Positions 1 through 64,000 of a DNA stretch of 64,000 nt are shown here, one piece after another. Each line of letters opens with the position of its first letter. Position 1 is the first letter of the stretch. A program made the translations under genes and the position numbers. The stretch covers positions 62,001 to 126,000 of the forward strand of contig MKGP02000007.1 in the NCBI GenBank assembly GCA_001913845.2. Direction: 5' to 3'. This DNA comes from Limnothrix sp. CACIAM 69d. GTDB taxonomy: Bacteria > Cyanobacteriota > Cyanobacteriia > CACIAM-69d. A model generated the notes under the pieces. That model saw only the letters and a program-made list of their open reading frames with translations, made no database searches and was not told where the DNA came from.

Positions 1-1609
1 TCAGTCGATCGAGGTAGCGAGCCTCGAACTTGTGGGTATCTCGGGCCAGGGCTTCCAAATCGCTCACGCCGTAGTAACTGGCTCCGGCCTTGAACTGGTC
101 GCGGAAAGCCAACGCGGCCAGGGTTGTGTAGCCCCCGGCGCTGCCCCCGGCAATGGTCAAGCGATCTCCATCCACCAATCCCCGATCGACCAAATATTGC
201 GCACCATTCACGCAATCATCCACATCCACCAGCCCCCATTGGCCATCCAACCGGCAATGGTAGGCGCGGCCATAGCCTGTGCTGCCGCCATAGTTCACAT
301 CCAACACCGCAAAGCCGCGACTCGTCCAATATTGAATCGACAAATTCAAACTACTGGAAGTTTGAGCCGTGGGGCCGCCGTGAATTTTGACTTTCAAGGG
401 CGGCTTTTCGCCCTCCGGTGCTTGGAAATCACGATTTGTTGGCAAATACAAGAGCGCATAGGCCTCGCGATCGCCCGTGGTTGGAAATGCGATCGATTGC
501 GGTTCTGACAAATAGCCCGGATCAATTTCTAAAGTGCTGCTGGTTTTTAAAACCTCGATCGCTTCGGTTGCCAAATTGAGCCGCACGATCGCCCCTGACT
601 TAACGGCCGAACCACCCCCAAAAATGACAAAATCCTGCGCCACAAAAGGATCAGAAATTGAGGTATAGGGCTGGTTAATAACCGTTAGGTTTCCATCAGC
701 AAGGGCCAATTTTGCCAATTGCCACAGACCATTTTGGGTATAGGCACAAACCAGGGTTTCCGCATCCACAAACCCATAGGTGCTCATCCCAAAAACCCAC
801 TGGGGCAAGCCAAATTCCGCCTCCATGGGGCAAAGGTTCCGCGCCCCGTCGTCCGATTCCTGGCGATATAAATTCCACCAACCGGAGCGATCGCTCACAA
901 AATGTAATCGGCCGTCAGGCGACCAACTGGGCTGAAACACGGATTCTTCGGCCCCGCCGGCCACGATGTGGGAATTTTGCAAGGAACCATCATCGGCAAT
1001 GGTCGCCACCCACAGAGTGGTGCTGTCCCAAGGCAAATTGGGATGGTTCCAAGTCAACCAAGCCAACTGCGACCCATCGGGACTGAGGGCCGGCGAGGCG
1101 TAAAAGTCCCAACCCGTTGCCAATAGGCTCACCTGTTGCGATCCATCCAGGGCGATCGCCACCAACTCGTTCACTGGCTCCCGATCGGGCTGGCTGTGAT
1201 CTTCGCGGATGCCAATCACCCGATCTCGCTGGATATCCACCACAAAATCCGCATAGCGCCAGGGTTGTTCAGGCGTGAGGGCGATCGGCTCCTGGCCCGG
1301 CCGAGTGCGATACAGTCGCTGATCGGCAAAGTTCACAAAATAAATCCAGCCCCGATCGACCGTCCAAGCACCGCCACCATACTCATGCACCCGACTGCGA
1401 GCATTCCAAGGAGCCGCAATCACATCTTGGGTTTGGCCCTCGGGCGATCGGGTCACAATCGCCACACGTCCGCCCTCGGCCGGCCGCGATTCACTCCAAT
1501 ACAACGTTTCGCCTTCCGCACAACCACCGCCCAGCCCGATCGTTCCCGCCACGATCGCTTCGGAAGTAATCGGCGATTTCCAAGTCCCGTAGGGCGCAAT
1601 TTGAGGCAT
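1..1609 (-). CDS. S9 family prolyl oligopeptidase-like peptidase (3' end outside window)
   Basis: This is a serine peptidase of the dipeptidyl-aminopeptidase/acylaminoacyl-peptidase branch of family S9, likely cytosolic and acting on short peptides. The first 536 codons lie in the window. About 380 residues have the repeated strand pattern of a beta-propeller (for example SPDGSQLAW and SWSPDGRLHFVSD), followed by an alpha/beta-hydrolase domain with KIHGGP and the nucleophile motif GGSAGG, whose Ser is about residue 490. The catalytic Asp and His would lie beyond the edge. The start is the ATG that opens MPQIAPYGTW. No signal peptide is seen. It is divergent from sbtA, with about 220 bp between the two starts. 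The family call is firm; the substrate is unknown. Confidence 0.88.
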   Translation of the reverse strand, partial: MPQIAPYGTWKSPITSEAIVAGTIGLGGGCAEGETLYWSESRPAEGGRVAIVTRSPEGQTQDVIAAPWNARSRVHEYGGGAWTVDRGWIYFVNFADQRLYRTRPGQEPIALTPEQPWRYADFVVDIQRDRVIGIREDHSQPDREPVNELVAIALDGSQQVSLLATGWDFYASPALSPDGSQLAWLTWNHPNLPWDSTTLWVATIADDGSLQNSHIVAGGAEESVFQPSWSPDGRLHFVSDRSGWWNLYRQESDDGARNLCPMEAEFGLPQWVFGMSTYGFVDAETLVCAYTQNGLWQLAKLALADGNLTVINQPYTSISDPFVAQDFVIFGGGSAVKSGAIVRLNLATEAIEVLKTSSTLEIDPGYLSEPQSIAFPTTGDREAYALLYLPTNRDFQAPEGEKPPLKVKIHGGPTAQTSSSLNLSIQYWTSRGFAVLDVNYGGSTGYGRAYHCRLDGQWGLVDVDDCVNGAQYLVDRGLVDGDRLTIAGGSAGGYTTLAALAFRDQFKAGASYYGVSDLEALARDTHKFEARYLDRL

Positions 1610-1830
1610 AGAACCCACTACAACCAACAGTTTCTAAACAATTTCTCATCATCATCCAGCCTTGATCCTGTCGCAAGCAAGGGGAACCGTGACACCTGTA
1701 GTGGTGAGTCTTCATCAGTGAAAGTGAATAATTATGAAGAATAATCTTAATTAGTTTCAGAGGTTTACCTAACCCTAAACCTGGGCTAGGTTGGAATTTA
1801 TCCCTTTCTAGTTTTTGCCCTGGATAGCCG

Positions 1831-2814
1831 ATGGATAGTGGCCTGATTCTTTCCAATATTCTCAATCCTCCCATTCTGTTCTTTTTCTTAGGAATGTTGG
1901 CCGTTTTCTGTAAATCAGATTTGGAAATTCCTGCACCACTGCCCAAGCTATTTTCGCTCTATCTATTGGTGGCGATCGGGTTCAAAGGGGGCTATGAGCT
2001 ACTAGAAAGCGGCATTACTCAGCAGGTGGCTGGCACGCTGCTTGCTTCGATCGTGATGGCCTCTTTGGTTCCAATTTACACATTTTTTATCTTAAGAATT
2101 CGCCTAGATCCACCCAATGCGGCTGCCATTGCGGCCACCTACGGTTCCATCAGTGCCGTGACTTTTATTACGGCCAGTTCTTTCCTAGATCAACTGCACA
2201 TTAGCTATGGCGGCTACATGGTGGCAGCTTTGGCGTTAATGGAATCACCTGCCATTATCATCGGCCTAATTTTGGTGCGAATTTTTGATGCCAAGGATGA
2301 TAAGGACGATCCCGATCATCCCTTTGCTTGGGGTGAAGTGTTGCGAGAAGCCTTTTTGAATAGTTCTGTGCTGCTGTTGGTGGGCAGCGTGATTATTGGA
2401 ATGCTGAGTGGCCCCAGCGGTTGGCACAAACTAGAACCCTTTACGCAGGGCATTTTCTATGGTGTGCTGACATTTTTCTTGATGGATATGGGCATCATTG
2501 CCGCCAAACGAATTCGAGATCTGAAAAAAACAGGACTATTTTTAATTGGCTTTTCGGTGATTGTGCCGCTGCTGAATGCGGTGTTGGGGATTGTGATTGC
2601 GAAGTTGCTGGGAATTGGCGAAGGCAATGGGCTATTGTTTGCGGTGCTCTGCGCCAGTGCTTCTTATATTGCGGTTCCGGCAGCAATGCGGATGACGGTT
2701 CCGGAAGCAAATCCGAGTTTATATGTTTCGATGGCGCTGGCTTTGACCTTCCCATTCAACATTATTGTGGGAATTCCGCTGTATTTAGAACTGGAAAAAA
2801 TTCTGGGTCTGTAG
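1831..2814 (+). CDS. sbtA: SbtA-type sodium-dependent bicarbonate transporter
   Basis: This is the inner-membrane, high-affinity Na+/HCO3- symporter that feeds the CO2-concentrating mechanism. Its 327 residues form about ten hydrophobic segments in two related halves; recognisable stretches include FKGGYELLESG, ATYGSISAVTF and ESPAIIIGLILVRIF. It is shorter than the roughly 370-residue Synechocystis SbtA because the central hydrophilic loop (near DAKDDKDDPDHP) is compact, as in the shorter SbtA relatives of other cyanobacteria. sbtB follows 46 bp downstream on the same strand, so the two are probably co-transcribed. Low-CO2 induction is expected from the family, but I could not identify a regulator site in the 220 bp upstream. 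Confidence 0.9.
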   Translation: MDSGLILSNILNPPILFFFLGMLAVFCKSDLEIPAPLPKLFSLYLLVAIGFKGGYELLESGITQQVAGTLLASIVMASLVPIYTFFILRIRLDPPNAAAIAATYGSISAVTFITASSFLDQLHISYGGYMVAALALMESPAIIIGLILVRIFDAKDDKDDPDHPFAWGEVLREAFLNSSVLLLVGSVIIGMLSGPSGWHKLEPFTQGIFYGVLTFFLMDMGIIAAKRIRDLKKTGLFLIGFSVIVPLLNAVLGIVIAKLLGIGEGNGLLFAVLCASASYIAVPAAMRMTVPEANPSLYVSMALALTFPFNIIVGIPLYLELEKILGL

Positions 2815-2860
2815 GGTGTTTTTGGAATTCATGGATTGACTCGTTTGCTAGTAGGTTGAT

Positions 2861-3154
2861 ATGCAATTAACAAAACGTGTGGAAATCATTGTTAGTTCTT
2901 TGGAACTAGAGGAAATTTTGGAAATGTTGGATGGGCTGAAATTTCCGGGCTATACGGTAATTCGCGACGCTTCGGGAAAGGGCGATCGGGGAGAGTTCAC
3001 CAATGATTTAGGCCGAGAATTTGGCAATTGCTACATTCTGACCACTTGTCAGGATGTGACCCAATTGGATCAGTTGGTGACGCTACTTCGCCCGATTTTG
3101 AAGCGGGTGGGAGGGCTTTGCTTGGTCAGTGATGCGGCTTTGGTCATTCACTAA
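2861..3154 (+). CDS. sbtB: SbtB-like PII-family regulator of SbtA
   Basis: This is a 97-residue PII-like protein encoded directly behind sbtA. In this family a trimer binds adenine nucleotides (cAMP, AMP, ADP, ATP) and docks on the cytoplasmic face of SbtA to inhibit or stabilise it. The ferredoxin-like core is seen as KRVEIIVSSLELEEILEML, then GYTVIRDASGKGDRGEF as the start of the T-loop, then YILTTCQDVTQLDQLVTLL. The chain ends at SDAALVIH, so it lacks the C-terminal CGPxGC redox loop of the Synechocystis protein. The function rests mainly on position and fold pattern, since identity to characterised SbtB looks modest. Confidence 0.82.
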   Translation: MQLTKRVEIIVSSLELEEILEMLDGLKFPGYTVIRDASGKGDRGEFTNDLGREFGNCYILTTCQDVTQLDQLVTLLRPILKRVGGLCLVSDAALVIH

Positions 3155-3247
3155 ATTCCGATGCAGCTAGATCGGCTGAACGGGGCCCGCTTCCCTGTTC
3201 GTCCGACTGGATCGAGTTGAAGTTGTTATTGGGTCTGGCTAATTTGA

Positions 3248-3279
3248 CCCATCTATTTTGATCTATCTATATAGATGGG
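3248..3279. repeat. Inverted repeat downstream of sbtB
   Basis: CCCATCTAT at 3248-3256 is mirrored by ATAGATGGG at 3271-3279 (9 bp, 14-nt loop). It lies between the convergent ends of sbtB and the DUF2993 gene. It could act as a weak terminator for either side, but there is no clear T-tract. Confidence 0.35.
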
Positions 3280-3300
3280 CGATTTGTATAAATAGACCGA

Positions 3301-4011
3301 TCAGGGGCGCACTAGCAAAGTACCGGTGCATTGGAGTCCTTCCGGTTTGATCGACAGGCTATTGATGGCCACGTCTTCGCCCAAAGGCAGGAGCACGGAG
3401 GATCCTTGAGCGATCGGCTCACCTGCCTGGTTCAGCCACTGGGGATTGCAGAGTTGCAAGGTTTGGGGGTCAACCAATTCCAACCCCAGGCAGAGTTGCA
3501 CCGGTTGCTGCTCGATCGCCCCTGACAAAATTAACTGCCCACCAGCCAAGGTGGCTTGGGGTTGCTCGAAGGTGACGGGTCGCCCCCAAAGGGCCAACAG
3601 CGGAGCCAGAAAGTCCGCCAACGCCGGGGCCAGCAGGGGAGCCGCCAAAGAGGCTGCCAAGTCGGGGGCAAAAAGTTTTAATTCCGCACTGACGGGAATG
3701 GGCTGCAGTAGCCTTAGGGGCTTGCCGCGCAGCACTTGCCCCAAATTGACGGCAATGTTGGTGGCTTGCAGGTTGAGATGGCTGAGGTGCAAGCCCTGAT
3801 AAACCACGGATTCGGCGTTAATTTGGGCTTGGGGTAGGCGACCCGCAAGAATTTCCCGATCGCGCCCATCCAGCCGCACGGTGATTTCAGTGGCGGCTTC
3901 CACCTGGGATCGCAGCCAGAGTTTGACCGCTGGCGCAACCAGGGAGGTAATGAGGCGGCTGCCCGTGCTGGAGTTGCTCGGGGCGATCGACTCTTGATTT
4001 CCACTACCCAT
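3301..4011 (-). CDS. DUF2993 (LmeA-like) family protein
   Basis: This conserved cyanobacterial protein belongs to the DUF2993 family, whose mycobacterial member LmeA binds lipids at the cell envelope. The role in cyanobacteria is not established. Visible features are an amphipathic start (SRLITSLVAPAVKLWLRSQ), a repeating beta pattern with the typical DUF2993 phrases LNLQATNIAVNLGQVLRGK and LILSGAIEQQPVQL, and a tail naming GEDVAINSLSIKPEGLQCTG. The ATG at 4011 is preferred over an in-frame TTG at 4053 because AAGAGG stands about 10 nt before it. A small conserved gene starts divergently about 65 bp away. No signal peptide is obvious. Confidence 0.75.
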   Translation of the reverse strand: MGSGNQESIAPSNSSTGSRLITSLVAPAVKLWLRSQVEAATEITVRLDGRDREILAGRLPQAQINAESVVYQGLHLSHLNLQATNIAVNLGQVLRGKPLRLLQPIPVSAELKLFAPDLAASLAAPLLAPALADFLAPLLALWGRPVTFEQPQATLAGGQLILSGAIEQQPVQLCLGLELVDPQTLQLCNPQWLNQAGEPIAQGSSVLLPLGEDVAINSLSIKPEGLQCTGTLLVRP

Positions 4012-4077
4012 CAACCGAAAACCTCTTGATACACTGGACAGCAATTCTTGCAATTTGTAAACGGTGTGTCCGGCCCT

Positions 4078-4296
4078 ATGTTCCTAGAAGAACTCAAACC
4101 CCTCGTTGAAGAAGGCCTCAAACAGCCCGTGAGCTTCTTGGGTGGACTGGCTTCCGGCCTGTTGCGCCTGGATCTGAATCAGGATCCGATTAAGAGCTGG
4201 TTGGAGCAACAGTTGGGGAGCGATCGCCCCAATGGCTCCACGGAGTCTGCGCCCAGCAGCCCCAGCGGCGGCCCTCAGTCGATCTCGATCGAGTAA
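4078..4296 (+). CDS. Small conserved hypothetical protein
   Basis: This encodes 72 residues beginning MFLEELKPLVEEGLKQPVS, followed by FLGGLASGLLRLDLNQDPI and a Ser/Pro/Gly-rich tail. I recognise the middle segment as typical of a small uncharacterised cyanobacterial family, but no function is known to me. The ATG at 4078 starts the conserved part; an in-frame TTG at 4048 would add 10 residues. It shares a divergent promoter region with the DUF2993 gene. It could be a short membrane-surface protein, since residues 19-31 are mildly hydrophobic. Confidence 0.6.
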   Translation: MFLEELKPLVEEGLKQPVSFLGGLASGLLRLDLNQDPIKSWLEQQLGSDRPNGSTESAPSSPSGGPQSISIE

Positions 4297-4877
4297 ATGG
4301 ATTCAAGTCAACGAATTTAAGTCAGTGAATTCCGGAACCCGTCGTCAACGTCTGAACCTGAGCAGCCAAAGCTCAAAGCTAAATGGGCGGAAGCTTGCTG
4401 AGGGTTCCTGGGCTATTGGGGATCCTTATCCATCGGGGATCTTTATATAGATAGAGATCCCCGGGGGATCGAGGCTGAGAGCCGGGCGGGAAGCAACGGG
4501 GCGATCGCCTGCGGCCACCGAGGATCCGGACGATTGGGGGTGAAGGGTCGTCAACGATTGGTAACGATCGCGAAAGGGCAATTTGCCCCCAAATCCAAGC
4601 CATTTACCCGCTGCCAACCCCTGACTTGCCCCGGATTGCAAAATAAACTCCCAAGTTTACGCCAGTAGTACCCCTTTAGGGCGCTATCATGGTGATGTCC
4701 TTTCAGCTTCTTTTGTTTTGAGCGCGATCGCGATCAGGCACAATCTCAATAGACTTGGGGCCTAGCACCGCGTGGGAATTTAGTTTGTGGAACTGTGTCC
4801 CAGTCCGCTAACCCAAGTTCTCATGAGACAAATTGAACTGAAGACTTCACGCGCTTGTTTTACCGTTCCGGACTCAA
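4297..4877. other. Intergenic region with one hairpin; probable long 5' leader of the RRM gene
   Basis: There is no credible gene in these 581 bases. It holds a perfect 8-bp hairpin (GGGGATCT at 4435-4442 with AGATCCCC at 4455-4462, 12-nt loop). The 150 bases before 4878 are probably the promoter and leader of the RNA-binding-protein gene. Cyanobacterial rbp genes are often cold-regulated through their leaders, but I see no specific element. Confidence 0.45.
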
Positions 4878-5171
4878 ATGACGATTTACGTTGGCAATCT
4901 TTCTTACGACGCTACCGAGCAGGATCTCCAAGAAGTTTTCTCGGAGTATGGCGTTGTTAAGCGTATCACCCTGCCGATCGACCGCGAAGTGAACCGAATT
5001 CGCGGTTTCGCCTTCATCGATCTTGAAAGCGACCAGGCCGAAGAGCACGCCATCAAAGAACTCGATGGAGCAGAATGGATGGGCCGCCAAATCCGTGCCA
5101 ATAAGGCTCGTCCTAAGGAGCCTCGCTCCGGTGGTGGCGGTGGGCGCTCGTTTTTCCGTAACGCGTTCTAA
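4878..5171 (+). CDS. RRM-type RNA-binding protein (cyanobacterial Rbp)
   Basis: This is a single-RRM cytosolic RNA-binding protein of 97 residues. RNP2 is IYVGNL (residues 3-8) and RNP1 is RGFAFIDL (about 42-49), both with the aromatic residues that stack on RNA. The C-terminal tail is short, with a run of five glycines and FFRNAF, so it is of the short-tail rather than the long Gly-rich kind. Members of this family respond to cold, and some take mRNAs to the thylakoid surface. The gene stands alone, with a long leader and a strong terminator downstream. Confidence 0.93.
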   Translation: MTIYVGNLSYDATEQDLQEVFSEYGVVKRITLPIDREVNRIRGFAFIDLESDQAEEHAIKELDGAEWMGRQIRANKARPKEPRSGGGGGRSFFRNAF

Positions 5172-5230
5172 GTCTCCAGAGATGGAGCGCGGCGGAAAAC
5201 AGTCTGCCTAATTCAGAATTGCCCGATCGG

Positions 5231-5250
5231 GGAACCAAGATTTTGGTTCC
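5231..5250. repeat. Perfect hairpin after the RRM gene
   Basis: GGAACCAA and TTGGTTCC form an 8-bp stem with a 4-nt loop, 60 bp after the stop codon. It lies just before the better terminator at 5276 and may protect the 3' end. Confidence 0.5.
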
Positions 5251-5275
5251 GCTGAAATAGCAATACTCTTCTGGA

Positions 5276-5314
5276 AAAGGGGTCAGTCTACGAGACTTGG
5301 CCCCTTTCGTTTTT
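5276..5314 (+). terminator. Rho-independent terminator of the RRM gene
   Basis: AAAGGGG (5276-5282) pairs with CCCCTTT (5301-5307), with an inner GTCT/AGAC stem, and is followed by a run of five T. Confidence 0.75.
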
Positions 5315-5574
5315 GGATCTTTCTGGGTCTTGAGCGATCGGTTTGGATGCTGAAAAGTTTGTTGAATGCTTGCCAGGACACCAACAAACGGGCGCAGCGG
5401 ATCATCCATCGGTCAATTGCGACGGACTGCAAAGGACTACGACGAACTACGACGAACTAATGAAGTTTCTCTAAAAACGTCCCAGCTTTTCGGAAATCGG
5501 TTCCTACACTGAAGGCATGACCCCGGGGGCAATGTTCTGTCGCCGTTCCGTCGTCAGTCACGAGAGGTTCTGAG

Positions 5575-6627
5575 ATGGCTGATGCTGCCAGTGTTGATTC
5601 CGCCAGTTACGTTGTGACTCAGGAGCGATCGCTCGATCGAGATTGCACCACGCTGGGTCGCCATGTGCTGCAACAACTGCAAAGTTTTGGCTCCGATGCC
5701 CAAGATCTCAGCGCCCTAATGAACCGAATTGCCTTGGCGGGCAAACTCATCGCTCGCCACCTGAGTCGATCGGGTTTGATGGAAGATGCGCTGGGCTTCA
5801 CGGGCAGCACCAACGTCCAAGGCGAGGCCGTCAAAAAGATGGATCTCTACGCCAACGATGTTTTTATTTCGGTGTTTAAGCAAAGTGGCTTGGTTTGTCG
5901 CTTGGCTTCCGAGGAAATGGAGCATCCCTATTACATTCCTGAAAATTGCCCGATCGGTCGCTATACCCTGCTCTATGACCCGATCGACGGTTCCTCCAAC
6001 ATTGATATTGACCTCAATGTGGGATCGATCTTCGCCATTCGCCAGCAGGAAGGCAACGACGAGACAGGCGAAGCCGCCGACCTGCTGCAATCGGGCCACA
6101 AACAACTGGCCGCCGGTTACATTCTCTATGGCCCCAGCACCATGCTGGTTTACTCGATCGGGCGCGGAGTCCATGCCTTCACCCTCGATCCCAGCCTGGG
6201 CGAATTTATCCTCAGCCACGAAAACCTGAAAATTCCTCCCAGTGGCAAGCTCTACAGCGTCAATGAGGGCAACTTTGGCCAATGGGAGCCAGCCACCCAA
6301 GCCTGTATTCAATACTTTCGAGAAGTGGGCGGCTATTCCTCTCGCTATAGCGGAGCCTTGGTGGCCGACCTGCACCGCATTCTGTTTCAAGGGGGCGTGT
6401 TTTTGTATCCAGGAACCCGCCAAAAACCCCAAGGCAAGCTGCGGTTGCTGTATGAAGCAGCGCCCCTCGCCTTTTTGATTGAGCAAGCGGGTGGCCGGGC
6501 CAGCGACGGCCAGCAACCGATCATGGATCTGATTCCTGATCGACTCCATGCCCGATCGCCCCTGATTATTGGCAGCCCCGAAGAAGTCAACCGAGTGGAA
6601 TCTTTGCTACAGCGGGGATCGGGCTAA
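5575..6627 (+). CDS. fbp: Fructose-1,6-bisphosphatase class 1
   Basis: This enzyme hydrolyses fructose 1,6-bisphosphate to fructose 6-phosphate in gluconeogenesis and sugar-phosphate recycling; in cyanobacteria the separate class II enzyme carries most Calvin-cycle flux. The 350 residues match the family length. The Mg2+-binding signature [16 protein letters not shown] is at about 138-153, preceded by the acidic ligands in [10 protein letters not shown]. The substrate-binding segments [17 protein letters not shown] and [13 protein letters not shown] are also visible. An AGAGG sequence stands 6 nt before the ATG. It is followed by zwf and opcA on the same strand, the conserved cyanobacterial order but without a tal gene between. 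Confidence 0.96.
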
Positions 6628-6789
6628 CCCTCCACGATCGAGATCAGCAGCCCTTCAAGACCCCAACTGGGCGATCGACCCTCGGCCTTCCCTCCGCTGC
6701 CCGTGATCATCGATTTCCCTGCCCAACCCCCTTCCTGATTCAGCCTCGATCTTCAGCCTCGATCGCCCCTTTCAGATCCCATTTCCCCA

Positions 6790-8319
6790 ATGCTGACCTT
6801 CCAAGAAAATCCCCTGCGCGTTGGTCTTCAGCAAGAACGCATCCCCGAACCCCAAATCCTGATTATCTTTGGGGCCTCCGGTGACCTCACCCAGCGCAAA
6901 CTGGTACCCGCCCTCTACCAAATGAAGCTAGAGCGGCGATTGCCTCCCGAACTCACCATCGTCGGAGTTGCCCGCCGGGAATGGAGTCACGACTTCTTCC
7001 GCGAGCACCTGCGCGAAGGCATCGAAGAATTTGGCGGCGGCACCCAAAGCGACGACCTTTGGGAAGATTTCGCCAAAGGCCTGTTCTATTGGCCCGCCAA
7101 CATTGACGTACCCGAAGACTATCAAAAGCTCAAAACCTTCCTCGGAGAGCTGGACGAACTCCGAGGCACTCGGGGCAACCGGGTTTTTTACCTGTCCGTG
7201 GCTCCCAAATTTTTTGGAGAAGCGATCCAGCAACTGGGGTCGGCCGGGATGCTCGCCGATCCCGACAAGCAACGCCTCGTAATCGAAAAACCCTTTGGCC
7301 GCGACTTGGCCACCGCCCAACAGCTCAACCGCGTCGTGCAGGCCGTCTGTTCCGAAAAACAGGTCTATCGGATTGACCACTACCTCGGCAAAGAAACCGT
7401 TCAAAACCTGTTGGTGTTTCGGTTTGCCAACGCTATCTTTGAACCCCTCTGGAACCGGCAGTTTGTGGACTGTGTGCAAATCACCGTGGCGGAAACCGTG
7501 GGGCTGGAAGGGCGCGCCGGATACTACGAAACTTCCGGGGCCCTGCGGGATATGGTGCAAAACCACCTGATGCAACTGTTTTGCCTCACGGCCATGGAGC
7601 CGCCCAACTCCCTTGATGCGGACAGCATTCGCAACGAAAAGGTGAAAGTGCTGCAAGCAACCCGGCTCGCAGACTTGCAAAATTTGGATCTCTGCGCCGT
7701 TCGGGGCCAATACAGTCGCGGTTGGATGCGTGGTAAGCCGGTTCCGGGCTATCGCGAAGAGGACGGAGCCAGCCCCACTTCCACCACGCCCACCTATGCG
7801 GCCCTGAAGCTGTGCATTGATAACTGGCGCTGGAAAGGGGTGCCCTTCTATCTGCGCACGGGCAAGCGGATGCCGAAAAAGGTGACCGAGGTGGCCATTC
7901 AATTCAAGGAAGTGCCGCTGTTGATGTTTCCGTCGGCGGCGCGCCAAACGAACCCCAATGTTTTGGCCATGCGGATTCAGCCGAATGAAGGGATTTCGAT
8001 GCGTTTTGAGGTGAAAATGCCGGGCGCATCCTTGAAGACGCGATCGGTCGATATGGATTTCCGCTATGAAAGTGCCTTTGGCCAATCCCAAGGCGAGGCC
8101 TACGGTCGTCTGCTGATGGACTGTATGTTGGGTGATCAGTCCCTGTTTACGCGCGATGACGAGGTGGAGGCTTCTTGGCGGGCCCTCACGCCGGTTTTGG
8201 AGTTGTGGGATGCACCTGCGCCGCCGGCAGCGATTCCGCTCTATGAAGCGGGGACTTGGGAACCGGTGGAGGCGGAGTTGTTGCTGGAGCGTGACGGTCG
8301 GCACTGGCGAAGACTCTAG
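6790..8319 (+). CDS. zwf: Glucose-6-phosphate 1-dehydrogenase
   Basis: This enzyme catalyses the NADP-dependent first step of the oxidative pentose phosphate pathway, oxidising glucose 6-phosphate to 6-phosphogluconolactone; in cyanobacteria it provides NADPH at night. It has 509 residues. The NADP-binding [10 protein letters not shown] is at about 28-37 and the active-site RIDHYLGKE at about 194-202. The C-terminal beta/alpha domain contains [19 protein letters not shown]. It lies 162 bp after fbp and 136 bp before opcA, whose product activates it. A hairpin between zwf and opcA may adjust their ratio. Confidence 0.97.
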
Positions 8320-8374
8320 GCAGAACGCGAGGTTATCGAAATCAGGTGTTGCAATTCGGCAATTCGGAAATCAG

Positions 8375-8400
8375 GCGCTGAACCGTAGGTCGTTCAGCGC
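8375..8400 (+). repeat. Intercistronic hairpin between zwf and opcA
   Basis: GCGCTGAAC (8375-8383) and GTTCAGCGC (8392-8400) form a perfect 9-bp stem with an 8-nt loop. There is no T-tract, so mRNA stabilisation or processing is more likely than termination. Confidence 0.55.
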
Positions 8401-8455
8401 TCTCAAGCAGATTCCTCAACCAGATCTTTCAATTAGATCCCTCAGCAGGCAAACC

Positions 8456-9769
8456 ATGACCACAACGATTACACTCCAAACCCCCAAGGATATTTCGCTC
8501 GGGGAAATTGAGGCAGAGTTAAACAAGATTTGGCTGAGTCAGGGATCCGGCGATGCGGCGATCGCCACAAGAGCTGCCACGTTCTGCATGGTGGCCTATG
8601 AGCCGGAGGAGTTTCAGCAATTGTTGGGTTCCCTGGGGTTTTATAAGGGGGCGATCGATGGGTTGCATGGCCCCGACACCCGCAACGCCATCAAGCTGGC
8701 CCAGTCAGCCTACGGATTTCGGACGACCGGGCGCGTGGATATGGATACCCTGCGGGCCCTGCGCGAAGATCACGTGAGCTTTGGGCAAACGCGCTCCCCC
8801 AATTTAGATTTGCGCGGGGCCACCGTTAGCGATGCGATCGCGGCGCAAAATCCTTCTCGGATCATTGCCCTTTGTCCCACCCTGGGGCCCGATGAAGGGG
8901 TAACTGCTCAAGTGTCCGCCTATTGCCCCGTGCAAAAGAGCAAGAGCCGGAATCTGGTTTGCTGCGAATACATCACGCTGCGCGGAACCAAGGAGGCCCT
9001 GGAGCGGGTGGCCGATTTGGTGGTGTCGTTGTTGATTCCTGATTTGCCGAAGTTTGCCTGGTGGAAGGCCACGCCCAATCCTGAACAGGGCCTGTTCCAA
9101 ACGCTGGCGGAAACGGCCAATTGCCTGATTTTGGATTCGTCTTACTTCAGCGATCCCGAAGCGGAATTTTTGAAAATTCAGTCGCTGATTGATCAGGAAA
9201 CCTACATTGCTGATTTGAATTGGCACCGGTTGTCCCTCTGGCAGGAGCTGACGGCGGCTTCGTTTGATCCGCCGGAGCGGCGAATGTGGCTGGGAGAGGT
9301 CGATCGAATCTCGATCGATTACGAAAAAGGCAGTGCGGCCCAAGCGTTGATGTTCCTCGGGTGGTTTGCGAGCCGCCTGGGGTGGGAGCCGATCGCCTAT
9401 CGGGCCACGGGCGGCGACTATGACTTGGTATATGTGGATTTTGAACGCGGTGACGGGCGATCGATCCAGGCAGAATTGGCCGCCATTCCCACGGCCGATG
9501 TGGGTGAAATTCCGGGGGATTTGATTGGGCTGCGTTTGGCTTCCACCAATCCCAATGCGGACTGCGCCACGATTCTTTGCTCAGAAATGACGGGCTGTAT
9601 GCGGATGGAGGCGGGGGGCAGTGCCCAATCGGCCCGCACTGAACAGGTGACGGCTTTGCCCGACCAAAAGGCAGAATTGCTGATGGCGCAACAGCTTCAG
9701 CGTTGGGGACGGGAGGTGCTGTATGAAGAGAGCATGGCCGTCACCATCAAAATTCTGCAATTGCGGTAG
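8456..9769 (+). CDS. opcA: OpcA, glucose-6-phosphate dehydrogenase assembly/activator protein
   Basis: OpcA binds G6PDH and promotes its active oligomer, coupling the oxidative pentose phosphate pathway to redox state. The start is ATG 8456 (MTTTITLQTPKDISLGEIE), giving 437 residues; in-frame codons further upstream belong to the zwf 3' end. Residues about 55-105 resemble a peptidoglycan-binding-like three-helix module (LGFYKGAIDGLHGPDTRNAI). The remainder has the usual OpcA phrases (LDSSYFSDPEAEF, DLNWHRLSLWQEL). Cys370, Cys375 and Cys381 cluster near the C terminus. The six-residue spacing of 375/381 equals that of the thioredoxin-regulated pair I recall from Anabaena OpcA. Confidence 0.94.
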   Translation: MTTTITLQTPKDISLGEIEAELNKIWLSQGSGDAAIATRAATFCMVAYEPEEFQQLLGSLGFYKGAIDGLHGPDTRNAIKLAQSAYGFRTTGRVDMDTLRALREDHVSFGQTRSPNLDLRGATVSDAIAAQNPSRIIALCPTLGPDEGVTAQVSAYCPVQKSKSRNLVCCEYITLRGTKEALERVADLVVSLLIPDLPKFAWWKATPNPEQGLFQTLAETANCLILDSSYFSDPEAEFLKIQSLIDQETYIADLNWHRLSLWQELTAASFDPPERRMWLGEVDRISIDYEKGSAAQALMFLGWFASRLGWEPIAYRATGGDYDLVYVDFERGDGRSIQAELAAIPTADVGEIPGDLIGLRLASTNPNADCATILCSEMTGCMRMEAGGSAQSARTEQVTALPDQKAELLMAQQLQRWGREVLYEESMAVTIKILQLR

Positions 9770-9839
9770 CCCGGAAAAGACCGACCAATGATCGACCAAT
9801 GCTCGGCCAATCATCGATTCACGGTCGCCTAGCAGTGGC

Positions 9840-10334
9840 CTAACAGTCGCCGGTTTGTTCGCAAGCGCCGATGCTGACCCAGTTGCTGGAACCATCGGCC
9901 CAAAATTCTTTTTTCCAAATGGGGGCGTTGTGCTTTAGTTGGTCGATCGCGTAGCGGCAGGCCTCGAAGGCTTCCGATCGATGGGGAGACCCGATCGCCA
10001 CCAGCACACTGATTTCGCCAATTTTTAGCTTACCGATCCGATGGTGAATCACCACCCGATTCACCACGGGCCACCGCTGGCGAATCTGGGCGGCAATTTG
10101 CTGAAAGATGACGATCGCCATCGGTTCGTAGGCTTGATAATCCAGAGCCACCACGGGTTTGCCGTCTGTTTCTTGGCGCACGGTCCCATTCATCACCACG
10201 ATCGCGCCGTTGGCCGGGTCATCGGCCAAGCGATATACCGCGTCCAGCGAAAGGGGCGCAAAGGTAATGGCGAAGGAGTCGCGTGAGTCGGCCAGGGGCG
10301 CGGCTTTGGCAAGGGGAGACGGCACGGACAACAT
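9840..10334 (-). CDS. moaE: Molybdopterin synthase catalytic subunit MoaE
   Basis: MoaE transfers sulfur from the thiocarboxylated MoaD tail to precursor Z in molybdenum cofactor synthesis, in the cytosol. The signature runs HHRIGKLKIGEISVLVAI, then SPHRSEAFEACRYAID, then LKHNAPIWKKE, which holds the catalytic lysines. The ATG at 10334 gives 164 residues; a TTG at 10346 would add four. No moaD is adjacent. Its cofactor would serve enzymes such as nitrate reductase, none of which is in this window. Confidence 0.93.
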   Translation of the reverse strand: MLSVPSPLAKAAPLADSRDSFAITFAPLSLDAVYRLADDPANGAIVVMNGTVRQETDGKPVVALDYQAYEPMAIVIFQQIAAQIRQRWPVVNRVVIHHRIGKLKIGEISVLVAIGSPHRSEAFEACRYAIDQLKHNAPIWKKEFWADGSSNWVSIGACEQTGDC

Positions 10335-10502
10335 GGCTCTGATCAAGCTCGATCGGGAACGGCGACTCCTGCTATCCTAACGCCTGGCCTTGGACGATCG
10401 ACACCAATGGCGAGATGGAATCCTGGAACACATCCATCAGCCGTTCTTAGCTTGCGGTTAGCCTGAGCTTGAAGTCAGCCTTAAGCTGGCTTAACTTGCG
10501 CT

Positions 10503-11591
10503 TTAGCTGGCCGCGTCCTCGAAGCGATCGATGATCCCGCCGCCGAGCAACACTTCGCCCCGATACCAAACGGCCGCTTGACCCGGCGTGACGCTGAATT
10601 GTGGCTCATCAAAGACCAGCTTTACCCGATCGCTCCCCTTTAAGGGCACGATCGTGACCGGCACGGCGGGCGATCGGTAGCGAATTTGCACCTCCGCGTG
10701 AATGGGGGTGCTGGGCGGGGCGATCGACACCCAATTCACCCGGCTGACCGTGCAACTGGGGCGGGTGGCCCGATCGCGCGTGGCCACCACCACTCGATTG
10801 CGCACCGCATCCAGCGCCACCACGTAGAGCGGTTCCGGTGCTGAAACGCCAATGCCCTTGCGCTGCCCGATCGTGTAGTGATGAATGCCTTCGTGTTGGC
10901 CCAACACCTTGCCATCGAGATCCACAATCTCGCCCGCCTTGGGGGTGATGTACTTGTCAAGGAAAGCCTGCATGGAACCATGGGCCTCAATCAGGCACAG
11001 GTCTTGGCTTTCGGGCTTGTCGGCCACATGCAGCCCAAACTTACGGGCAAATTCCCGGGTTTGGGCCTTGTCATATTTCCCCAGGGGAAAAAGCACCGCG
11101 CCCAACACGTCCTGATCCAGGTCGTAGAGGAAATAGGATTGATCCTTGTTGCGATCGAGCGCTCGCAGCAATTGATAACGCCCTTGATCCGGGTCGTAGG
11201 CCGTGCGGGCATAGTGACCGGTGGCAATGCGATCGGCTCCCAACTCCTCGCGGGCGTAGCGCAACATGGGGCCAAACTTCACCGCCTTGTTGCATTGGGA
11301 ACAGGGTAGCGGCGTGGTGCCGCTTTGGTAGCCATCCACCAAATAATCGATGATGTAGCTTTCAAAGGTGTCGCGAATATCCACCACATGGTGGGTAATG
11401 CCCAATTTTTCGCAGAGTTGGGCCGCGTCCACCATGCCTTCCGAGCAGCATTGGCCCTTGCCGCGCATCAACCAAAGGGTGACACCCAGGACTTCAAACC
11501 CCTGCTCTTTCAGCAACACGGCCGTGGTTGAACTATCGACTCCACCGGACAAACCGACGGCGACTTTGGAATGGAGGGTGGCGTTGCTCAT
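10503..11591 (-). CDS. mnmA: tRNA-specific 2-thiouridylase
   Basis: MnmA introduces the 2-thio group at wobble U34 of tRNA Lys, Glu and Gln, using ATP and relayed sulfur. The PP-loop ATP site is [11 protein letters not shown] near the N terminus. The two catalytic cysteines lie in [13 protein letters not shown] and SQDLCLIE, and the C-terminal beta-barrel carries [17 protein letters not shown]. The ATG at 11591 ([13 protein letters not shown]) is chosen because conservation starts there; in-frame codons upstream to 11741 lack support. This gives 362 residues, normal for the family. Confidence 0.95.
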
Positions 11592-11750
11592 GGCGCGACG
11601 AAAGCTGACCCAAGGGGTGTTTTCAACGGGGCGTTTCCTATGATATGGGCGATCGCGGATCTTGCGGATCCAGACCGACTCCAAAAAAATGGCGAATTCC
11701 GGACGAATCTTCCTGGTCGTAGTGGTCTGGTTGCCTGGCAATTTCTGGCG

Positions 11751-12704
11751 TTAGGGGGCAACTTCCACGCCCGATCGGGCCCGATAAACCGCCTGCACGT
11801 TGTACCAGTTCAGGAAAACTCGAGCCACCTCCAGGGCCAGTTGCGGCCGACCCCGATCGATCAACCACTGCAACAGGGGGCGAAGCGTGCGCTCGTTCAA
11901 GCGGCCACCCAAGGACAGCAACCCCCACAGGACCACATGCAGCCAGGTCATTTGAATCATCAAGCGCACATTCCAGGTGGGATGCTTGCGATAGAACTCA
12001 ATGCCCATTCGGCCCCGTTCCATTTCCCGCCGAATCAGCCCCGGAATCTCATCGAGGCTGAAGGGAGGATGCCAGTGATAGCCCACGGCTTCCGGACAGG
12101 GAATGAGGCGCAGGCCCAAGGCCTTCAGCCGCACCCCCAATTCCAAATCTTCCCAGCCATAGAGGGTAAAGCGCTCATCAAAGGCCCCCGCGCGATCGAG
12201 CCAATGTTTTGCGATCGCCACATTTCCCGTCGCAAAAAACGCACGGGAAAGATCCGTGATCTTGAAGGGTTCAGCGGTGGGATTATCAAAATTGCAAGTA
12301 TTCACCACCCGTCCGTAGGTGAAATAGGCATCACTACCCGATCGGGTCTGAGCCGCCGTCAGCGCTTGGGCATGGCACTGCAAAAAATCCTCCAGTACCA
12401 CCAAATCGCTGTCAATGAAGACGATCGTATCTCCCTTGGCCGCCCGCAATCCCCGGTTGCGGGCCGCAGCGGGCCCGCCATGATCCTGCTCAATTAACCG
12501 CACATGGGGCAGGCGATCGCGCGACTCCGACAGCCAAGCCACCGTGCCATCCGTCGAGCCATCATCCACCACCACGATTTCATAGCCCTCGATCAGGTTG
12601 GGGCCATGCCACCGTTGATCCTCCATGGCCAACAGGCACTTCTGGAGGATGGGCAAGCGGTTGTAAGTCGGAATGATGACGCTAATAAACACAGGCAGGG
12701 GCAA
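11751..12704 (-). CDS. Family 2 glycosyltransferase
   Basis: This is an inverting GT-A glycosyltransferase of 317 residues, probably working on a cell-surface polysaccharide; donor and acceptor are unknown. The N-terminal strand is VIIPTYNR, the nucleotide-sugar site is EIVVVDDGSTDGT, the DXD-like motif is FIDSDLVV, and a probable catalytic ED pair is in YGWEDLELGVRL. A hydrophobic C-terminal stretch (LMIQMTWLHVVLWGLLSLG) suggests membrane association. The start is a TTG at 12704 or a GTG at 12692, just before VFISVIIPTY. It lies behind mreD on the same strand, with a 104-bp gap. Confidence 0.87.
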   Translation of the reverse strand: MPLPVFISVIIPTYNRLPILQKCLLAMEDQRWHGPNLIEGYEIVVVDDGSTDGTVAWLSESRDRLPHVRLIEQDHGGPAAARNRGLRAAKGDTIVFIDSDLVVLEDFLQCHAQALTAAQTRSGSDAYFTYGRVVNTCNFDNPTAEPFKITDLSRAFFATGNVAIAKHWLDRAGAFDERFTLYGWEDLELGVRLKALGLRLIPCPEAVGYHWHPPFSLDEIPGLIRREMERGRMGIEFYRKHPTWNVRLMIQMTWLHVVLWGLLSLGGRLNERTLRPLLQWLIDRGRPQLALEVARVFLNWYNVQAVYRARSGVEVAP

Positions 12705-12808
12705 GACCGGGATCTATGGTTGATTGCTTTCTAGGATTGATTGTAGAAGGGGTGCTTGGAGAAGGGGTGCTCAAAGAGGGGGAAATTCTGAGGGAGAAGG
12801 TTGGGGTT

Positions 12809-13381
12809 TTAACGATTGCCCAAGGATTCCATCATCCGCCACCAGCGCCCCAGGGGCCAGGACACCACCGGAGACCACAGACTGCTAAGAATGGCCGAAC
12901 AAAGGGTGACCTTTTGATGCAGCGCCCACACATCGCCCGCATCGCGACCGTAGAGATAGGCGAATTGGGCCGCCATCGTCGTTTCCGAAACCGCCACCAA
13001 AACAAAAGTGGTTAGGGGAATCATCACCCAGGCCGTGGTGGTGGCGCGTTGGTGGATGCGGGCCGTCAGCAGGGCCACCAGGGCCAACCCCCAAACATGG
13101 CTGGGCCAAAACTCCGTCATCCCATCCTGAAGCAGTCCCGCCACCACACCGCCGAAGATGGCCACCCACCAGGGGCGACCCACACTCCAACTCACGACCC
13201 AAATTAGGGGCCAGTCAACACCCACCCCCAGCAGTTCCAGACCGGGCAACCGCAGCGGCGTGAGGGTGGCGCAAAGCAACAATGAGCCGGCTGAAACGGC
13301 AACGTTAATCGCCACCTGCACCAGCACAGGATAGCGATCGAGAATATCGCGTAGTTGGGGTTTTTGCTTGATTCCGTTCAA
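12809..13381 (-). CDS. mreD: Rod shape-determining protein MreD
   Basis: This is a membrane partner of MreC in the elongasome that guides lateral wall synthesis. Its 190 residues hold about five hydrophobic segments (VAINVAVSAGSLLLCATL, WGLALVALLTARI, WVMIPLTTFVLVAVSET). Sequence conservation in MreD is low, so the assignment rests on topology and on its place behind mreC (54-bp gap). The only start near the first conserved residues is a TTG at 13381. Confidence 0.82.
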   Translation of the reverse strand: MNGIKQKPQLRDILDRYPVLVQVAINVAVSAGSLLLCATLTPLRLPGLELLGVGVDWPLIWVVSWSVGRPWWVAIFGGVVAGLLQDGMTEFWPSHVWGLALVALLTARIHQRATTTAWVMIPLTTFVLVAVSETTMAAQFAYLYGRDAGDVWALHQKVTLCSAILSSLWSPVVSWPLGRWWRMMESLGNR

Positions 13382-13435
13382 GGCCTAGACGGCAACTATG
13401 CCGATCGAATCAATGGTGGGCTAATCAAGGGTGGG

Positions 13436-14305
13436 TTAGTTCGTGGCTGTGCGGGGTGTTGCGGGGGGCTTGGGTGCTGGGTTGGTTCCGGAATTGGGGT
13501 TAGCCTTGGGGTTTCCCGATCCGCTAGGCGTTGCGGGGACGGGTTCCTGGAACTGCTGAAAGAGTTCTGGGCTATGGGGCAAGACTGTCACCCATTCCAA
13601 CGTGCTCAGGGGAGCGGATAGCTCCACCACCGCTTCCGGGGCGAGGGATTTTTTGGTGTCGATCGCGACGATGCGCCCGATCGGCAAGCCCGCTGGGAAG
13701 AATTGACTGTAGGCAGAGGTGACGATCGCGTCGCCTGGCTTCACATCGGGCAACTTGTCAAAAAATTCCACCGTGGCCGTGCGATCGCTCTTGCCCCGGA
13801 GATACCCCATATAGCGCGATCGGGTCACCGAGATGCCAATGCGGCTGCCGGGATCGCTAACCAACAGCACCCGGCTGGTGTGGGGAGTCACAGCCGTGAC
13901 CCGGCCCACCACGCCCCCGGGAGCCATCACAATCGCCCCCTGTTGAATGCCATCGGCTGTGCCGCGGCCCAAGGTGATTTGTTGCCACCAGCGATCGGCA
14001 CTGCGGCCAATGACCGGCGATGCAATGCCCTCCACGGGCAGGGTTTTACGGTAATTCAGCAGGGTTTGCAACTGAGCATTGCGGCTCTCCACCTCCTCAA
14101 GCCGCTGCTGAAGTTCACGGACTCGGGCATCCGCGAGGTCACTTTGAGAAGGTGCTCCCAGGTGCAGGGGCAACGTCAAGGCCCGGTAGGCTTCCACCAA
14201 AAAACCGGCCCGGCTCTGTCGCACACCAAGGGCTAAGCCCAGTGCAGCGACGGCTAGGACTGCCTTTAGCCAATTGCGCCCCCACCATCGTCGAACGTCA
14301 TACAC
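13436..14305 (-). CDS. mreC: Rod shape-determining protein MreC
   Basis: MreC is a bitopic protein linking cytoplasmic MreB filaments to periplasmic wall synthases. The 289 residues begin with a membrane anchor (WLKAVLAVAALGLALGV). A coiled coil follows (LQQRLEEVESRNAQLQTLL), then the beta-rich periplasmic domain with APGGVVGRVTAVTPHTSRV and GDAIVTSAYSQFFPAGLPIG. The tail is Pro/Asn-rich. The start is the GTG at 14305. It is separated from mreB by about 400 bp, an unusually wide gap for the operon. Confidence 0.93.
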   Translation of the reverse strand: MYDVRRWWGRNWLKAVLAVAALGLALGVRQSRAGFLVEAYRALTLPLHLGAPSQSDLADARVRELQQRLEEVESRNAQLQTLLNYRKTLPVEGIASPVIGRSADRWWQQITLGRGTADGIQQGAIVMAPGGVVGRVTAVTPHTSRVLLVSDPGSRIGISVTRSRYMGYLRGKSDRTATVEFFDKLPDVKPGDAIVTSAYSQFFPAGLPIGRIVAIDTKKSLAPEAVVELSAPLSTLEWVTVLPHSPELFQQFQEPVPATPSGSGNPKANPNSGTNPAPKPPATPRTATN

Positions 14306-14702
14306 GACCAGCGCTCCGTTCTAGAAATTGAGTGGCTTGCTTGCCCACGAAAGTTGCTGATTAATCCTGAAATTAAGGGGTTTGTTGGCGGGTTGGCTCC
14401 AGGACGGGCGGTGATGCATTCCGGGCTACTCCCGTCTAACCAAGATGGGCGACCCATGATTGGCCATGACGAACGGTGGTTGGTAAGGGCCAATCGATAC
14501 CGGTTAAGGAAACGGTGAATCGGGGTCAGCCAAAATCAGTGCAGTGCAGGCTGAACAATGCGAGCTGAACCATGAAAGCGGAACAGTGCAGGCTCAGGCT
14601 GAATGCAAACCGAACTCAAACGATGCAACGCAGAGGCAAGCTATGCAACGCAGGCTTGAACTGCGCCTCCACCTTAGCGGAGGTCAGGTGCTTCAGTCGG
14701 TC
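14306..14702. other. mreB-mreC intergenic region with degenerate repeats
   Basis: There is no gene. From about 14540 to 14670 the DNA is made of drifting short repeats around GTGCAGGCT, GCTGAAC and GATGCAACGCAG. The rest is unremarkable. It may hold an internal promoter for mreC-mreD. Confidence 0.45.
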
Positions 14703-15743
14703 TTAGAGATTACGCGAGCTGCCACTAAAGACCCGCTCTAATTGTTTGAAGTTTTCGAGAACACGACCGGTGCCCAGCACCACGCAGCTCAGGGGATCGG
14801 GAGCCACGTGAACCACGATGCCCGTCTCATGGCTGATCAGGGTGTCTAGGCCCTTGAGCAACGCGCCACCGCCCGCTAGCATAATCCCCCGATCGATGAT
14901 GTCTGAGGCCAATTCCGGCGGGGTTCGTTCCAAAGTCCGCTTCACGGCTTCCACAATCACCGACAGCGGCTCCGACATGCTTTCGCGCACTTCGCCCTGT
15001 TTGACGGCAACGGTGCAAGGCAGACCGGACAGGAGGTGCAGTCCGCGCACTTCCAACACCACGTCATCTTCGTTGCTGGGGTAGGCAGAGCCAATTTGGA
15101 TTTTGACTTCTTCCGCCGTCCGTTCCCCAATGACGAGGTTGTGGACTTTTTTCATGTATTGGGTGATGGATTCGCTGAGTTCATCGCCCGCCACGCGTAC
15201 GGATTCGCTCAACACCGTCCCCTGCAAGCTGAGAACGGCAACTTCGGTTGTGCCGCCGCCGATGTCTACGATCATGTTGCCGGTGGGTTCCGCTACGGGC
15301 AAACCGGCCCCGATCGCCGCTGCGACCGGTTCATCAATCAAGTAAACTTCTCTGGCTCCGGCTTGATGTGCCGCTTCCATGACGGCTCGCCGCTCCACAC
15401 CGGTCACGCCGCTCGGAATTCCGATCACGATCCGGGGTGGTACCAGGGCTTTGCCTTCGTTGACGCGTCGAATGAAGTGCTTCAGCATCAACTCCGCTGT
15501 GTCGAAGTCGGCGATTACCCCGTCACGCAGGGGCCGCAGGGCCATGACGTTGCCGGGCGTTCGACCCAACATCTTTTTGGCATCTTCGCCAACCGCTAGG
15601 GGGACTCGCTTGTCTTGATCGATCGCCACGACGGACGGCTCTTGGAGCACAATGCCCTTGCCGGACACATACACCAAGGTGTTGGCCGTCCCGAGGTCGA
15701 TGCCCATATCCCGAGACAAGGAGAAGCCATTAAAAAGACCCAC
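14703..15743 (-). CDS. mreB: Actin-like cell shape protein MreB
   Basis: MreB is the cytoskeletal ATPase that forms membrane-bound antiparallel filaments positioning wall synthesis. Its 346 residues carry phosphate-1 DLGTANTLVY, phosphate-2 NMIVDIGGGTTEVAVLS and the adenosine motif IMLAGGGALLKGLD. The N terminus MGLFNGFSLSRDMGID is short, with two Phe/Leu pairs that could insert into the membrane. Its presence suggests rod-shaped cells or rod-shaped cells within filaments. mreC and mreD follow on the same strand. Confidence 0.97.
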   Translation of the reverse strand: MGLFNGFSLSRDMGIDLGTANTLVYVSGKGIVLQEPSVVAIDQDKRVPLAVGEDAKKMLGRTPGNVMALRPLRDGVIADFDTAELMLKHFIRRVNEGKALVPPRIVIGIPSGVTGVERRAVMEAAHQAGAREVYLIDEPVAAAIGAGLPVAEPTGNMIVDIGGGTTEVAVLSLQGTVLSESVRVAGDELSESITQYMKKVHNLVIGERTAEEVKIQIGSAYPSNEDDVVLEVRGLHLLSGLPCTVAVKQGEVRESMSEPLSVIVEAVKRTLERTPPELASDIIDRGIMLAGGGALLKGLDTLISHETGIVVHVAPDPLSCVVLGTGRVLENFKQLERVFSGSSRNL

Positions 15744-16228
15744 GTTTTAAGCCCCCACAAGGTCAGGAACTGAAGTTGCTTCGCCAAAAATGACTGTACC
15801 GGTGACAGTCGAGCTGGATTCTATTACGTTTTGTACCAGCCGTCTATCCCTGAGTTGGGCGATCGCCCGGGCCGTTGAAACCCTCCTCTCAGTTGCAGGC
15901 AGGCTATTTAAAAGAAGCGATGGCATGGTGTGTGGCGATCGGTGGCGATCCGGTAAGTTATGCGCTGGATTCTCTGGATCTTTCCAAGGAGTACGGGGGC
16001 GAATCCTGATGGATTTGCAACCAGCTTTCCTGAAGATTTGGGCCTGAGATTTCGGCTTGCCGAGGGATTTGGGAGGAGATCTTGGCCGGGAATCCCTAGG
16101 TTTACAAGGAGTGGGAAAACAAACGAATTGACAGGGCGTTGGAGAAAAACCGGCTCAGGCAGAGATTGAAATGGAATGAGGAGATAGCTGCCGAATCTGG
16201 ACTGGTCTTGCCACCAGTCTACCGCTGA
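15744..16228. other. Intergenic region between mreB and queA
   Basis: This contains no gene that I can support. The mreB promoter must lie near 15750-15850. Nothing else stands out. Confidence 0.4.
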
Positions 16229-17374
16229 TTATTCCTTTCTCTCGAAACGGGGGGCGATGCAAGCATCCGGCAGCAGCAACATGGCATCTCCAAAGGAATA
16301 GAACCGGTAGCGATCGGGGTAGGGATCCGCTGGCGCATCCAAGGCAGCCTGATATAGCTCCAAAAGACGGGCCCGCCCCACAAAGGCCCCCACCAGCATC
16401 ATCAAGCTCGATCGGGGTAGGTGGAAATTGGTGATCAGACCGTCCACCACCCGCCATTGATAGCCGGGATAAATGAACAGATCGGTTTTGCCGCAAAACG
16501 CTTCCACTTGGCCATGGCGTGCAGCGGACTCCAGGGTTCGCACCGCCGTTGTGCCCACCGCAAACACCCGACCACCATTGGCCCGAGTCGTCCGAATTTT
16601 TTCGGCCACCTCCTCGGACAGCAGGGCCCATTCCTCATGCATTTTGTGGGCGGTGATGTCTGGGCTGGCCACGGGCCGAAACGTTCCCACGCCCACATGC
16701 AGCGTCACGAAAGCCCGCCCCACACCAGCGGCACTCAGGCGATCGAGTAATTCCGGGGTGAAGTGCAAGCCGGCTGTGGGAGCCGCCGCCGAACCGGGAT
16801 CGCGCGCATAAACCGTTTGGTAGCGATCGGGCGGGGCCGCTGAATCGGTAATGTAGGGCGGCAGCGGCATTTCGCCCCAAGCATCCAGAATTTCCAGCAG
16901 AGAGTTGGCTCCTGGCGGCAACTGGAATCGCAACAGACGGCCCCCTGTGTTCCGGTCAACGGCCACCACTTCGGCCGATAGCTTGGGGGCTGCCGGGTTT
17001 GCCTGCGCCGCGCCGGGCGGTGGGTCAAATTCAATTTGGGTTCCCACCAGCAGTCGCTTGCCGGGCCGCACCAGGGCCAGCCAGTGATCGGGCGATCGCG
17101 CTTCCAGCAACAACACTTCCACCGCCGCTCCGCTGGCCTTGTGGCCATGGAGCCGAGCTGGAATCACAGAAGAATCATTCATCACCAACAGATCGCCGGG
17201 TCTTAAGAATTCCAGCAAATCGCGAAACTGTCGGTGAACAATCTCGTGGGGCGAGGTGGCCACCAGCAATCGCGATCGATCGCGGGGTTCTCGCGGATTT
17301 TGGGCAATTCGATCGCTGGGTAGCTCGTAGTGATAGCCGTCCAGTGATCGATCGGGGTCGTTGATGTATCCCAT
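16229..17374 (-). CDS. queA: S-adenosylmethionine:tRNA ribosyltransferase-isomerase
   Basis: QueA transfers and rearranges the ribosyl part of AdoMet onto 7-aminomethyl-7-deazaguanine in tRNA, giving epoxyqueuosine. Its 381 residues begin YHYELPSDRIAQNPREPRDR, followed by LVMNDSSVIPARLHGHK, then PTAGLHFTPELL and HVGVGTFRPV, and a C-terminal NFHLPRSSLMMLVGAF. All are classic QueA signatures. The insert between about 120 and 150 (PPPGAAQANPAAPKL) is Pro/Ala-rich and probably a surface loop. The start ATG is at 17374. Confidence 0.96.
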   Translation of the reverse strand: MGYINDPDRSLDGYHYELPSDRIAQNPREPRDRSRLLVATSPHEIVHRQFRDLLEFLRPGDLLVMNDSSVIPARLHGHKASGAAVEVLLLEARSPDHWLALVRPGKRLLVGTQIEFDPPPGAAQANPAAPKLSAEVVAVDRNTGGRLLRFQLPPGANSLLEILDAWGEMPLPPYITDSAAPPDRYQTVYARDPGSAAAPTAGLHFTPELLDRLSAAGVGRAFVTLHVGVGTFRPVASPDITAHKMHEEWALLSEEVAEKIRTTRANGGRVFAVGTTAVRTLESAARHGQVEAFCGKTDLFIYPGYQWRVVDGLITNFHLPRSSLMMLVGAFVGRARLLELYQAALDAPADPYPDRYRFYSFGDAMLLLPDACIAPRFERKE

Positions 17375-17485
17375 AAAAAGGGAATAGTCACGTTTTGTAA
17401 GAATCGCTTAAGATTTTAAGTCAAGAAACGTAAATCTTGAGAGAATATTAAATGTATCGATCGCTTGGAAATCCAAGCTCGGGCC

Positions 17486-17875
17486 ATGGAATACCTCTAC
17501 CGCTTCGCCAACGCCAGTCTAACGCTCCGAGCGATCGAGCATGTCAGCACCTCCTGGCGCTCCTCTCTGCAATTTGTCACCGTTCTCCATCAGATTGACG
17601 GATGGATTTTGCGTCTCAAGTTGTTTTCGCCGCTCATTTCCAAAGCCCATCTCGATTTGCAAGCCTTTTTGCAAGAATTAGGCTCGCCTTACTTGCCCTC
17701 GCCGCAGCTCAAAGTTGTGCTCTGGAGTCTTGAATTGGGTCAATCTCCTATTTCCGTCATGGAACGTCATCAGGTAGCCGTCATTTCCCACGGTCGCCCG
17801 GACAAGGAAGAAATAGAGGAATTCTGCAAGCAATTTATTGCTGGTTTGGGTTACTGCCCTGCAACCCTTGCTTGA
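17486..17875 (+). CDS. Hypothetical protein
   Basis: I do not recognise this 129-residue protein. The ATG at 17486 (MEYLYRFANASLTLRAIEH) is preferred to an upstream in-frame TTG. It has an amphipathic N-terminal half, a central hydrophobic patch (DGWILRLKLFSPLIS) and a C-terminal charged segment (RPDKEEIEEFCKQFIAGLG). There is no signal peptide or membrane helix. Codon use looks like that of its neighbours. It is divergent from queA with about 110 bp between starts, and an AT-rich desert follows. Confidence 0.55.
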   Translation: MEYLYRFANASLTLRAIEHVSTSWRSSLQFVTVLHQIDGWILRLKLFSPLISKAHLDLQAFLQELGSPYLPSPQLKVVLWSLELGQSPISVMERHQVAVISHGRPDKEEIEEFCKQFIAGLGYCPATLA

Positions 17876-17900
17876 TGAAGAGGCTATTGCCTTTTTCATC
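17874..17900 (+). terminator. Possible terminator hairpin
   Basis: GATGAAGAGGC pairs imperfectly with GCCTTTTTCATC directly after the stop codon of the hypothetical gene. The stem contains the T-run, so termination efficiency is uncertain. Confidence 0.35.
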
Positions 17901-18747
17901 AGGGCCAAAGCGGCTGATGTTTCTTGAAGCTCAAACCTGAAGAACAGCCACTTTGCTCCCTGATTTTTAGGTTCAGGAATTGTGGTCTCTGCTCTCCAAA
18001 TGCTTGCTAAGAATCAGGAAAGTTGGGACAAATCCCAGAAACCCCAAAGAGATTGATCAATCAATAAATAGCGGGGATGAATAATTATCATGGGCGATCG
18101 CAACGATCCCCTACCATGATAACGACCTCACCCCCTGCCCATAGCCACCTGAAAGATTAGCGTCAAATTCTGAGCGATACCCTGACTGAGATGCATTATC
18201 GAAGTCATTTGCTAAATAATAAAACAACTTAATCATTGCCTTGATTGTTCTTGAAAGTTGATCGACTTAATCTGTTTTCAGATTAGAATCTGACTATCAA
18301 AACTCATGAAAATCCATGAAAACAAACTTATAAAAATCAAATCAAAGTAAAGTGCTTGAATTTGAATACTTGAATTTGAACAATTATTTGAATCATCAAA
18401 TCAAAACAAAAACCAAGCAAGAAATACGAAAAAATACCTGAAAAATCTTTAATAAATATCTGGAATGCCTAAAAGATCAATTTTGACCTGAAACAAAATT
18501 TATTTGATCGCGATTTACACCAATAGGGGTTAATTGCCCGAGAATTGCCGGTTCTGCGCGGTTCCAGACAAGACAGACCATTAGACTAGAGAAGCAAGCC
18601 TTACGGATTGGGCGTTGGAACGATCGCCCTGGGTGATTGTGCATTGTAATTGTGCATTTCGGTCACCCATGGGCCGCGATCGCTCCGAAATTGGTCGCCC
18701 GATCGGGTCTTCTGCAACCGCCACCCAACTCGATTTGACCGCGATCC
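17901..18747. other. AT-rich intergenic desert
   Basis: This holds about 850 bases without a gene. Composition shifts to strongly AT-rich between about 18190 and 18500, with repeated TTGAATTTGAA-like and AATCAAATCAAA-like stretches. The last 150 bases return to normal composition and probably hold the carotenoid-oxygenase promoter. Confidence 0.45.
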
Positions 18748-20289
18748 ATGCAAAGCCTTGAAACGAAAACCTCATCAAAACCAGCGTTCTATAGTCTCGC
18801 AGACTGGCAGCGGGGCTATGAATCTCAACCCCAAGAATTTGAGACCTGGATTGATGACATTGAAGGGGAAATTCCCACCAACCTCACCGGCACGTTGTTT
18901 CGCAATGGCCCCGGCCTGCTGGATGTGGCCGGCGAGCCGATCGGACATCCCTTTGATGGGGATGGGATGATTTGCCAAATTACCTTCCAAAACGGCCGCG
19001 CCCATTTTCGCAATCGGTTTGTGCGCACCGAAGGCTATTTGGCCGAACAGGCCGCCGGCAAAATTCTCTATCGCGGCGTGTTTGGTACGCAAAAGGCCGG
19101 CGGCTGGCTGGCGAATTTGTTGGATCTGAAGATTAAAAATATTGCCAACACCCATGTGATGTATTGGGCCGATCGACTCTGGGCCCTGTGGGAAGCGGCC
19201 GAACCCCACCGTTTGGATCCGGAAACCCTGGCGACGATCGGGCTGGATTCGATCGATGGCCTGCTGAAGCCCGGCGATGCCTTCGCTGCCCATGCCCGCA
19301 TTGATCCTGGCACGGTTCCCGGCGCGGCCGAAACAGCCACCGGAGCCAACCGCTGGGCATTGAGTCCCAACTCGGCGGGCGATCGGCGCTTCGTGAACTT
19401 TGCCGTGAAGCCCGGCCTTTCCACCAACATCACAATCTATGAATTAGACGAAGCGGGGAAACTCGCCAGCCGCCAAACCCGAAGTGTGCCGGGATTTGCC
19501 TTTTTGCATGATTTCGCCATCACTCCCCATTGGTGCATCTTTTTCCAAAATCCCGTCAAGTTTAATCCGCTGCCTTTCATGCTGGGGTTCAAAGGAGCGG
19601 GGCAGTGTCTGGAATTTGACCCCAAACAACCCACTCGGGCCCTGCTGATTCCTCGGGATCCAAGCCAGGCGGTGCGCGTGCTGGATGTGCCGCCTTGCTT
19701 TGTGTTTCACCACGGCAACGCCTTTGAAAGTCCCGATGGTCAACAAATCACGATTGATTCCGTTTGCTATGACTCGTTCCCAACCCTGGAGCCGGGCGCA
19801 GACTTCCGATCGGTTGATTTTGGCAGCCTGCCGGAGGGACAACTTTGGCGATTTGAAATGGACTTGACCACCGATGCAGTGCGATCGCGCTGCATCGAAA
19901 GTCGCTGTTGTGAATTTCCCAGCCTGCACCCCAATGCTGTGGGCCACGAACATCGCTACCTATATATCGGGGCAGCCCGATCGCCCCAAGGCAACGCGCC
20001 CCTGCAAGCGGTGTTGAAATTGGATTTGCAAACGGGCGATCGGGCCCTGTTTGACCTGGGCGCGCGGGTTTTTGGTGGTGAACCGCTGTTCGTTCCCAAT
20101 CCCCAAGCCACCCAAGAGGACGATGGTTGGGTGCTGCTGCTGGCCTACAATGCCGAGCGCCACGCCTCCGATCTGATCATCCTGGCGGCTCAGGATCTGT
20201 CCCTGGTGGCTCGGTTGAAACTCAAGCACCATGTTCCTTATGGTCTGCATGGCAGCTTTGTGCCCCAGGTGTTTGGAATTCCCGCTTAG
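18748..20289 (+). CDS. Carotenoid/apocarotenoid cleavage oxygenase (RPE65 family)
   Basis: This is a non-heme iron dioxygenase that cleaves a polyene double bond of a carotenoid or apocarotenal, like Synechocystis ACO. It has 513 residues. The four iron-ligand histidines are visible as AAHARIDPGT (about 181), FLHDFAIT (about 253), FHHGNAFE (about 320) and YGLHGSFVP (about 500). Other blade motifs are LFRNGPGLLD near the N terminus and FDGDGMI. Between residues 30 and 130 it matches the apocarotenoid-oxygenase style rather than NCED. Whether the product is retinal or another apocarotenoid cannot be told. Confidence 0.92.
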   Translation: MQSLETKTSSKPAFYSLADWQRGYESQPQEFETWIDDIEGEIPTNLTGTLFRNGPGLLDVAGEPIGHPFDGDGMICQITFQNGRAHFRNRFVRTEGYLAEQAAGKILYRGVFGTQKAGGWLANLLDLKIKNIANTHVMYWADRLWALWEAAEPHRLDPETLATIGLDSIDGLLKPGDAFAAHARIDPGTVPGAAETATGANRWALSPNSAGDRRFVNFAVKPGLSTNITIYELDEAGKLASRQTRSVPGFAFLHDFAITPHWCIFFQNPVKFNPLPFMLGFKGAGQCLEFDPKQPTRALLIPRDPSQAVRVLDVPPCFVFHHGNAFESPDGQQITIDSVCYDSFPTLEPGADFRSVDFGSLPEGQLWRFEMDLTTDAVRSRCIESRCCEFPSLHPNAVGHEHRYLYIGAARSPQGNAPLQAVLKLDLQTGDRALFDLGARVFGGEPLFVPNPQATQEDDGWVLLLAYNAERHASDLIILAAQDLSLVARLKLKHHVPYGLHGSFVPQVFGIPA

Positions 20290-20618
20290 AGAAGAGGTCG
20301 CAAACTCGAGATCCCAGACCAGATCTCGAAACACCCGATCGACTGGGCTGAACCATTTGAGCTGGGTGATTTGAGCTGGGTGATTGCCCAGCCAAGACCC
20401 AGCCCGGTGAACGGTTTCACCCCATCGGCCAAGACCAACCAGCAAACTTGTCCCTGCACGGGATGCACAGATTTTGCGATACCCTAGAGGGCGGCTGTTT
20501 TGCTCGCCAGAAGTTGTTTTAATCGGCTGGCCGGTGGCGTGCGATCGCCCCAGTCTGCCGCCAACAACCGTGCAATCGCCAAGAACCGAGAGAAGCACCA
20601 AGAGAAAGCACTGCAATC
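20290..20618. other. Intergenic region with an exact 14-bp tandem duplication
   Basis: TTTGAGCTGGGTGA occurs twice in tandem at 20356-20383. A hairpin (TCGAGATC at 20306-20313 with GATCTCGA at 20322-20329) follows the oxygenase stop. The sodB promoter should lie near 20500-20600. Confidence 0.5.
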
Positions 20619-21221
20619 ATGGCTTACCAACTTCCTGCCCTGCCCTACGATTACACGGCGCTGGAACCCTACATCAGCAAGAGCACCCTGGAGTTCCACC
20701 ACGACAAGCACCACGCCGCCTACGTCACCAACTACAACAAGGCCGTTGAAGGGACTGAGCTGGACGCACAGCCGATCGAAGATGTAATCAAAGCCATTGC
20801 TGGTGATGCATCCAAAGCTGGCATTTTCAACAACGCTGCCCAAGCCTGGAACCACAGCTTCTACTGGAACTGCATTAAGCCCAACGGCGGTGGCCAACCG
20901 GCCGGCGCACTGCTGGACAAAATTGTGGCTGACTTCGGCAGCTTTGATGAATTCGTGACCCAATTCAAAGCCGCTGGGGCGACCCAATTCGGTAGTGGTT
21001 GGGCTTGGTTGGTGCTCGATAACGGCACGCTCAAGGTGACCAAAACCGGCAACGCCGAAAACCCCATCACCGCCGGCCAAATTCCCCTCCTGACCATGGA
21101 TGTTTGGGAACATGCCTACTATTTGGATTACCAAAATCGCCGTCCCGACTACATCAGCGATTTTGTCACCAAGCTGATCAACTGGGATTTTGTGGCTGAA
21201 AACTTCGCCAAAGCGGCCTAG
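20619..21221 (+). CDS. sodB: Iron superoxide dismutase
   Basis: This cytosolic Fe-type SOD converts superoxide to peroxide and oxygen. It has 200 residues. Metal ligands appear as LEFHHDKHHAAYV (first His), WNHSFYW (second His) and DVWEHAYYLDYQ (Asp and third His). The Fe-type marker Gln is in AGATQFGSGWAWLV, which is the main argument against the Mn type. The start MAYQLPALPY is typical and there is no signal peptide. It is monocistronic, with a strong hairpin downstream. Confidence 0.96.
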   Translation: MAYQLPALPYDYTALEPYISKSTLEFHHDKHHAAYVTNYNKAVEGTELDAQPIEDVIKAIAGDASKAGIFNNAAQAWNHSFYWNCIKPNGGGQPAGALLDKIVADFGSFDEFVTQFKAAGATQFGSGWAWLVLDNGTLKVTKTGNAENPITAGQIPLLTMDVWEHAYYLDYQNRRPDYISDFVTKLINWDFVAENFAKAA

Positions 21222-21751
21222 TTGTTGCCTCCGAACCTTTGGGTTCTTGAATCTTTCCGATGACTCAGCCCCCAATGGGTTAAATGCTTTTTTCCTTTGC
21301 CTGTTTGGTTACAGGTTTAGCAACAAGTTGATCTGCTGAATCATCGGAATCGTCCCTGGCCGACCCAAGATAGTTTGGGTCGGCATTATTTTGGTTTTTC
21401 CCGAAGGCCGAATTCCAATCACCCTGAACAATCAATTCGGGTAGAAAATGACCTGAAAAAAAACGTCCCGCACCGCTCAGGCTTGGGACGCGTCGCTGAA
21501 TTGTCGCATTTAACATAGCAGACGACGATCGCCCAAAGACGGATGCCAGTTGTTTGCAATCCTTAATTGGAAATTGTGGTCTTGTTATTTCGGCTGCCCT
21601 ATGCCCGCAAAATAACCCTTTCAGCCGATCGAATCCGACCCGACATTAGGGGTTAAATTCCGGGCAAAATTTCAAAGCGGTCAGCTCCCGCGCCCGATCG
21701 ACCCGCGATCGGCTCAGGTATCTGTGAGCCAATGATCCCGATCGATCGCGA
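21222..21751. other. Intergenic region between sodB and the M10 protease gene
   Basis: Apart from the strong hairpin at 21359-21384, there is no supported gene in these 530 bases. A 78-codon minus-strand frame at 21280-21516 runs through the terminator and has no family resemblance. Confidence 0.45.
21359..21399 (+). terminator. Strong hairpin terminator after sodB
   Basis: GCCGACCCAA and TTGGGTCGGC form a perfect 10-bp stem with a 6-nt loop at 21359-21384. ATTATTTTGGTTTTT follows. It lies 138 bp after the sodB stop and could also act on the convergent protease transcript. Confidence 0.65.
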
Positions 21752-23353
21752 TTAGGGAACCGGCGAGGCAATCAGGGCCGCCCCGATCGCATCAGCCCCC
21801 ACGCCGGGCACAAAGGCCAAGAAAGCATTGCTGCTGCCCGCAATACTCATCATGGTTCCAGCCTGACCATTGAGCGTAAAGGGCGCATAGGCCACCGCCG
21901 AGGGTGAGAATCCATCTGTCAGACCGATGCGATCGACCCCCGGGGTGAAGTCCGTCAGAATATCCGTCACTTCTGGTGTGGGTGCAGGGGTGCTCGTCCG
22001 CAACACAAAAATATCGGCCCCATCGCCCCCGGTCAGTTGATCCCGTCCCCGATCGCCCGACAGGATATCGTCACCAGGGCCGCCAATCAACACATCAAAC
22101 CCAAAGCCACCCCGCAACAGGTCATTACCCGCCCCGCCATCAAGGGTATCGGGGCCAATCCGCCCGGAAATTTGGTCATTGCCCGCGCCCCCTTGCAAGA
22201 CATTCGGCAAGGCATTGCCCAAAATTTCATCAGTCCCAGCGGTACCAACCACGTTTTCCAAATTGGCCCCAATCCCAACTACCCAGCCGTAGCCCATGTC
22301 TTGGTAGTCGGGGCCGTCCGGTTCGTTTTTGCCCTTGTAGATACGTGCGCCCAAGGCAGAACGCTCCGTCAAGCGACCGTTATCGATCAGATCAAATAGA
22401 TAATCGCCCGCCGGGAGGGCCGATGCATCCACCGTGTCATTGCCACCACCATCCCAAATCGCTTGCACCGTGCGTAGATTACTGGAATCCAGGCGATAGG
22501 TGGTGTTTTCTGCCCGTGAACCGCGATTGGTGCCATACATGAACTGCAAAGCGGCAATATCCAACGCCATCAGGGTTGAAGGATCCGCAAATCCCTTGTC
22601 CTGTTGTGCGTCGCCGTTGTAGCTCATGATCGTGTTCACGATGTTATCGCGAGCCGAATCGAGAAACGGTTCTTCACCCGCGTTTTCTGCGGGTTGGCCA
22701 GGATCCTGGTTGGCGGTGGCGTTGTAGTTACCGGGGTGCTTCAGGCCCAAGGCGTGACCAATCTCATGGATTAGGGTTGAATAGCCATAGCTACCGGGGC
22801 CGGCGGTAAAGGCTGTGCTCGGGTCGTTGTTGTTGGCGGGCTGGAGGTGAACTGCGCCGCCCCGTTCGGAATTGCTGGGATAGTAGGCGTAAGCATTGCC
22901 TTCGGGCCCCGGCCCCTGGGAGTAAACGATCCGTACTTTGCTGTCTGCGGAGTCCGCCACTTCCACAAAATTCAGCGGCACAATTTCGCTGTAGTGGCGA
23001 AAGATGGCCCGCACGTTGTTCTTAACGGACTCTTCGACCTCTTGAATGTTGGTTTCATCCTGACTCGCGTTATAGGTGTTAACGGTGGCAGGGGAAATGA
23101 AGCTGTAGGTGATGGTGCCGCCGGGGCCCACGGGCCATTTGTCGGGAGTGCCTGAGTCAGTGCTGGCAATGATGGTGTCTACTACGGGCGAACCGCTGCC
23201 GGCCGCTAGGGGGCGGATGGGAGCGGTGCTGCCGTTGGTGCTGCCGCCGCCCCGGGCCGATCGACAGGCCCGACAATTGCAACGGGAGGATTCATTGGCA
23301 ACGGGGAGAGCAGCGGGGGCGAGAACAGAGTCACTGAGAGAGAAAGTGGTCAT
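21752..23353 (-). CDS. Serralysin-like M10 metalloprotease with RTX repeats
   Basis: This is probably a secreted, calcium-dependent zinc protease. The 533 residues contain the zinc motif HEIGHALGLKH at about 194-204, the Met-turn region as TIMSYNGD, and then a beta-roll of GGxGxD nonapeptides at about 365-455 (LQGGAGNDQI, LDGGAGNDLL, LTGGDGADIF). The C terminus matches the M10 C-terminal secretion domain. There is no Sec signal, as expected for type I secretion, but no type I exporter genes are in the window. A Cys-rich patch (SRCNCRACRS) lies near residues 22-31. The ATG is at 23353. Confidence 0.92.
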   Translation of the reverse strand: MTTFSLSDSVLAPAALPVANESSRCNCRACRSARGGGSTNGSTAPIRPLAAGSGSPVVDTIIASTDSGTPDKWPVGPGGTITYSFISPATVNTYNASQDETNIQEVEESVKNNVRAIFRHYSEIVPLNFVEVADSADSKVRIVYSQGPGPEGNAYAYYPSNSERGGAVHLQPANNNDPSTAFTAGPGSYGYSTLIHEIGHALGLKHPGNYNATANQDPGQPAENAGEEPFLDSARDNIVNTIMSYNGDAQQDKGFADPSTLMALDIAALQFMYGTNRGSRAENTTYRLDSSNLRTVQAIWDGGGNDTVDASALPAGDYLFDLIDNGRLTERSALGARIYKGKNEPDGPDYQDMGYGWVVGIGANLENVVGTAGTDEILGNALPNVLQGGAGNDQISGRIGPDTLDGGAGNDLLRGGFGFDVLIGGPGDDILSGDRGRDQLTGGDGADIFVLRTSTPAPTPEVTDILTDFTPGVDRIGLTDGFSPSAVAYAPFTLNGQAGTMMSIAGSSNAFLAFVPGVGADAIGAALIASPVP

Positions 23354-23545
23354 AAAAATAATGAACGGTTTAACATCTCTTCAACCATTCATTCATTTAT
23401 AAGAACCCGCTCTGTGAATGCCAAGGTAAAAGGGAAAATGTTTCTAAAAGTGTTGCTATATATAAAGAAATGATTCCTAACTGATGCTCCATTCAGAGTT
23501 TTCATGAGACCTCTTGCATCAGTCAAGATCCCTAGGTCGAGTCAA

Positions 23546-23779
23546 TAGACCTCTTGCATCAATCAAGCACCTCATTCCAAATCCCGCTCCCAGATTCCTG
23601 ATTGACTGAGAAAACACTCAAGCACTGGGTTATTCCGTAGGTTAGGTTGAGCTTTGCGAAACCCAACTCAATCACTGCAAGCCTTGCTGTTGTTGGGTTT
23701 CGTACCTCAACCCAACCTACGAGATGATCGTTAATCAGCCCATCTTGATCAGAGGGGGTTAATTCGTGCAAGAGGTCTA
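23546..23779. mobile_element. MITE-like element with 11-bp terminal inverted repeats and TA flanks
   Basis: TA-GACCTCTTGCA at 23546-23558 is mirrored by TGCAAGAGGTC-TA at 23767-23779. The ends are perfect inverted repeats flanked by TA, the target duplication of IS630/Tc1-mariner elements. Inside is a long palindrome (23636-23721). There is no coding capacity. The family name is inferred from the TA. Confidence 0.6.
23636..23721. repeat. GTAGGTTGGGTT-type palindromic repeat
   Basis: CGTAGGTTAGGTTGAG on the left is mirrored by CTCAACCCAACCTACG on the right. Inner arms CGAAACCCAAC and GTTGGGTTTCG also pair. This is the widespread GTAGGTTGGGTT repeat of cyanobacterial intergenic DNA. Confidence 0.65.
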
Positions 23780-23837
23780 ATGGATCCAAAACCCTGGTGA
23801 TCCAAAAAACTGGAGATTTTGTGGAGGAAAGATCAGG

Positions 23838-24602
23838 CTAGGTTGCTGGCCAAAGGGTGTCTAGGGTGATGCTGAGGCTCCAATCGGCATCGGTTAGTAA
23901 GGCTCCGCGTAGGTCGGCGCGACAGAGGTTGGCCCCGTGCAAGTTGGCCCCGCGCAGGTCGGCCCCTTGCAGGTTGGCATCGCTGAGATTAGCCCAGGCA
24001 AAGTCTGCACCAACGAGGCTGGCTCCGGATAGGTCGGCTTCGGCCAGTTGGGCGGCGGCCCAGTGGGAGCGATCGCCCCGTAATTCTCGGGCCTGGAGGC
24101 CATGGGCTTGCAGTTGCCCAAATTCGGCCCCCAAGACCAAGGCGCGATCGAGCAGGGCCCCTTGTAAAATCGCCCCTTGGGCACGGGTGAAGGCCCAGGT
24201 CGATCGCGCCAGTTGTCCGCGACTGAGGTTGGCTCCCCGCAGATCGGCTTCGGTCAGGTTCACTCCGGCCCAGCTCACATCGCGCAAGTCTGCATAACGC
24301 AGGTCGGCTTGGCGGAAGTTGGCCGCAATGGCTTGGCTGTGGCGCAACCGGATCCCTAAGCCTTGCATCCCGATCGCCCGTAAACCGAGGCCTTGCAGAT
24401 GGGAACCGTTGGCCCCTTGTAAGTCGGCGCGATCGAGAATGGCTTGCTGAAGTTGGGCCCCGGTCAAGTCCCATTGGGGCAAACTCCAACCGCTCAGATC
24501 TGCACCGCGCAAGTCGGCGGGTCGATCGCCCTGTTGCGCTCGCCAATCGGCCCACTGTCGGGGCGATCGGGCCAAATACATGAGATCCGCTGCGTCTGCC
24601 AC
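23838..24602 (-). CDS. Pentapeptide repeat protein
   Basis: This 254-residue protein is made almost wholly of A(D/N)Lxx pentapeptides ([45 protein letters not shown]). These should fold as a right-handed quadrilateral beta-helix. An irregular middle (about 110-185) breaks the register. The short N-terminal [19 protein letters not shown] is the non-repeat cap. No signal peptide or membrane segment is seen. It starts 9 bp after the stop of the BMC-like gene, so the two are surely co-transcribed. The function is unknown. Confidence 0.85.
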
Positions 24603-24611
24603 GATCGATTG

Positions 24612-25310
24612 CTACTCCTTTCGGGTCAGGAGCATCGGGGTGCGGCCATCGTTGCCATCATCCCGATCGCGTCCAGAAACATGGGCGATCGCATCCTCGA
24701 CCGCTGCCACCGCCGCCAAAATATCTCGCTCTTCGCCACCGAGGTACATCCGCCCAAAGCTGCCCACCGCCGTGATGTGCAGAATATTGATCAACGCGGC
24801 CTTTTCCGCCTCGTTGGCGGCCAGGGCCGCATAGGCCGCCGGTTCCACCTCAAAAACATAGAGGGTTTGACCCGCCAGCAGCATGTTGCCTCGGCTGGTG
24901 CGGTTAATTAATTGCGCCTGGTGAGGATCAATATTGCGGATAATTTGGCTGGAGATGACACGGGGCTTCAGGCGATCGCTCTCCCGCACCCCTAGGGCCT
25001 GCAAAATAGCCCGGCCCGCTGTCAGGGTTTCCCCTTGGCGGCTGGAGTGAATTTCTAACAGGCCATATAACCGCTCCACAAACTGCACGCCGGGCCGCAC
25101 GGAGGTGGCCTTGAGGGCCACATCGGTGATGCGGTTGATTTCAATCCCGGGCGATACTTCAATCCAAAGGGAACTGTCCCCCGGGAGCGGCAAGAAGCCG
25201 ATCGCCACTGTGCCAATGTAGGCCGCATGTTGGGGTTGCAGGCGATCGAGATAAACGTAGCTTCGGAGTTCGATACCCAAGGAGGAGGCTGGCTTCCGCA
25301 GCGGGGGCAA
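24612..25310 (-). CDS. Conserved cyanobacterial protein, possibly with a tandem BMC-like fold
   Basis: This 232-residue protein has two alpha/beta halves. The first holds [16 protein letters not shown] and [20 protein letters not shown]. The second holds [21 protein letters not shown] then [13 protein letters not shown], which has the helix-strand-helix rhythm of bacterial microcompartment shell domains. I recall related cyanobacterial proteins carrying a BMC label, but I cannot verify it; carboxysome shell membership is not implied. The start is a TTG at 25310. The pentapeptide gene follows 9 bp downstream. Confidence 0.5.
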
Positions 25311-25528
25311 TGGCCGGAATCTGTGGGCAATCCACGGGCTTCATTGTGCCAAGGGGCCGGCCCCAACACAAGGCCGATCGCCCAAGGCAGGGAAACAGCG
25401 GGCGATCGGGCCCAAAAATTAGACTAGCTCGCCAAATCCCTCGCCAAAGGGAAGATTTGTGGGGGAAAACTTCCGGGTAGAATGTCGATCTATGCCTGCG
25501 CAATCCCTGTCTCTTGCGCCGTTAGTTA

Positions 25529-26620
25529 ATGCCCGTGTTATCGCGTTTTCGTACTGCTGCCAGCGCTGGCACTTTTCTGGTGACTGCCGAGGTGATGCCA
25601 CCGAAGGGCAGCGACGCTAGCCACATGTTGGCTATGGCCGAGCAGTTGCAACCCTGGGTTCATGCGGTGAACATCACGGACGGCAGCCGGGCCGTGTTGC
25701 GGATGTCTTCGTTGGCGGCCGCGAGCTTGCTGTTGCAACGGGGCATTGAACCCGTGTGGCAAGTGGCCTGTCGCGATCGAAACCGAATTGCCCTCCAAGC
25801 AGATTTAATGGGGGCCCATGCCCTGGGGATTCAGAACGTGTTGGCCCTCACGGGTGACCCGGTGAAGGCCGGTGACTTTCCCGAAGCCCGCAGCGTCTTT
25901 GACTGGGAAGCGGTGCGCCTGTTGGAAGCGGTGAAGCGGCTCAACCAAGGGCAAGATGCGGCCGATCGCCCCTTGGAAAATAGCGGAACGGATCTCTTCG
26001 TCGGAGCGGCGGTGGATCCCCAATGCAAGAGTTGGTCGGGGGTGCAGCGGCGTTTTCAGCGCAAATTAGCTGCCGGGGCCCAATTTTTCCAAAGTCAATT
26101 GATTTCTGACTTCGATCGCTTGGATCAGTTCATGACCCAGGTGGCTGCCGGTTGCGGAAAACCAATTTTGGCGGGGGTCTTTTTGCTGAAATCAGCGAAA
26201 AATGCGGAATTTATCAACCGCAATGTGCCAGGTGTAGAAATTCCGCAGCATTTGATCGATCGCCTGGCTCGGGCCCAAAACCCCCTACGCGAGGGCATGG
26301 CGATCGCCGCTGAACAGGTGGCCATGGCCCGCCAAATTTGTCAGGGAGTCCATATGATGGCGGTGCGCCGCGAGGACTTAATTCCCGAAATTTTGCAGAT
26401 GGCTGGTTTGGAACCCGTGACCCTGCCCGCCCAGCCGATCGATAGCAATGGCCAAACTAACGGCCATGCCCATAGTCGTCCCAACAACCATTCAGACAGC
26501 CCCTTAGGCAGCCAGCCAACCGATCAGGCCACCGATCAGATCACCGATCAAACCACCGGCCAAGCCACCGGCAATAGTTCATCCCCTTCCTTTACCCCTA
26601 CCTCCCCTTTGCATCCATGA
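25529..26620 (+). CDS. metF: Methylenetetrahydrofolate reductase
   Basis: This flavoenzyme reduces 5,10-methylene-THF to 5-methyl-THF for methionine synthesis. The (beta/alpha)8 barrel is seen from LVTAEVMPPKGSD through HAVNITDG, LGIQNVLALTGDPVKAGD, VGAAVDPQ, AGAQFFQSQLISDFDRL, ILAGVFLLKSAKNAEFIN and VPGVEIPQ. After about residue 307 the family fold ends. A roughly 55-residue low-complexity tail follows, containing TDQAT/TDQIT/TDQTT repeats. The last codons overlap rimM (ATGA), so the two are translationally coupled. Confidence 0.9.
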   Translation: MPVLSRFRTAASAGTFLVTAEVMPPKGSDASHMLAMAEQLQPWVHAVNITDGSRAVLRMSSLAAASLLLQRGIEPVWQVACRDRNRIALQADLMGAHALGIQNVLALTGDPVKAGDFPEARSVFDWEAVRLLEAVKRLNQGQDAADRPLENSGTDLFVGAAVDPQCKSWSGVQRRFQRKLAAGAQFFQSQLISDFDRLDQFMTQVAAGCGKPILAGVFLLKSAKNAEFINRNVPGVEIPQHLIDRLARAQNPLREGMAIAAEQVAMARQICQGVHMMAVRREDLIPEILQMAGLEPVTLPAQPIDSNGQTNGHAHSRPNNHSDSPLGSQPTDQATDQITDQTTGQATGNSSSPSFTPTSPLHP

Positions 26621-27165
26621 GCACCCCTGATGATTGGCTTGAAGTGGGCAAAATTGTTGCCCCCCAAGGTCTGCGGGGGGAACTGCGGATCTATCCCGAC
26701 TCCGATTTTCCAGAACGATTTATGGAGCCGGGCCAGCGCTGGTTGTTGCCGCCGGGGGCCAAGCTGGGGCGGGACGAACCCCAACCGGTGCGCCTGTTGA
26801 GCGGCCGATATCTGAATAAGCAAAATCTGTATGTGGTGCGGTTTGCGGAAGTGGTCGATCGCACCAGTGCCGAAAACCTCCGGGGAGCCAAGTTGCTAGT
26901 TTCGGCCCACAGCCGCCCTCCCTTGGAAGCGGGGGAATATCACCTGATGGACTTGATGGGAATGGAGGTGTTTGATCAGGTGCAACAGGTTTCGATCGGG
27001 CAAGTGGTGGGCCTGGCAACCGCTGCTCAGGATCTGTTACAAGTGCAACTCACGGACTCGGAGCAGGTGATTTTGATTCCCTTTGTGGATGAAATTGTCC
27101 CGATCGTTGACCTAATAACCAAGCGTCTGGAAATTGTGCCCCCCGCTGGTCTTTTGGATTTGTAA
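26617..27165 (+). CDS. rimM: Ribosome maturation factor RimM
   Basis: RimM binds ribosomal protein S19 and helps mature the 30S head and 16S rRNA 3' region. The 182 residues show the N-terminal barrel (WLEVGKIVAPQGLRGELRIYP) and the PRC-barrel (EYHLMDLMGMEVFD, then ILIPFVDEIVPIVDL). The ATG overlaps the stop of the metF-like gene by 4 bp. The stop is followed by a dispersed repeat element. Confidence 0.95.
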   Translation: MSTPDDWLEVGKIVAPQGLRGELRIYPDSDFPERFMEPGQRWLLPPGAKLGRDEPQPVRLLSGRYLNKQNLYVVRFAEVVDRTSAENLRGAKLLVSAHSRPPLEAGEYHLMDLMGMEVFDQVQQVSIGQVVGLATAAQDLLQVQLTDSEQVILIPFVDEIVPIVDLITKRLEIVPPAGLLDL

Positions 27166-27243
27166 TTCCAAAGGATCGATTCAACCCGAAACCTGCCCGA
27201 AATTTGCGGGCGATCGGTGGTTATTTCGGTTGCAATTAGGGGG

Positions 27244-27374
27244 TGTCGTCGTTTAGCCCAAAACCCTGGATCTGCCGTTAGCAGATCGTGGGGGGCAAGG
27301 GGCTTAAGCCCCTTGTCTGGGTTGATTAGGGTATGGAAGATCAACCGTTTTCACGGGATTCCAGGAAATGACGA
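27244..27374 (+). repeat. Dispersed inverted-repeat element, copy A
   Basis: A roughly 131-bp element starts TGTCGTCGTTT and ends AAATGACGA. It has a central perfect 20-bp palindrome of the CAAGGGGCTTAAGCCCC type at 27296-27315. It closely matches the copies at 52289-52418 (inverted) and 63151-63287. It has no coding capacity. Confidence 0.7.
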
Positions 27375-27380
27375 TGGATC

Positions 27381-29660
27381 CTAAAGCGCTTCCGCCAGTT
27401 CCGGCGCGGGTAATTGAGAAGTGATTGTCAAGCCCGCGCGTCGGGGCAGCCGAATTTCAAAACCCGTTCCTTGGCCCGGTGCAGACTGGCAACTGAGCCG
27501 ACCATGGTGTTGCTCCACCACAATTTGATAGGCGATCGAGAGGCCTAAACCAGTGCCCTGACCGATCGGCTTTGTGGTGAAAAAGGGGTCAAAAATGCGC
27601 GATCGCACCTCTGGGTTAATGCCCGTGCCGTTATCGGTAATTTTAATCACCACCTCATGGTCTTCCACAACCGTTTGAATGGTGATTTTGGGAACGAGTT
27701 TCACAGAATCCTCGCGGCCGGAAACCCCATAGGCCAACGACTGAAACTGACTTTCAAGGGCATCGATTGCGTTGCTGAGTAAGTTCATAAAAACCTGGTT
27801 TACTTGCCCGGGATAGCACTCCACCAGCGGCAAATCACCATATTGGCGATCGATTTGAATCTCCAATCCTTTCAAAGAGGGTAAGAGTCGATGCTGCAAA
27901 ATCAACAACGTACTTTCTAAGCCCTCATGTAAATCCACTGCCTTCATTTCCGCTTCGTCAACCCTTGAAAAATTGCGCAAAGACAGGGCTAGCGATCGGA
28001 TGCGATCGGTGCCGGTCTTCATCGAGGTAATCAGCTTGGGTAAGTCAGTCTGAATGAAATCTAGATCGAGTTGATCAAGGATTTCTTCTTGCAAATGAGG
28101 CGATTCTTGGTGTTTTTTTAGAAGTTGAATAATCTTCACCAGCTCCGCAGCATACTCTTCGAGATAGCGCATATTGCCATAGATAAAACTGACAGGATTA
28201 TTCAATTCATGGGCAATTCCCGCTACTAATTGACCGAGGCTCGACATTTTTTCTGCCTGAATGAGTTGGAGTTGGGTTGATTGCAACTCTTGCAAGGTGG
28301 CTTGCAGGGTTTGTGCCTTTTCTTGTAAGTGAACTTTGGACGTTCGGAGCTGGTCTTCCACCTGCTTACGATTGGTAATGTCGGTGTGGGAACCGGCCAT
28401 GCGGTAGGGTCGCCCTTGATAGTTCCGTTGCAAGGTTCCTCGGCACAACACCCAGCGATAGGAACCATCACGATGTCGCAGGCGGTACTCCAACTCCCAT
28501 TGGGTACGATCGCTGGCAAAAAATTGGCTTAAGGCCTGAGTGAACCGATCATGATCGTCGGGATGCAATCGATCGAACCATTGATCAACATGGGGCGGAA
28601 TGTCTGCGGGTTGATAGCCCAACAAAGCCGCCCAGCGATCGGAAAACAGCGTTCGGCCCGTTTCCACCATCCAATCCCACAGACCATCATGGGATCCTTT
28701 CACCGCCAGGGCAAAGCTCGCCGTGGTGCGCCCAAAATCTCGATAGGGCGGCACTTGCAGCACCTGGAAACATTCATGCACTGACTGATAATTCAGGGGA
28801 ATTGTCCAACCGGCCGCCCCAGCCGCTTGGGCCGCGGGCGCGTCAGCGGGCATCTGCAACAGCGCAATGGTCACCGCTTCCGCGATCGCCCGAGGAACCA
28901 TGGGCAAAACGGCAAAGGGCCACTCCGGATAGAGCCGAGTGCTGAGGGCGAAGGGCAGCGCCGACGGCACAATCGTCGGAGGCGGCAGAATTTGAATGGT
29001 GTTTAAGTCCAGTGCCCCCGTGGCCGCGAGCTGTTCCAGAACATGGGTGCTGACGATCCCCACCTCTGCTTGACCCGATTGCACGGCGGCCACCACCCGA
29101 TCGTGGCTCCCCAAAAACTCCAGCGCCGCAAAATCTCGATAGGGATCGATCGCCGCTTCGACCAATTCCCGCCACGCCATTCGCCAGCCCCCCAGGGAGG
29201 TTTCCGCCACCGCCGCCACCGATCGCCCCTTCAAATCCGACAACTGAGTCATGGGCAGGCGATCGCGCCGACTAAAAATTGCGCCGCCAAATTCCGTTGC
29301 CGGTTTTCCCAATTGCAGCGTTTTCAAAGTGGCAATTCGGTTCAGGCCAAATTGCGTTTCAAATTCCACATACAGTCCTGGATTAACAATGGCAAACTGT
29401 ACGGCTTGGCTGGCAATGGCTTGATGAATATCATCAAAGCTGAGGGGAACCATTGTAAATTCGCGACCAGAAACAACGGCCGATAAATAATCAGCCGTTG
29501 GTTGCCACATGGACTCAGCAATCTCTAATCCTCGGTTGGCTAACACCCCAATTTTGAGTGAAGTGCCAAATTCAGATTCTTCACCATCCCATTCAGGATT
29601 TTGGTGACTTGCCTCTCCAAAATTAAATGACTTTGCAGAACTAAATTGAATCGCTTTCAT
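27381..29660 (-). CDS. PhnD-like sensor / PAS / histidine kinase hybrid
   Basis: This is a 759-residue sensor kinase. Residues about 35-300 are a periplasmic-binding-protein-like domain of the phosphonate/PhnD type (LKIGVLANRGLEIAES, QFAIVNPGLYVEFE, DLKGRSVAAV). Residues about 320-430 form a PAS_3 domain. A coiled linker leads to HisKA with His484 in AGIAHELNNPVSFIYGN, then HATPase with NLLSNAIDAL, DNGTGI and GQGTGLGLSI. There is no signal peptide or transmembrane helix, so the binding domain appears to be cytosolic. Its start overlaps the upstream rhodanese gene by 20 bp. No response regulator is adjacent. Confidence 0.88.
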   Translation of the reverse strand: MKAIQFSSAKSFNFGEASHQNPEWDGEESEFGTSLKIGVLANRGLEIAESMWQPTADYLSAVVSGREFTMVPLSFDDIHQAIASQAVQFAIVNPGLYVEFETQFGLNRIATLKTLQLGKPATEFGGAIFSRRDRLPMTQLSDLKGRSVAAVAETSLGGWRMAWRELVEAAIDPYRDFAALEFLGSHDRVVAAVQSGQAEVGIVSTHVLEQLAATGALDLNTIQILPPPTIVPSALPFALSTRLYPEWPFAVLPMVPRAIAEAVTIALLQMPADAPAAQAAGAAGWTIPLNYQSVHECFQVLQVPPYRDFGRTTASFALAVKGSHDGLWDWMVETGRTLFSDRWAALLGYQPADIPPHVDQWFDRLHPDDHDRFTQALSQFFASDRTQWELEYRLRHRDGSYRWVLCRGTLQRNYQGRPYRMAGSHTDITNRKQVEDQLRTSKVHLQEKAQTLQATLQELQSTQLQLIQAEKMSSLGQLVAGIAHELNNPVSFIYGNMRYLEEYAAELVKIIQLLKKHQESPHLQEEILDQLDLDFIQTDLPKLITSMKTGTDRIRSLALSLRNFSRVDEAEMKAVDLHEGLESTLLILQHRLLPSLKGLEIQIDRQYGDLPLVECYPGQVNQVFMNLLSNAIDALESQFQSLAYGVSGREDSVKLVPKITIQTVVEDHEVVIKITDNGTGINPEVRSRIFDPFFTTKPIGQGTGLGLSIAYQIVVEQHHGRLSCQSAPGQGTGFEIRLPRRAGLTITSQLPAPELAEAL

Positions 29661-30084
29661 TCTTCACGACGGTTGGATAACCCGCTGCTTTCCAAGCTAA
29701 AATTCCTCCTCTCAGATGCACCAACGGTAGATTGTGATCGCGCAAGAGTCGCTGACCTCCTTCAGCCGATCGTCTGCCGCTGCGGCAATATAACACCACC
29801 GTTCCCAATTCAGCGCTCCAATCTAACTCGTTCAGTTGACTCAAGGGTTGCAAAACAGCGCCAGCAATATGCTCTGTCTCGAATTCCTGAAATTCTCGCA
29901 CATCAACTAGAGTAATTTTTTGAGTCTTCAACCATTCGTAAAGAGCTTCTGCTGATATTTCAGGAATTGCTATCTCTGCAGTATTTTCCTCTTTTGCCAG
30001 AAAAAAAGGATCAAGATTTTTGAAACTGTAAGTCATGGTGTCAGTTGACGTGCTTTTGGTAGAGTTGTTGGCGAATGAATTCAT
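29641..30084 (-). CDS. Single-domain rhodanese
   Basis: This is a 147-residue cytosolic sulfurtransferase-type domain. The core runs from ISAEALYEWL through ITLVDVREFQEFETEHIAGA to the active-site loop VLYCRSGRRSAEGG, with Cys100 able to carry persulfide. The C-terminal LRGGILAWKAAGYP is typical. The N-terminal 30 residues are poorly conserved, and an internal ATG at about residue 17 is a possible start. The gene overlaps the downstream PhnD-kinase by 20 bp, implying coupling between persulfide chemistry and sensing. Confidence 0.9.
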   Translation of the reverse strand: MNSFANNSTKSTSTDTMTYSFKNLDPFFLAKEENTAEIAIPEISAEALYEWLKTQKITLVDVREFQEFETEHIAGAVLQPLSQLNELDWSAELGTVVLYCRSGRRSAEGGQRLLRDHNLPLVHLRGGILAWKAAGYPTVVKNESDSI

Positions 30085-30443
30085 GGTGATTAGGTATCAA
30101 ATTATAGCTGATATTTTTCTCGATGGTCAGAACGCTTGTAGACCTTTTTATTCAACCCAAGATATATGAGATTGTAAAAATATGAATTCACATTTTGATG
30201 ATCTAATTTTCTTCTTTTTTCTGAAATAAGTTTATCAAAATACTGTGAATTCTATTGCGTGACTAATCAAATCAAGAATAAGTTTAAGATATTCAAACTG
30301 AAACCTACTTCCGTGATTGAAATCGTGCTGACTAATGTCTTTCAAGACTTTTCAAAGCAATCTTCAAAACTCATCAAAGAATTGCCAAATTCGATGGAAA
30401 GTACTGAGTCCTGATTCAGGGTAAGCGAACTAAAACAACTAAA
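30085..30443. other. AT-rich intergenic region upstream of the rhodanese-kinase pair
   Basis: This has no gene. It is AT-rich between about 30110 and 30300 and presumably holds the promoter of the rhodanese-kinase pair. No clear regulator site was recognised. Confidence 0.4.
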
Positions 30444-30971
30444 TTACTGAAGGTTCGGAGGGGGGGGCTGCTGCTCACTTCGTGAATGTCGCCGCAAAAT
30501 TGATCTTGGCAATGACCGACGTACCCGTTTGACCCCGCTGAGGGTCAACAGAGATAGCACACTACCAAATAGACACATTTGCCATAGACCACAACCGATG
30601 GCTGCACCGAGAGCAGCCGCCATCCAAACGGAGGCTGCTGTTGTGAGTCCACGAACCTTGACTGTGTTGGATTGTTTAGACTGCGGTTGCAAAATGAGTC
30701 CAGCTCCCAGAAAGCCAACACCAGTTGCGACACCTTGAATGGTGCGGCTAAGGGCGTTAGCAGCAGCAAAAGAACTGTCGCCGTCTGCCTGCAGTGGAAT
30801 CATGACAAACATGGCAGCTCCTGTACTGACCAACATAAAAGTACGCATTCCCGCTGAGCGCCCACGACGCTCTCGATTGAGACCAATAACCAGACCTACC
30901 AGGGCGGCAAAGCTGAGGCGAAAAACCATCGTTGGCCAACTATCGGTCGCAAAAAACATGCTCTGTGCCAT
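30444..30971 (-). CDS. MgtC/SapB family inner-membrane protein
   Basis: This 175-residue membrane protein has four to five helices. The MgtC core is seen as LSFAALVGLVIGLNRERRGRSAGMRTFMLVSTGAAMFVMI, then VATGVGFLGAGLIL, then KVRGLTTAASVWMAAALG. In other bacteria MgtC proteins inhibit F-ATPase or help growth at low Mg2+ or phosphate. The C terminus is Pro/Arg-rich and lacks the ACT-like domain. The start is only 22 bp after the permease stop, so it looks like the last gene of the transport operon. Confidence 0.88.
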   Translation of the reverse strand: MAQSMFFATDSWPTMVFRLSFAALVGLVIGLNRERRGRSAGMRTFMLVSTGAAMFVMIPLQADGDSSFAAANALSRTIQGVATGVGFLGAGLILQPQSKQSNTVKVRGLTTAASVWMAAALGAAIGCGLWQMCLFGSVLSLLTLSGVKRVRRSLPRSILRRHSRSEQQPPPPNLQ

Positions 30972-30993
30972 AAGTGCTCCTTATTAGTCACAA

Positions 30994-31998
30994 TTAAGAA
31001 TAATGAGTGAGGCGATTGAGCGATCGCAACCCGGCATCCAGCCCATAGCCGATCGCGCCAATGGTCAAAATGGCAGCCATCAACTCGCTATAGGCCAAGC
31101 GATCGCGTGTGTCCAAAATGAAGTAGCCCAAGCCTGAGCTAACCCCTAACATTTCGGCGGGCACTAATACGATCCAAATCACGCCAACCGCAAGCCGCAG
31201 CCCTACGAGAAGATGCGGCCCGATCGCGGGCAAAATGACCCGGCCAATCACCTCCCAACGGGTTGCACAAAGGCTGCGGGCTAACAGCAGCCATCGTCGA
31301 TCGACGCTATGCACTCCCGCTGCCGCATTCAGCAACACGGGCCAAACCGCCGCCACGGTGAGCAGAAAGTACACGGGCGCATCCCCAATCCCAAAGGCCA
31401 TCACCGCCAGCGGCATCCAAGACAGGGGCGACACCATCCGCACAAACTGAAACAGAACAGATGTGCCCTGCTCCAGGGGCCGCCACAGCCCTAGGGCAAT
31501 GCCAACGGGAATCCCAATCAGGGCAGCGGTGGCTAAGCCAATCACGACACGCCGCAAACTCGCGCCAATGTGGGGTTCCAAAGTGCCGTCACCCAGCAGT
31601 TTCAGGACGGTGGTGAGCGATTTTTCTGGTGAAAAGTCCCCGACGATCGCGCCAGGATGCAACAGCGGAGACGTGAGCACCCACCACAACAGCAGCCCCA
31701 GCAGCAGGCCAAGCAAGGGGCTACCCACGATCCCCAAGGCTCCGCGAAATTGTCGAGCAACGCCCGATCGCCCTGCTTTTTGCCAGATTCCAACGGCCAT
31801 GGCTGCCCAATCCCTCCAATGCCTAATGCTTGTCTTGATGATGCTGAATGAGTGGGGCCAATGGGTGGGATCGTTGACCACCCTTTCCCGAACTCGGCGT
31901 GAATCGAGATCGGCATGGCTCGGAATGACTGTGATCGGTCGATCGGGAACTGACCCGGTGGAATTGACGCTGAAGCGAGCTGGATGGGGTGATGCCAC
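30994..31998 (-). CDS. ABC transporter permease (nitrate/sulfonate/taurine type)
   Basis: This is an inner-membrane permease of the SsuC/TauC/NrtB family. The 334 residues include an unusually long hydrophilic N terminus of about 90 residues, then six hydrophobic segments starting LGIVGSPLLGLLLGLLLWWV. The ATPase-contact loop is LARSLCATRWEVIGRVILPA. The start is the GTG at 31998, 5 bp after the substrate-binding gene; an internal ATG (MAVGIWQKAG) would remove most of the hydrophilic part. Substrate specificity is not encoded here. Confidence 0.88.
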   Translation of the reverse strand: MASPHPARFSVNSTGSVPDRPITVIPSHADLDSRRVRERVVNDPTHWPHSFSIIKTSIRHWRDWAAMAVGIWQKAGRSGVARQFRGALGIVGSPLLGLLLGLLLWWVLTSPLLHPGAIVGDFSPEKSLTTVLKLLGDGTLEPHIGASLRRVVIGLATAALIGIPVGIALGLWRPLEQGTSVLFQFVRMVSPLSWMPLAVMAFGIGDAPVYFLLTVAAVWPVLLNAAAGVHSVDRRWLLLARSLCATRWEVIGRVILPAIGPHLLVGLRLAVGVIWIVLVPAEMLGVSSGLGYFILDTRDRLAYSELMAAILTIGAIGYGLDAGLRSLNRLTHYS

Positions 31999-32003
31999 AG
32001 GCT

Positions 32004-33326
32004 TCAGAGCGCAATGGTTTCTGTGCGGGTCAGGTTTTCCGGCAGCCGGAAGGCAGCGGGGCCGCCCACCGCTGCCAGGGCCGCCTTCACCAAGGAGTCA
32101 TCCACCAAATCTTGAGCGACCCATTCGGGGTCAAGATCCTTTAGAAACTGGGCTTCTCCTTCCACTTGGGTCTCCTTGAGCAGGCGCACCAGCTCAGCGG
32201 TGTAGGACGGAAAAGGATAGGGCTGAAAATCAATTCGATCGATTTGCCAATCGGGATGGGTGATCGCCCCTTGGGCTTGATAAACGGCTGGGTCGTAGGC
32301 CGTTAGGGCCCGAATCAGGGCCGCTTTGGGATGAGGCGTATATTTGCCACCCTCCTTCGACAAAATTTCAGCCACGTCTGCGCGGTTTTCGCCGCTCCAA
32401 TGCTGGGCCTTGACGATCGCCTGCACCACCCGCTGCGCCCAATCGGGATGCTGGGTGAGGTCGTCTTCATGCATCAGCACCACACAGCAGGCGTGATCCT
32501 TCCACACATCCCCGGTAAAGCGCAGAATTTTGCCTGTTTTGAGGTTTTCCGCCGCCGCGTTGAAAGGTTCCGCCACGATGTAGCCCGCGATCGCTTTATT
32601 GGCGAGGGCCGAAACCATATCCGGTGGCGGCAGCACAATTAAATTCACCTCATTGGCGGCTACCTGAGCCTCTTTGGGCCGCCGCACCACCTTCAGTCCC
32701 GCTTTCTTCAGCAGTTGCTGTAGCACCACATTGTGGATTGAATACCAAAAGGGCACAGCCACCTTGCGACCGCCCAGGTCTTCCAGGCGATTAATTTCCG
32801 GCAAGACGGTCAGGGCTGAACCATTGGTATGATTCCAGGCCACAATCTTGGCCGGAAACTTGCGGCCATAGCGCAACCATAAGGTGGCGGGCATCAGGAT
32901 ATGGATGACATTCACCTGTCTGGCCAAAAACGCTTCGACCACCTGCGGCCAGGAGCGAAAGAGGGTTGGTTTTTCGGCCGTTAGTCCCTCCGCTTGGTAT
33001 AGCTCGCGGGCATGGGCCACCAACAGGGGAGCCGCATCGGTGATCGGCAGGTAGCCAATTTTGACCGGGGGTTGGGCCGTTGGTGTCGCAGGGGCTGAAG
33101 CAGCGGGGCTAGATTGAGCGGGGCCTTGGGTTGGCTGGCAACCCCCGACGGCCAGGGTTGCCCCCAGGGAGGCTGAAAATAGCCCTGTGAGTTGCAGGAA
33201 ATCTCGCCGACTGAGGCCGCAGCAGTCGCAACCCATGCCGGCTGCGGGGCCGCTGGCAAAGGGGGGCGCAATCCAATGGGGGGTGGCGCGGTTCGATCGA
33301 GCGAGGGGGGGACGATCGCGCGTCAT
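32004..33326 (-). CDS. ABC substrate-binding lipoprotein, NrtA/SsuA-like, Tat-exported
   Basis: This is a periplasmic solute-binding lipoprotein of 440 residues. A twin-arginine signal (SRRDFLQLTG, residues 39-48) precedes a hydrophobic stretch and a lipobox ending at Cys63 (AVGGC). The signal follows a Cys-rich patch (MGCDCCG). The mature part fits the NMT1/NrtA/CmpA/SsuA fold: VKIGYLPITDAAPLLVAHA, FLARQVNVIHILMPATLW, LGGRKVAVPFWYSIHNVV and GYIVAEPFNAAAE. Its ATG overlaps the ATPase stop (ATGA). Candidate ligands are sulfonates, nitrate or bicarbonate. The neighbouring flavoprotein and rhodaneses favour an organosulfur ligand, by inference. Confidence 0.87.
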   Translation of the reverse strand: MTRDRPPLARSNRATPHWIAPPFASGPAAGMGCDCCGLSRRDFLQLTGLFSASLGATLAVGGCQPTQGPAQSSPAASAPATPTAQPPVKIGYLPITDAAPLLVAHARELYQAEGLTAEKPTLFRSWPQVVEAFLARQVNVIHILMPATLWLRYGRKFPAKIVAWNHTNGSALTVLPEINRLEDLGGRKVAVPFWYSIHNVVLQQLLKKAGLKVVRRPKEAQVAANEVNLIVLPPPDMVSALANKAIAGYIVAEPFNAAAENLKTGKILRFTGDVWKDHACCVVLMHEDDLTQHPDWAQRVVQAIVKAQHWSGENRADVAEILSKEGGKYTPHPKAALIRALTAYDPAVYQAQGAITHPDWQIDRIDFQPYPFPSYTAELVRLLKETQVEGEAQFLKDLDPEWVAQDLVDDSLVKAALAAVGGPAAFRLPENLTRTETIAL

Positions 33327-34324
33327 GGCTGCACACCTCCCGCGATCGAGGGCGGAACAACAGGGTCAATCACGGTTAACAACTCCTCTAAAATTTCGCG
33401 ACGCAGGGCCCCTTGGGCGGCGGGATCTCGCAGGGAGCGATCGTTGGGGTCTATGGGGGGCGATCGCAAAATCCACTGGCGACGAATCCGCCCGGGATTG
33501 CGATCCATCAACACCACCCGATCGCCCAGGGCCAAGGCCTCATCAATGTCGTGGGTCACCATGAGCACGGCCGCTGGGTAGCGGGCGATCGCCTGAAGCA
33601 GCAATGCTTGCATCGATCGGCGCGTAATCGCATCCAAGGCGCTGAACGGCTCATCCAACAGCAGCAGTTCCGGTTGCCGCACCAAGGCCCGCGCCAGGGC
33701 CACCCGCTGCGCCATTCCTCCCGAGAGTTGGTGAGGATAGGCCCGTTCAACGCCCCCTAAGCCAACGCTGGCCAAGGCTTCGGCCGCCCGCGATCGGGCA
33801 ACTGCTTTGGCAATGGCCGGCATTCGCCGCAACTTCAAGCCCCAGGTAATGTTTTGGGTTACCGTTAACCAGGGCAGCAAGGCCGACCCCTGAAACACCA
33901 TACCCACCGATGGTTGTGGCTCTTGGATGGGTTGACCCTTCAGTCGCACTTCTCCCGCCGTGGCCCGTTGCAAACCGGCAATGGCCAACAGCAGCGAAGA
34001 CTTGCCGCAACCGCTGGGGCCCAGCAGGCAAACCAACTCCCGAGGGCGAAGGTCGAGGTTAATTTGCGCAAAGGCCAGAACTCGATCGCGTCCTACTGGG
34101 TAGTGATGGGTTAACCCCCGCACGGTCAGCAATGGGCGATCCGTTTCCCGATCGGCGGCAGCGTTGGTGACACCGGGTTGAGGTGCGGTGGGTTGAGGTG
34201 CGGTGGGTTGAGGCGCGGTCGATGGGGGCGATCGCAAAATTGAAGTATTAAGGCGATCGGGTAATTCACCGGACTCCCACAGATCCGGCGATCGGCCCAC
34301 GGTCACCGGCAGCAACTCACTCAT
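33323..34324 (-). CDS. ABC transporter ATP-binding protein (SsuB/TauB/NrtD type)
   Basis: This is the cytoplasmic ATPase of the adjoining importer, 333 residues. Walker A is GPSGCGKSS (about 101-109), the signature LSGGMAQRVALARAL (about 198), Walker B LLLLDEPFSALD, and the switch His is in VTHDIDEAL. An N-terminal extension of about 65 residues contains three TAPQP repeats and is not part of the fold. It overlaps both neighbours by 4 bp (ATGA junctions), so the operon is translationally coupled. Confidence 0.92.
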   Translation of the reverse strand: MSELLPVTVGRSPDLWESGELPDRLNTSILRSPPSTAPQPTAPQPTAPQPGVTNAAADRETDRPLLTVRGLTHHYPVGRDRVLAFAQINLDLRPRELVCLLGPSGCGKSSLLLAIAGLQRATAGEVRLKGQPIQEPQPSVGMVFQGSALLPWLTVTQNITWGLKLRRMPAIAKAVARSRAAEALASVGLGGVERAYPHQLSGGMAQRVALARALVRQPELLLLDEPFSALDAITRRSMQALLLQAIARYPAAVLMVTHDIDEALALGDRVVLMDRNPGRIRRQWILRSPPIDPNDRSLRDPAAQGALRREILEELLTVIDPVVPPSIAGGVQP

Positions 34325-35565
34325 CGCCTGACCTCCGATCGGGAGGGCGATCGACTCGCGGCGGTTTTGGCGATCGACGGTGGAATGGCCCCCGTAGCCA
34401 GAGCAGGCGTTGGGGCAGTGGTCAGGGCTGTGCGGGAGGGAGTGTGGATCGCGGGGCTGATGGTTGGCTCGATCGCCAGGTCACCCGTGGTGGCGGGCGT
34501 GACGCGGGCCAGCTCCGTTTCCAGTTGCACCAAGCTGGGTGTGAGCACCGGCAAGAACGCCACTTCCCGCCAGCGTCGGGCCGTTGCATGGTCGTTGAGA
34601 TAGGCCCCGCCCCCCTGCGCTTCCAACTCCAACGTGATGGCATCCACAGCCAGGCGAGTTAAGGCAATGCGGACTTCAAATAAATGTCGGGTTTCAGCGA
34701 AGGAAAACTCAGAGAGCGCCGCCAATTGCCGCAGTTGCGTGGCCAGCTCGTCATAGCGGTGATCAAGCTGCTGTAAGGCTCCCCGCAAGACCTGCGATCG
34801 GGTTTGGAGCGTGTTGCGAATGGCCCGCCGAGCCGATCGGGCCTTGCCCAAACTCAAACCGCACTGCAACAGCAAGAATGCCGGTCGGATGGTGGGCAGA
34901 AACTGCCTTGCTCGATCGCTCAAAACCCAAGTGCGATCAACCTCCACCCCCTCCAGGGTTAAGGCCGCCGTGTTGGAACCACGCAGCCCCAACAAATCCA
35001 AATCCGCACTACGCGACAGGCCCGGGGTATTCGCCGGAATCACCGCCACAATCGCCTCCCCCTCAGGGGTTTCCGCCGCCACCGCCACCAAAAACTCACC
35101 CGGCACTGAATTAGAAGCCCAGGGCAAATGGCCATCCAGGCGTAACCGTTGCCCCTGCCAACGGGCTTGCACCCGCAGGGCCTCAATGCCCGCCAAGTGC
35201 TTCATGGCGTTCGATAAACCCGTCGCACCGAAGCGATCGGCCCGTACCACCTGGGGCAGGAGGGCTTGGCGCAACTTGTCGTTATCACTGGCCACCAAAT
35301 ATTCCGCAAAGGCTCGCTGACACCAAAACACAAAGGCGCTGGTTAAGCAGTCCTCTGCTGTTTGGGCGATCGCCTCAATGGCATCCAAACGCGTGCCCCC
35401 CGTCCCGCCTTGGCGCTCGGGAATGCCCAGTCCGAGCCAGCCAACCGATGCCAGCAACCGCAACGAGTTCCGACTATCCCGGTAACCCACACCATCATTC
35501 ACTACTTGGGCTTGCTCCGCCAGCAAAGCCCGAATCGCCTGTGGATCGACAACACCAGTATTCAC
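34321..35565 (-). CDS. Acyl-CoA dehydrogenase-like flavoprotein
   Basis: This 414-residue protein has the acyl-CoA dehydrogenase fold: N-terminal helices (VGWLGLGIPERQGGTGG), a beta domain (RFGATGLSNAMKHL, LPWASNSV, LDLLGLRGSNTAALTLEGVEV) and a C-terminal helical bundle (ARSARRAIRNTL, YDELATQLRQLAAL). Fusion into a sulfonate-type transport operon suggests an FMN/FAD monooxygenase like SfnB or DszC, which desulfurises organosulfur compounds, rather than beta-oxidation. An Ala/Thr/Pro-rich tail of about 60 residues follows. The start is the GTG at 35565. Confidence 0.82.
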   Translation of the reverse strand: MNTGVVDPQAIRALLAEQAQVVNDGVGYRDSRNSLRLLASVGWLGLGIPERQGGTGGTRLDAIEAIAQTAEDCLTSAFVFWCQRAFAEYLVASDNDKLRQALLPQVVRADRFGATGLSNAMKHLAGIEALRVQARWQGQRLRLDGHLPWASNSVPGEFLVAVAAETPEGEAIVAVIPANTPGLSRSADLDLLGLRGSNTAALTLEGVEVDRTWVLSDRARQFLPTIRPAFLLLQCGLSLGKARSARRAIRNTLQTRSQVLRGALQQLDHRYDELATQLRQLAALSEFSFAETRHLFEVRIALTRLAVDAITLELEAQGGGAYLNDHATARRWREVAFLPVLTPSLVQLETELARVTPATTGDLAIEPTISPAIHTPSRTALTTAPTPALATGAIPPSIAKTAASRSPSRSEVRR

Positions 35566-35653
35566 ATCTATTGCCTACAGAATGATTGCCTACAAAATTA
35601 CCGACCTAAATCGACCCTAAATTGGCCATTTTCCTGAGCATTAACCTGAAGGC

Positions 35654-36181
35654 TTAGTCCAACGTTTCCAGACTGGTGAGCCGATCGATGGGTGCGCCCA
35701 CCACTTCTCGCGCTTGCTTCACCGTTGCCTCATCGGGACTGTCATAGAAACAGAGGCATTTACTCAAGTCTTCACAAACATAGGTTCGCTCAAAGGAAAC
35801 CGTTGGAACTTGAGCATAAAGAGGGGATTTCTCAGCCTTACGTTGCAAGTATTTATCCATGGTTAGCCCTGCTGGCAAATCCCATTCCACAAGGTAATTA
35901 GCCTTGTCCTTTTGGGTTCTAACGACAGTCAGGTCTTGCCCCACCAAGCGCACGGGTTTAACTAGCTCGATCGTCAGATTACTATTCAAGAAAGCCGTGC
36001 GTACCGATACTTCATCTTGGGCATCGAGGATGGCGAAGAGTCGAAAAAGATCCTTGCCAATTTGAGCCTCAATTAATTCTGAATGGGTTGCCTGTGCAGC
36101 CTTTGATACTTGGTCTAGGGCGGTGCGAATTTCATCCACATGCCGATTCAAGATAGACGCTTCAACCAAAAATAGTGCCAT
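35654..36181 (-). CDS. DUF4242 domain protein
   Basis: This 175-residue protein has two ferredoxin-like halves. The C-terminal half (LSKCLCFYDSPDEATVKQ and ARE-VVGAPIDRLTSLE) is DUF4242, a family with a nickel-binding Streptomyces member. The N-terminal half (ALFLVEASILNRHVDEIRTAL) looks like a YCII-type fold. A Cys pair (KCLC) is notable. A GAGGA ribosome site lies 8 nt before the ATG. It is first in the run leading to the flavoprotein (88-bp gap) and the ABC genes, so it is probably part of that operon. The role is unknown. Confidence 0.75.
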   Translation of the reverse strand: MALFLVEASILNRHVDEIRTALDQVSKAAQATHSELIEAQIGKDLFRLFAILDAQDEVSVRTAFLNSNLTIELVKPVRLVGQDLTVVRTQKDKANYLVEWDLPAGLTMDKYLQRKAEKSPLYAQVPTVSFERTYVCEDLSKCLCFYDSPDEATVKQAREVVGAPIDRLTSLETLD

Positions 36182-36503
36182 TTTTATTGTTCCTCGTGCT
36201 TTAGTTAGGGGTCAATGATGTGACAAAAATTCAGGCTAGTAGATTCATACAGCCTTGGTCTAGAACGGTTGATATGACAAATCGCAAGTGCTACGAAGCG
36301 GCTAGAAGGTGGGCAATGCCCACCCTACAGGCTTGAGCTAGGTAGAGGCTGTAATTTTGAATCAAGTGGATTTTGAGTCAAGGGGCTTGGTCAATCAGTC
36401 CCTGATCAATGCTGATCAACGGGGTTAAGATTGACCAATTTTGACAACTAACCCAAAGGATCAAAATCTTGGCCTGAATTTTCAGTCAATTTTGGGTTGA
36501 TTC
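36182..36503. other. Intergenic region with a GGTGGGCAATGCCCACC palindrome
   Basis: This region has no gene. GGTGGGC-AAT-GCCCACC at 36308-36324, followed by CTACA, is a repeat type common in cyanobacterial intergenic DNA. The promoter of the DUF4242 operon should lie in 36182-36280. Confidence 0.5.
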
Positions 36504-37499
36504 CTAGGCGCGATCGGGGCCAGTTTCCACCGGTAAATCAGTGGTGCTGTACTCAGTCCAAGACCCTTCGTAAATACGCACATTGGGATAGCCCAAAAGA
36601 TGCTTCAGCACCACATATTGCAAGGTGGCTTCCCGTCCGGTGCTGCAAGAAACAATGATTTGCTTGTCGGGAGTGATGTTGCGGCTGGCCAGAATTTGCC
36701 GAATTTCATCCAAGGATTTCAGCTTGTGGGGATTTTTGAGCGCTTCCTGGGAATTGTTGGCTTCGGTAAAGGTGGGCCAAGGAATGTTTCTTGCGCCGGG
36801 AATGTGACCGTTGCGCACCCAAAGGGGTTTTTCACCGCTGAATAATTCCGGAGGGCGAGGGTCAATAAAAGCCACGTTGGGTTGGCCAATTAATTTCCGC
36901 ACATCGGCCAGGGTGACGCGAACGGAGGGATCGTCTTTGAGTTGGAATGTTTGCCGATCGTACCGGGGGTATTCCTTCGTGACGGTTTGGCCCGAGGCCT
37001 GATAACCGGCAAAACCGCCATCCACGATCGCAATGTCTTTGACTCCCGATCGCTCCAGCAGGTAGGCCACCATGGTTGCGCCTAACACGTCATTGCCGTT
37101 GGAATAAACGGCGACCTTTTGGCGATTGTTAACCCCAGCCTTGCCAAAGAGCGATGCAATTTTTTCGTTGTCCCAATATTGCACCGGCAAAAAGCCATCG
37201 GGGCCGCGAAAGGCTAAATCCGCAATGTGAACAGCGCCGGGAACATGGCCCCCGATGTAGTCCAGGGGCGAGTTGCGCACATCCAAAACGCGCAAGTTGG
37301 TATCACTCAGACGTTGACTGAGCCACTGGGGTGACACAAATTCAATTTTCGCCTTGGGAGCGTTGGCGACGGCGGGCAGGGCCCAAGTGGGCAACACCAC
37401 CACAAGGGCGATTGCCAACATGCCCCACAGCCAGGTTGTGAAGTGCCAACGCCGAGACGCTCGTTTTGTCCAACGATCGCTGCCATTGATCCTGCCCAT
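36504..37499 (-). CDS. Exported double-rhodanese sulfurtransferase
   Basis: This is a thiosulfate/3-mercaptopyruvate-type sulfurtransferase of 331 residues, exported by an N-terminal hydrophobic signal (WLWGMLAIALVVVLPTWALPAVANA, likely cleaved after ANA). The first rhodanese domain (LRVLDVRNSPLDYIGGHVPGA) has VAVYSNGND in place of a catalytic Cys loop, so it is structural. The second (VAFIDPRPPELFSGE) has the active loop VSCSTGREAT with the catalytic Cys. The location is periplasm or lumen. Together with the adjoining organosulfur-type operon this hints at periplasmic sulfur handling. Confidence 0.9.
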   Translation of the reverse strand: MGRINGSDRWTKRASRRWHFTTWLWGMLAIALVVVLPTWALPAVANAPKAKIEFVSPQWLSQRLSDTNLRVLDVRNSPLDYIGGHVPGAVHIADLAFRGPDGFLPVQYWDNEKIASLFGKAGVNNRQKVAVYSNGNDVLGATMVAYLLERSGVKDIAIVDGGFAGYQASGQTVTKEYPRYDRQTFQLKDDPSVRVTLADVRKLIGQPNVAFIDPRPPELFSGEKPLWVRNGHIPGARNIPWPTFTEANNSQEALKNPHKLKSLDEIRQILASRNITPDKQIIVSCSTGREATLQYVVLKHLLGYPNVRIYEGSWTEYSTTDLPVETGPDRA

Positions 37500-37828
37500 T
37501 TGTCGAAACCCTCATTTGCCCTTGAACTGCTTGGATCTATAAAGACCGGTTTTCCGATCGGATTACCGTTTAATGCAGTGCATGGTATCACTCCTGTCCT
37601 GAAAAGTCCACTTTCCCGATCGAGTTACCGATGATTGTCAAAAAATGATCGAAATGATCGGAGCGAGCGTCCTGGGGGAATTGTCCGGTTGGCTGAATCC
37701 TTGGCGGGCAAAGAGAGGAAAGTTAGGCTAGGCGATAATGGCCCCAGCCGATCGCCCTGTGGATTGGCTTCCGATCTGGGCCCGCTGGCTGGCCGGGTCG
37801 ATCGCTCGTCGCTCATTGGTTTTTCATC
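37500..37828. other. Divergent promoter region
   Basis: This has no gene. It separates the sulfurtransferase start from the glycosyltransferase start. Nothing specific was recognised. Confidence 0.4.
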
Positions 37829-38974
37829 GTGACCTCAGAACAACACCCCCGTCCCCAAACCCCAACAACGATCGCGGTTTTTTATCCGTTTTTTGCGGGT
37901 GGGGGAGCGGAAGCCGTGACCCTGTGGATGTTGAATGCGTTGCAGGCGGACTATGACCTGACGTTATTTACACTGACCCCGATCGACCTCAATCGGTTAA
38001 ATCAGCTCTATGGAACCCAACTGTCCGATCGGGTCAAGGTGCGCTATTGCATTCCGGCTCCCTTTAAGAATTTGGTAGAATTTCTAATCGCCAATAGTCA
38101 ATTTTTTCGCAAGTTTTTTTGCCACTTTTGCATCCGATTTTTCAAGAAATTTAGTCAGCAATATAACTTGGCAGTTTCTGGCTACAACGCGATTGATTTG
38201 GGTTGCGACGGGGTGCAATATGTCCATTGGGTGGGTGTCTTAGAAAACCGAAATTTCTATTGGGTCTCGCAGTTTTCGGAAGCCAGAATGCGGCGCAATT
38301 GGTCGATCGCCAATTCACGGATGGTGGCCACGGTGACCCAGGAGCGGTACGGTGGCCAACCGGTGGTGGTTTATCCGCCCGTGGCCGTGGATGCACCGAC
38401 GGTGGCTTGGCCCGATCGCGAAGAAGCGTTTATCTGTAGTGGGCGCTTGACCAAAGCCAAGGAACCGCATCGGGTGCTGGAAATTTTGAAGCGGGTGCGC
38501 GATCAGGGTTTTCCGATCAAGCTCTATTTCACGGGCGGCGGCGGCGGGGTTTATGGTCAAAAATATCGGCAATTTTTACAACAAAAAATTGATGACAATG
38601 CCGATTGGGTGACCCTTTACGAAAACTTGAGCTATGCCGATTATGTGAATGTGCTGTCTCGCTGCCGCTATGGACTTCACTGGAAAAAGGAACCCTTTGG
38701 CATCTCGATCGCGGAAATGGTGAAGGTGGGAACGATTCCCTTTGTGCGCGATCGGGGCGGTGGTCAGGTGGAAATTGTTGGAGAACAGAACAAAGAGTTG
38801 ATGTTCGCCAATGATGAGGAAGCGGTGGCTAGAATTGTGGCTCTGCTGTCCTCTTCGGAGCTGCAAAATCGAATGCGATCGGCCCTTGAAAAACAGGCTC
38901 AACTGTTTTCAACGGAGCAGTTTTCCCAAGATATTCGGCAAGCCATTGAAACCTATTTGAAACAGCGCCCTTGA
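37829..38974 (+). CDS. Family 4-type glycosyltransferase
   Basis: This is a GT-B retaining glycosyltransferase of 381 residues. The N-terminal domain has IAVFYPFFAGGGAEAV, typical of the acceptor-side glycine loop. The C-terminal domain has AFICSGRLTKAKEPHRVLEIL and the donor-site EPFGISIAEMVKVGTIPFVRD with the conserved EX7E pattern. The start GTG at 37829 fits the first conserved residues. It stands alone. The acceptor is unknown, but cell-surface glycan or glycolipid synthesis is likely. Confidence 0.87.
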   Translation: MTSEQHPRPQTPTTIAVFYPFFAGGGAEAVTLWMLNALQADYDLTLFTLTPIDLNRLNQLYGTQLSDRVKVRYCIPAPFKNLVEFLIANSQFFRKFFCHFCIRFFKKFSQQYNLAVSGYNAIDLGCDGVQYVHWVGVLENRNFYWVSQFSEARMRRNWSIANSRMVATVTQERYGGQPVVVYPPVAVDAPTVAWPDREEAFICSGRLTKAKEPHRVLEILKRVRDQGFPIKLYFTGGGGGVYGQKYRQFLQQKIDDNADWVTLYENLSYADYVNVLSRCRYGLHWKKEPFGISIAEMVKVGTIPFVRDRGGGQVEIVGEQNKELMFANDEEAVARIVALLSSSELQNRMRSALEKQAQLFSTEQFSQDIRQAIETYLKQRP

Positions 38975-39041
38975 TCGATATTTGATCAATATTTGATCGA
39001 TACCTGAAAGGGTGTCTGAAAAGTCGCGATCATTCAGGTCA

Positions 39042-39060
39042 GGGTTGGGAGACCCAACCC
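39042..39060. repeat. GGGTTGGGAGACCCAACCC palindrome
   Basis: GGGTTGGG and CCCAACCC form an 8-bp stem with an AGA loop, followed by CTACGG. It is a common cyanobacterial intergenic repeat, here between the glycosyltransferase and recN. Confidence 0.55.
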
Positions 39061-39251
39061 CTACGGCGATCTGGTTTTTGTGGGCTGTGGGTCGCGATCG
39101 GTTCTGTTTCGGTTTTCTCGTCCATTCCGCTGGGCCGGCTGGATCAACATAGGCTGCCGAAAGCCTTTCCCGGTTGCCAAGCCTTTCGACCTGGTAGGCG
39201 ACACGCCTTAAGCTAGGAGAGCGCTAGGCGAGTGGGGTTAATCAACGGTCC

Positions 39252-41090
39252 ATGCTGCTGTCATTGCGGATTGAAAACTTTGCGCTGGTGGATGCGCTGG
39301 AAGTGACCCTTGGGCCCGGGCTGAATGTGCTGACGGGAGAAACGGGCGCGGGCAAGTCGATTATTCTCGATGCGATCGAGGCGGTGTTGGGCGGGCGGAT
39401 CACGGCCCGATCGATCCGCACAGGCTGCGATCGGGCAGAAATTGAGGCGACCTTTGCCATTGATCAATCGCTGCGGGCCTGGCTGCAGGTGCAGCAATGG
39501 GACATTACAGGCGATCGGCTGGTTTGCAGCGTGGAAATGGTCAGCAGTCCCGGCAACGGCGACGGGGGCAAAGGCGGCCGCAGCACGGTGCGCAGTCGGT
39601 TTCGCTGCAATGGGCAACCCATTCCCAAAACCCGCATGGCCATCCTGCGCGATCGATTGGTGACCATTGCCGCCCAGGGGCAAACGGTGCAATTGCTGCA
39701 GGCAGAATCCCAGCGGGATTGGCTGGATGAGTTTGGCGGCGCACCGATTTTGAAGCAGCGATCGGCCGTGGCCAAGGCCTATGACCGGGCCCAGGAATTG
39801 TGGCTGCAACTGAGCAGCCGCCGCCAACAGGAAGCCCAGCGACAACAGCAACTCGATCTTTATCAATTCCAGTTGCAGGAGCTGACGGCGGCGGCCCTCA
39901 CGGAGGCACAGGAGCTGGCTGACCTGGAGCAAGAGCGCGATCGCCTGACCCATGTGGTGGATTTGCAACAGCAGAGCTACCAAGCCTATGAGTTGCTCTA
40001 TGCCGGAGCTGACGATGCGGCTTCCTGTGCGGAACTGTTGGGCAAGGCGGAAGCCCTACTGGAGCGATCGGCCCGGTTCGATCGACAGGTGGAAGCCATT
40101 TTGGAGATGGTGACCAGCGCCCTCACCCAGGTCACGGAGGCGGGACTGCAAATCAACGCCTACGGAGCCAGCCTGGAAAGCGATCCCGATCGGCTGGAGT
40201 GGGTGGAGGGGCGGATCATGCAACTGAAGGCCCTTTGCCGGAAATATAACCTCGACCTGGGTGCTCTGATTGCGCGGCGCGATGAGCTGGACCAGTGGGT
40301 GGCGGAGTTGACGGACGGGGGGCAATCCCTGGAGTCTTTGGAGCACAGCTATCAAGCGGCCTATCAAGCCCTTGAAACCGAGTGCGATCGCCTGCATCAA
40401 CTGCGTCGCCGGGCCGCGCGGGATCTGGAAACGCAACTGGTGGCGGAATTGGTTCCCCTGGCCATGGAGCGGGTGCAGTTCGCTGTGGAGTTTGGGCGGG
40501 TTCCCCCTTCGTCGGCCGGGTTCGATCGAATTATCTACACCTTCAGTCCTAACCCCGGAGAACCCTTGCAACCCCTGAGCGAAACGGCTTCCGGTGGGGA
40601 AATGAGCCGCTTTTTGCTGGCGTTTGAAGCTTGTTTTTCCCAGGTGAGCCAGGTACAAACGGCAATTTTTGATGAAATTGATGCGGGGGTTTCCGGGCGG
40701 GTGGCCCAGGCGATCGCCCAAAAACTCCATCACCTCAGCCAAGATCACCAGGTGCTTTGCGTGACGCACCAACCGATCGTGGCGGCCATGGCCGATCATC
40801 ACTTCCGCGTGGCCAAGGTGACGATTAGCACCTCGCTGGCCGAGTCGGTGGCCGATCAAGGGGATGGGGAAGGAATCCGCACCGTGGTGCGCCTCAGCGC
40901 TTTGGGATCAGAACATCGCCGGTTGGAGCTGGCCCAACTGGCCGGGGGGCTGGATGGCCCGGCGGGTTCCACGGAAACCCTGGCGGCGGCCAATGCCTTT
41001 GCCGATTCCCTGCTCGATCGAGCTGCCCGGTTGCGACAGGGCGATCGGCCCCCAAGGGCCCCGCGCCGCCTCCCTCGAAAAACGTCGTAA
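39252..41090 (+). CDS. recN: DNA repair protein RecN
   Basis: RecN is an SMC-like ATPase that holds DNA ends during double-strand break repair. It has 612 residues. Walker A is GETGAGKS near 30-37 in VLTGETGAGKSIILDAIEAVLGG; a short coiled coil lies in the middle (RDELDQWVAELTDGG, EREQRDRL-like stretches). The ABC signature is SETASGGEMSRFLLA, and Walker B is IFDEIDAGVSG. A Gly-rich insert (SSPGNGDGGKGGR) near residue 100 is a loop. The ATG is at 39252. A Pro/Arg-rich tail follows the domain. Confidence 0.95.
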   Translation: MLLSLRIENFALVDALEVTLGPGLNVLTGETGAGKSIILDAIEAVLGGRITARSIRTGCDRAEIEATFAIDQSLRAWLQVQQWDITGDRLVCSVEMVSSPGNGDGGKGGRSTVRSRFRCNGQPIPKTRMAILRDRLVTIAAQGQTVQLLQAESQRDWLDEFGGAPILKQRSAVAKAYDRAQELWLQLSSRRQQEAQRQQQLDLYQFQLQELTAAALTEAQELADLEQERDRLTHVVDLQQQSYQAYELLYAGADDAASCAELLGKAEALLERSARFDRQVEAILEMVTSALTQVTEAGLQINAYGASLESDPDRLEWVEGRIMQLKALCRKYNLDLGALIARRDELDQWVAELTDGGQSLESLEHSYQAAYQALETECDRLHQLRRRAARDLETQLVAELVPLAMERVQFAVEFGRVPPSSAGFDRIIYTFSPNPGEPLQPLSETASGGEMSRFLLAFEACFSQVSQVQTAIFDEIDAGVSGRVAQAIAQKLHHLSQDHQVLCVTHQPIVAAMADHHFRVAKVTISTSLAESVADQGDGEGIRTVVRLSALGSEHRRLELAQLAGGLDGPAGSTETLAAANAFADSLLDRAARLRQGDRPPRAPRRLPRKTS

Positions 41091-41638
41091 AATCAACGAC
41101 AATCTCGACCTCTAAATCCCTCTATGGTCAGAGTAGCGATCAACCCGTAGTCCCAAAATGGGTTTTCAACGCTGGATCGCCCGATTTGTTTAATCGCCTC
41201 TCGGACTCTACCAACCACAGCTTCATTCATGGCCCCGGGCCTAAGCCACCGAAGTTGCCCCCTGAGGAAAATAGAATAAACAGACTACACTAGGGCGTAA
41301 AAACAATGCTTCGGATGGCACCCTTGAAGCGATCGCCCTAGATCCGTGGACTCAGAAACGCCACGATCCACGCCAATTCTCAGGTTCGGGCAATGGTCTC
41401 AAAAACCAATTGCGAACCGGTTAATCACTGGTGACTCATCCAGTAGGGCGATCGATCATGAGCATCTCCCGCCAGTTGTTTCAGTTCCGTGATTGTTTGA
41501 GGTTTCTTCGCACCCATAATCTCCACCCACCGCTGACCCATTTCCCCGCGCACCCTATTTGCACCCCATTCAAGTTACTTCCCTGCTGATTCTGCTTCGA
41601 TCGCACCTTGACCCGCAGCGATAATCTCCCGAGCATCT
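41091..41638. other. Intergenic region upstream of the nucleotidyl cyclase
   Basis: These 548 bases contain no open frame longer than about 11 codons with a plausible ribosome site. The cyclase promoter and perhaps a long leader lie here. No known regulator site was recognised. Confidence 0.4.
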
Positions 41639-44455
41639 ATGGCCCCCTCGTCGCCTAAGCAACCGATCGCCCAAGCCACCATTCTCGAAGCCACCGTCGT
41701 GGATGTCGTCGCCACGGACTCCCGCGCTACCGAGGTTGTGACGGATAACACCGCTGCCACCCACGAGACCAGCCGGCCCCCAGCCAATCCGCGCCCTTCC
41801 AGTAGCGGCGGCGGTGGGTTAGTGGTCTCGCGCCAAGGTGGGTTCAAGGCGTTCCTCGCACCCCTGAAGCGCGACACCTTTAAACAGGTGGTCACCGACG
41901 TGGAGGACAAGCTCCGGGTCGTGAACCAAACCCTCTCCATGTTGGACGTGCTCAACGACAACCAAGGGGGGTTTGAAACGGTTCTGGAGGAAATGCTCGA
42001 ATCGATCAGCCTGAAAACCGGGGAACTGCTCAACGCCGATCGCACCACCATCTATTTGTTAGACGAGGAGCGGGGTGAACTATGGTCCAAGGTGGCCAAA
42101 GGTGCGCCCGAAATTCGGATTCCCTCCACCGTCGGGATTGCCGGAGAAGTGGCCACCTCCCGCAAAGTCATCAACATTCCCTACGACTTCTACAACGATC
42201 CCCGATCGGCCGCCGCCAAAAAGTTTGATCAGCAAAACCATTACCGCACCTACACCATGCTGGTGATGCCGTTGCTCAACGAGTTTGAAGAACTCGTAGC
42301 CGTGGTGCAACTGATCAACAAACTCAAACCCGGCGCAGATTCCAGTACGGGGCTGGCGGAAAAAATTGATCTCGAAGGCTTCACCAGCCACGATGAACAG
42401 GTGTTTCGGGAGTTTGCTCCTTCCATCCGTCTGATTTTGGAGTCGTCGCGGGCGTTCTACGCGGCCATCAAACGTCAGCGGGCGGCCAATGCGCTGATGA
42501 AGGCCACGGAAGGCCTGAGCAAGAGCAGCTTGGACTTGGAAGAAACCCTGGCCAATGTGATGGATCAGGCCAAGGAATTGATGCAGGCCGATCGCAGCAC
42601 CCTTTGGCTCTACGACGAAAATAAAAATCAGCTTTGGACCAAAATTCCGATCAACGGTCGGCCCACGGAAATTCGGATTGATGCGGCCAGCACGGCCTTC
42701 GCGGCCCAAGTGGCCCAGTCTGGCCAGCCCCTGCGGATTGACTTTGACCTGTACGATCGCCCCGATTCTGAAACCTCCAAACAAACCGACCAACGCAGCG
42801 GCTACCGCACTTGCAGCATGTTGTGTATGCCGGTGTTCAATGCCGATCGACACCTGATTGGCGTGACCCAGCTCATCAACAAAAAGCGCCAAGGCGAATT
42901 TCCCGCATATGATCCCGCCGATTGGCCCGCTGCCCCCGAATGCTGGAAAGCCAGCTTTGACAGCAGCGACCAAGAGTTCATGGAAGCCTTCAACATCCAA
43001 GCGGGGGTGGCGCTGCAAAATGCCAAGTTGTTTGCGGAAATTAAACAGCAAGAGCAAATGCAGAAGGACATTCTGCGATCGCTCTCCGATGGGGTGATTT
43101 CCACCGACAAAAACGGCAAAATCCTGGCCGCCAACGACAGCGCCAAAAAGCTGCTGGGTTTGGAGTCCGATGACGAACTGGAAGGGCTTTCGGTCACGGA
43201 TGTGGTGCGTCTGAAGGCCAAGGCCGATCGGGAAGGGGGCGACAAGTTTCACCAGTGGGTGCAAGCGGCCCTCTCGGCCAGTGAGGAAAAGGCCCGCCGG
43301 CAATATTACCCTGACCAAACCCTGATGCCTTCGACCCTGATCGAAGCGCCACCGCCACCGCCGGCCCCGACTCCCGTTCCCAAGCCCCCCGGCCTCGATG
43401 ACGACCTGTGGGGCGAACCGACGATGATTGTTCCAGAGCCGGAACCGGAAGCCAAGCAGGAGGAACATAGCGTTAACCTGTCCCTGAACACGATCGCCGA
43501 TGCGGCCGATCCCACCCAGGTGCGCGGGGCCTTGATTGTGATGGAAGACATCAGCGATGAAAAACGCCTAAAGAGCACCATGTATCGCTACATGACCCAA
43601 GAGTTGGCGGAACAGCTCCTGGCCAGCGGCGAAACCAAGATGGGGGGCGATCGCAAGGATGTATCGGTGCTGTTCTCCGACATCCGCAGCTACACCACCA
43701 TCACCGAAAGCATGACCGCTGAAGAGGTGGTGGCCATGCTCAATGAATACTTTGAGTCCATGGTGGATGCGGTGTTCCAACATAAGGGAACCCTCGACAA
43801 ATACATCGGGGACGCAATCATGGCCGTGTTTGGCTCACCGTTGCCCCTCGATGACCATGCTTGGATGGCGGTGCAAACGGCGGTGGATATGCGCCATCGG
43901 TTGGTGGAGTTCAACCTGAAGCGGCGCGAACAGGGCAAGAAGGAAATCAGCATCGGGATTGGCTTGCATTCCGATGAGGTGATCAGCGGCAACATCGGTT
44001 CCAGTCGGCGGATGGAGTTCACCGCGATCGGGGACGGTGTGAACCTGGGATCTCGCCTGGAAGGGGCCACCAAGCAATATGGCTGCGACATCTTGATTAG
44101 CGAAAACACCTATCGCAAGTGCAACCCCGATCGACTCTGGGCCCGCGAACTGGACTACATCAAAGTGAAGGGCAAAAACAAGCCCGTCTCGGTGTACGAA
44201 ATCATCGCCATCAAGGAAGGGCCCCTGGCTCGCGAAGTGCCCCAAGCCAAGCTGGATATCCTGGATCACTACGGCCGCGGCCGGCGGCTCTATCTCGATC
44301 GGCAGTTTGCCCGAGCCATGGCCGAATTCGGCATGGTGCTGGAAATTAACAAGGACGAAAAGGCCGCCCAACTGCAACTCCAACGCTGTCAGCATTACCT
44401 GACCAATCCCCCCGAGGCCGAGTGGGATGGTGCATTCACCATGACCAGCAAGTAA
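41639..44455 (+). CDS. GAF-GAF-PAS class III adenylate cyclase (CyaB1/CyaB2-like)
   Basis: This is a soluble cyclase of 938 residues with the architecture of Anabaena CyaB1: disordered N terminus (1-75), GAF-A (about 105-270), GAF-B (about 295-460, with NKFDER-like residues), PAS (about 475-655), cyclase (about 665-860) and a short TPR-like end. Metal Asps are in VLFSDIRSYT and GDAIMAVFG. The ATP-specifying Lys is in DKYIGD (about 720), and Thr replaces Asp in FTAIGDGVN (about 794), as in bicarbonate-responsive class IIIb cyclases. A Pro/Glu-rich insert of about 45 residues splits the PAS domain. The product is probably cAMP. Confidence 0.9.
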   Translation: MAPSSPKQPIAQATILEATVVDVVATDSRATEVVTDNTAATHETSRPPANPRPSSSGGGGLVVSRQGGFKAFLAPLKRDTFKQVVTDVEDKLRVVNQTLSMLDVLNDNQGGFETVLEEMLESISLKTGELLNADRTTIYLLDEERGELWSKVAKGAPEIRIPSTVGIAGEVATSRKVINIPYDFYNDPRSAAAKKFDQQNHYRTYTMLVMPLLNEFEELVAVVQLINKLKPGADSSTGLAEKIDLEGFTSHDEQVFREFAPSIRLILESSRAFYAAIKRQRAANALMKATEGLSKSSLDLEETLANVMDQAKELMQADRSTLWLYDENKNQLWTKIPINGRPTEIRIDAASTAFAAQVAQSGQPLRIDFDLYDRPDSETSKQTDQRSGYRTCSMLCMPVFNADRHLIGVTQLINKKRQGEFPAYDPADWPAAPECWKASFDSSDQEFMEAFNIQAGVALQNAKLFAEIKQQEQMQKDILRSLSDGVISTDKNGKILAANDSAKKLLGLESDDELEGLSVTDVVRLKAKADREGGDKFHQWVQAALSASEEKARRQYYPDQTLMPSTLIEAPPPPPAPTPVPKPPGLDDDLWGEPTMIVPEPEPEAKQEEHSVNLSLNTIADAADPTQVRGALIVMEDISDEKRLKSTMYRYMTQELAEQLLASGETKMGGDRKDVSVLFSDIRSYTTITESMTAEEVVAMLNEYFESMVDAVFQHKGTLDKYIGDAIMAVFGSPLPLDDHAWMAVQTAVDMRHRLVEFNLKRREQGKKEISIGIGLHSDEVISGNIGSSRRMEFTAIGDGVNLGSRLEGATKQYGCDILISENTYRKCNPDRLWARELDYIKVKGKNKPVSVYEIIAIKEGPLAREVPQAKLDILDHYGRGRRLYLDRQFARAMAEFGMVLEINKDEKAAQLQLQRCQHYLTNPPEAEWDGAFTMTSK

Positions 44456-44702
44456 ATCCGAAAACGCTCGCGCAATCTAGCGAAACCGGTTCCTAAACCC
44501 CCACTGACCTCCCCGATCGACTGGTTAATGGGGTTTATGAGTGTTAACGGGCGATCGCCCCAGCCTTGGAAAACCACTGATCCCCCTGTGATTCTTCCCG
44601 ATCAGTAGGCTACCTTAATGGACGCAATGGATAGGATGGCGGCCACGATCGCGGGGCCCAGCAATCCCTGAAATTGCAATCCACTTCTTCTTCAGACGTT
44701 CT

Positions 44703-45077
44703 ATGGCGAAAAATCGCTTTTTTTGGCACTCCTCCCTGGCAGGGTTAGCTGTGGCCCTCGTGGGTTCGGCCCTGGGCGCGCAGCCCGCTGCTGCTGAATA
44801 TCAGTCGGTGACCTTCACTCTGATTAATTCCACCAGTCGGGTGCTCGAAGAATTCTATGCATCTCCCCCCAGTACCAATGACTGGGAAGCGGACATTTTG
44901 GGAACTGATGTACTCAACCCGGGCGAGTCCATTGAGATCACGATCGATGATGGCCGCGAGGATTGTCTTTACGATTTCAAAGGTGTGCTTGGCCCCGGTA
45001 ATGGTGTGGGTCGGGGAGCTTTGATCCAATCCAGCGTTTCTGTCTGTGATGGCGGCACTTACGAATATTCCGAATAG
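44703..45077 (+). CDS. Small secreted protein
   Basis: This is a 124-residue protein with a Sec signal (HSSLAGLAVALVGSALGAQPAAA, cleavage near AAA-EY). The mature part (FTLINSTSRVLEEFYASPP, then DVLNPGESIEITIDDGRE) matches a small beta-sandwich family seen in many proteobacteria and cyanobacteria that often uses two cysteines; here DCLYDF and SVCDGG could form a disulfide. The biological role is not known to me. A strong terminator follows. Confidence 0.7.
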   Translation: MAKNRFFWHSSLAGLAVALVGSALGAQPAAAEYQSVTFTLINSTSRVLEEFYASPPSTNDWEADILGTDVLNPGESIEITIDDGREDCLYDFKGVLGPGNGVGRGALIQSSVSVCDGGTYEYSE

Positions 45078-45119
45078 TCACGGCTCGATCGAGCGATTCT
45101 AGCGGCTGCTTGCTGTTTG

Positions 45120-45168
45120 CCTTGGGATGATGGTTACCGCCATGGTTGTCCCAAGGCTCAATATTTTT
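45120..45168 (+). terminator. Rho-independent terminator after the secreted protein
   Basis: CCTTGGGA (45120-45127) pairs with TCCCAAGG (45149-45156), with an inner ATGG/CCAT stem, and is followed by ATATTTTTA. It lies between convergent genes and may also serve the ATP-grasp gene. Confidence 0.75.
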
Positions 45169-45207
45169 AGGGCGATCGGTTGGCTGTTTCGTTTGGCTGG
45201 GTGTTGG

Positions 45208-46209
45208 CTAAAGGCTGATGTAGCGATCGGCTAGTTGCTCTAGCAGTTCAACCATGGCCTGAACCATCGGTAATCCTGTTAAAAGCTCAATCCAGTACCA
45301 CTGGCCATTGGGATTCAGCTCAATGAAGTAAAGTTGGTCATCGTCATCCCGAATGATGTCAAATGCTCCAAAATTTAGTCCAAAGACTTTCAGCATTCCA
45401 TAGAGTTTTTGGATGTAGTCATCAGGTAGTGCGTCAGGGTAGTGAGCCAATTTGTCTGGCTCCGTGACTCGCCAATCCAGTTGGACATCTTGATCGTGAA
45501 TCCCTTCAGCTTCAATTCGGCAAACAAAATGCTTTTTGCCGATCAAGGTTACTCGGTATTCTGATTTTTTATGAATCCGCTTTTGAATGAAGACGGGTGC
45601 CAGCCGGATGCTGTCTTTTAAGCCCTGGAGAATTTCTAGATCGATCAAGCGGGTGTAACAGCCATATTGTTGATCCTGATGCAGAAACCCGGAATAGCGC
45701 ATGGGCTTAACAATGCAATCTTGATGAGACTGCACGAAGTCACAAGCAGCCTCATAATCGTTTGTGACGATAGTGGGTGGAATCAAAATTCCCAGACCCT
45801 TGGCAACCGGAATCTGATTGATCCGATGGGAAGGAATCCGAATGTTGTAGTAATTGTTAACCCACTGTGCTTTCGGAAAGAGACCTGGTAATGAGAAAAT
45901 TAATGATTCCGTTTCTTGTTGGCAATACTTGATTGCCCAAGGATCTTCTACTTCTGGAAAGGGTTGAAAGTCATTAGGCTTTCGCCACCAAATGACTCCT
46001 AGGTCTTGAATTTCTCTCAATGAATCCAAAAGAGTCAAATGCTCTTGAGATAACTGTCCAGTTTGATCCCAAGAGTAAGCATATTGACTTTGTTGAATAA
46101 AGCTTTCTGAGTTTAGACGAATTGGATTTAGCTTGCTGCTTGCTAAAGCCTGAATAACTGCATCTGCATGAATGTCTTCATTAGAGGTGACAATTAAAAT
46201 GTCTGTCAT
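45208..46209 (-). CDS. MvdD-like ATP-grasp ligase (graspetide maturase)
   Basis: This 333-residue ATP-grasp enzyme is of the kind that closes side-chain lactones or lactams on ribosomal peptides (microviridin MvdD/MvdC, graspetides). The N-terminal domain starts DILIVTSNEDIHADAVIQAL and has VIWWRKPNDF, a family hallmark. ATP binding is seen as CIVKPMRYSGF and VFIQKRIHKKSEYRVTLIG. The metal-ligand segment is LYFIELNPNGQWYWIELLTG. Only one ligase is present, whereas microviridin loci have two. The precursor gene lies 106 bp upstream on the same strand; no transporter, acetyltransferase or protease is adjacent. Confidence 0.88.
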   Translation of the reverse strand: MTDILIVTSNEDIHADAVIQALASSKLNPIRLNSESFIQQSQYAYSWDQTGQLSQEHLTLLDSLREIQDLGVIWWRKPNDFQPFPEVEDPWAIKYCQQETESLIFSLPGLFPKAQWVNNYYNIRIPSHRINQIPVAKGLGILIPPTIVTNDYEAACDFVQSHQDCIVKPMRYSGFLHQDQQYGCYTRLIDLEILQGLKDSIRLAPVFIQKRIHKKSEYRVTLIGKKHFVCRIEAEGIHDQDVQLDWRVTEPDKLAHYPDALPDDYIQKLYGMLKVFGLNFGAFDIIRDDDDQLYFIELNPNGQWYWIELLTGLPMVQAMVELLEQLADRYISL

Positions 46210-46241
46210 GATTCTTGAATTGTATGATCAATCAATATAAA

Positions 46242-46276
46242 GGCAGCCTATAGTGATGATGTCTCTATAGACTGCC
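46242..46276 (-). promoter_or_regulatory. Hairpin between precursor and ligase genes
   Basis: On the minus-strand transcript GGCAGTCTATAG (46276-46265) pairs with CTATAGGCTGCC (46253-46242). The stem is 12 bp with one G-U pair and an 11-nt loop, followed by TTTATATT. The position suits an attenuator or processing signal that makes more precursor than enzyme. Confidence 0.6.
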
Positions 46277-46315
46277 ACAGCGTGACTCTTGCAATCTAGC
46301 GATGCAATTCAAAAA

Positions 46316-46537
46316 CTAATCATCTTCCTGCGAATCATCATCATTAGTATCAAACATCTTGAAAGTAGATCCGCTACGGTTGCACCAAGAACCGCTCATA
46401 GCAGAGAAGTTAGAGGTTTGGGTTGCTGGGTTGTAAGTGGCCTGTTCGTCGGCTGCATCACTCAAATTAGGAGTAATGCTGAGGTGCATCATCAGGGGAT
46501 AGGACTTCCGATCGAGTTCAACTTGCAAGTTGTTCAT
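46316..46537 (-). CDS. Candidate graspetide precursor peptide
   Basis: This is a small gene directly upstream of the ATP-grasp ligase, 73 residues from the ATG at 46537 (an in-frame GTG at 46567 would add 10). The leader region contains DRKSYPLMMHLSITPNL, and the C-terminal end is STFKMFDTNDDDSQEDD. The Thr58/Lys60 donors and a dense Asp/Glu acceptor run (63, 66-68, 71-73) fit substrates for omega-ester/amide formation. There is no PFFARFL leader motif, so it is not a microviridin. A single Cys52 lies in GSWCNRSG. Assignment rests on size, core composition and neighbourhood. Confidence 0.7.
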   Translation of the reverse strand: MNNLQVELDRKSYPLMMHLSITPNLSDAADEQATYNPATQTSNFSAMSGSWCNRSGSTFKMFDTNDDDSQEDD

Positions 46538-46603
46538 GGAGTTATTGCTTTGTGATTGGGATGTCACTGAAATGATGATAGAGAGCAGCTATAGAGATTG
46601 CAC

Positions 46604-46678
46604 AGTCGAAAAAAGTCGAAAAAAGTCGAATTTTGCTTTTTTTTGAATAATGTTAGAGCTGCAAAAGCGAAAAAAGTC
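46604..46678. promoter_or_regulatory. Three CGAAAAAAGTC repeats in the divergent promoter region
   Basis: CGAAAAAAGTC occurs at 46607-46617, 46617-46627 (sharing one base) and 46668-46678. Spacings of 10 and 51 bp are close to one and five helical turns. They sit between the precursor and HTH-gene starts and are candidate operator sites. Confidence 0.6.
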
Positions 46679-46721
46679 AGATATGATTGGTTCTAGTTAA
46701 AGCTCTGGAGAAGTGAGATTT

Positions 46722-47210
46722 ATGGATATTCAGAAGGTGCTCTGCTTTCTGGATGATTTGATTCTGGATCGCACAGGTCAGCACCTAGATGATGTGCAAC
46801 TGGGTGTGATTGAAGGGGTGCTCAAGCGGCAGAAGTATAGTGAAATTGCTCAAGCCCTTAACTGCACGGAAGGCTATGCAAAAGATACTGGATATGAGTT
46901 ATGGAAAATTTTGTCAGATGTTTTCCAGGAGGAAGTTAGCAAGAATAACTTGAAAACAGTTCTCCTGCGAAAAGGTATGATCTATAACTCAATTATTAAT
47001 ATTGGGGATAATAATACAGCAGGGTCAGTTCATGTCTGTGCTGAAGAAGGTGAATCTCAAGATTTTCAGCGCGGCCAAACAATAGCCAAGTTAGAAGCTG
47101 TGAATCGATTGAGATCGATGGGATTAACTGATCAACAAATTTCAATTGCTCTTGATTTACCGATTACGGATGTGCAAGGAGTGCCCAGCACCCAAAAAAA
47201 CGCCGGATAA
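46722..47210 (+). CDS. Stand-alone VMAP-type HTH protein, likely regulator
   Basis: This is a 162-residue protein. Residues 1-85 (MDIQKVLCFLDDLILDRTG, then QLGVIEGVLKRQKYSEIAQAL, NCTEGYAKDTGYELWKILSD, VSKNNLKTVLLRKG) match the HTH module I know from the N terminus of cyanobacterial NB-ARC/NACHT-WD40 and vWA-MoxR-associated proteins. A short GDNNTAGSVHVC linker and a second helical motif (LRSMGLTDQQISIALDLPI) follow. No NTPase or effector domain is attached. The ATG at 46722 is chosen over a GTG at 46713 because GGAG lies 11 nt ahead. It is divergent from the graspetide genes. Confidence 0.75.
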   Translation: MDIQKVLCFLDDLILDRTGQHLDDVQLGVIEGVLKRQKYSEIAQALNCTEGYAKDTGYELWKILSDVFQEEVSKNNLKTVLLRKGMIYNSIINIGDNNTAGSVHVCAEEGESQDFQRGQTIAKLEAVNRLRSMGLTDQQISIALDLPITDVQGVPSTQKNAG

Positions 47211-47344
47211 TGGAATGAGAAAGCTAGCAAGAAGCTGCCCAGATTTTTGCCATTCATTCTGTAGATACTGTGTCACTCTCAGACCCTTGCGCCTATTCGG
47301 GGAACACAGTATCTACGGCTGATGCCATCAAAATGGGAAAAACG

Positions 47345-47575
47345 ATGGCCCAAATAAAAGTCTTTTACGAACCTGAAACGGAACTGCTCACCATCTTTTG
47401 GCAAGCTCCCCGCCTGAATCAAATCGCCACCAACCTCGGTGACGATATCATCTTGTTCAAAGATAGCGACACCCAAGAACCCATCGGCATCGAAATCCTG
47501 TCCTATCGCCCCGGTGACGATCGCCTCAACGGCATTTCCCTAGAACTCGGCCAATACACCCTCGTTAATTCCTAG
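47345..47575 (+). CDS. DUF2283 family protein
   Basis: This is a 76-residue protein from the ATG at 47345, with GGGA about 7 nt upstream. IKVFYEPETELLTIFW, then NLGDDIILFKDSDTQEPIGIEIL fits DUF2283, a small beta-rich family often found near toxin genes and suspected to be an antitoxin or regulator. Upstream in-frame codons from 47270 have no support. The next frame downstream is a short fragment, so a partner toxin gene is not evident. Confidence 0.8.
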   Translation: MAQIKVFYEPETELLTIFWQAPRLNQIATNLGDDIILFKDSDTQEPIGIEILSYRPGDDRLNGISLELGQYTLVNS

Positions 47576-47580
47576 ATCTT

Positions 47581-47700
47581 GTGAAAAGTGATCAAAAAAA
47601 GTTGCTAGATATCCTGGAAGCAATCGATCGCTTTGAACAATACGCAATTATAGGAAAGATAGACTCCGAGAAAATTTCCAGCCGGTTAACGAAGCGGTAA
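47581..47700 (+). pseudogene. Short frame resembling the N terminus of a HepT-like protein
   Basis: A GTG-initiated 39-codon frame contains LLDILEAIDRFEQYAIIG, which resembles the first helix of HepT/DUF86 toxins, then ends at KISSRLTKR. It overlaps the 3' end of the DUF5615 gene. It is probably a remnant or chance; the resemblance is weak. Confidence 0.3.
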
Positions 47701-48036
47701 AAAATAAACTCTTCCTTCTAATTCCTCTTCTAGCGCACATTCTTCTAAGAGTAAAATATCGTCGATCGCCACTGAAACGGCTACCCGGCGACTAACTTCA
47801 ACTAGTCCAGGCATCTTCAGACCGGCTTTGACTCGATCATAGGCAAATCCTGCCATCGTAGACACATCATGGGTTAGCGTCACTCGATCGACTTCAGCCG
47901 CCCAAGCTAAAACGGTAGGATCATCCACGCCCGACAGGCCCACATCTTGAATGCGCTCAATATCCACCGTTGGATTGCGCCGTAAAATACCGCGTACAAT
48001 CTGATTATTGAAATTTTCGTCCGCAAGAAACTTCAT
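47686..48036 (-). CDS. DUF5615 PIN-like toxin candidate
   Basis: This is a 116-residue protein starting KFLADENFNNQIVRGILRR, with an acidic DEN motif, then VLAWAAEVDRVTLTHDVSTM, typical of the DUF5615/Mut7-C PIN-like nuclease family. It follows the DUF433 gene by 14 bp, the standard antitoxin-toxin order for this pair. A ribonuclease toxin role is inferred from family and order, not proven. Confidence 0.85.
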   Translation of the reverse strand: MKFLADENFNNQIVRGILRRNPTVDIERIQDVGLSGVDDPTVLAWAAEVDRVTLTHDVSTMAGFAYDRVKAGLKMPGLVEVSRRVAVSVAIDDILLLEECALEEELEGRVYFLPLR

Positions 48037-48050
48037 ACTTTAGAAGTGGA

Positions 48051-48380
48051 TTAGTGACTCATGCGTCGTGCTAGCAGCCGATCGCGTAAACCCACGGGGT
48101 TATCAGTCGCTTCAATTCTTTGCTGTACCGTTACTGCCAAATTAGATCGCGATCGCAAATAGCTATCAACCTCCGATCGATGTCGCAAGTAATAGCCCAA
48201 CACAGAATAGATGTCGGCCAACTGAAGCGAAGGATATTGCTCTTGAATCTCCTCAGCTAAATTGCCTTCTAGAAATGCCAAGATCACCGTATCTAACGTC
48301 ACGCGGGTTCCTCCCACGCGAATGACCTCTGTAGAATCAATGGCTAAAGGAACCGTTTCCGTCACCGGCATAATTAACAT
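48051..48380 (-). CDS. DUF433 antitoxin candidate
   Basis: This is a 109-residue DUF433 protein. A beta start (VPLAIDSTEVIRVGGTRVTLDTVI) leads to an HTH-like helical part (EGNLAEEIQEQYPSLQLADIYSVLGYYLRH). A GGAGG ribosome site stands 7 nt before the ATG. Paired with the DUF5615 gene, it is likely the DNA-binding antitoxin that represses its own operon. Confidence 0.85.
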   Translation of the reverse strand: MLIMPVTETVPLAIDSTEVIRVGGTRVTLDTVILAFLEGNLAEEIQEQYPSLQLADIYSVLGYYLRHRSEVDSYLRSRSNLAVTVQQRIEATDNPVGLRDRLLARRMSH

Positions 48381-48494
48381 CTTGGAGCCTCCTAATCCAT
48401 TGGTTCATTTACTCAGTGCCATTTTTGGACAAGGGCGAGTTTGGCAGCCTTGGAAGTCGAAATTTGATTTAGAGCGATCCATTTGGTCATCGCA

Positions 48495-50399
48495 TTAAAC
48501 GGCTTCTTGGATTGCTTCGCTGGCAAGGGGTAACTCCTCCACAGAAGGCAGCCGCTCGATCGTGAATTCGGGCTTGCGAGATCCGGCCAAACTTTGCAAG
48601 AGCTTCGGCTTGGGATCATGGAGTAAATAGATGAGCCGATCGCCCGCTAACCATGGGTCATGGGCAGAAACCACCATCAGCCGATCGTCTCGGGCAATCA
48701 GCAAGGGAATTAATTCTCCGGTGCGAATCAGGGCCGTGAGGTGGGCATGTTGCAGGTCTAAATCGGTCGATCGCATGATCGTTTCTCCCAGTTTGACCGC
48801 CCGATCGCTCACCAATTGATTCCATTCCTTGAGGCTGCGTTGGGTGGCAAAGGCGGGTTGTACCTTGCTGCTGCGTTTGGCTTGGCCGTTGCCGTTGCTG
48901 TTTTCTTCGGTGGGAACGGCAGCCAAGACCCGAGGCGGGGCGAATTCTTCGGCGGCGCGTTGGGCCAAAACCGCATTCACTTCCCCATTGCTGGTGGCCG
49001 CGAGAAACGTTCCCACGGACTCCAAACCGGCCGCTTCCAAAACAGCGGTGTCGAGGGCACTGCTGGAAAACACGCGAAATCCGGCGCTTTCGGCTTGCTT
49101 GCAGGCTTCCGAGTCCGTTTCCACGATCGCCACCGCCTCCCCGCGATCGGCAAACAGCCGCGCCACCAGCAATCCAACCGGCGTGGCCCCGGCGATCGCG
49201 ATGCCGCGCCGTTCCGTGGAAGTTAACCGCAACCAATCTGCCACCCAGCCCGCCGTCAGACCTTGGGCGGTGACCGTGGTGGCGATCGTCAAAAACACCA
49301 GGGCTTTAATGGACTCGCCGCCGGTAATGCCCCCTTGGGTCAACAAAATCGAGAACAGGGAGGCCACGGATGCGGAAACAATTCCCTTGGGAGCCACCCA
49401 ACCGGCAAAGAGTTTTTGTCGCCAATTAAAGTCGCTACCGGCGGTGCAAAGCCATACGTTCAGGGGGCGCACCACCAACATCAACACCAGAACGGCGGCC
49501 AAGCCACCCCAACCGAGGGTGAAAACGCTGGCGAGGGAGAGGTCTGCCGCCAACAGCACAAACAGGACGGAGATGGCCAGCAGGGTCAGTTGCCCTTTGA
49601 AGCGGCGTAGGGTGCGGGCTTCGGGCAGCTCGGCGGCCCGGAGAACAATACCTGCAATGACCACGGCCATCAGGCCGGATTCGCTGGCGGTTTGTTGCGA
49701 CAGGCTATAGAGGCCCCAGGCTCCGGCCAAAACGGTTAAGTTCCGCAGGTCATCGGACAGGAAGGGGGCCCGCCGCAGGAAGGCCGCGATCGCCCAGCCA
49801 CCCAACCCGCCGATCAGGCTGCCGGATCCCAAACGCCATAACATGCCGGCCAGGATGGCGCTGGGGTCGCCCCCGCCGTCGATGATGATGTCGAGGACGA
49901 CGACAGCCAGGATCGTCCCGATCGGGTCAATTAATACGCCTTCGCTTTCGAGCAGGGCTGAAACCTGCCGATCAACTTGAATATTTTTCAGCAGGGGGCC
50001 AATGACTGTGGGCCCGGTCACCACCACCAGGGAGGAGTAGAGCAGGGCGATCGGCCAAGGAAACTCCGCCAGCCAATGGGCCGCCATGCCGCCGCCCGCA
50101 AAGGAAACCAACGTCCCGATCGTCACCAGATTGCGCAGGCTGCCGGAAACTTTGCCCACATCGCGCAACTCCAGACCCAGACCCCCTTCAAACAAAATGA
50201 GGGCCACCGCCAAGGAAACGATCGCCTCCAGGGCCGGGCCCAACTGTTGCGGGTCGATCGCCCCGAGGCCGCTGCGCCCCAGGCTAATTCCAAACACCAG
50301 CAGGCAAACGATGCCGGGCAGCCGCAACCAGGCCGCCACAATTTGGGCCCCAATGCCCACCAAGACGGCCAGGATGAGGGTTTGGGCAATCTCAGCCAC
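48495..50399 (-). CDS. CPA-type Na+/H+ antiporter with RCK domain
   Basis: This is an inner- or thylakoid-membrane cation/proton antiporter of 634 residues. About 12 helices are seen; FEGGLGLELRDVG and VTGPTVIGPLLKNIQ are CPA1-like, and LIDPIGTILAVVVLDII and WVAPKGIVSASVASLFS carry the expected ion-site residues. After about residue 395 comes a TrkA-N/RCK domain (RGIAIAGATPVGLLVARLF, AIVETDSEACKQAESAG) then a regulatory part with an Asn/Gly-rich insert. Likely role: Na+ or pH homeostasis, like the cyanobacterial NhaS proteins. Confidence 0.9.
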   Translation of the reverse strand: MAEIAQTLILAVLVGIGAQIVAAWLRLPGIVCLLVFGISLGRSGLGAIDPQQLGPALEAIVSLAVALILFEGGLGLELRDVGKVSGSLRNLVTIGTLVSFAGGGMAAHWLAEFPWPIALLYSSLVVVTGPTVIGPLLKNIQVDRQVSALLESEGVLIDPIGTILAVVVLDIIIDGGGDPSAILAGMLWRLGSGSLIGGLGGWAIAAFLRRAPFLSDDLRNLTVLAGAWGLYSLSQQTASESGLMAVVIAGIVLRAAELPEARTLRRFKGQLTLLAISVLFVLLAADLSLASVFTLGWGGLAAVLVLMLVVRPLNVWLCTAGSDFNWRQKLFAGWVAPKGIVSASVASLFSILLTQGGITGGESIKALVFLTIATTVTAQGLTAGWVADWLRLTSTERRGIAIAGATPVGLLVARLFADRGEAVAIVETDSEACKQAESAGFRVFSSSALDTAVLEAAGLESVGTFLAATSNGEVNAVLAQRAAEEFAPPRVLAAVPTEENSNGNGQAKRSSKVQPAFATQRSLKEWNQLVSDRAVKLGETIMRSTDLDLQHAHLTALIRTGELIPLLIARDDRLMVVSAHDPWLAGDRLIYLLHDPKPKLLQSLAGSRKPEFTIERLPSVEELPLASEAIQEAV

Positions 50400-50740
50400 A
50401 ACTGCCTCCCGCGCGATTGCCCCGAGGATGGGGATCGCGGCTGTCTTGGGTCACAATTCCCTGACGTTTGCCGAGGATGCCATGTCCCGCAAGATGCCCT
50501 GCGAGATGCCCCGCGAACCGGTAATGCTGTGAATTGAAGGGCAACAGCAACAGCGCCATCGGGCGCAAGAACTCAGTAAAAAACCCCGCCTGCTCTCCCC
50601 CTCATGCTTGTGTTGAGGGTGTTTTGGACAAAACTAGGGAGCTGGATTGGGAGCAATTGAGCGCCTCCCAAGGCGAGGACGGCCAAAACCGCTTGTGGGC
50701 CAGTATATCTCAGGGGCCCACGGGGCCCCTGCAAGTGTCT
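50400..50740. other. Intergenic region with short repeats
   Basis: This region has no gene. AGATGCCC(T/C)GCG-type units repeat around 50475-50515. The hairpin at 50711-50731 lies close to the end of the ugd gene. Confidence 0.45.
50711..50731 (-). terminator. GC-rich hairpin after ugd
   Basis: CAGGGGCCC and GGGCCCCTG form a perfect 9-bp stem with a 3-nt loop, 9 bp after the stop codon. No T-tract follows, so it may be a pause or 3'-end protecting structure. Confidence 0.45.
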
Positions 50741-52096
50741 CTACCGGCCAATGCCCACATAGTGGAAGCCTGCGGCCTCCAAAGCCGCCCGATCGAGGAA
50801 GTTTCGACCATCAACCACCGTGGGATTGTGCATGGCTTTGGCCATCTTGGCGTAATCCAGGGTGCGGAATTGTTCCCATTCCGTGACAATTACCAGCGCA
50901 TCGCAGCCATCCGCCAGCAGTTCGGGATCGGTTTCCACATAGACGTTGGAGAGGCCGTGGCGCATTCCGGTTTGGGAAACGATCGGGTCGTAGGCCTTCA
51001 CCTTCGCGCCCAGGCGGCTGAGCTGTTCAATCAAAATCAGGGACGGGGCATCGCGCATGTCGTCCGTGTCGGGCTTGAAGGTGAGACCCAGCAGGCCGAT
51101 CGTCTTGCCCTTCAGGATTTTGAGGGTTTGTTGCAACTTCTCGATCGCAATCGCCCGTTGCCGTTGGTTCACGTTCACGGCCGCCTTCAGCAGTTCCGCA
51201 TCGTAACCATAGTCACTGGCCGTATGCACCAGGGCGGACACATCTTTCGGGAAACAGGAACCGCCCCAGCCAATGCCCGCATTCAAGAACTTGGGCCCAA
51301 TCCGCGAATCCAAGCCAATCCCCTTAGCCACTTGGGTCACATCGGCCCCCACCCGATCGCAGATGTTAGCCACTTCGTTAATGAAGCTAATCTTGGTGGC
51401 TAAGAACGCGTTGGCCGCATATTTCACCATTTCCGCCGAGGCCAAATCCGTCGTGACGATCGGCACCGGGGGCAGGGCTTGGTTTTCTGCGAAGTCGCGC
51501 CGGACGATCGGGTCATACAACTCGCTCATCATCCCCAGGGCCTTGGGGTCATTGCTGCCCAGCACGATTCGATCGGGGTTGAAGGTGTCGTAAATGGCCG
51601 AGCCTTCCCGCAGAAATTCCGGATTGCTGACCACCGCAAAGGCCGGCTCCGGTTGGCCCGGCGAATGTTCCTTAAAGGAATCGAGCACGATGGTGCGCAC
51701 CCAGTCCCCCGAGCCGATCGGCACCGTGGACTTATTCACAATTACCTTATAGTTGCTACCACTCTTCAGGCTGGTGCCAATGCCCCGGGCCACCGCTTCC
51801 ACATAGCGCGTGTCACTTTCCCCCGTGGGCAGGGGCGGCGTGCCCACGGCAATGAAGAGGATGTCGCTTTGATCAACCCCGGAAGCCAGGTCGCTGGTGA
51901 ACTCGATCGTCCCCTCCGTCATGGCCGCCTGCATCAGTTCCGACAGGCCCGGCTCATAAATTGGGGATTGCCCCGACTTCATCAGCTTCACCTTTTCCTC
52001 GTTGTTGTCCACGCAGGTGACATGGTGGCCCGTGCGCGCCAAGCAAACTCCGGTTACCAAGCCCACGTAGCCCGTTCCAATTACACAAACACGCAT
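50741..52096 (-). CDS. ugd: UDP-glucose 6-dehydrogenase
   Basis: This enzyme oxidises UDP-glucose to UDP-glucuronate with two NAD+, feeding envelope polysaccharides. The 451 residues start MRVCVIGTGYVGLVTGVCLA. The catalytic Cys lies in GWGGSCFPKDVSALVH, and the partner LGLTFKPDTDDMRDAPS is at the C-terminal NAD half. The ATG at 52096 is preceded by AAGG about 8 nt away; a longer frame upstream is not part of the protein. It is followed in the pathway by the UDP-glucuronate decarboxylase encoded next to it. Confidence 0.95.
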   Translation of the reverse strand: MRVCVIGTGYVGLVTGVCLARTGHHVTCVDNNEEKVKLMKSGQSPIYEPGLSELMQAAMTEGTIEFTSDLASGVDQSDILFIAVGTPPLPTGESDTRYVEAVARGIGTSLKSGSNYKVIVNKSTVPIGSGDWVRTIVLDSFKEHSPGQPEPAFAVVSNPEFLREGSAIYDTFNPDRIVLGSNDPKALGMMSELYDPIVRRDFAENQALPPVPIVTTDLASAEMVKYAANAFLATKISFINEVANICDRVGADVTQVAKGIGLDSRIGPKFLNAGIGWGGSCFPKDVSALVHTASDYGYDAELLKAAVNVNQRQRAIAIEKLQQTLKILKGKTIGLLGLTFKPDTDDMRDAPSLILIEQLSRLGAKVKAYDPIVSQTGMRHGLSNVYVETDPELLADGCDALVIVTEWEQFRTLDYAKMAKAMHNPTVVDGRNFLDRAALEAAGFHYVGIGR

Positions 52097-52288
52097 AAAT
52101 TTACCTTCTGTACAAGTGGAGTCCTTACAAGTGGGGGCATTCGGCAACCATTCAGCCCCATTGGGGCCAAATGGTGCAGACAAACTGAGATCGGTATTCC
52201 CTGGAGCCTGGCATCAGTCCGGCTGATTGCGATCGAAATCCTGGATGGTTTTGAGACGCTTCCTGTTCCAACTTGCCCGTTAGGGCCC

Positions 52289-52418
52289 GTCGTCATTTCC
52301 TGGGATCCAGTGAAAACGGTTGATCTTTCATAATCTAACCACCCCAGACAAGGGGCTTAAGCCCCTTGCCCCCACGATTCGCCAACAGTGGAATCGGGGT
52401 TTCAGGTGATTTGACGAC
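52289..52418 (-). repeat. Dispersed inverted-repeat element, copy B
   Basis: This is the inverted copy of the element at 27244-27374. It has GTCGTCATTTCCTG at one end, GACGACA at the other, and the same 20-bp palindrome in the middle. It lies between UDP-xylose synthase and ugd. Confidence 0.7.
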
Positions 52419-52423
52419 ATGCC

Positions 52424-53362
52424 TTAGGCTTCAGCAACAATCCGTTGGCGGAAGTCCTCGATCGTCTTTTGCAATCCTTCTTCTAGGGGCACGGTTGGCT
52501 CCCAACCCAGCCACAACTTGGCGCGGGTAATGTCGGGACGGCGGCGGCGCGGATCGTCCTGGGGCAGGGGTTTGTAGTCAATTTCCACGCCGGAACCCAC
52601 CTGGGCTTGGACGGCTTTGGCCAGCTCCAAAATCGTGTATTCCCCGGGGTTGCCGAGGTTCACGGGGCCAGTATGGTCGGGGTTGTTCATCATCCGAATT
52701 AACCCATCCACCAAATCCGACACGTAACAGAAACTGCGGGTTTGGGAGCCGTCTCCATAAATGGTCAGGGGCTGGCCGCGCAGGGCTTGCACAATGAAGT
52801 TGCTGACCACGCGCCCATCGTTTTCCAACATCCGAGTTCCGTAGGTGTTGAAAATACGCACCACGCGGATGTCTACGCCGTTTTGGCGGTGATAGTCAAA
52901 GGTGAGGGTTTCGGCAATCCGTTTGCCTTCGTCGTAGCAACTGCGGATTCCGATCGGGTTGACGTTGCCTCGATAGTCTTCGCTTTGGGGATGAACTTCT
53001 GGGTCGCCGTAGACTTCGGAGGTGGAGGCCAGCAGGAACCGGGCTTTGACCCGTTTGGCCAAGCCCAGCATGTTCATAGTCCCGATCGCGTTGGTTTTAA
53101 CGGTTTTAACGGGATTGTATTGGTAGTGCACCGGAGAGGCAGGACAGGCCAGGTGATAAACCTGATCCACTTCCAGCCGAATAGCTTCGGTAATATCGTG
53201 GCGGACGAGTTCAAAGTTCGGGTGGCCCAGCCAGTGAACGATGTTGCGCTTGTGGCCGGTGTAGAAATTGTCGAGGCAAATGACCTCATGACCGGCGTTC
53301 ATTAGCCGATCGATCAAGTGCGAACCGATGAAGCCCGCGCCTCCGGTGACGAGGATTCTCAT
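52424..53362 (-). CDS. UDP-glucuronate decarboxylase (UDP-xylose synthase)
   Basis: This SDR enzyme converts UDP-glucuronate to UDP-xylose with bound NAD+. The 312 residues have the Rossmann start [19 protein letters not shown], the UXS landmark [20 protein letters not shown], the catalytic triad as [14 protein letters not shown] and [11 protein letters not shown] (Tyr and Lys), and [10 protein letters not shown]. It lies beside ugd in the same orientation, separated by a repeat element, so the pair makes glucuronate and xylose donors for surface glycans. Confidence 0.95.
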
Positions 53363-53545
53363 GGCAACGTTGCGCTAGGGGGTTTGAAATCCCCAATAAC
53401 CTAGCACCTGGGATGAGGCGTTGGGTGTGTGGTGATGGATTTTCAAGGAATCGGGCGCGATCGAGGTGCGATCGAGGTGCGATCGGGTTGGTGGGCGCTG
53501 ATCCCTGAGGCAAATCTTTAGCTGGCTGATGAAATCGAGTCCTTC

Positions 53546-54697
53546 CTAGTCTTCAAACCAAGCACTACGCCAGGCGGATTCGGCGGAGGCGATCGCCTGG
53601 CGATGCTGCACCTTCTCGTAGCGGGTGCGGAGTTGGTCAAGCTGCTCCAGCACCTGTTGGATCGCGGCCCGCTGGGGCTTCAGGTCGGGGTTGCTAAAGT
53701 GAATTTCCGAGAGGCGCAAATGCACGGCCACCAGGCGGGTGGCTCCGTCGGAGTCGTTGTCGGAATCGTCATCACCTTCGCCTTGCATGATCAGCTCAAT
53801 CAGGTTGGGCGAATTGCCGGTGAAGTCGTCGAAGTCTCCTTTGGCCGCAATGTCCAGCATGGCGGGCGGGAGTTTGCGGGGCAAAATGCCGGCCGAGCGC
53901 AATAGCTCGTTGGCCTGATGGGATTGGGCCCGAAGCGTTTTGTTGGTGAGCTTTTCGCGCGATCGATGCCATTGCAGCACGCGGCTGGGGTGGGTTGCCA
54001 GCGTCGCCAGCACGTCGGGCATCCCAGCATCCAGGTCGATCGCTGGGGGCCGGGGTTCGGGATCTGACTCCGGTTCTGAGTCGGCTTCTTCCTCGGGGTC
54101 GGCTGCTAGATCGTCGTCATCGCGTTCTGAGGATGAGTTTGCATTGGATGCGTTCGCGTTTCGGAGGCGATCGCTCGTTTCGTCGTCAGTCTCTTCAGGA
54201 TCTTCAGCGTCGTCCGCATCATCCCCCTCTAGCTCGATCGACTCAATATTGACCAACGAGTTAAAAGCCGCCGCCAGGGCCGCCGCCATTTCAGCGGTGC
54301 TGGGGCCCTCGTTGTCTTCGTTGTCTGCCCCGTTGGCCGAGCGGCGACCGCTGGATTTGGGCCGATCGATCGCCTCCACCTTCACAATCCGCTGTTTCCG
54401 TTCGGGCTTGGGAATGGGTAAGGCCAGGTTTTGTGCCAACTGTTCAGCCAGGTCGCGGGCCAACTGTCGCAGGGCCTGCTGCAGGTTTTGGCGCTCCATG
54501 AAGGGCAGGGCTAAAAACCGCTCAGGATACTTATGGGTACAGATCCGGTAGCTGGCCAAAATCAACTGCTGACCGGCGGCCGCCCCCAGGGTGCGCAGAT
54601 AGCTTAAATCTGCCTCGTATAAGGACTCCGCCAGCGATCGAGACCGATCGCGCAGCTCCGCCAATTCTTGCTCCAGTCGATGAATCGGGTCGGTCAC
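53546..54697 (-). CDS. Cyanobacterial hypothetical protein with acidic central region
   Basis: This 383-residue protein begins VTDPIHRLEQELAELRDRS. The GTG at 54697 has AGAAGAGG ahead; a TTG at 54742 is less likely. The N-terminal 130 residues are helical (LYEADLSYLRTLGAAAGQQL, YRICTHKYPERFLALPF). Residues about 165-240 are a disordered, strongly acidic stretch (EGDDADDAEDPEETDDE, DPEEEADSEPESDPE). The C-terminal part is helical again (LRLSEIHFSNPDLKPQRAAI). I recognise the pattern as a conserved cyanobacterial family of unknown function. No membrane helix is seen. Confidence 0.6.
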   Translation of the reverse strand: MTDPIHRLEQELAELRDRSRSLAESLYEADLSYLRTLGAAAGQQLILASYRICTHKYPERFLALPFMERQNLQQALRQLARDLAEQLAQNLALPIPKPERKQRIVKVEAIDRPKSSGRRSANGADNEDNEGPSTAEMAAALAAAFNSLVNIESIELEGDDADDAEDPEETDDETSDRLRNANASNANSSSERDDDDLAADPEEEADSEPESDPEPRPPAIDLDAGMPDVLATLATHPSRVLQWHRSREKLTNKTLRAQSHQANELLRSAGILPRKLPPAMLDIAAKGDFDDFTGNSPNLIELIMQGEGDDDSDNDSDGATRLVAVHLRLSEIHFSNPDLKPQRAAIQQVLEQLDQLRTRYEKVQHRQAIASAESAWRSAWFED

Positions 54698-55005
54698 GGG
54701 TGATTTTGCCTCTTCTCTCTGCACCAGTTCAAATCCGTGCAAATTCCAACGCGCAAATTCAGGCTACATAAACTCAATTTGCTGCAATTTGCCGCAATTT
54801 GCACAAGCTCAAACAAATCCAATATTCCGAACAAGACCCAACAAAACCGATCGCCCCAACAGCACCAAAGGCACAGCCACAGATCGTTCGGACGGTTGCG
54901 CGATCGATCGGGCCATGCCTTCGGGTTTAATTCAGCCGTTGGGGCGACAAGCCGGACAAAACCGCCTTCCCCACAAATCGGGTGGGCCATCCAGCCCCAA
55001 TCGTC

Positions 55006-55665
55006 CTATTTGTTGCCGGTTTGGGCAGCCACTTCCTCAGCGAAGTTGCTTTCTTGCTTCTCGATGCCTTCACCCAACACAAAGCGCTGGAAACGACGAA
55101 CTTGGATGTTTTCGCCAATCTTCGCGATCGATTCCTTGATCAGTTCTTCCACGGTCTTGCTTTGGTCGCGGATGAAGGGCTGAGGCAGCAAGCACAGCTC
55201 TTCCAGACGCTTTTTGATCCGACCATCAACAATCTTTTCTTTCAGTTGCTCGGGCTTGCCGGCCAGGTCTTCGCGACCCATTTCGATCGCCTTTTCGCGG
55301 ACTACCACGTCCTCGGAAATTTCCGAAGTCGAAATGAACTCCACATTCGGGCAAGCGGCAATTTGCATGGCAATGTTGCGCACCAGCTCCCGGAATTCAT
55401 CGCGCTTGGCCACAAAGTCCGTTTCGCAGTTCACTTCCACCAGCACGCCGATCCGACCGCCGGTGTGGATGTATGCATCAACCAGCCCTTCAGCGGCAAC
55501 GCGGCCCGCTTTCTTGCCAGCGGAGGCGATGCCCTTTTGGCGCAGCCATTCGGTGGCCTTTTCGATGTCGCCGTTGTTTTCTGCCAGGGCTTTTTTGCAG
55601 TCCATCATGCCCGCGCCGGTACGTTCGCGCAGGTCTTTAACCAGCTTTGCCGAAATCTCTGCCAT
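55006..55665 (-). CDS. tsf: Elongation factor Ts
   Basis: EF-Ts exchanges GDP on EF-Tu. It has 219 residues, the short form common in cyanobacteria. The N-terminal UBA domain ends in the signature [19 protein letters not shown]. The core contains [18 protein letters not shown] and the coiled-coil dimer hairpin ([19 protein letters not shown]). Order rpsB-tsf on the minus strand is conserved; here the two are about 420 bp apart. Confidence 0.96.
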
Positions 55666-56086
55666 GGGGCCCTCGTTACCTAAGCGTTTGCAAGCGTTGT
55701 CGTGAACTGTGCAGCAGTTATTTGCCGTTGATTGTAAAACCTGGCGAGTCAGGGCGGGGTTAAGCTTGCCCTAACCCGGCTCGCCCGATCGACATCAACT
55801 TAATGAACTGAGCTGAAAATGTGCTGAGCTGAACCGAGACGAATGAACCGAAGAAGCGACGGAAATTAGGACATTTAATTGAGCCAAGGTCTGATTGAGC
55901 CAAGGTCTGGTGAGCCAAAATCTGGCGGTGCTTGATCCGGTTCGATCGACCAGCGCCGACCCTTGCGACCTGGCGGATCGATCCAGACAGTGGCTCAAGC
56001 CGTGATTTCAACGCCTGACTTCTTCGGATCCCGCAGCGGAAGAATCAGAATTTTGCCGATCCGAGGACAAGTCTTGAAGACAGACC
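55666..56086. other. rpsB-tsf spacer with tandem repeats
   Basis: This has no gene. A 14-16 bp unit beginning TGAGCCAAGGTCTG occurs three times in tandem at 55880-55924. A roughly matching GCTGAGCTGAA-type repeat lies at 55805-55850. The spacer is wide for this gene pair. Confidence 0.5.
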
Positions 56087-56854
56087 TTAGGCTTCGGTGC
56101 TTTCTTCTTCTTCGTACTCTTCTGCGTCGTAGTCGTACTCTTCGTCGAAGGCTTCGTCTTCGCTATCCAATTGACCGTGGCGACCTTCATAGATCGCATC
56201 GGCCAGCTTGCCGATGATCAGCTTGATCGATCGAATTGCGTCGTCGTTCGCGGGAATGGGCACATCCACAGTATCGGGATCGCAGTTGGTGTCCAGCAGC
56301 GCCACGATCGGGATCCCCAACTTCACGCACTCTTGCACCGCGTTGTATTCCCGACGTTGGTCCACCATAACCACGATGTCGGGCAGCTTGCGCATGTGCT
56401 TAATGCCGTTCAGGTACTTTTGCAGCTTGGCCATTTCGCGGCGCAGCACCGAAGCTTCCTTCTTGGGCAACAGGTCGAGACCGCCGGTTTCTTCGCGGCG
56501 CTCCAGTTCCTTCAGCCGATCGGCCCGGCTCTTGATCGTGGTCCAGTTGGTGAGCATCCCGCCCAACCAGCGCTGGTTCACATAGAAACTGCCGCAACGG
56601 CTAGCCTCTTGGGCCACGATGCCAGCAGCTTGGCGCTTGGTGCCCACAAACAGTACGCGCTTGCCTTGCTCGGAGGCTTCGCGCAGAAATTGATAGGCAT
56701 ATTCCATGCACTGGGCGGTTTGCACCAGGTCAATGATATGCACGCCGTTGCGAGCCGCGAAGATGTAGGGCGACATCTTGGGGTTCCAGCGGCTGGCCTG
56801 GTGTCCAAAGTGAACACCAGCATCGAGCATTTGGGTAAGGGATACGACTGCCAT
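56087..56854 (-). CDS. rpsB: 30S ribosomal protein S2
   Basis: S2 is a late-assembling 30S protein. The start [19 protein letters not shown] is normal, with AGGAG upstream (ATG at 56854). Core motifs are [45 protein letters not shown] and [13 protein letters not shown]. The last 30 residues are very acidic ([19 protein letters not shown]), a lineage-specific tail. tsf follows on the same strand. Confidence 0.97.
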
Positions 56855-57098
56855 GGTTGGCCATTTCTCCTGATATTCGGGTTTATCCTCCATCCAGCGA
56901 GCGATTTTGCAGAAGGCGAAAGGCTGACTAGCTCAGGGTTTGCGACCTTGGCTTCGGCTCTTTGGCAACTGACAAAACACCCGAAACGCTGGATGTGCGT
57001 TTTAGAGAGCTTGACTAGGGTATCACGGGGGGTGCGATCGCGATATTCTTTTGCAAGCGTCCGCCGAGGCGCAAGGCCGATTCCCTAAGGATGCCCCC

Positions 57099-58094
57099 AT
57101 GATCTCTTCTCCGGCTCGATCGATTCCTGGGTCTGAGTTGCCCTTGGATGATCGCCCCGATATCTCGATCGTTGTGCCCATCCACAATGAAATTGAAAGC
57201 CTGCCTCATCTGCTGGATGCCATTACGGCGGCGATGGAACCGACGGGCGATCGCTACGAGATTGTTTGTGTGGATGATGGATCGCGGGATGGCTCCGGCG
57301 ATTGGCTGAAGCAGGCGGCGATCGAGCGCTCCAACCTGCGATCGGTGATTTTGCGGCGCAATTATGGTCAAACGGCGGCCATGGCTGCCGGGTTCGATCG
57401 CTCCCGGGGCCACACGATCGTGACCTTGGATGCGGATTTGCAAAACGACCCCCAAGACATCCCGGCCCTGCTGGAGAAACTCAACGAGGGCTATGACCTG
57501 GTGACCGGCTGGCGGGTGAAGCGCCAAGATGCGGCCATGACCCGACTGTTGCCCTCGCGGATTGCCAACGCCATCATTCGCCGCGTCACGGGTGTGCGCG
57601 TGCGGGACTATGGCTGCTCGCTCAAGGCCTACCGCGCTGAGTTGTTGGCCGATATGAACCTTTACGGCGAATTACACCGATTTTTGCCTGCCTTGGCCTT
57701 TATGGAAGGGGCCAGAATCACAGAAATTCCCGTGCGTCACCATGCTCGCCAGTTTGGCCAAAGTAAATATGGGCTGGGCCGCACGATCCGGGTCGTGATG
57801 GATCTGCTGACCATTTGGTTCATGAAAAAATTTCTGACCCGGCCGATGCATGTGTTTGGCCCCCTAGGGTTGGGACTAATTGCGATCGGGGGAGTCCTGT
57901 TCATCTATTTGATTGCGATCAAAGTCTTTTTGGCCCAGGCCATTGGCGATCGCCCCCTGTTGACCATTGCCACCGTGCTGTTGCTGGCGGGCTTTCAGTT
58001 CTTCTGCTTTGGTCTGTTGTCGGAGTTGACCATGCGCACCTATCACGAATCCCAGGGCCGGCCGATTTATCGCATTCGGGAAGAAGTGAGCTAA
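57099..58094 (+). CDS. DPM1/GtrB-like family 2 glycosyltransferase
   Basis: This is a polyprenyl-phosphate glycosyltransferase-like enzyme of 331 residues. The catalytic domain has ISIVVPIHNEIESLP, the DXD-type DADLQNDPQD, and NYGQTAAMAAGFDRSRGHTI. Two C-terminal transmembrane helices follow (PLGLGLIAIGGVLFIYLIAIK, LLTIATVLLLAGFQFFCFGLL). It probably transfers a hexose from a nucleotide sugar to undecaprenyl phosphate. The start at ATG 57099 removes 16 unsupported upstream residues. Confidence 0.9.
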   Translation: MISSPARSIPGSELPLDDRPDISIVVPIHNEIESLPHLLDAITAAMEPTGDRYEIVCVDDGSRDGSGDWLKQAAIERSNLRSVILRRNYGQTAAMAAGFDRSRGHTIVTLDADLQNDPQDIPALLEKLNEGYDLVTGWRVKRQDAAMTRLLPSRIANAIIRRVTGVRVRDYGCSLKAYRAELLADMNLYGELHRFLPALAFMEGARITEIPVRHHARQFGQSKYGLGRTIRVVMDLLTIWFMKKFLTRPMHVFGPLGLGLIAIGGVLFIYLIAIKVFLAQAIGDRPLLTIATVLLLAGFQFFCFGLLSELTMRTYHESQGRPIYRIREEVS

Positions 58095-58360
58095 TCAACG
58101 GTTAATCAAGTTGGTCAGCAGCAGCTAATCAGCAGCTAATCAGCAGTAATGGCTTGGCGGTGGTTGAGCAACATCGGATCCACAGGCTGATCGGTTTGCA
58201 GGGAAGCTGTGAAAAGACGTTGACGTGAAAAGACGTTGACGTGAAAAGACGTTGCCAAGGGGCGATCGCGGCTTGGGGCCGAGCGGCGCTTCATTGCATT
58301 TTTGTCACATTCGCTACAATGATCAACTCTATCGCCAGCGTGTAAGCACCTGAAGCTGCC
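58095..58360. other. Intergenic region with tandem repeats
   Basis: AGCAGCTAATC units repeat at about 58118-58150. A 16-bp unit, GTGAAAAGACGTTGAC, repeats about three times at 58209-58254. No gene was found. The MFS promoter should be near 58280-58350. Confidence 0.55.
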
Positions 58361-59614
58361 GTGTTGTCGCTGTTTCGATCGCTGCCGGCCCACAGTCGGC
58401 GGAATTTGTTGTTTTTAGCGGGGGCGGCCTTCCTGTTTTGGTGCAGCATGGCCTCGCAACTGCCGGTGCTGTCCTTATATGTGCGCCAAACGGGCGGCAA
58501 CGATAGCCAAGTGGGGCTTGTGATGGGGGCCTTCGCGATCGGGCTGTTGTTGTCGCGCCCGCAGTTGGGCCAGTTGGCGGATCTCCAAGGCCGGCGGCGG
58601 GTGTTGCTGCTGGGAACCGTGGTGGCGGCGATCGCCCCGATCGGCTATGGCTTGGTCACCTCCGTTCCCCTACTGATGCTGGTACGCATTTTCCATGGCC
58701 TGAGCATTGCCGCCTTCACCACCGGCTACAGTGCTTTGGTGGTGGATTTGTCGCCTCCGGAACGCAAGGGGGAGCTAATTGGCTACATGACCCTGACCCA
58801 GCCGGTGGGCGTGGCGATCGGCCCGGCCCTGGGCAGCTACCTGCAAACGGCCTATGGCTTTTGGCCCACCTTCATTGTGGCCGCCAGCTTTGGGACGGCC
58901 GCCACGATCGGGATGAGCTTTATTCAAGAAACAGCTCCCCCGGCGGAGGATCCTGCCGCCAACTCATCTGACAGTTCGGAGCATTTTTGGGCCAAATTAG
59001 CCACCCCCGCCCTGCGGACTCCAGCGTTGGTGATGCTGACGATCGGGCTGGTGTTTGGCACACTCAGCACCTTTGTGCCGCTCTTGATTGTGGAGAGCCG
59101 GGTGGCCCTGATTCCCGGCCTGTTCTATACCGCTGCGGCTGTGGCCAGCTTCGGTGCCCGATTTTTAGCGGGCAAACAGTCCGATCGCCTGGGCCGTGGT
59201 GCATTCATCACCCTCAGCTTGGTTTGTTATGTGGTGGCCATGGGCTTGCTGGCCCAAGCGGAATCCGTGGCGGGATTTATCGTGGCCGCCTTGCTCGAAG
59301 GGTTGGGGGCCGGGTTGCTGATTCCCTCGATTGTGGCCCTGGTGTCCGATCGGGTTCCTGCCCACGAGCGCGGCCGCAGTTTTTCCCTGGTGTTGCTGGG
59401 GTTTGATCTGGGAATTGCGATCGCTGGGCCCGGTTTGGGGGCCTTGTCCGATGCCTTGGGCTATCGGGTGTTGTTCGCGATCGCCTCTGGGTTGGCTTTG
59501 GTGGCGTTGATGATGTTTATCACCCTGTCGAGCAAGTCCGTGGGGCGATCGATTCGGTTCGCCTTGGGGCGATCGCCGGATGTCTATGCCCTTAGCCCGT
59601 CGGAATCCCACTAG
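58361..59614 (+). CDS. Major facilitator superfamily transporter
   Basis: This is a 12-helix inner-membrane transporter of 417 residues, of the drug/sugar-efflux kind. The MFS motif A is LGQLADLQGRRRVLLLG, with a related FLAGKQSDRLGRGAFI in the second half. The start is a GTG at 58361. A hydrophilic loop (AEDPAANSSDSSEHFWAKL) links the halves. The substrate is unknown. The gene is convergent with the histidine kinase, with an 88-bp gap. Confidence 0.88.
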   Translation: MLSLFRSLPAHSRRNLLFLAGAAFLFWCSMASQLPVLSLYVRQTGGNDSQVGLVMGAFAIGLLLSRPQLGQLADLQGRRRVLLLGTVVAAIAPIGYGLVTSVPLLMLVRIFHGLSIAAFTTGYSALVVDLSPPERKGELIGYMTLTQPVGVAIGPALGSYLQTAYGFWPTFIVAASFGTAATIGMSFIQETAPPAEDPAANSSDSSEHFWAKLATPALRTPALVMLTIGLVFGTLSTFVPLLIVESRVALIPGLFYTAAAVASFGARFLAGKQSDRLGRGAFITLSLVCYVVAMGLLAQAESVAGFIVAALLEGLGAGLLIPSIVALVSDRVPAHERGRSFSLVLLGFDLGIAIAGPGLGALSDALGYRVLFAIASGLALVALMMFITLSSKSVGRSIRFALGRSPDVYALSPSESH

Positions 59615-59702
59615 ATTCTGATTGCCGTTCTCTAACTTCTGGATTCCTGGCCTAACCCGGCCTCTGGATCAACCCTCAACCCATCAGCACCCGGCCCAGA
59701 AC

Positions 59703-61919
59703 TCAATCCGGCAAGGACTCTGGGCGGGTGCTGAGCACCGAAGGCGAAGCAACAATCGGCGGGGTTGAGGAAGTGGCGGAGCCGTTTTGGGGCGATCGAT
59801 GGGCGATCGAAGCGGAGCGCCGTTCCGTGCCCCGGCTGGGGTAGCTCGATTGGCGGGTGGGAATCTCGATCGTGAAAGTGCTGCCCAATCCCTCCTGGGA
59901 CTCGCACAGCAGGCGGCCATGATGGCGCTCCGTCACCACCTGATAGCTAATGGATAATCCCAGCCCCGTTCCCCGGCCGACTGCTTTTGTAGTGAAAAAC
60001 GGGTCAAATAGCTGTGCTCGGATGGATTCTGGAATCCCCGCTCCATTGTCCGAAATGGAAATTTGCACCCAATGGTTATCCAAAATCGGGCGAGTGGAAA
60101 TCACAATTTGCGGCTGAAAATTTTTCCCCTCAACCTGATAGCGATCTTCCAGCGCATCTAAAGAATTAGCCAAGATATTAATAAACACCTGATTGAGCTG
60201 GCCCGGGTGGCATTCCACCAAACTCAGATGCCCATAGTTGCGAATCACCTGTGTGGGAGGATGTTTGTCGCTGCCCCGCAATCGATGATTCAAAATGGTG
60301 AGGGTACTTTCCAAATCATCATGCAGATTCACTTCCTTCAGTTCTGATTCATCCATTCGCGAGAAGGTGCGCAGGGATTTAATAATGGCTTTAATCCGAT
60401 CGGCTCCCATTTTCATGGAAGTAAATAGTTTAGGTAAATCCTGACTGAGATATTCAAAATCAATGTCTTCTAGATGCTCAGCGATCGGCTGAATTGCTTC
60501 AAGATCAAAATATTCCCGACAAAGCAAAATCAAATCGAGCAAATCAATGGCATACCGTTTGGCATGATCCAAATTGCCATAGATAAAGTTCACGGGGTTA
60601 TTGATTTCATGGGCCACGCCCGCCACCAACTGGCCCAAGCTCGACATCTTCTCCTGTTGGATCAGTTGAGCCTGGGTGTGGCGCAATTCGCTAATGGTTT
60701 CTTCGAGGTCTTTGGCCTGTTGCCGCAACCGCATTTCCGATTCCCGCAAAGCCACTTCCACCGCTTCCCGATCGCTCGCATCCCGAGCAATCACCCCCAA
60801 ACAGAGGGGATCATTCGTTTGGGGATGGCGAATGACAAAAATGGTGTAATCCACGGGAATATAACTTTGGGCTTGCAGATTCCACAGCCGAAAAGCCCCG
60901 CTCCAAGTGCCATCCCTGAGGGCGATCGGGTGAATGAGTCCCGCCGCGATCGGGCGATCTTCCACCGCGAAAAAGTCCATGAGCTGGTGATTTTGAGCCG
61001 CCAATAAATTAGGCAACCCCACTAGGGCCAAGCCCGCCCCGTTCATATATAAAACTTCGCCATCCAGACTGGTGATGCCAATCAAATTCGGGCTATTTTC
61101 CACCAGCGCAGCCAGTTGACGACGCTCTTGATCGGCCTGCCGCTTGAGGGTCACATCCGAAAACAAACTGACACAACCCATGTAGGAACCGTCTGCGTCA
61201 TGGATGGGGCTGACTCGCAAAAAAATCGTCAGCATTTGCCCACGGGCGCTTTTCATGGTCACCTCGCCCACCCAAGAGCGATCCGATCGCGCCAAGTCAT
61301 AGATCGCCTGCCAAGTTTGCGGCTGGGCGTAAAGACTCGCCATGCCTCCTGCCGCCACCAGCGTTGATAGCTCATCTACCTGGAACAACCGCGCAAAAGC
61401 CCCGTTGTGATAAATCGGTTGCCCCTCCGTATCAACCAACGCCACCGCCTCGCTGGTGCTATCCAGGGCGTAGCGATAGCGCATCCGATCTTTGTGTACG
61501 GTTTTGCGCGATCGCTTGAGGCGAGATTCTGCTTGCTTGAAGGAATTCACCTCCATCAAGGTGCCATGCCACAAAATCGAACCATTCGCCAATAGCTCCG
61601 GTTCTGAGGTGGCATAAACCCAACATTCCTGGTGCTGGTGACCATCAAATCGCCCTTGCCAAAACCAGGACGATCGATTGCGGGCGGCTGCTTGGAGCGA
61701 TCGATGAAAAGCCCGGCGATCGCGGCCATGAATTCGCGACAACAAACAGTGACTATCGGCCATGATTGCCTCTGCCGAAAGGCCAAATAGTCGATGGCAG
61801 CTTTCGCTAATAAATAGAAATGACAATCGGCCATCACGATCCATTAGAAGCTGATAAGCAACCCCTGGCATCTTGCTGAGGAGTGTATGGATAGCAGGGT
61901 CTTGCGCGATATCGTGCAT
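59703..61919 (-). CDS. Multi-PAS sensor histidine kinase
   Basis: This cytosolic kinase of 738 residues has no transmembrane segment. PAS-like domains lie at about 10-130 (LSFLFISESCHRLFGLSAEAI), about 150-265 (ALDSTSEAVALVDTEGQPIY) and about 275-395 (SPNLIGITSLDGEVLYMNGA). HisKA has His437 in AGVAHEINNPVNFIYGN, and HATPase shows NILANSLDALE, DNGAGIP and GRGTGLGLSISYQ. The C-terminal tail is Ser/Pro-rich. The kinase core is closely related to that of the PhnD-kinase at 27381-29660. No response regulator is adjacent. Confidence 0.9.
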   Translation of the reverse strand: MHDIAQDPAIHTLLSKMPGVAYQLLMDRDGRLSFLFISESCHRLFGLSAEAIMADSHCLLSRIHGRDRRAFHRSLQAAARNRSSWFWQGRFDGHQHQECWVYATSEPELLANGSILWHGTLMEVNSFKQAESRLKRSRKTVHKDRMRYRYALDSTSEAVALVDTEGQPIYHNGAFARLFQVDELSTLVAAGGMASLYAQPQTWQAIYDLARSDRSWVGEVTMKSARGQMLTIFLRVSPIHDADGSYMGCVSLFSDVTLKRQADQERRQLAALVENSPNLIGITSLDGEVLYMNGAGLALVGLPNLLAAQNHQLMDFFAVEDRPIAAGLIHPIALRDGTWSGAFRLWNLQAQSYIPVDYTIFVIRHPQTNDPLCLGVIARDASDREAVEVALRESEMRLRQQAKDLEETISELRHTQAQLIQQEKMSSLGQLVAGVAHEINNPVNFIYGNLDHAKRYAIDLLDLILLCREYFDLEAIQPIAEHLEDIDFEYLSQDLPKLFTSMKMGADRIKAIIKSLRTFSRMDESELKEVNLHDDLESTLTILNHRLRGSDKHPPTQVIRNYGHLSLVECHPGQLNQVFINILANSLDALEDRYQVEGKNFQPQIVISTRPILDNHWVQISISDNGAGIPESIRAQLFDPFFTTKAVGRGTGLGLSISYQVVTERHHGRLLCESQEGLGSTFTIEIPTRQSSYPSRGTERRSASIAHRSPQNGSATSSTPPIVASPSVLSTRPESLPD

Positions 61920-63080
61920 GGTTTAGAGCTGAGAAGAAATGGAAGCATTACGCAGATTGTTGTTAAAACAATCAAGTCTCACTGGTCAATGCCAATGATG
62001 GGAGTCTAAAAAAATTCAGTAAGAAATTGAGTCGAAATCGGATCAAATCGAAATCGAAATCAAAGAAAATGAACCCAACGGTATCCTTTTAGCAACTTTC
62101 AACCGATCAAAACAGATCAAAGATGCATTGAGAAATGATGCTAATCTCCATCCATCACGATCGCTGTGAGTCTTTGGATTAAAGGATGAGCGGATTGGGA
62201 ATGGGAAGGATTACCGAGTTAACCAAGGTTGGTGGTTCTCGACTCATCATTTCTCAGTGCTGCTTTGAATGTAACGGCTTTGAATGTAAAACTATCCTCC
62301 TATAAATCGATTGAGAAAGCTAGGTTGAAGCTTGGCCAATGGTTTGTTGTGAGATTTTTCGCAAATTTAAAGCAATGAACGCTGATTGTATTGTGGCGAA
62401 GATTGTCACAACCCGTATGGAAATTTAAAAAAATGTAAAAACTCTTGAGAAAACTCTGATCCCCTGAAATTTTATAAGCTTTCTTTAAAAACATGCAAAG
62501 GCAGACTCATTCATCGATTTTATGAAGAAAATCTCAAGAAGTGTATTGAATTGGTTAAAATGAGCTGCAAATTGGGACTTTCCCCTGTGGACTCGATCTA
62601 AGTCGGGTGAAATTTTAGAGAGTTTTCAGGAAAAATGATTCAATTTCAATAAATAGCGGTCTTTTTTGACTAGAAAACCGTGATCGAAAAGAAGCTGATG
62701 TTGGCACATTGATCTAAGGCATAGCTAGAGAATAAGCCCTGGTTCAAGGCCCCTAAAAGAACAAACCATGGAAGTCATTCATCGAGGCATCTAGGGGATA
62801 GCTCCAATGAATCGCTTACTTTTACCAATTGATCCCCGCCGATCCGGCAACCTGGCCAGAATCCGTTGGGGTGCTGGTTCGATCGCTCGGGTTCCTGTGA
62901 TGTTGCCCTTTAGCCCATGCTTCTGGGAGGCTTTTGGGTTGGCTTCCGGCCGTTGACGAACCAGGCGATCGCCCAAACGACTGAACCCAGATGCTGGGAG
63001 CAACTGGGCGCGGAGTAAAAATGGGTTTAGGGAGCCGAGTTTTGGGGGATTGGCTCAAATGGGGGCTGAAATGTTGGGGG

Positions 63081-63150
63081 TTGTCGTCAAATTACCTGAA
63101 ACCCTGGTTCTGCCGTTAGCGGATCGTGGGGGTACAAGGGGCTTGGGGCT
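63081..63150 (+). repeat. Dispersed element, 5' partial copy C1
   Basis: This is a truncated copy starting TTGTCGTCAAATTACC and ending before the central palindrome is complete. It abuts the full copy, like one element inserted into another. Confidence 0.6.
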
Positions 63151-63287
63151 TGTCGTCGTTTAACCCAAAATCCTAGATCTGCCGTTAGCGGATCGGATCG
63201 TGGGGGACAAGGGGCTTAAGCCCCTTGTTACGACGGTTGGGGCATGGGAAATCAATCGTTTCTGCCTGATCTCAGGAAATGACGACA
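63151..63287 (+). repeat. Dispersed inverted-repeat element, copy C2
   Basis: A roughly 137-bp copy runs from TGTCGTCGTTT to AAATGACGACA. The 11-bp ends are inverted repeats with one mismatch. It has the same central CAAGGGGCTTAAGCCCC palindrome as copies A and B. Confidence 0.7.
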
Positions 63288-63371
63288 GGCTCTGGTTCAG
63301 CAGCCATCAATTTCAGCCAGTTCAGGGCAGCTAGTCCAGTTAAAGCGGGTTAAATCTCTGTGTAATGCCGC

Positions 63372-64000
63372 CTAGACAACATCAAAAAGAACAGTGGTCA
63401 TGTAGCGATCAGCCCAATCGGCTCCAAAGGCTTTTTCCAACACGCGGCGAGTTTTATCGTTTTGCAGTTGCTGTTGGCAATAGCGCCGTTGACCCATTTC
63501 AATGGCGGCAATTTCAGCGGCATCTTCTGTGGGAGAAAGGGCGATCGCCTGTTGACAATGCAGCCGCAAAAAATCACCAATGCGGGTCACAATTTGTGCT
63601 TCTTCCTGGGCATTTTCGGGCCGTACAAACAGGCAGTGAGCGGAAAAAATGGTGCCCCAACTGGGGAATGTTCGTTCTTGGCTAAAAACCAATTCCGGCA
63701 AGGCGCTGAGGGCTTGGTCATAGGGCCTGGGCAAGGCCCGATCGTCCATTACGGGTGACAAATCCGCGATCGCCATGCTCAGTTGCCCGCGCCCAGCCAC
63801 CAAATCCGACCCAAACATGGGCAGAGCAAAGGTCGATCGCGGAAACATGACACAATGCAAAATATCCAAGGCGCTGCCCACTTGCGCCAATTCCAGGTGA
63901 ATTTTGCGAAATTCGCGAGTTTGGTAGCAGCGATTTTCAATAATTAATTTTTCGCCTTCCAGGGTTCCTTCCACATACCCCAAATCCTCGGGCATTTGGT
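63372..64000 (-). CDS. pcyA: Phycocyanobilin:ferredoxin oxidoreductase (5' end outside window)
   Basis: PcyA reduces biliverdin IXalpha to phycocyanobilin with four ferredoxin electrons, making the phycobilisome chromophore. The 208 residues in the window start at the tail of a longer protein: the reading frame is open at the edge and the residues before ATG 63995 match the Synechocystis PcyA sequence, so the true start is about 40 codons upstream. Diagnostic stretches are [26 protein letters not shown] (catalytic His), [11 protein letters not shown] (catalytic Asp), [11 protein letters not shown] and [13 protein letters not shown]. Confidence 0.95.

Follow-up and report, generated by a model that had tools for sequence, protein, structure and literature searches.

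A compact set of genes on the minus strand of a 64,000-nucleotide stretch of DNA (the window) from the filamentous cyanobacterium Limnothrix sp. CACIAM 69d, together with a neighbouring control gene on the plus strand, is probably a regulated single-ligase graspetide cassette that makes a stem-loop product with a hypervariable loop and has a predicted regulator of its own. The two minus strand genes lie head to tail, as the earlier note on this DNA had said, and both open reading frames were confirmed:

45208 to 46209, minus strand: ATP-grasp graspetide synthetase (the ligase) of 333 amino acids, recognized from profile, PDB sequence, fold, catalytic-residue, and tree evidence
46316 to 46537, minus strand: precursor peptide of 73 amino acids, conserved upstream of each close ligase that is intact and has sufficient contig

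The conserved alignment of the precursors opens at the Met of the same ATG that had been given before as the start, and homologous precursors were found about 100-210 bp upstream of the ligase in every intact close relative with sufficient contig (Microcoleus, Phormidium, ESFC-1, and a species of the same genus). The objection which the earlier note had raised against itself, that the small frame might not be conserved near related ligases, is thus answered. Scanning the named genomes turned up 26 loci. Full-length close ligases were found in 10 of the 62 Microcoleus-family genomes and the precursor was present in nine of these ten; the tenth, G436, is apparently locus L037, which is cut by the contig end. 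A close precursor without a ligase was not found in any of the 62 genomes, and in four of them (G097, G427, G201, and G430) there were only ligase fragments and the precursor was absent. The closest relative of the window cassette is L042 (genome G386, same genus), whose ligase is 94% identical to that of the window, and between the two the dN/dS came to 0.031/0.425 in the ligase gene and to 0.104/0.659 in the precursor gene, which indicates that both genes are under purifying selection. The only genes that recur in the cassette and beside it across genera are the ligase, the precursor, and the regulator. Judged from these sequence comparisons, the 73-residue precursor and the single ATP-grasp ligase form a real unit and not a chance frame, and what was found is the layout of the graspetide class, namely, a small precursor beside a ligase, a conserved leader, and a core with Ser/Thr donors and Asp/Glu acceptors.

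When the window ligase was ranked with NCBIfam models it scored 198.9 bits with TIGR04187, 157 bits with MvdC, and 144 bits with MvdD, all below the respective curated cut-offs of 350, 425, and 475 bits, and the relatives scored 189-209 bits with TIGR04187, which is also below 350 bits. The nearest PDB relatives by sequence were MdnB, MdnC, AMdnB, CdnC, and 9bou, and the predicted structure (pLDDT 93) matched CdnC, MdnC, AMdnB, PruB (9bou), MdnB, and PsnB ahead of RimK and ArgX. K168, R219, D245, R247, D284, E297, and N299 were invariant in 30 ligases, and in a maximum-likelihood tree the close relatives formed their own 100/100 clade separate from the sequences labelled MvdC or MvdD by NCBIfam. 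On these comparisons the ligase is taken to be of the graspetide-synthetase kind and neither an MvdC nor an MvdD, TIGR04187 being the nearest family. The earlier description of it as MvdD-like was imprecise, as MvdD is only the third-best model. The broader claim of a graspetide locus with a single ligase and an unfamiliar core was borne out by the conserved precursor, the synthetase fold, the catalytic residues, and the separate ligase clade. It could be argued that the ligase adds amino acids to the precursor and makes no crosslinks, like RimK and LysX/ArgX-type enzymes on protein substrates, since the ATP-grasp fold is common to RimK and ArgX/LysX and the acidic C-terminal tail of the precursor looks like a substrate for tail addition. 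This is very improbable, as each of the first 31 structure matches was a graspetide synthetase and RimK and ArgX ranked after them, the RimK family scored 19.6 bits compared to 199 for TIGR04187, and the conserved Ser/Thr donors of the precursor would be left unexplained. With graspetide synthetases ranking before RimK, the concern that the ligase might group with non-peptide ATP-grasp enzymes also falls away.

The following segments were recognized in the precursor, the identities in the core being those among ten intact close precursors:

46475 to 46498, minus strand: leader motif PLMMHLSI, residues 14-21, the predicted ligase-recognition segment (conservation and fit to Phhx(1,2)h)
46409 to 46435, minus strand: YNPATQTSN, residues 35-43, the window form of the conserved Y(D/N)PxTQTSN (alignment; weak TIGR04186 and PF14408 matches of the L033 copy)
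46364 to 46390, minus strand: predicted donor region SWCNRSGST, from S50 to S57/T58 (S50 invariant; the S/T pair 90% identical)
46343 to 46363, minus strand: hypervariable loop FKMFDTN, residues 59-65 (26% identity among loops of the same length)
46319 to 46342, minus strand: predicted acceptor cluster DDDSQEDD, residues 66-73 (91% identity)

The mean pairwise identity of residues 12-21 was 90%, and PLMMHxxI follows the Phhx(1,2)h pattern set out in PMC8939145. The leader had been said to have no PFFARFL-type motif, which is correct, but it is not free of motifs, as the Phh-type PLMMHLSI is present instead. The window precursor did not match TIGR04186 (GRASP_targ) or PF14408; when six related precursors were matched to the library, relevant matches came from that of L033 alone, whose YDPxTQTSN region weakly matched GRASP_targ (14.1 bits, E 0.039) and Actino_peptide (PF14408; 12.0 bits, E 0.24), both below the 25-bit cut-off. 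A search of the source genome for a second precursor found none. In the core, the Trp and its neighbour were 90% conserved, the loop varied from 3 to 9 residues in length, and the conserved donors S50 and S57/T58 lie on the other side of the loop from the acceptor cluster, whose consensus is DDDxQEDD. The acidic tail, in which a possible second core had been seen, is short and nearly invariant and is better read as this acceptor cluster. The precursors of L035 (3699-3887) and L050 (3674-3871) are without most of the acidic tail and that of L081 (969-1196) has in-frame stops; the adjoining ligases of all three look intact.

The sequence of the window core, S-T-F-K followed by acidic residues, raises the question whether the product is a microviridin-type cage peptide with Thr/Ser lactones and a Lys lactam, and a Lys is found at the same column in L033, L034, and L038 as well. 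The Lys60 column, however, is occupied by K, R, F, D, N, or G, and Lys is missing in six of the ten intact precursors (R, F, D, N, N, and G); hence the earlier reading of Thr/Lys donors with a microviridin-like logic fails. The TxKxPSD core is absent from the window precursor, as is the PFFARFL leader, and in place of the MvdC and MvdD pair of microviridin there is one close ligase in the genome, which scores far under the cut-offs of both and lies outside their clade. Microviridin membership was therefore rejected on core, leader, and ligase, and we consider a cage of this type highly unlikely. What the cassette has in common with the microviridin systems (MdnB/MdnC, MvdC/MvdD) is the ligase fold and the catalytic residues, whereas their two ligases, leader, and core motif are all absent from it.

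A closer likeness is to the actinobacterial group that has a TIGR04187 (GRASP_SAV_5884) ligase and a TIGR04186/PF14408 precursor, with which the cassette shares the single ligase, TIGR04187 as the top model, the Y-D-P-x-T-Q region of the precursor, and Ser/Thr donors ahead of Asp acceptors. It differs in being cyanobacterial, in having another core, and in its scores, which are 199 of 350 bits for the ligase and 14.1 of 25 bits for the L033 precursor. Because the leader motifs and the single TIGR04187-like ligase tie the cassette to this large actinobacterial-type group, the earlier suggestion of a new graspetide class was overstated. In fuscimiditide a single ligase forms two Thr-Asp esters, one inner and one outer, and tolerates changes in the loop that they enclose, also in its length (PMC12291112), and rosaritide is made with a TIGR04187 ligase from Ser/Ser/Thr donors and three Asp acceptors (PMC13097080). 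By analogy with these two, we infer a stem-loop product with S50 and S57/T58 as donors. Fuscimiditide and amycolimiditide, the group 13 graspimiditides, have a layout like that predicted here, with fixed donors and acceptors in the stem, a loop that varies in both sequence and length, and one ligase, but their loops are of 10-12 residues compared to 3-9 here, their RPFG leader motif is replaced by PLMMHxxI, and no isoaspartyl O-methyltransferase gene adjoins the cassette. Rosaritide (group 21) is alike in having a TIGR04187 ligase, in its Ser/Ser/Thr donors, and in the clustering of its Asp acceptors (PMC13097080), and it differs in core spacing and in its PPIase-type partner gene, which is not found beside the window cassette.

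A probable sequence of events is that the ligase would bind the leader through PLMMHxxI, and probably also through Y(D/N)PxTQTSN, and would phosphorylate side chains of Asp/Glu residues of the DDDxQEDD cluster at the C-terminus, which the hydroxyls of S50 and S57/T58 would then attack to give two or more omega-esters, the ester chemistry and the ring pattern being those expected by analogy. The product would be a hairpin-like stem that displays the hypervariable 3-9-residue loop, and our guess is that this is most likely a protease-inhibitor loop; PMC8939145 states that every graspetide characterized up to its time was a protease inhibitor. Release is guessed to be by an unlinked peptidase or exporter. 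The remark in the earlier note that there is no transporter holds locally, as no linked exporter or C39 peptidase was found at the locus, but one weak unlinked C39-peptidase ORF is present in the genome. Counted against this explanation were the TIGR04186 and TIGR04187 scores below cut-off, the lack of a linked peptidase or exporter, and the acidic tails mostly gone in L035 and L050, and, for its regulatory part, which is given below, the regulator without a Pfam match and with weak fold matches, and the uneven repeats in the sister and third families.

The earlier description of the locus did not include a regulator, repeats, or a hairpin, all of which were found around the precursor gene:

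46242 to 46276, minus strand: 12-bp hairpin in the interval between precursor and ligase (stem at the same place in 11 of 11 own-family intervals)
46604 to 46630, minus strand: predicted operator TTCGACTTTTTTCGACTTTTTTCGACT, three units with 10-bp spacing (0 expected in shuffles)
46667 to 46682, minus strand: partial second copy of two units, ATCTGACTTTTTTCGC, near the regulator start (relatives have the equivalent ATCCGACTATTTTCGCC)
46722 to 47210, plus strand: divergent HTH-like regulator (neighbour conservation; predicted all-helical model)

The hairpin stem had z values from -2.7 to -5.4 in the 11 own-family intervals, and being 3' of the precursor gene it might let the precursor exceed the ligase. 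Scans for sigma-70 promoters and canonical terminators gave no excess over shuffles. The regulator ORF was called from a GTG at 46713, and conservation places the start at the ATG at 46722. In the close cassettes the divergent regulator gene lies next to the precursor gene, with 47-96% identity, and homologues of its N-terminus occur on large ORFs in relatives. A Pfam search with the window regulator gave no match; its model is all-helical, and the top structure matches, which were weak (E >= 0.2), were mostly DNA-binding HTH domains. The N-terminal part may be the HTH domain that is named after vWA-MoxR associated proteins, with which its homologues on large ORFs and the NB-ARC fusions described below would agree. 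The repeats sit between the precursor gene and the divergent regulator gene, and at all 13 loci examined 10 was the best repeat period, the signal being weak in some of the individual sister-family loci. The HTH-like protein would control expression by binding, as we suppose, to the 10-bp-spaced repeats between both transcripts. That the 10-bp repeats are a feature of every related locus was considered and rejected, as the outcome in the third family was mixed.

The sister and third families are two more cyanobacterial families (L045, L047, L048, and L056; and L062, L066, L082, and L083) that have the same precursor layout with other motifs. The sister cassettes L045, L047, L048, and L056 (Arthrospira, Okeania, Roseofilum, and an Oscillatoriales MAG), which are unnamed, are like the window cassette in the Ser/Thr cluster, the acidic tail, the 10-bp repeats, and the divergent regulator, whose N-terminal domain is related, and their precursors have an LPFAMxF leader and YNPxxQxN. 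They differ in that the ligase is only 31-33% identical, the repeat unit is of the CCCAC type as against TCGAC in the window family, and the regulator N-terminal part is fused to an NB-ARC domain. This domain (about 460 amino acids) was seen in the regulators of L045, L047, and L056, which suggests from domain content that a STAND-type sensor controls graspetide expression in sister cassettes. Locus L049, on a contig of a 'Flavobacterium' MAG, has a precursor nearly identical to that of the Oscillatoriales locus L047 and is probably a mis-binned cyanobacterial contig.

The product might instead be an internal signal that is read by the neighbouring regulator and not a protease inhibitor acting on a target, in keeping with the strict neighbourhood of regulator and cassette, the lack of a linked exporter or protease, and the fusion of related N-terminal domains to NB-ARC NTPases beside sister cassettes. 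A hypervariable loop, however, is more in keeping with a target that changes than with a ligand site that is fixed, and in L031 two tandem precursors with different loops have one common regulator; we regard this as an unlikely alternative to a protease-inhibitor loop. It is likewise doubtful that the regulator domain, which in other loci is joined to NB-ARC (STAND-type) NTPases, places a group of cyanobacterial graspetides under the control of proteins that sense conflict or stress; if this is true, cross-linked protease inhibitors with hypervariable loops would be an inducible response in multicellular cyanobacteria.

Published surveys count 174 precursor families (PMC8939145) and 21,584 predicted graspetides in 43 groups (PMC13097080). 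None of the genera of this family is named in the main text of PMC8939145, and a search of open-licence papers found no graspetides named in these genera and no such regulators beside graspetides. Set against the main texts of these surveys, the cassette, by its core motif, regulator, and predicted operator, appears to extend the graspetide class and not to found a new one. With it the class gains a coherent cyanobacterial family whose loop varies naturally on a fixed scaffold, which makes it suited to studying how a single ligase tolerates changed loops. It further yields a concrete prediction of a regulator and an operator that would govern graspetide expression, neither of which is described for this family in the main texts of PMC8939145 and PMC13097080.

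The G+C content was 43% in the ligase and 45% in the precursor compared to 55% in the window, which suggests that the cassette is acquired DNA. When the 5 kb of the window that were compared with L042 were aligned, there was no extended DNA match beyond the cassette and part of the gene at 47270-47575, and in the same-genus genome G033 (locus L007) the flanking genes of the window surround a 270-bp ligase remnant with a stop. From this confined match and this remnant, the cassette seems to have been both gained and lost. L005, L052, L054, and L055, like L007, have ligase fragments, some with stop codons, and no recognizable precursor, and by these sequences the cassette is under loss in several lineages. 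A DUF5615 (PIN-like) and DUF433 pair, which is toxin-antitoxin-like, adjoins the cassette (47686-48380, minus strand) and is also found beside the L007 remnant. The gene at 44703-45077 (plus strand) encodes a small protein with a likely signal peptide that is 98% identical in L007 and has no convincing family match. The small gene at 47270-47575 (plus strand) has a weak DUF2283 match, is 96% identical beside the L042 cassette, and was not found in the other loci; it is possibly a passenger of the transferred segment.
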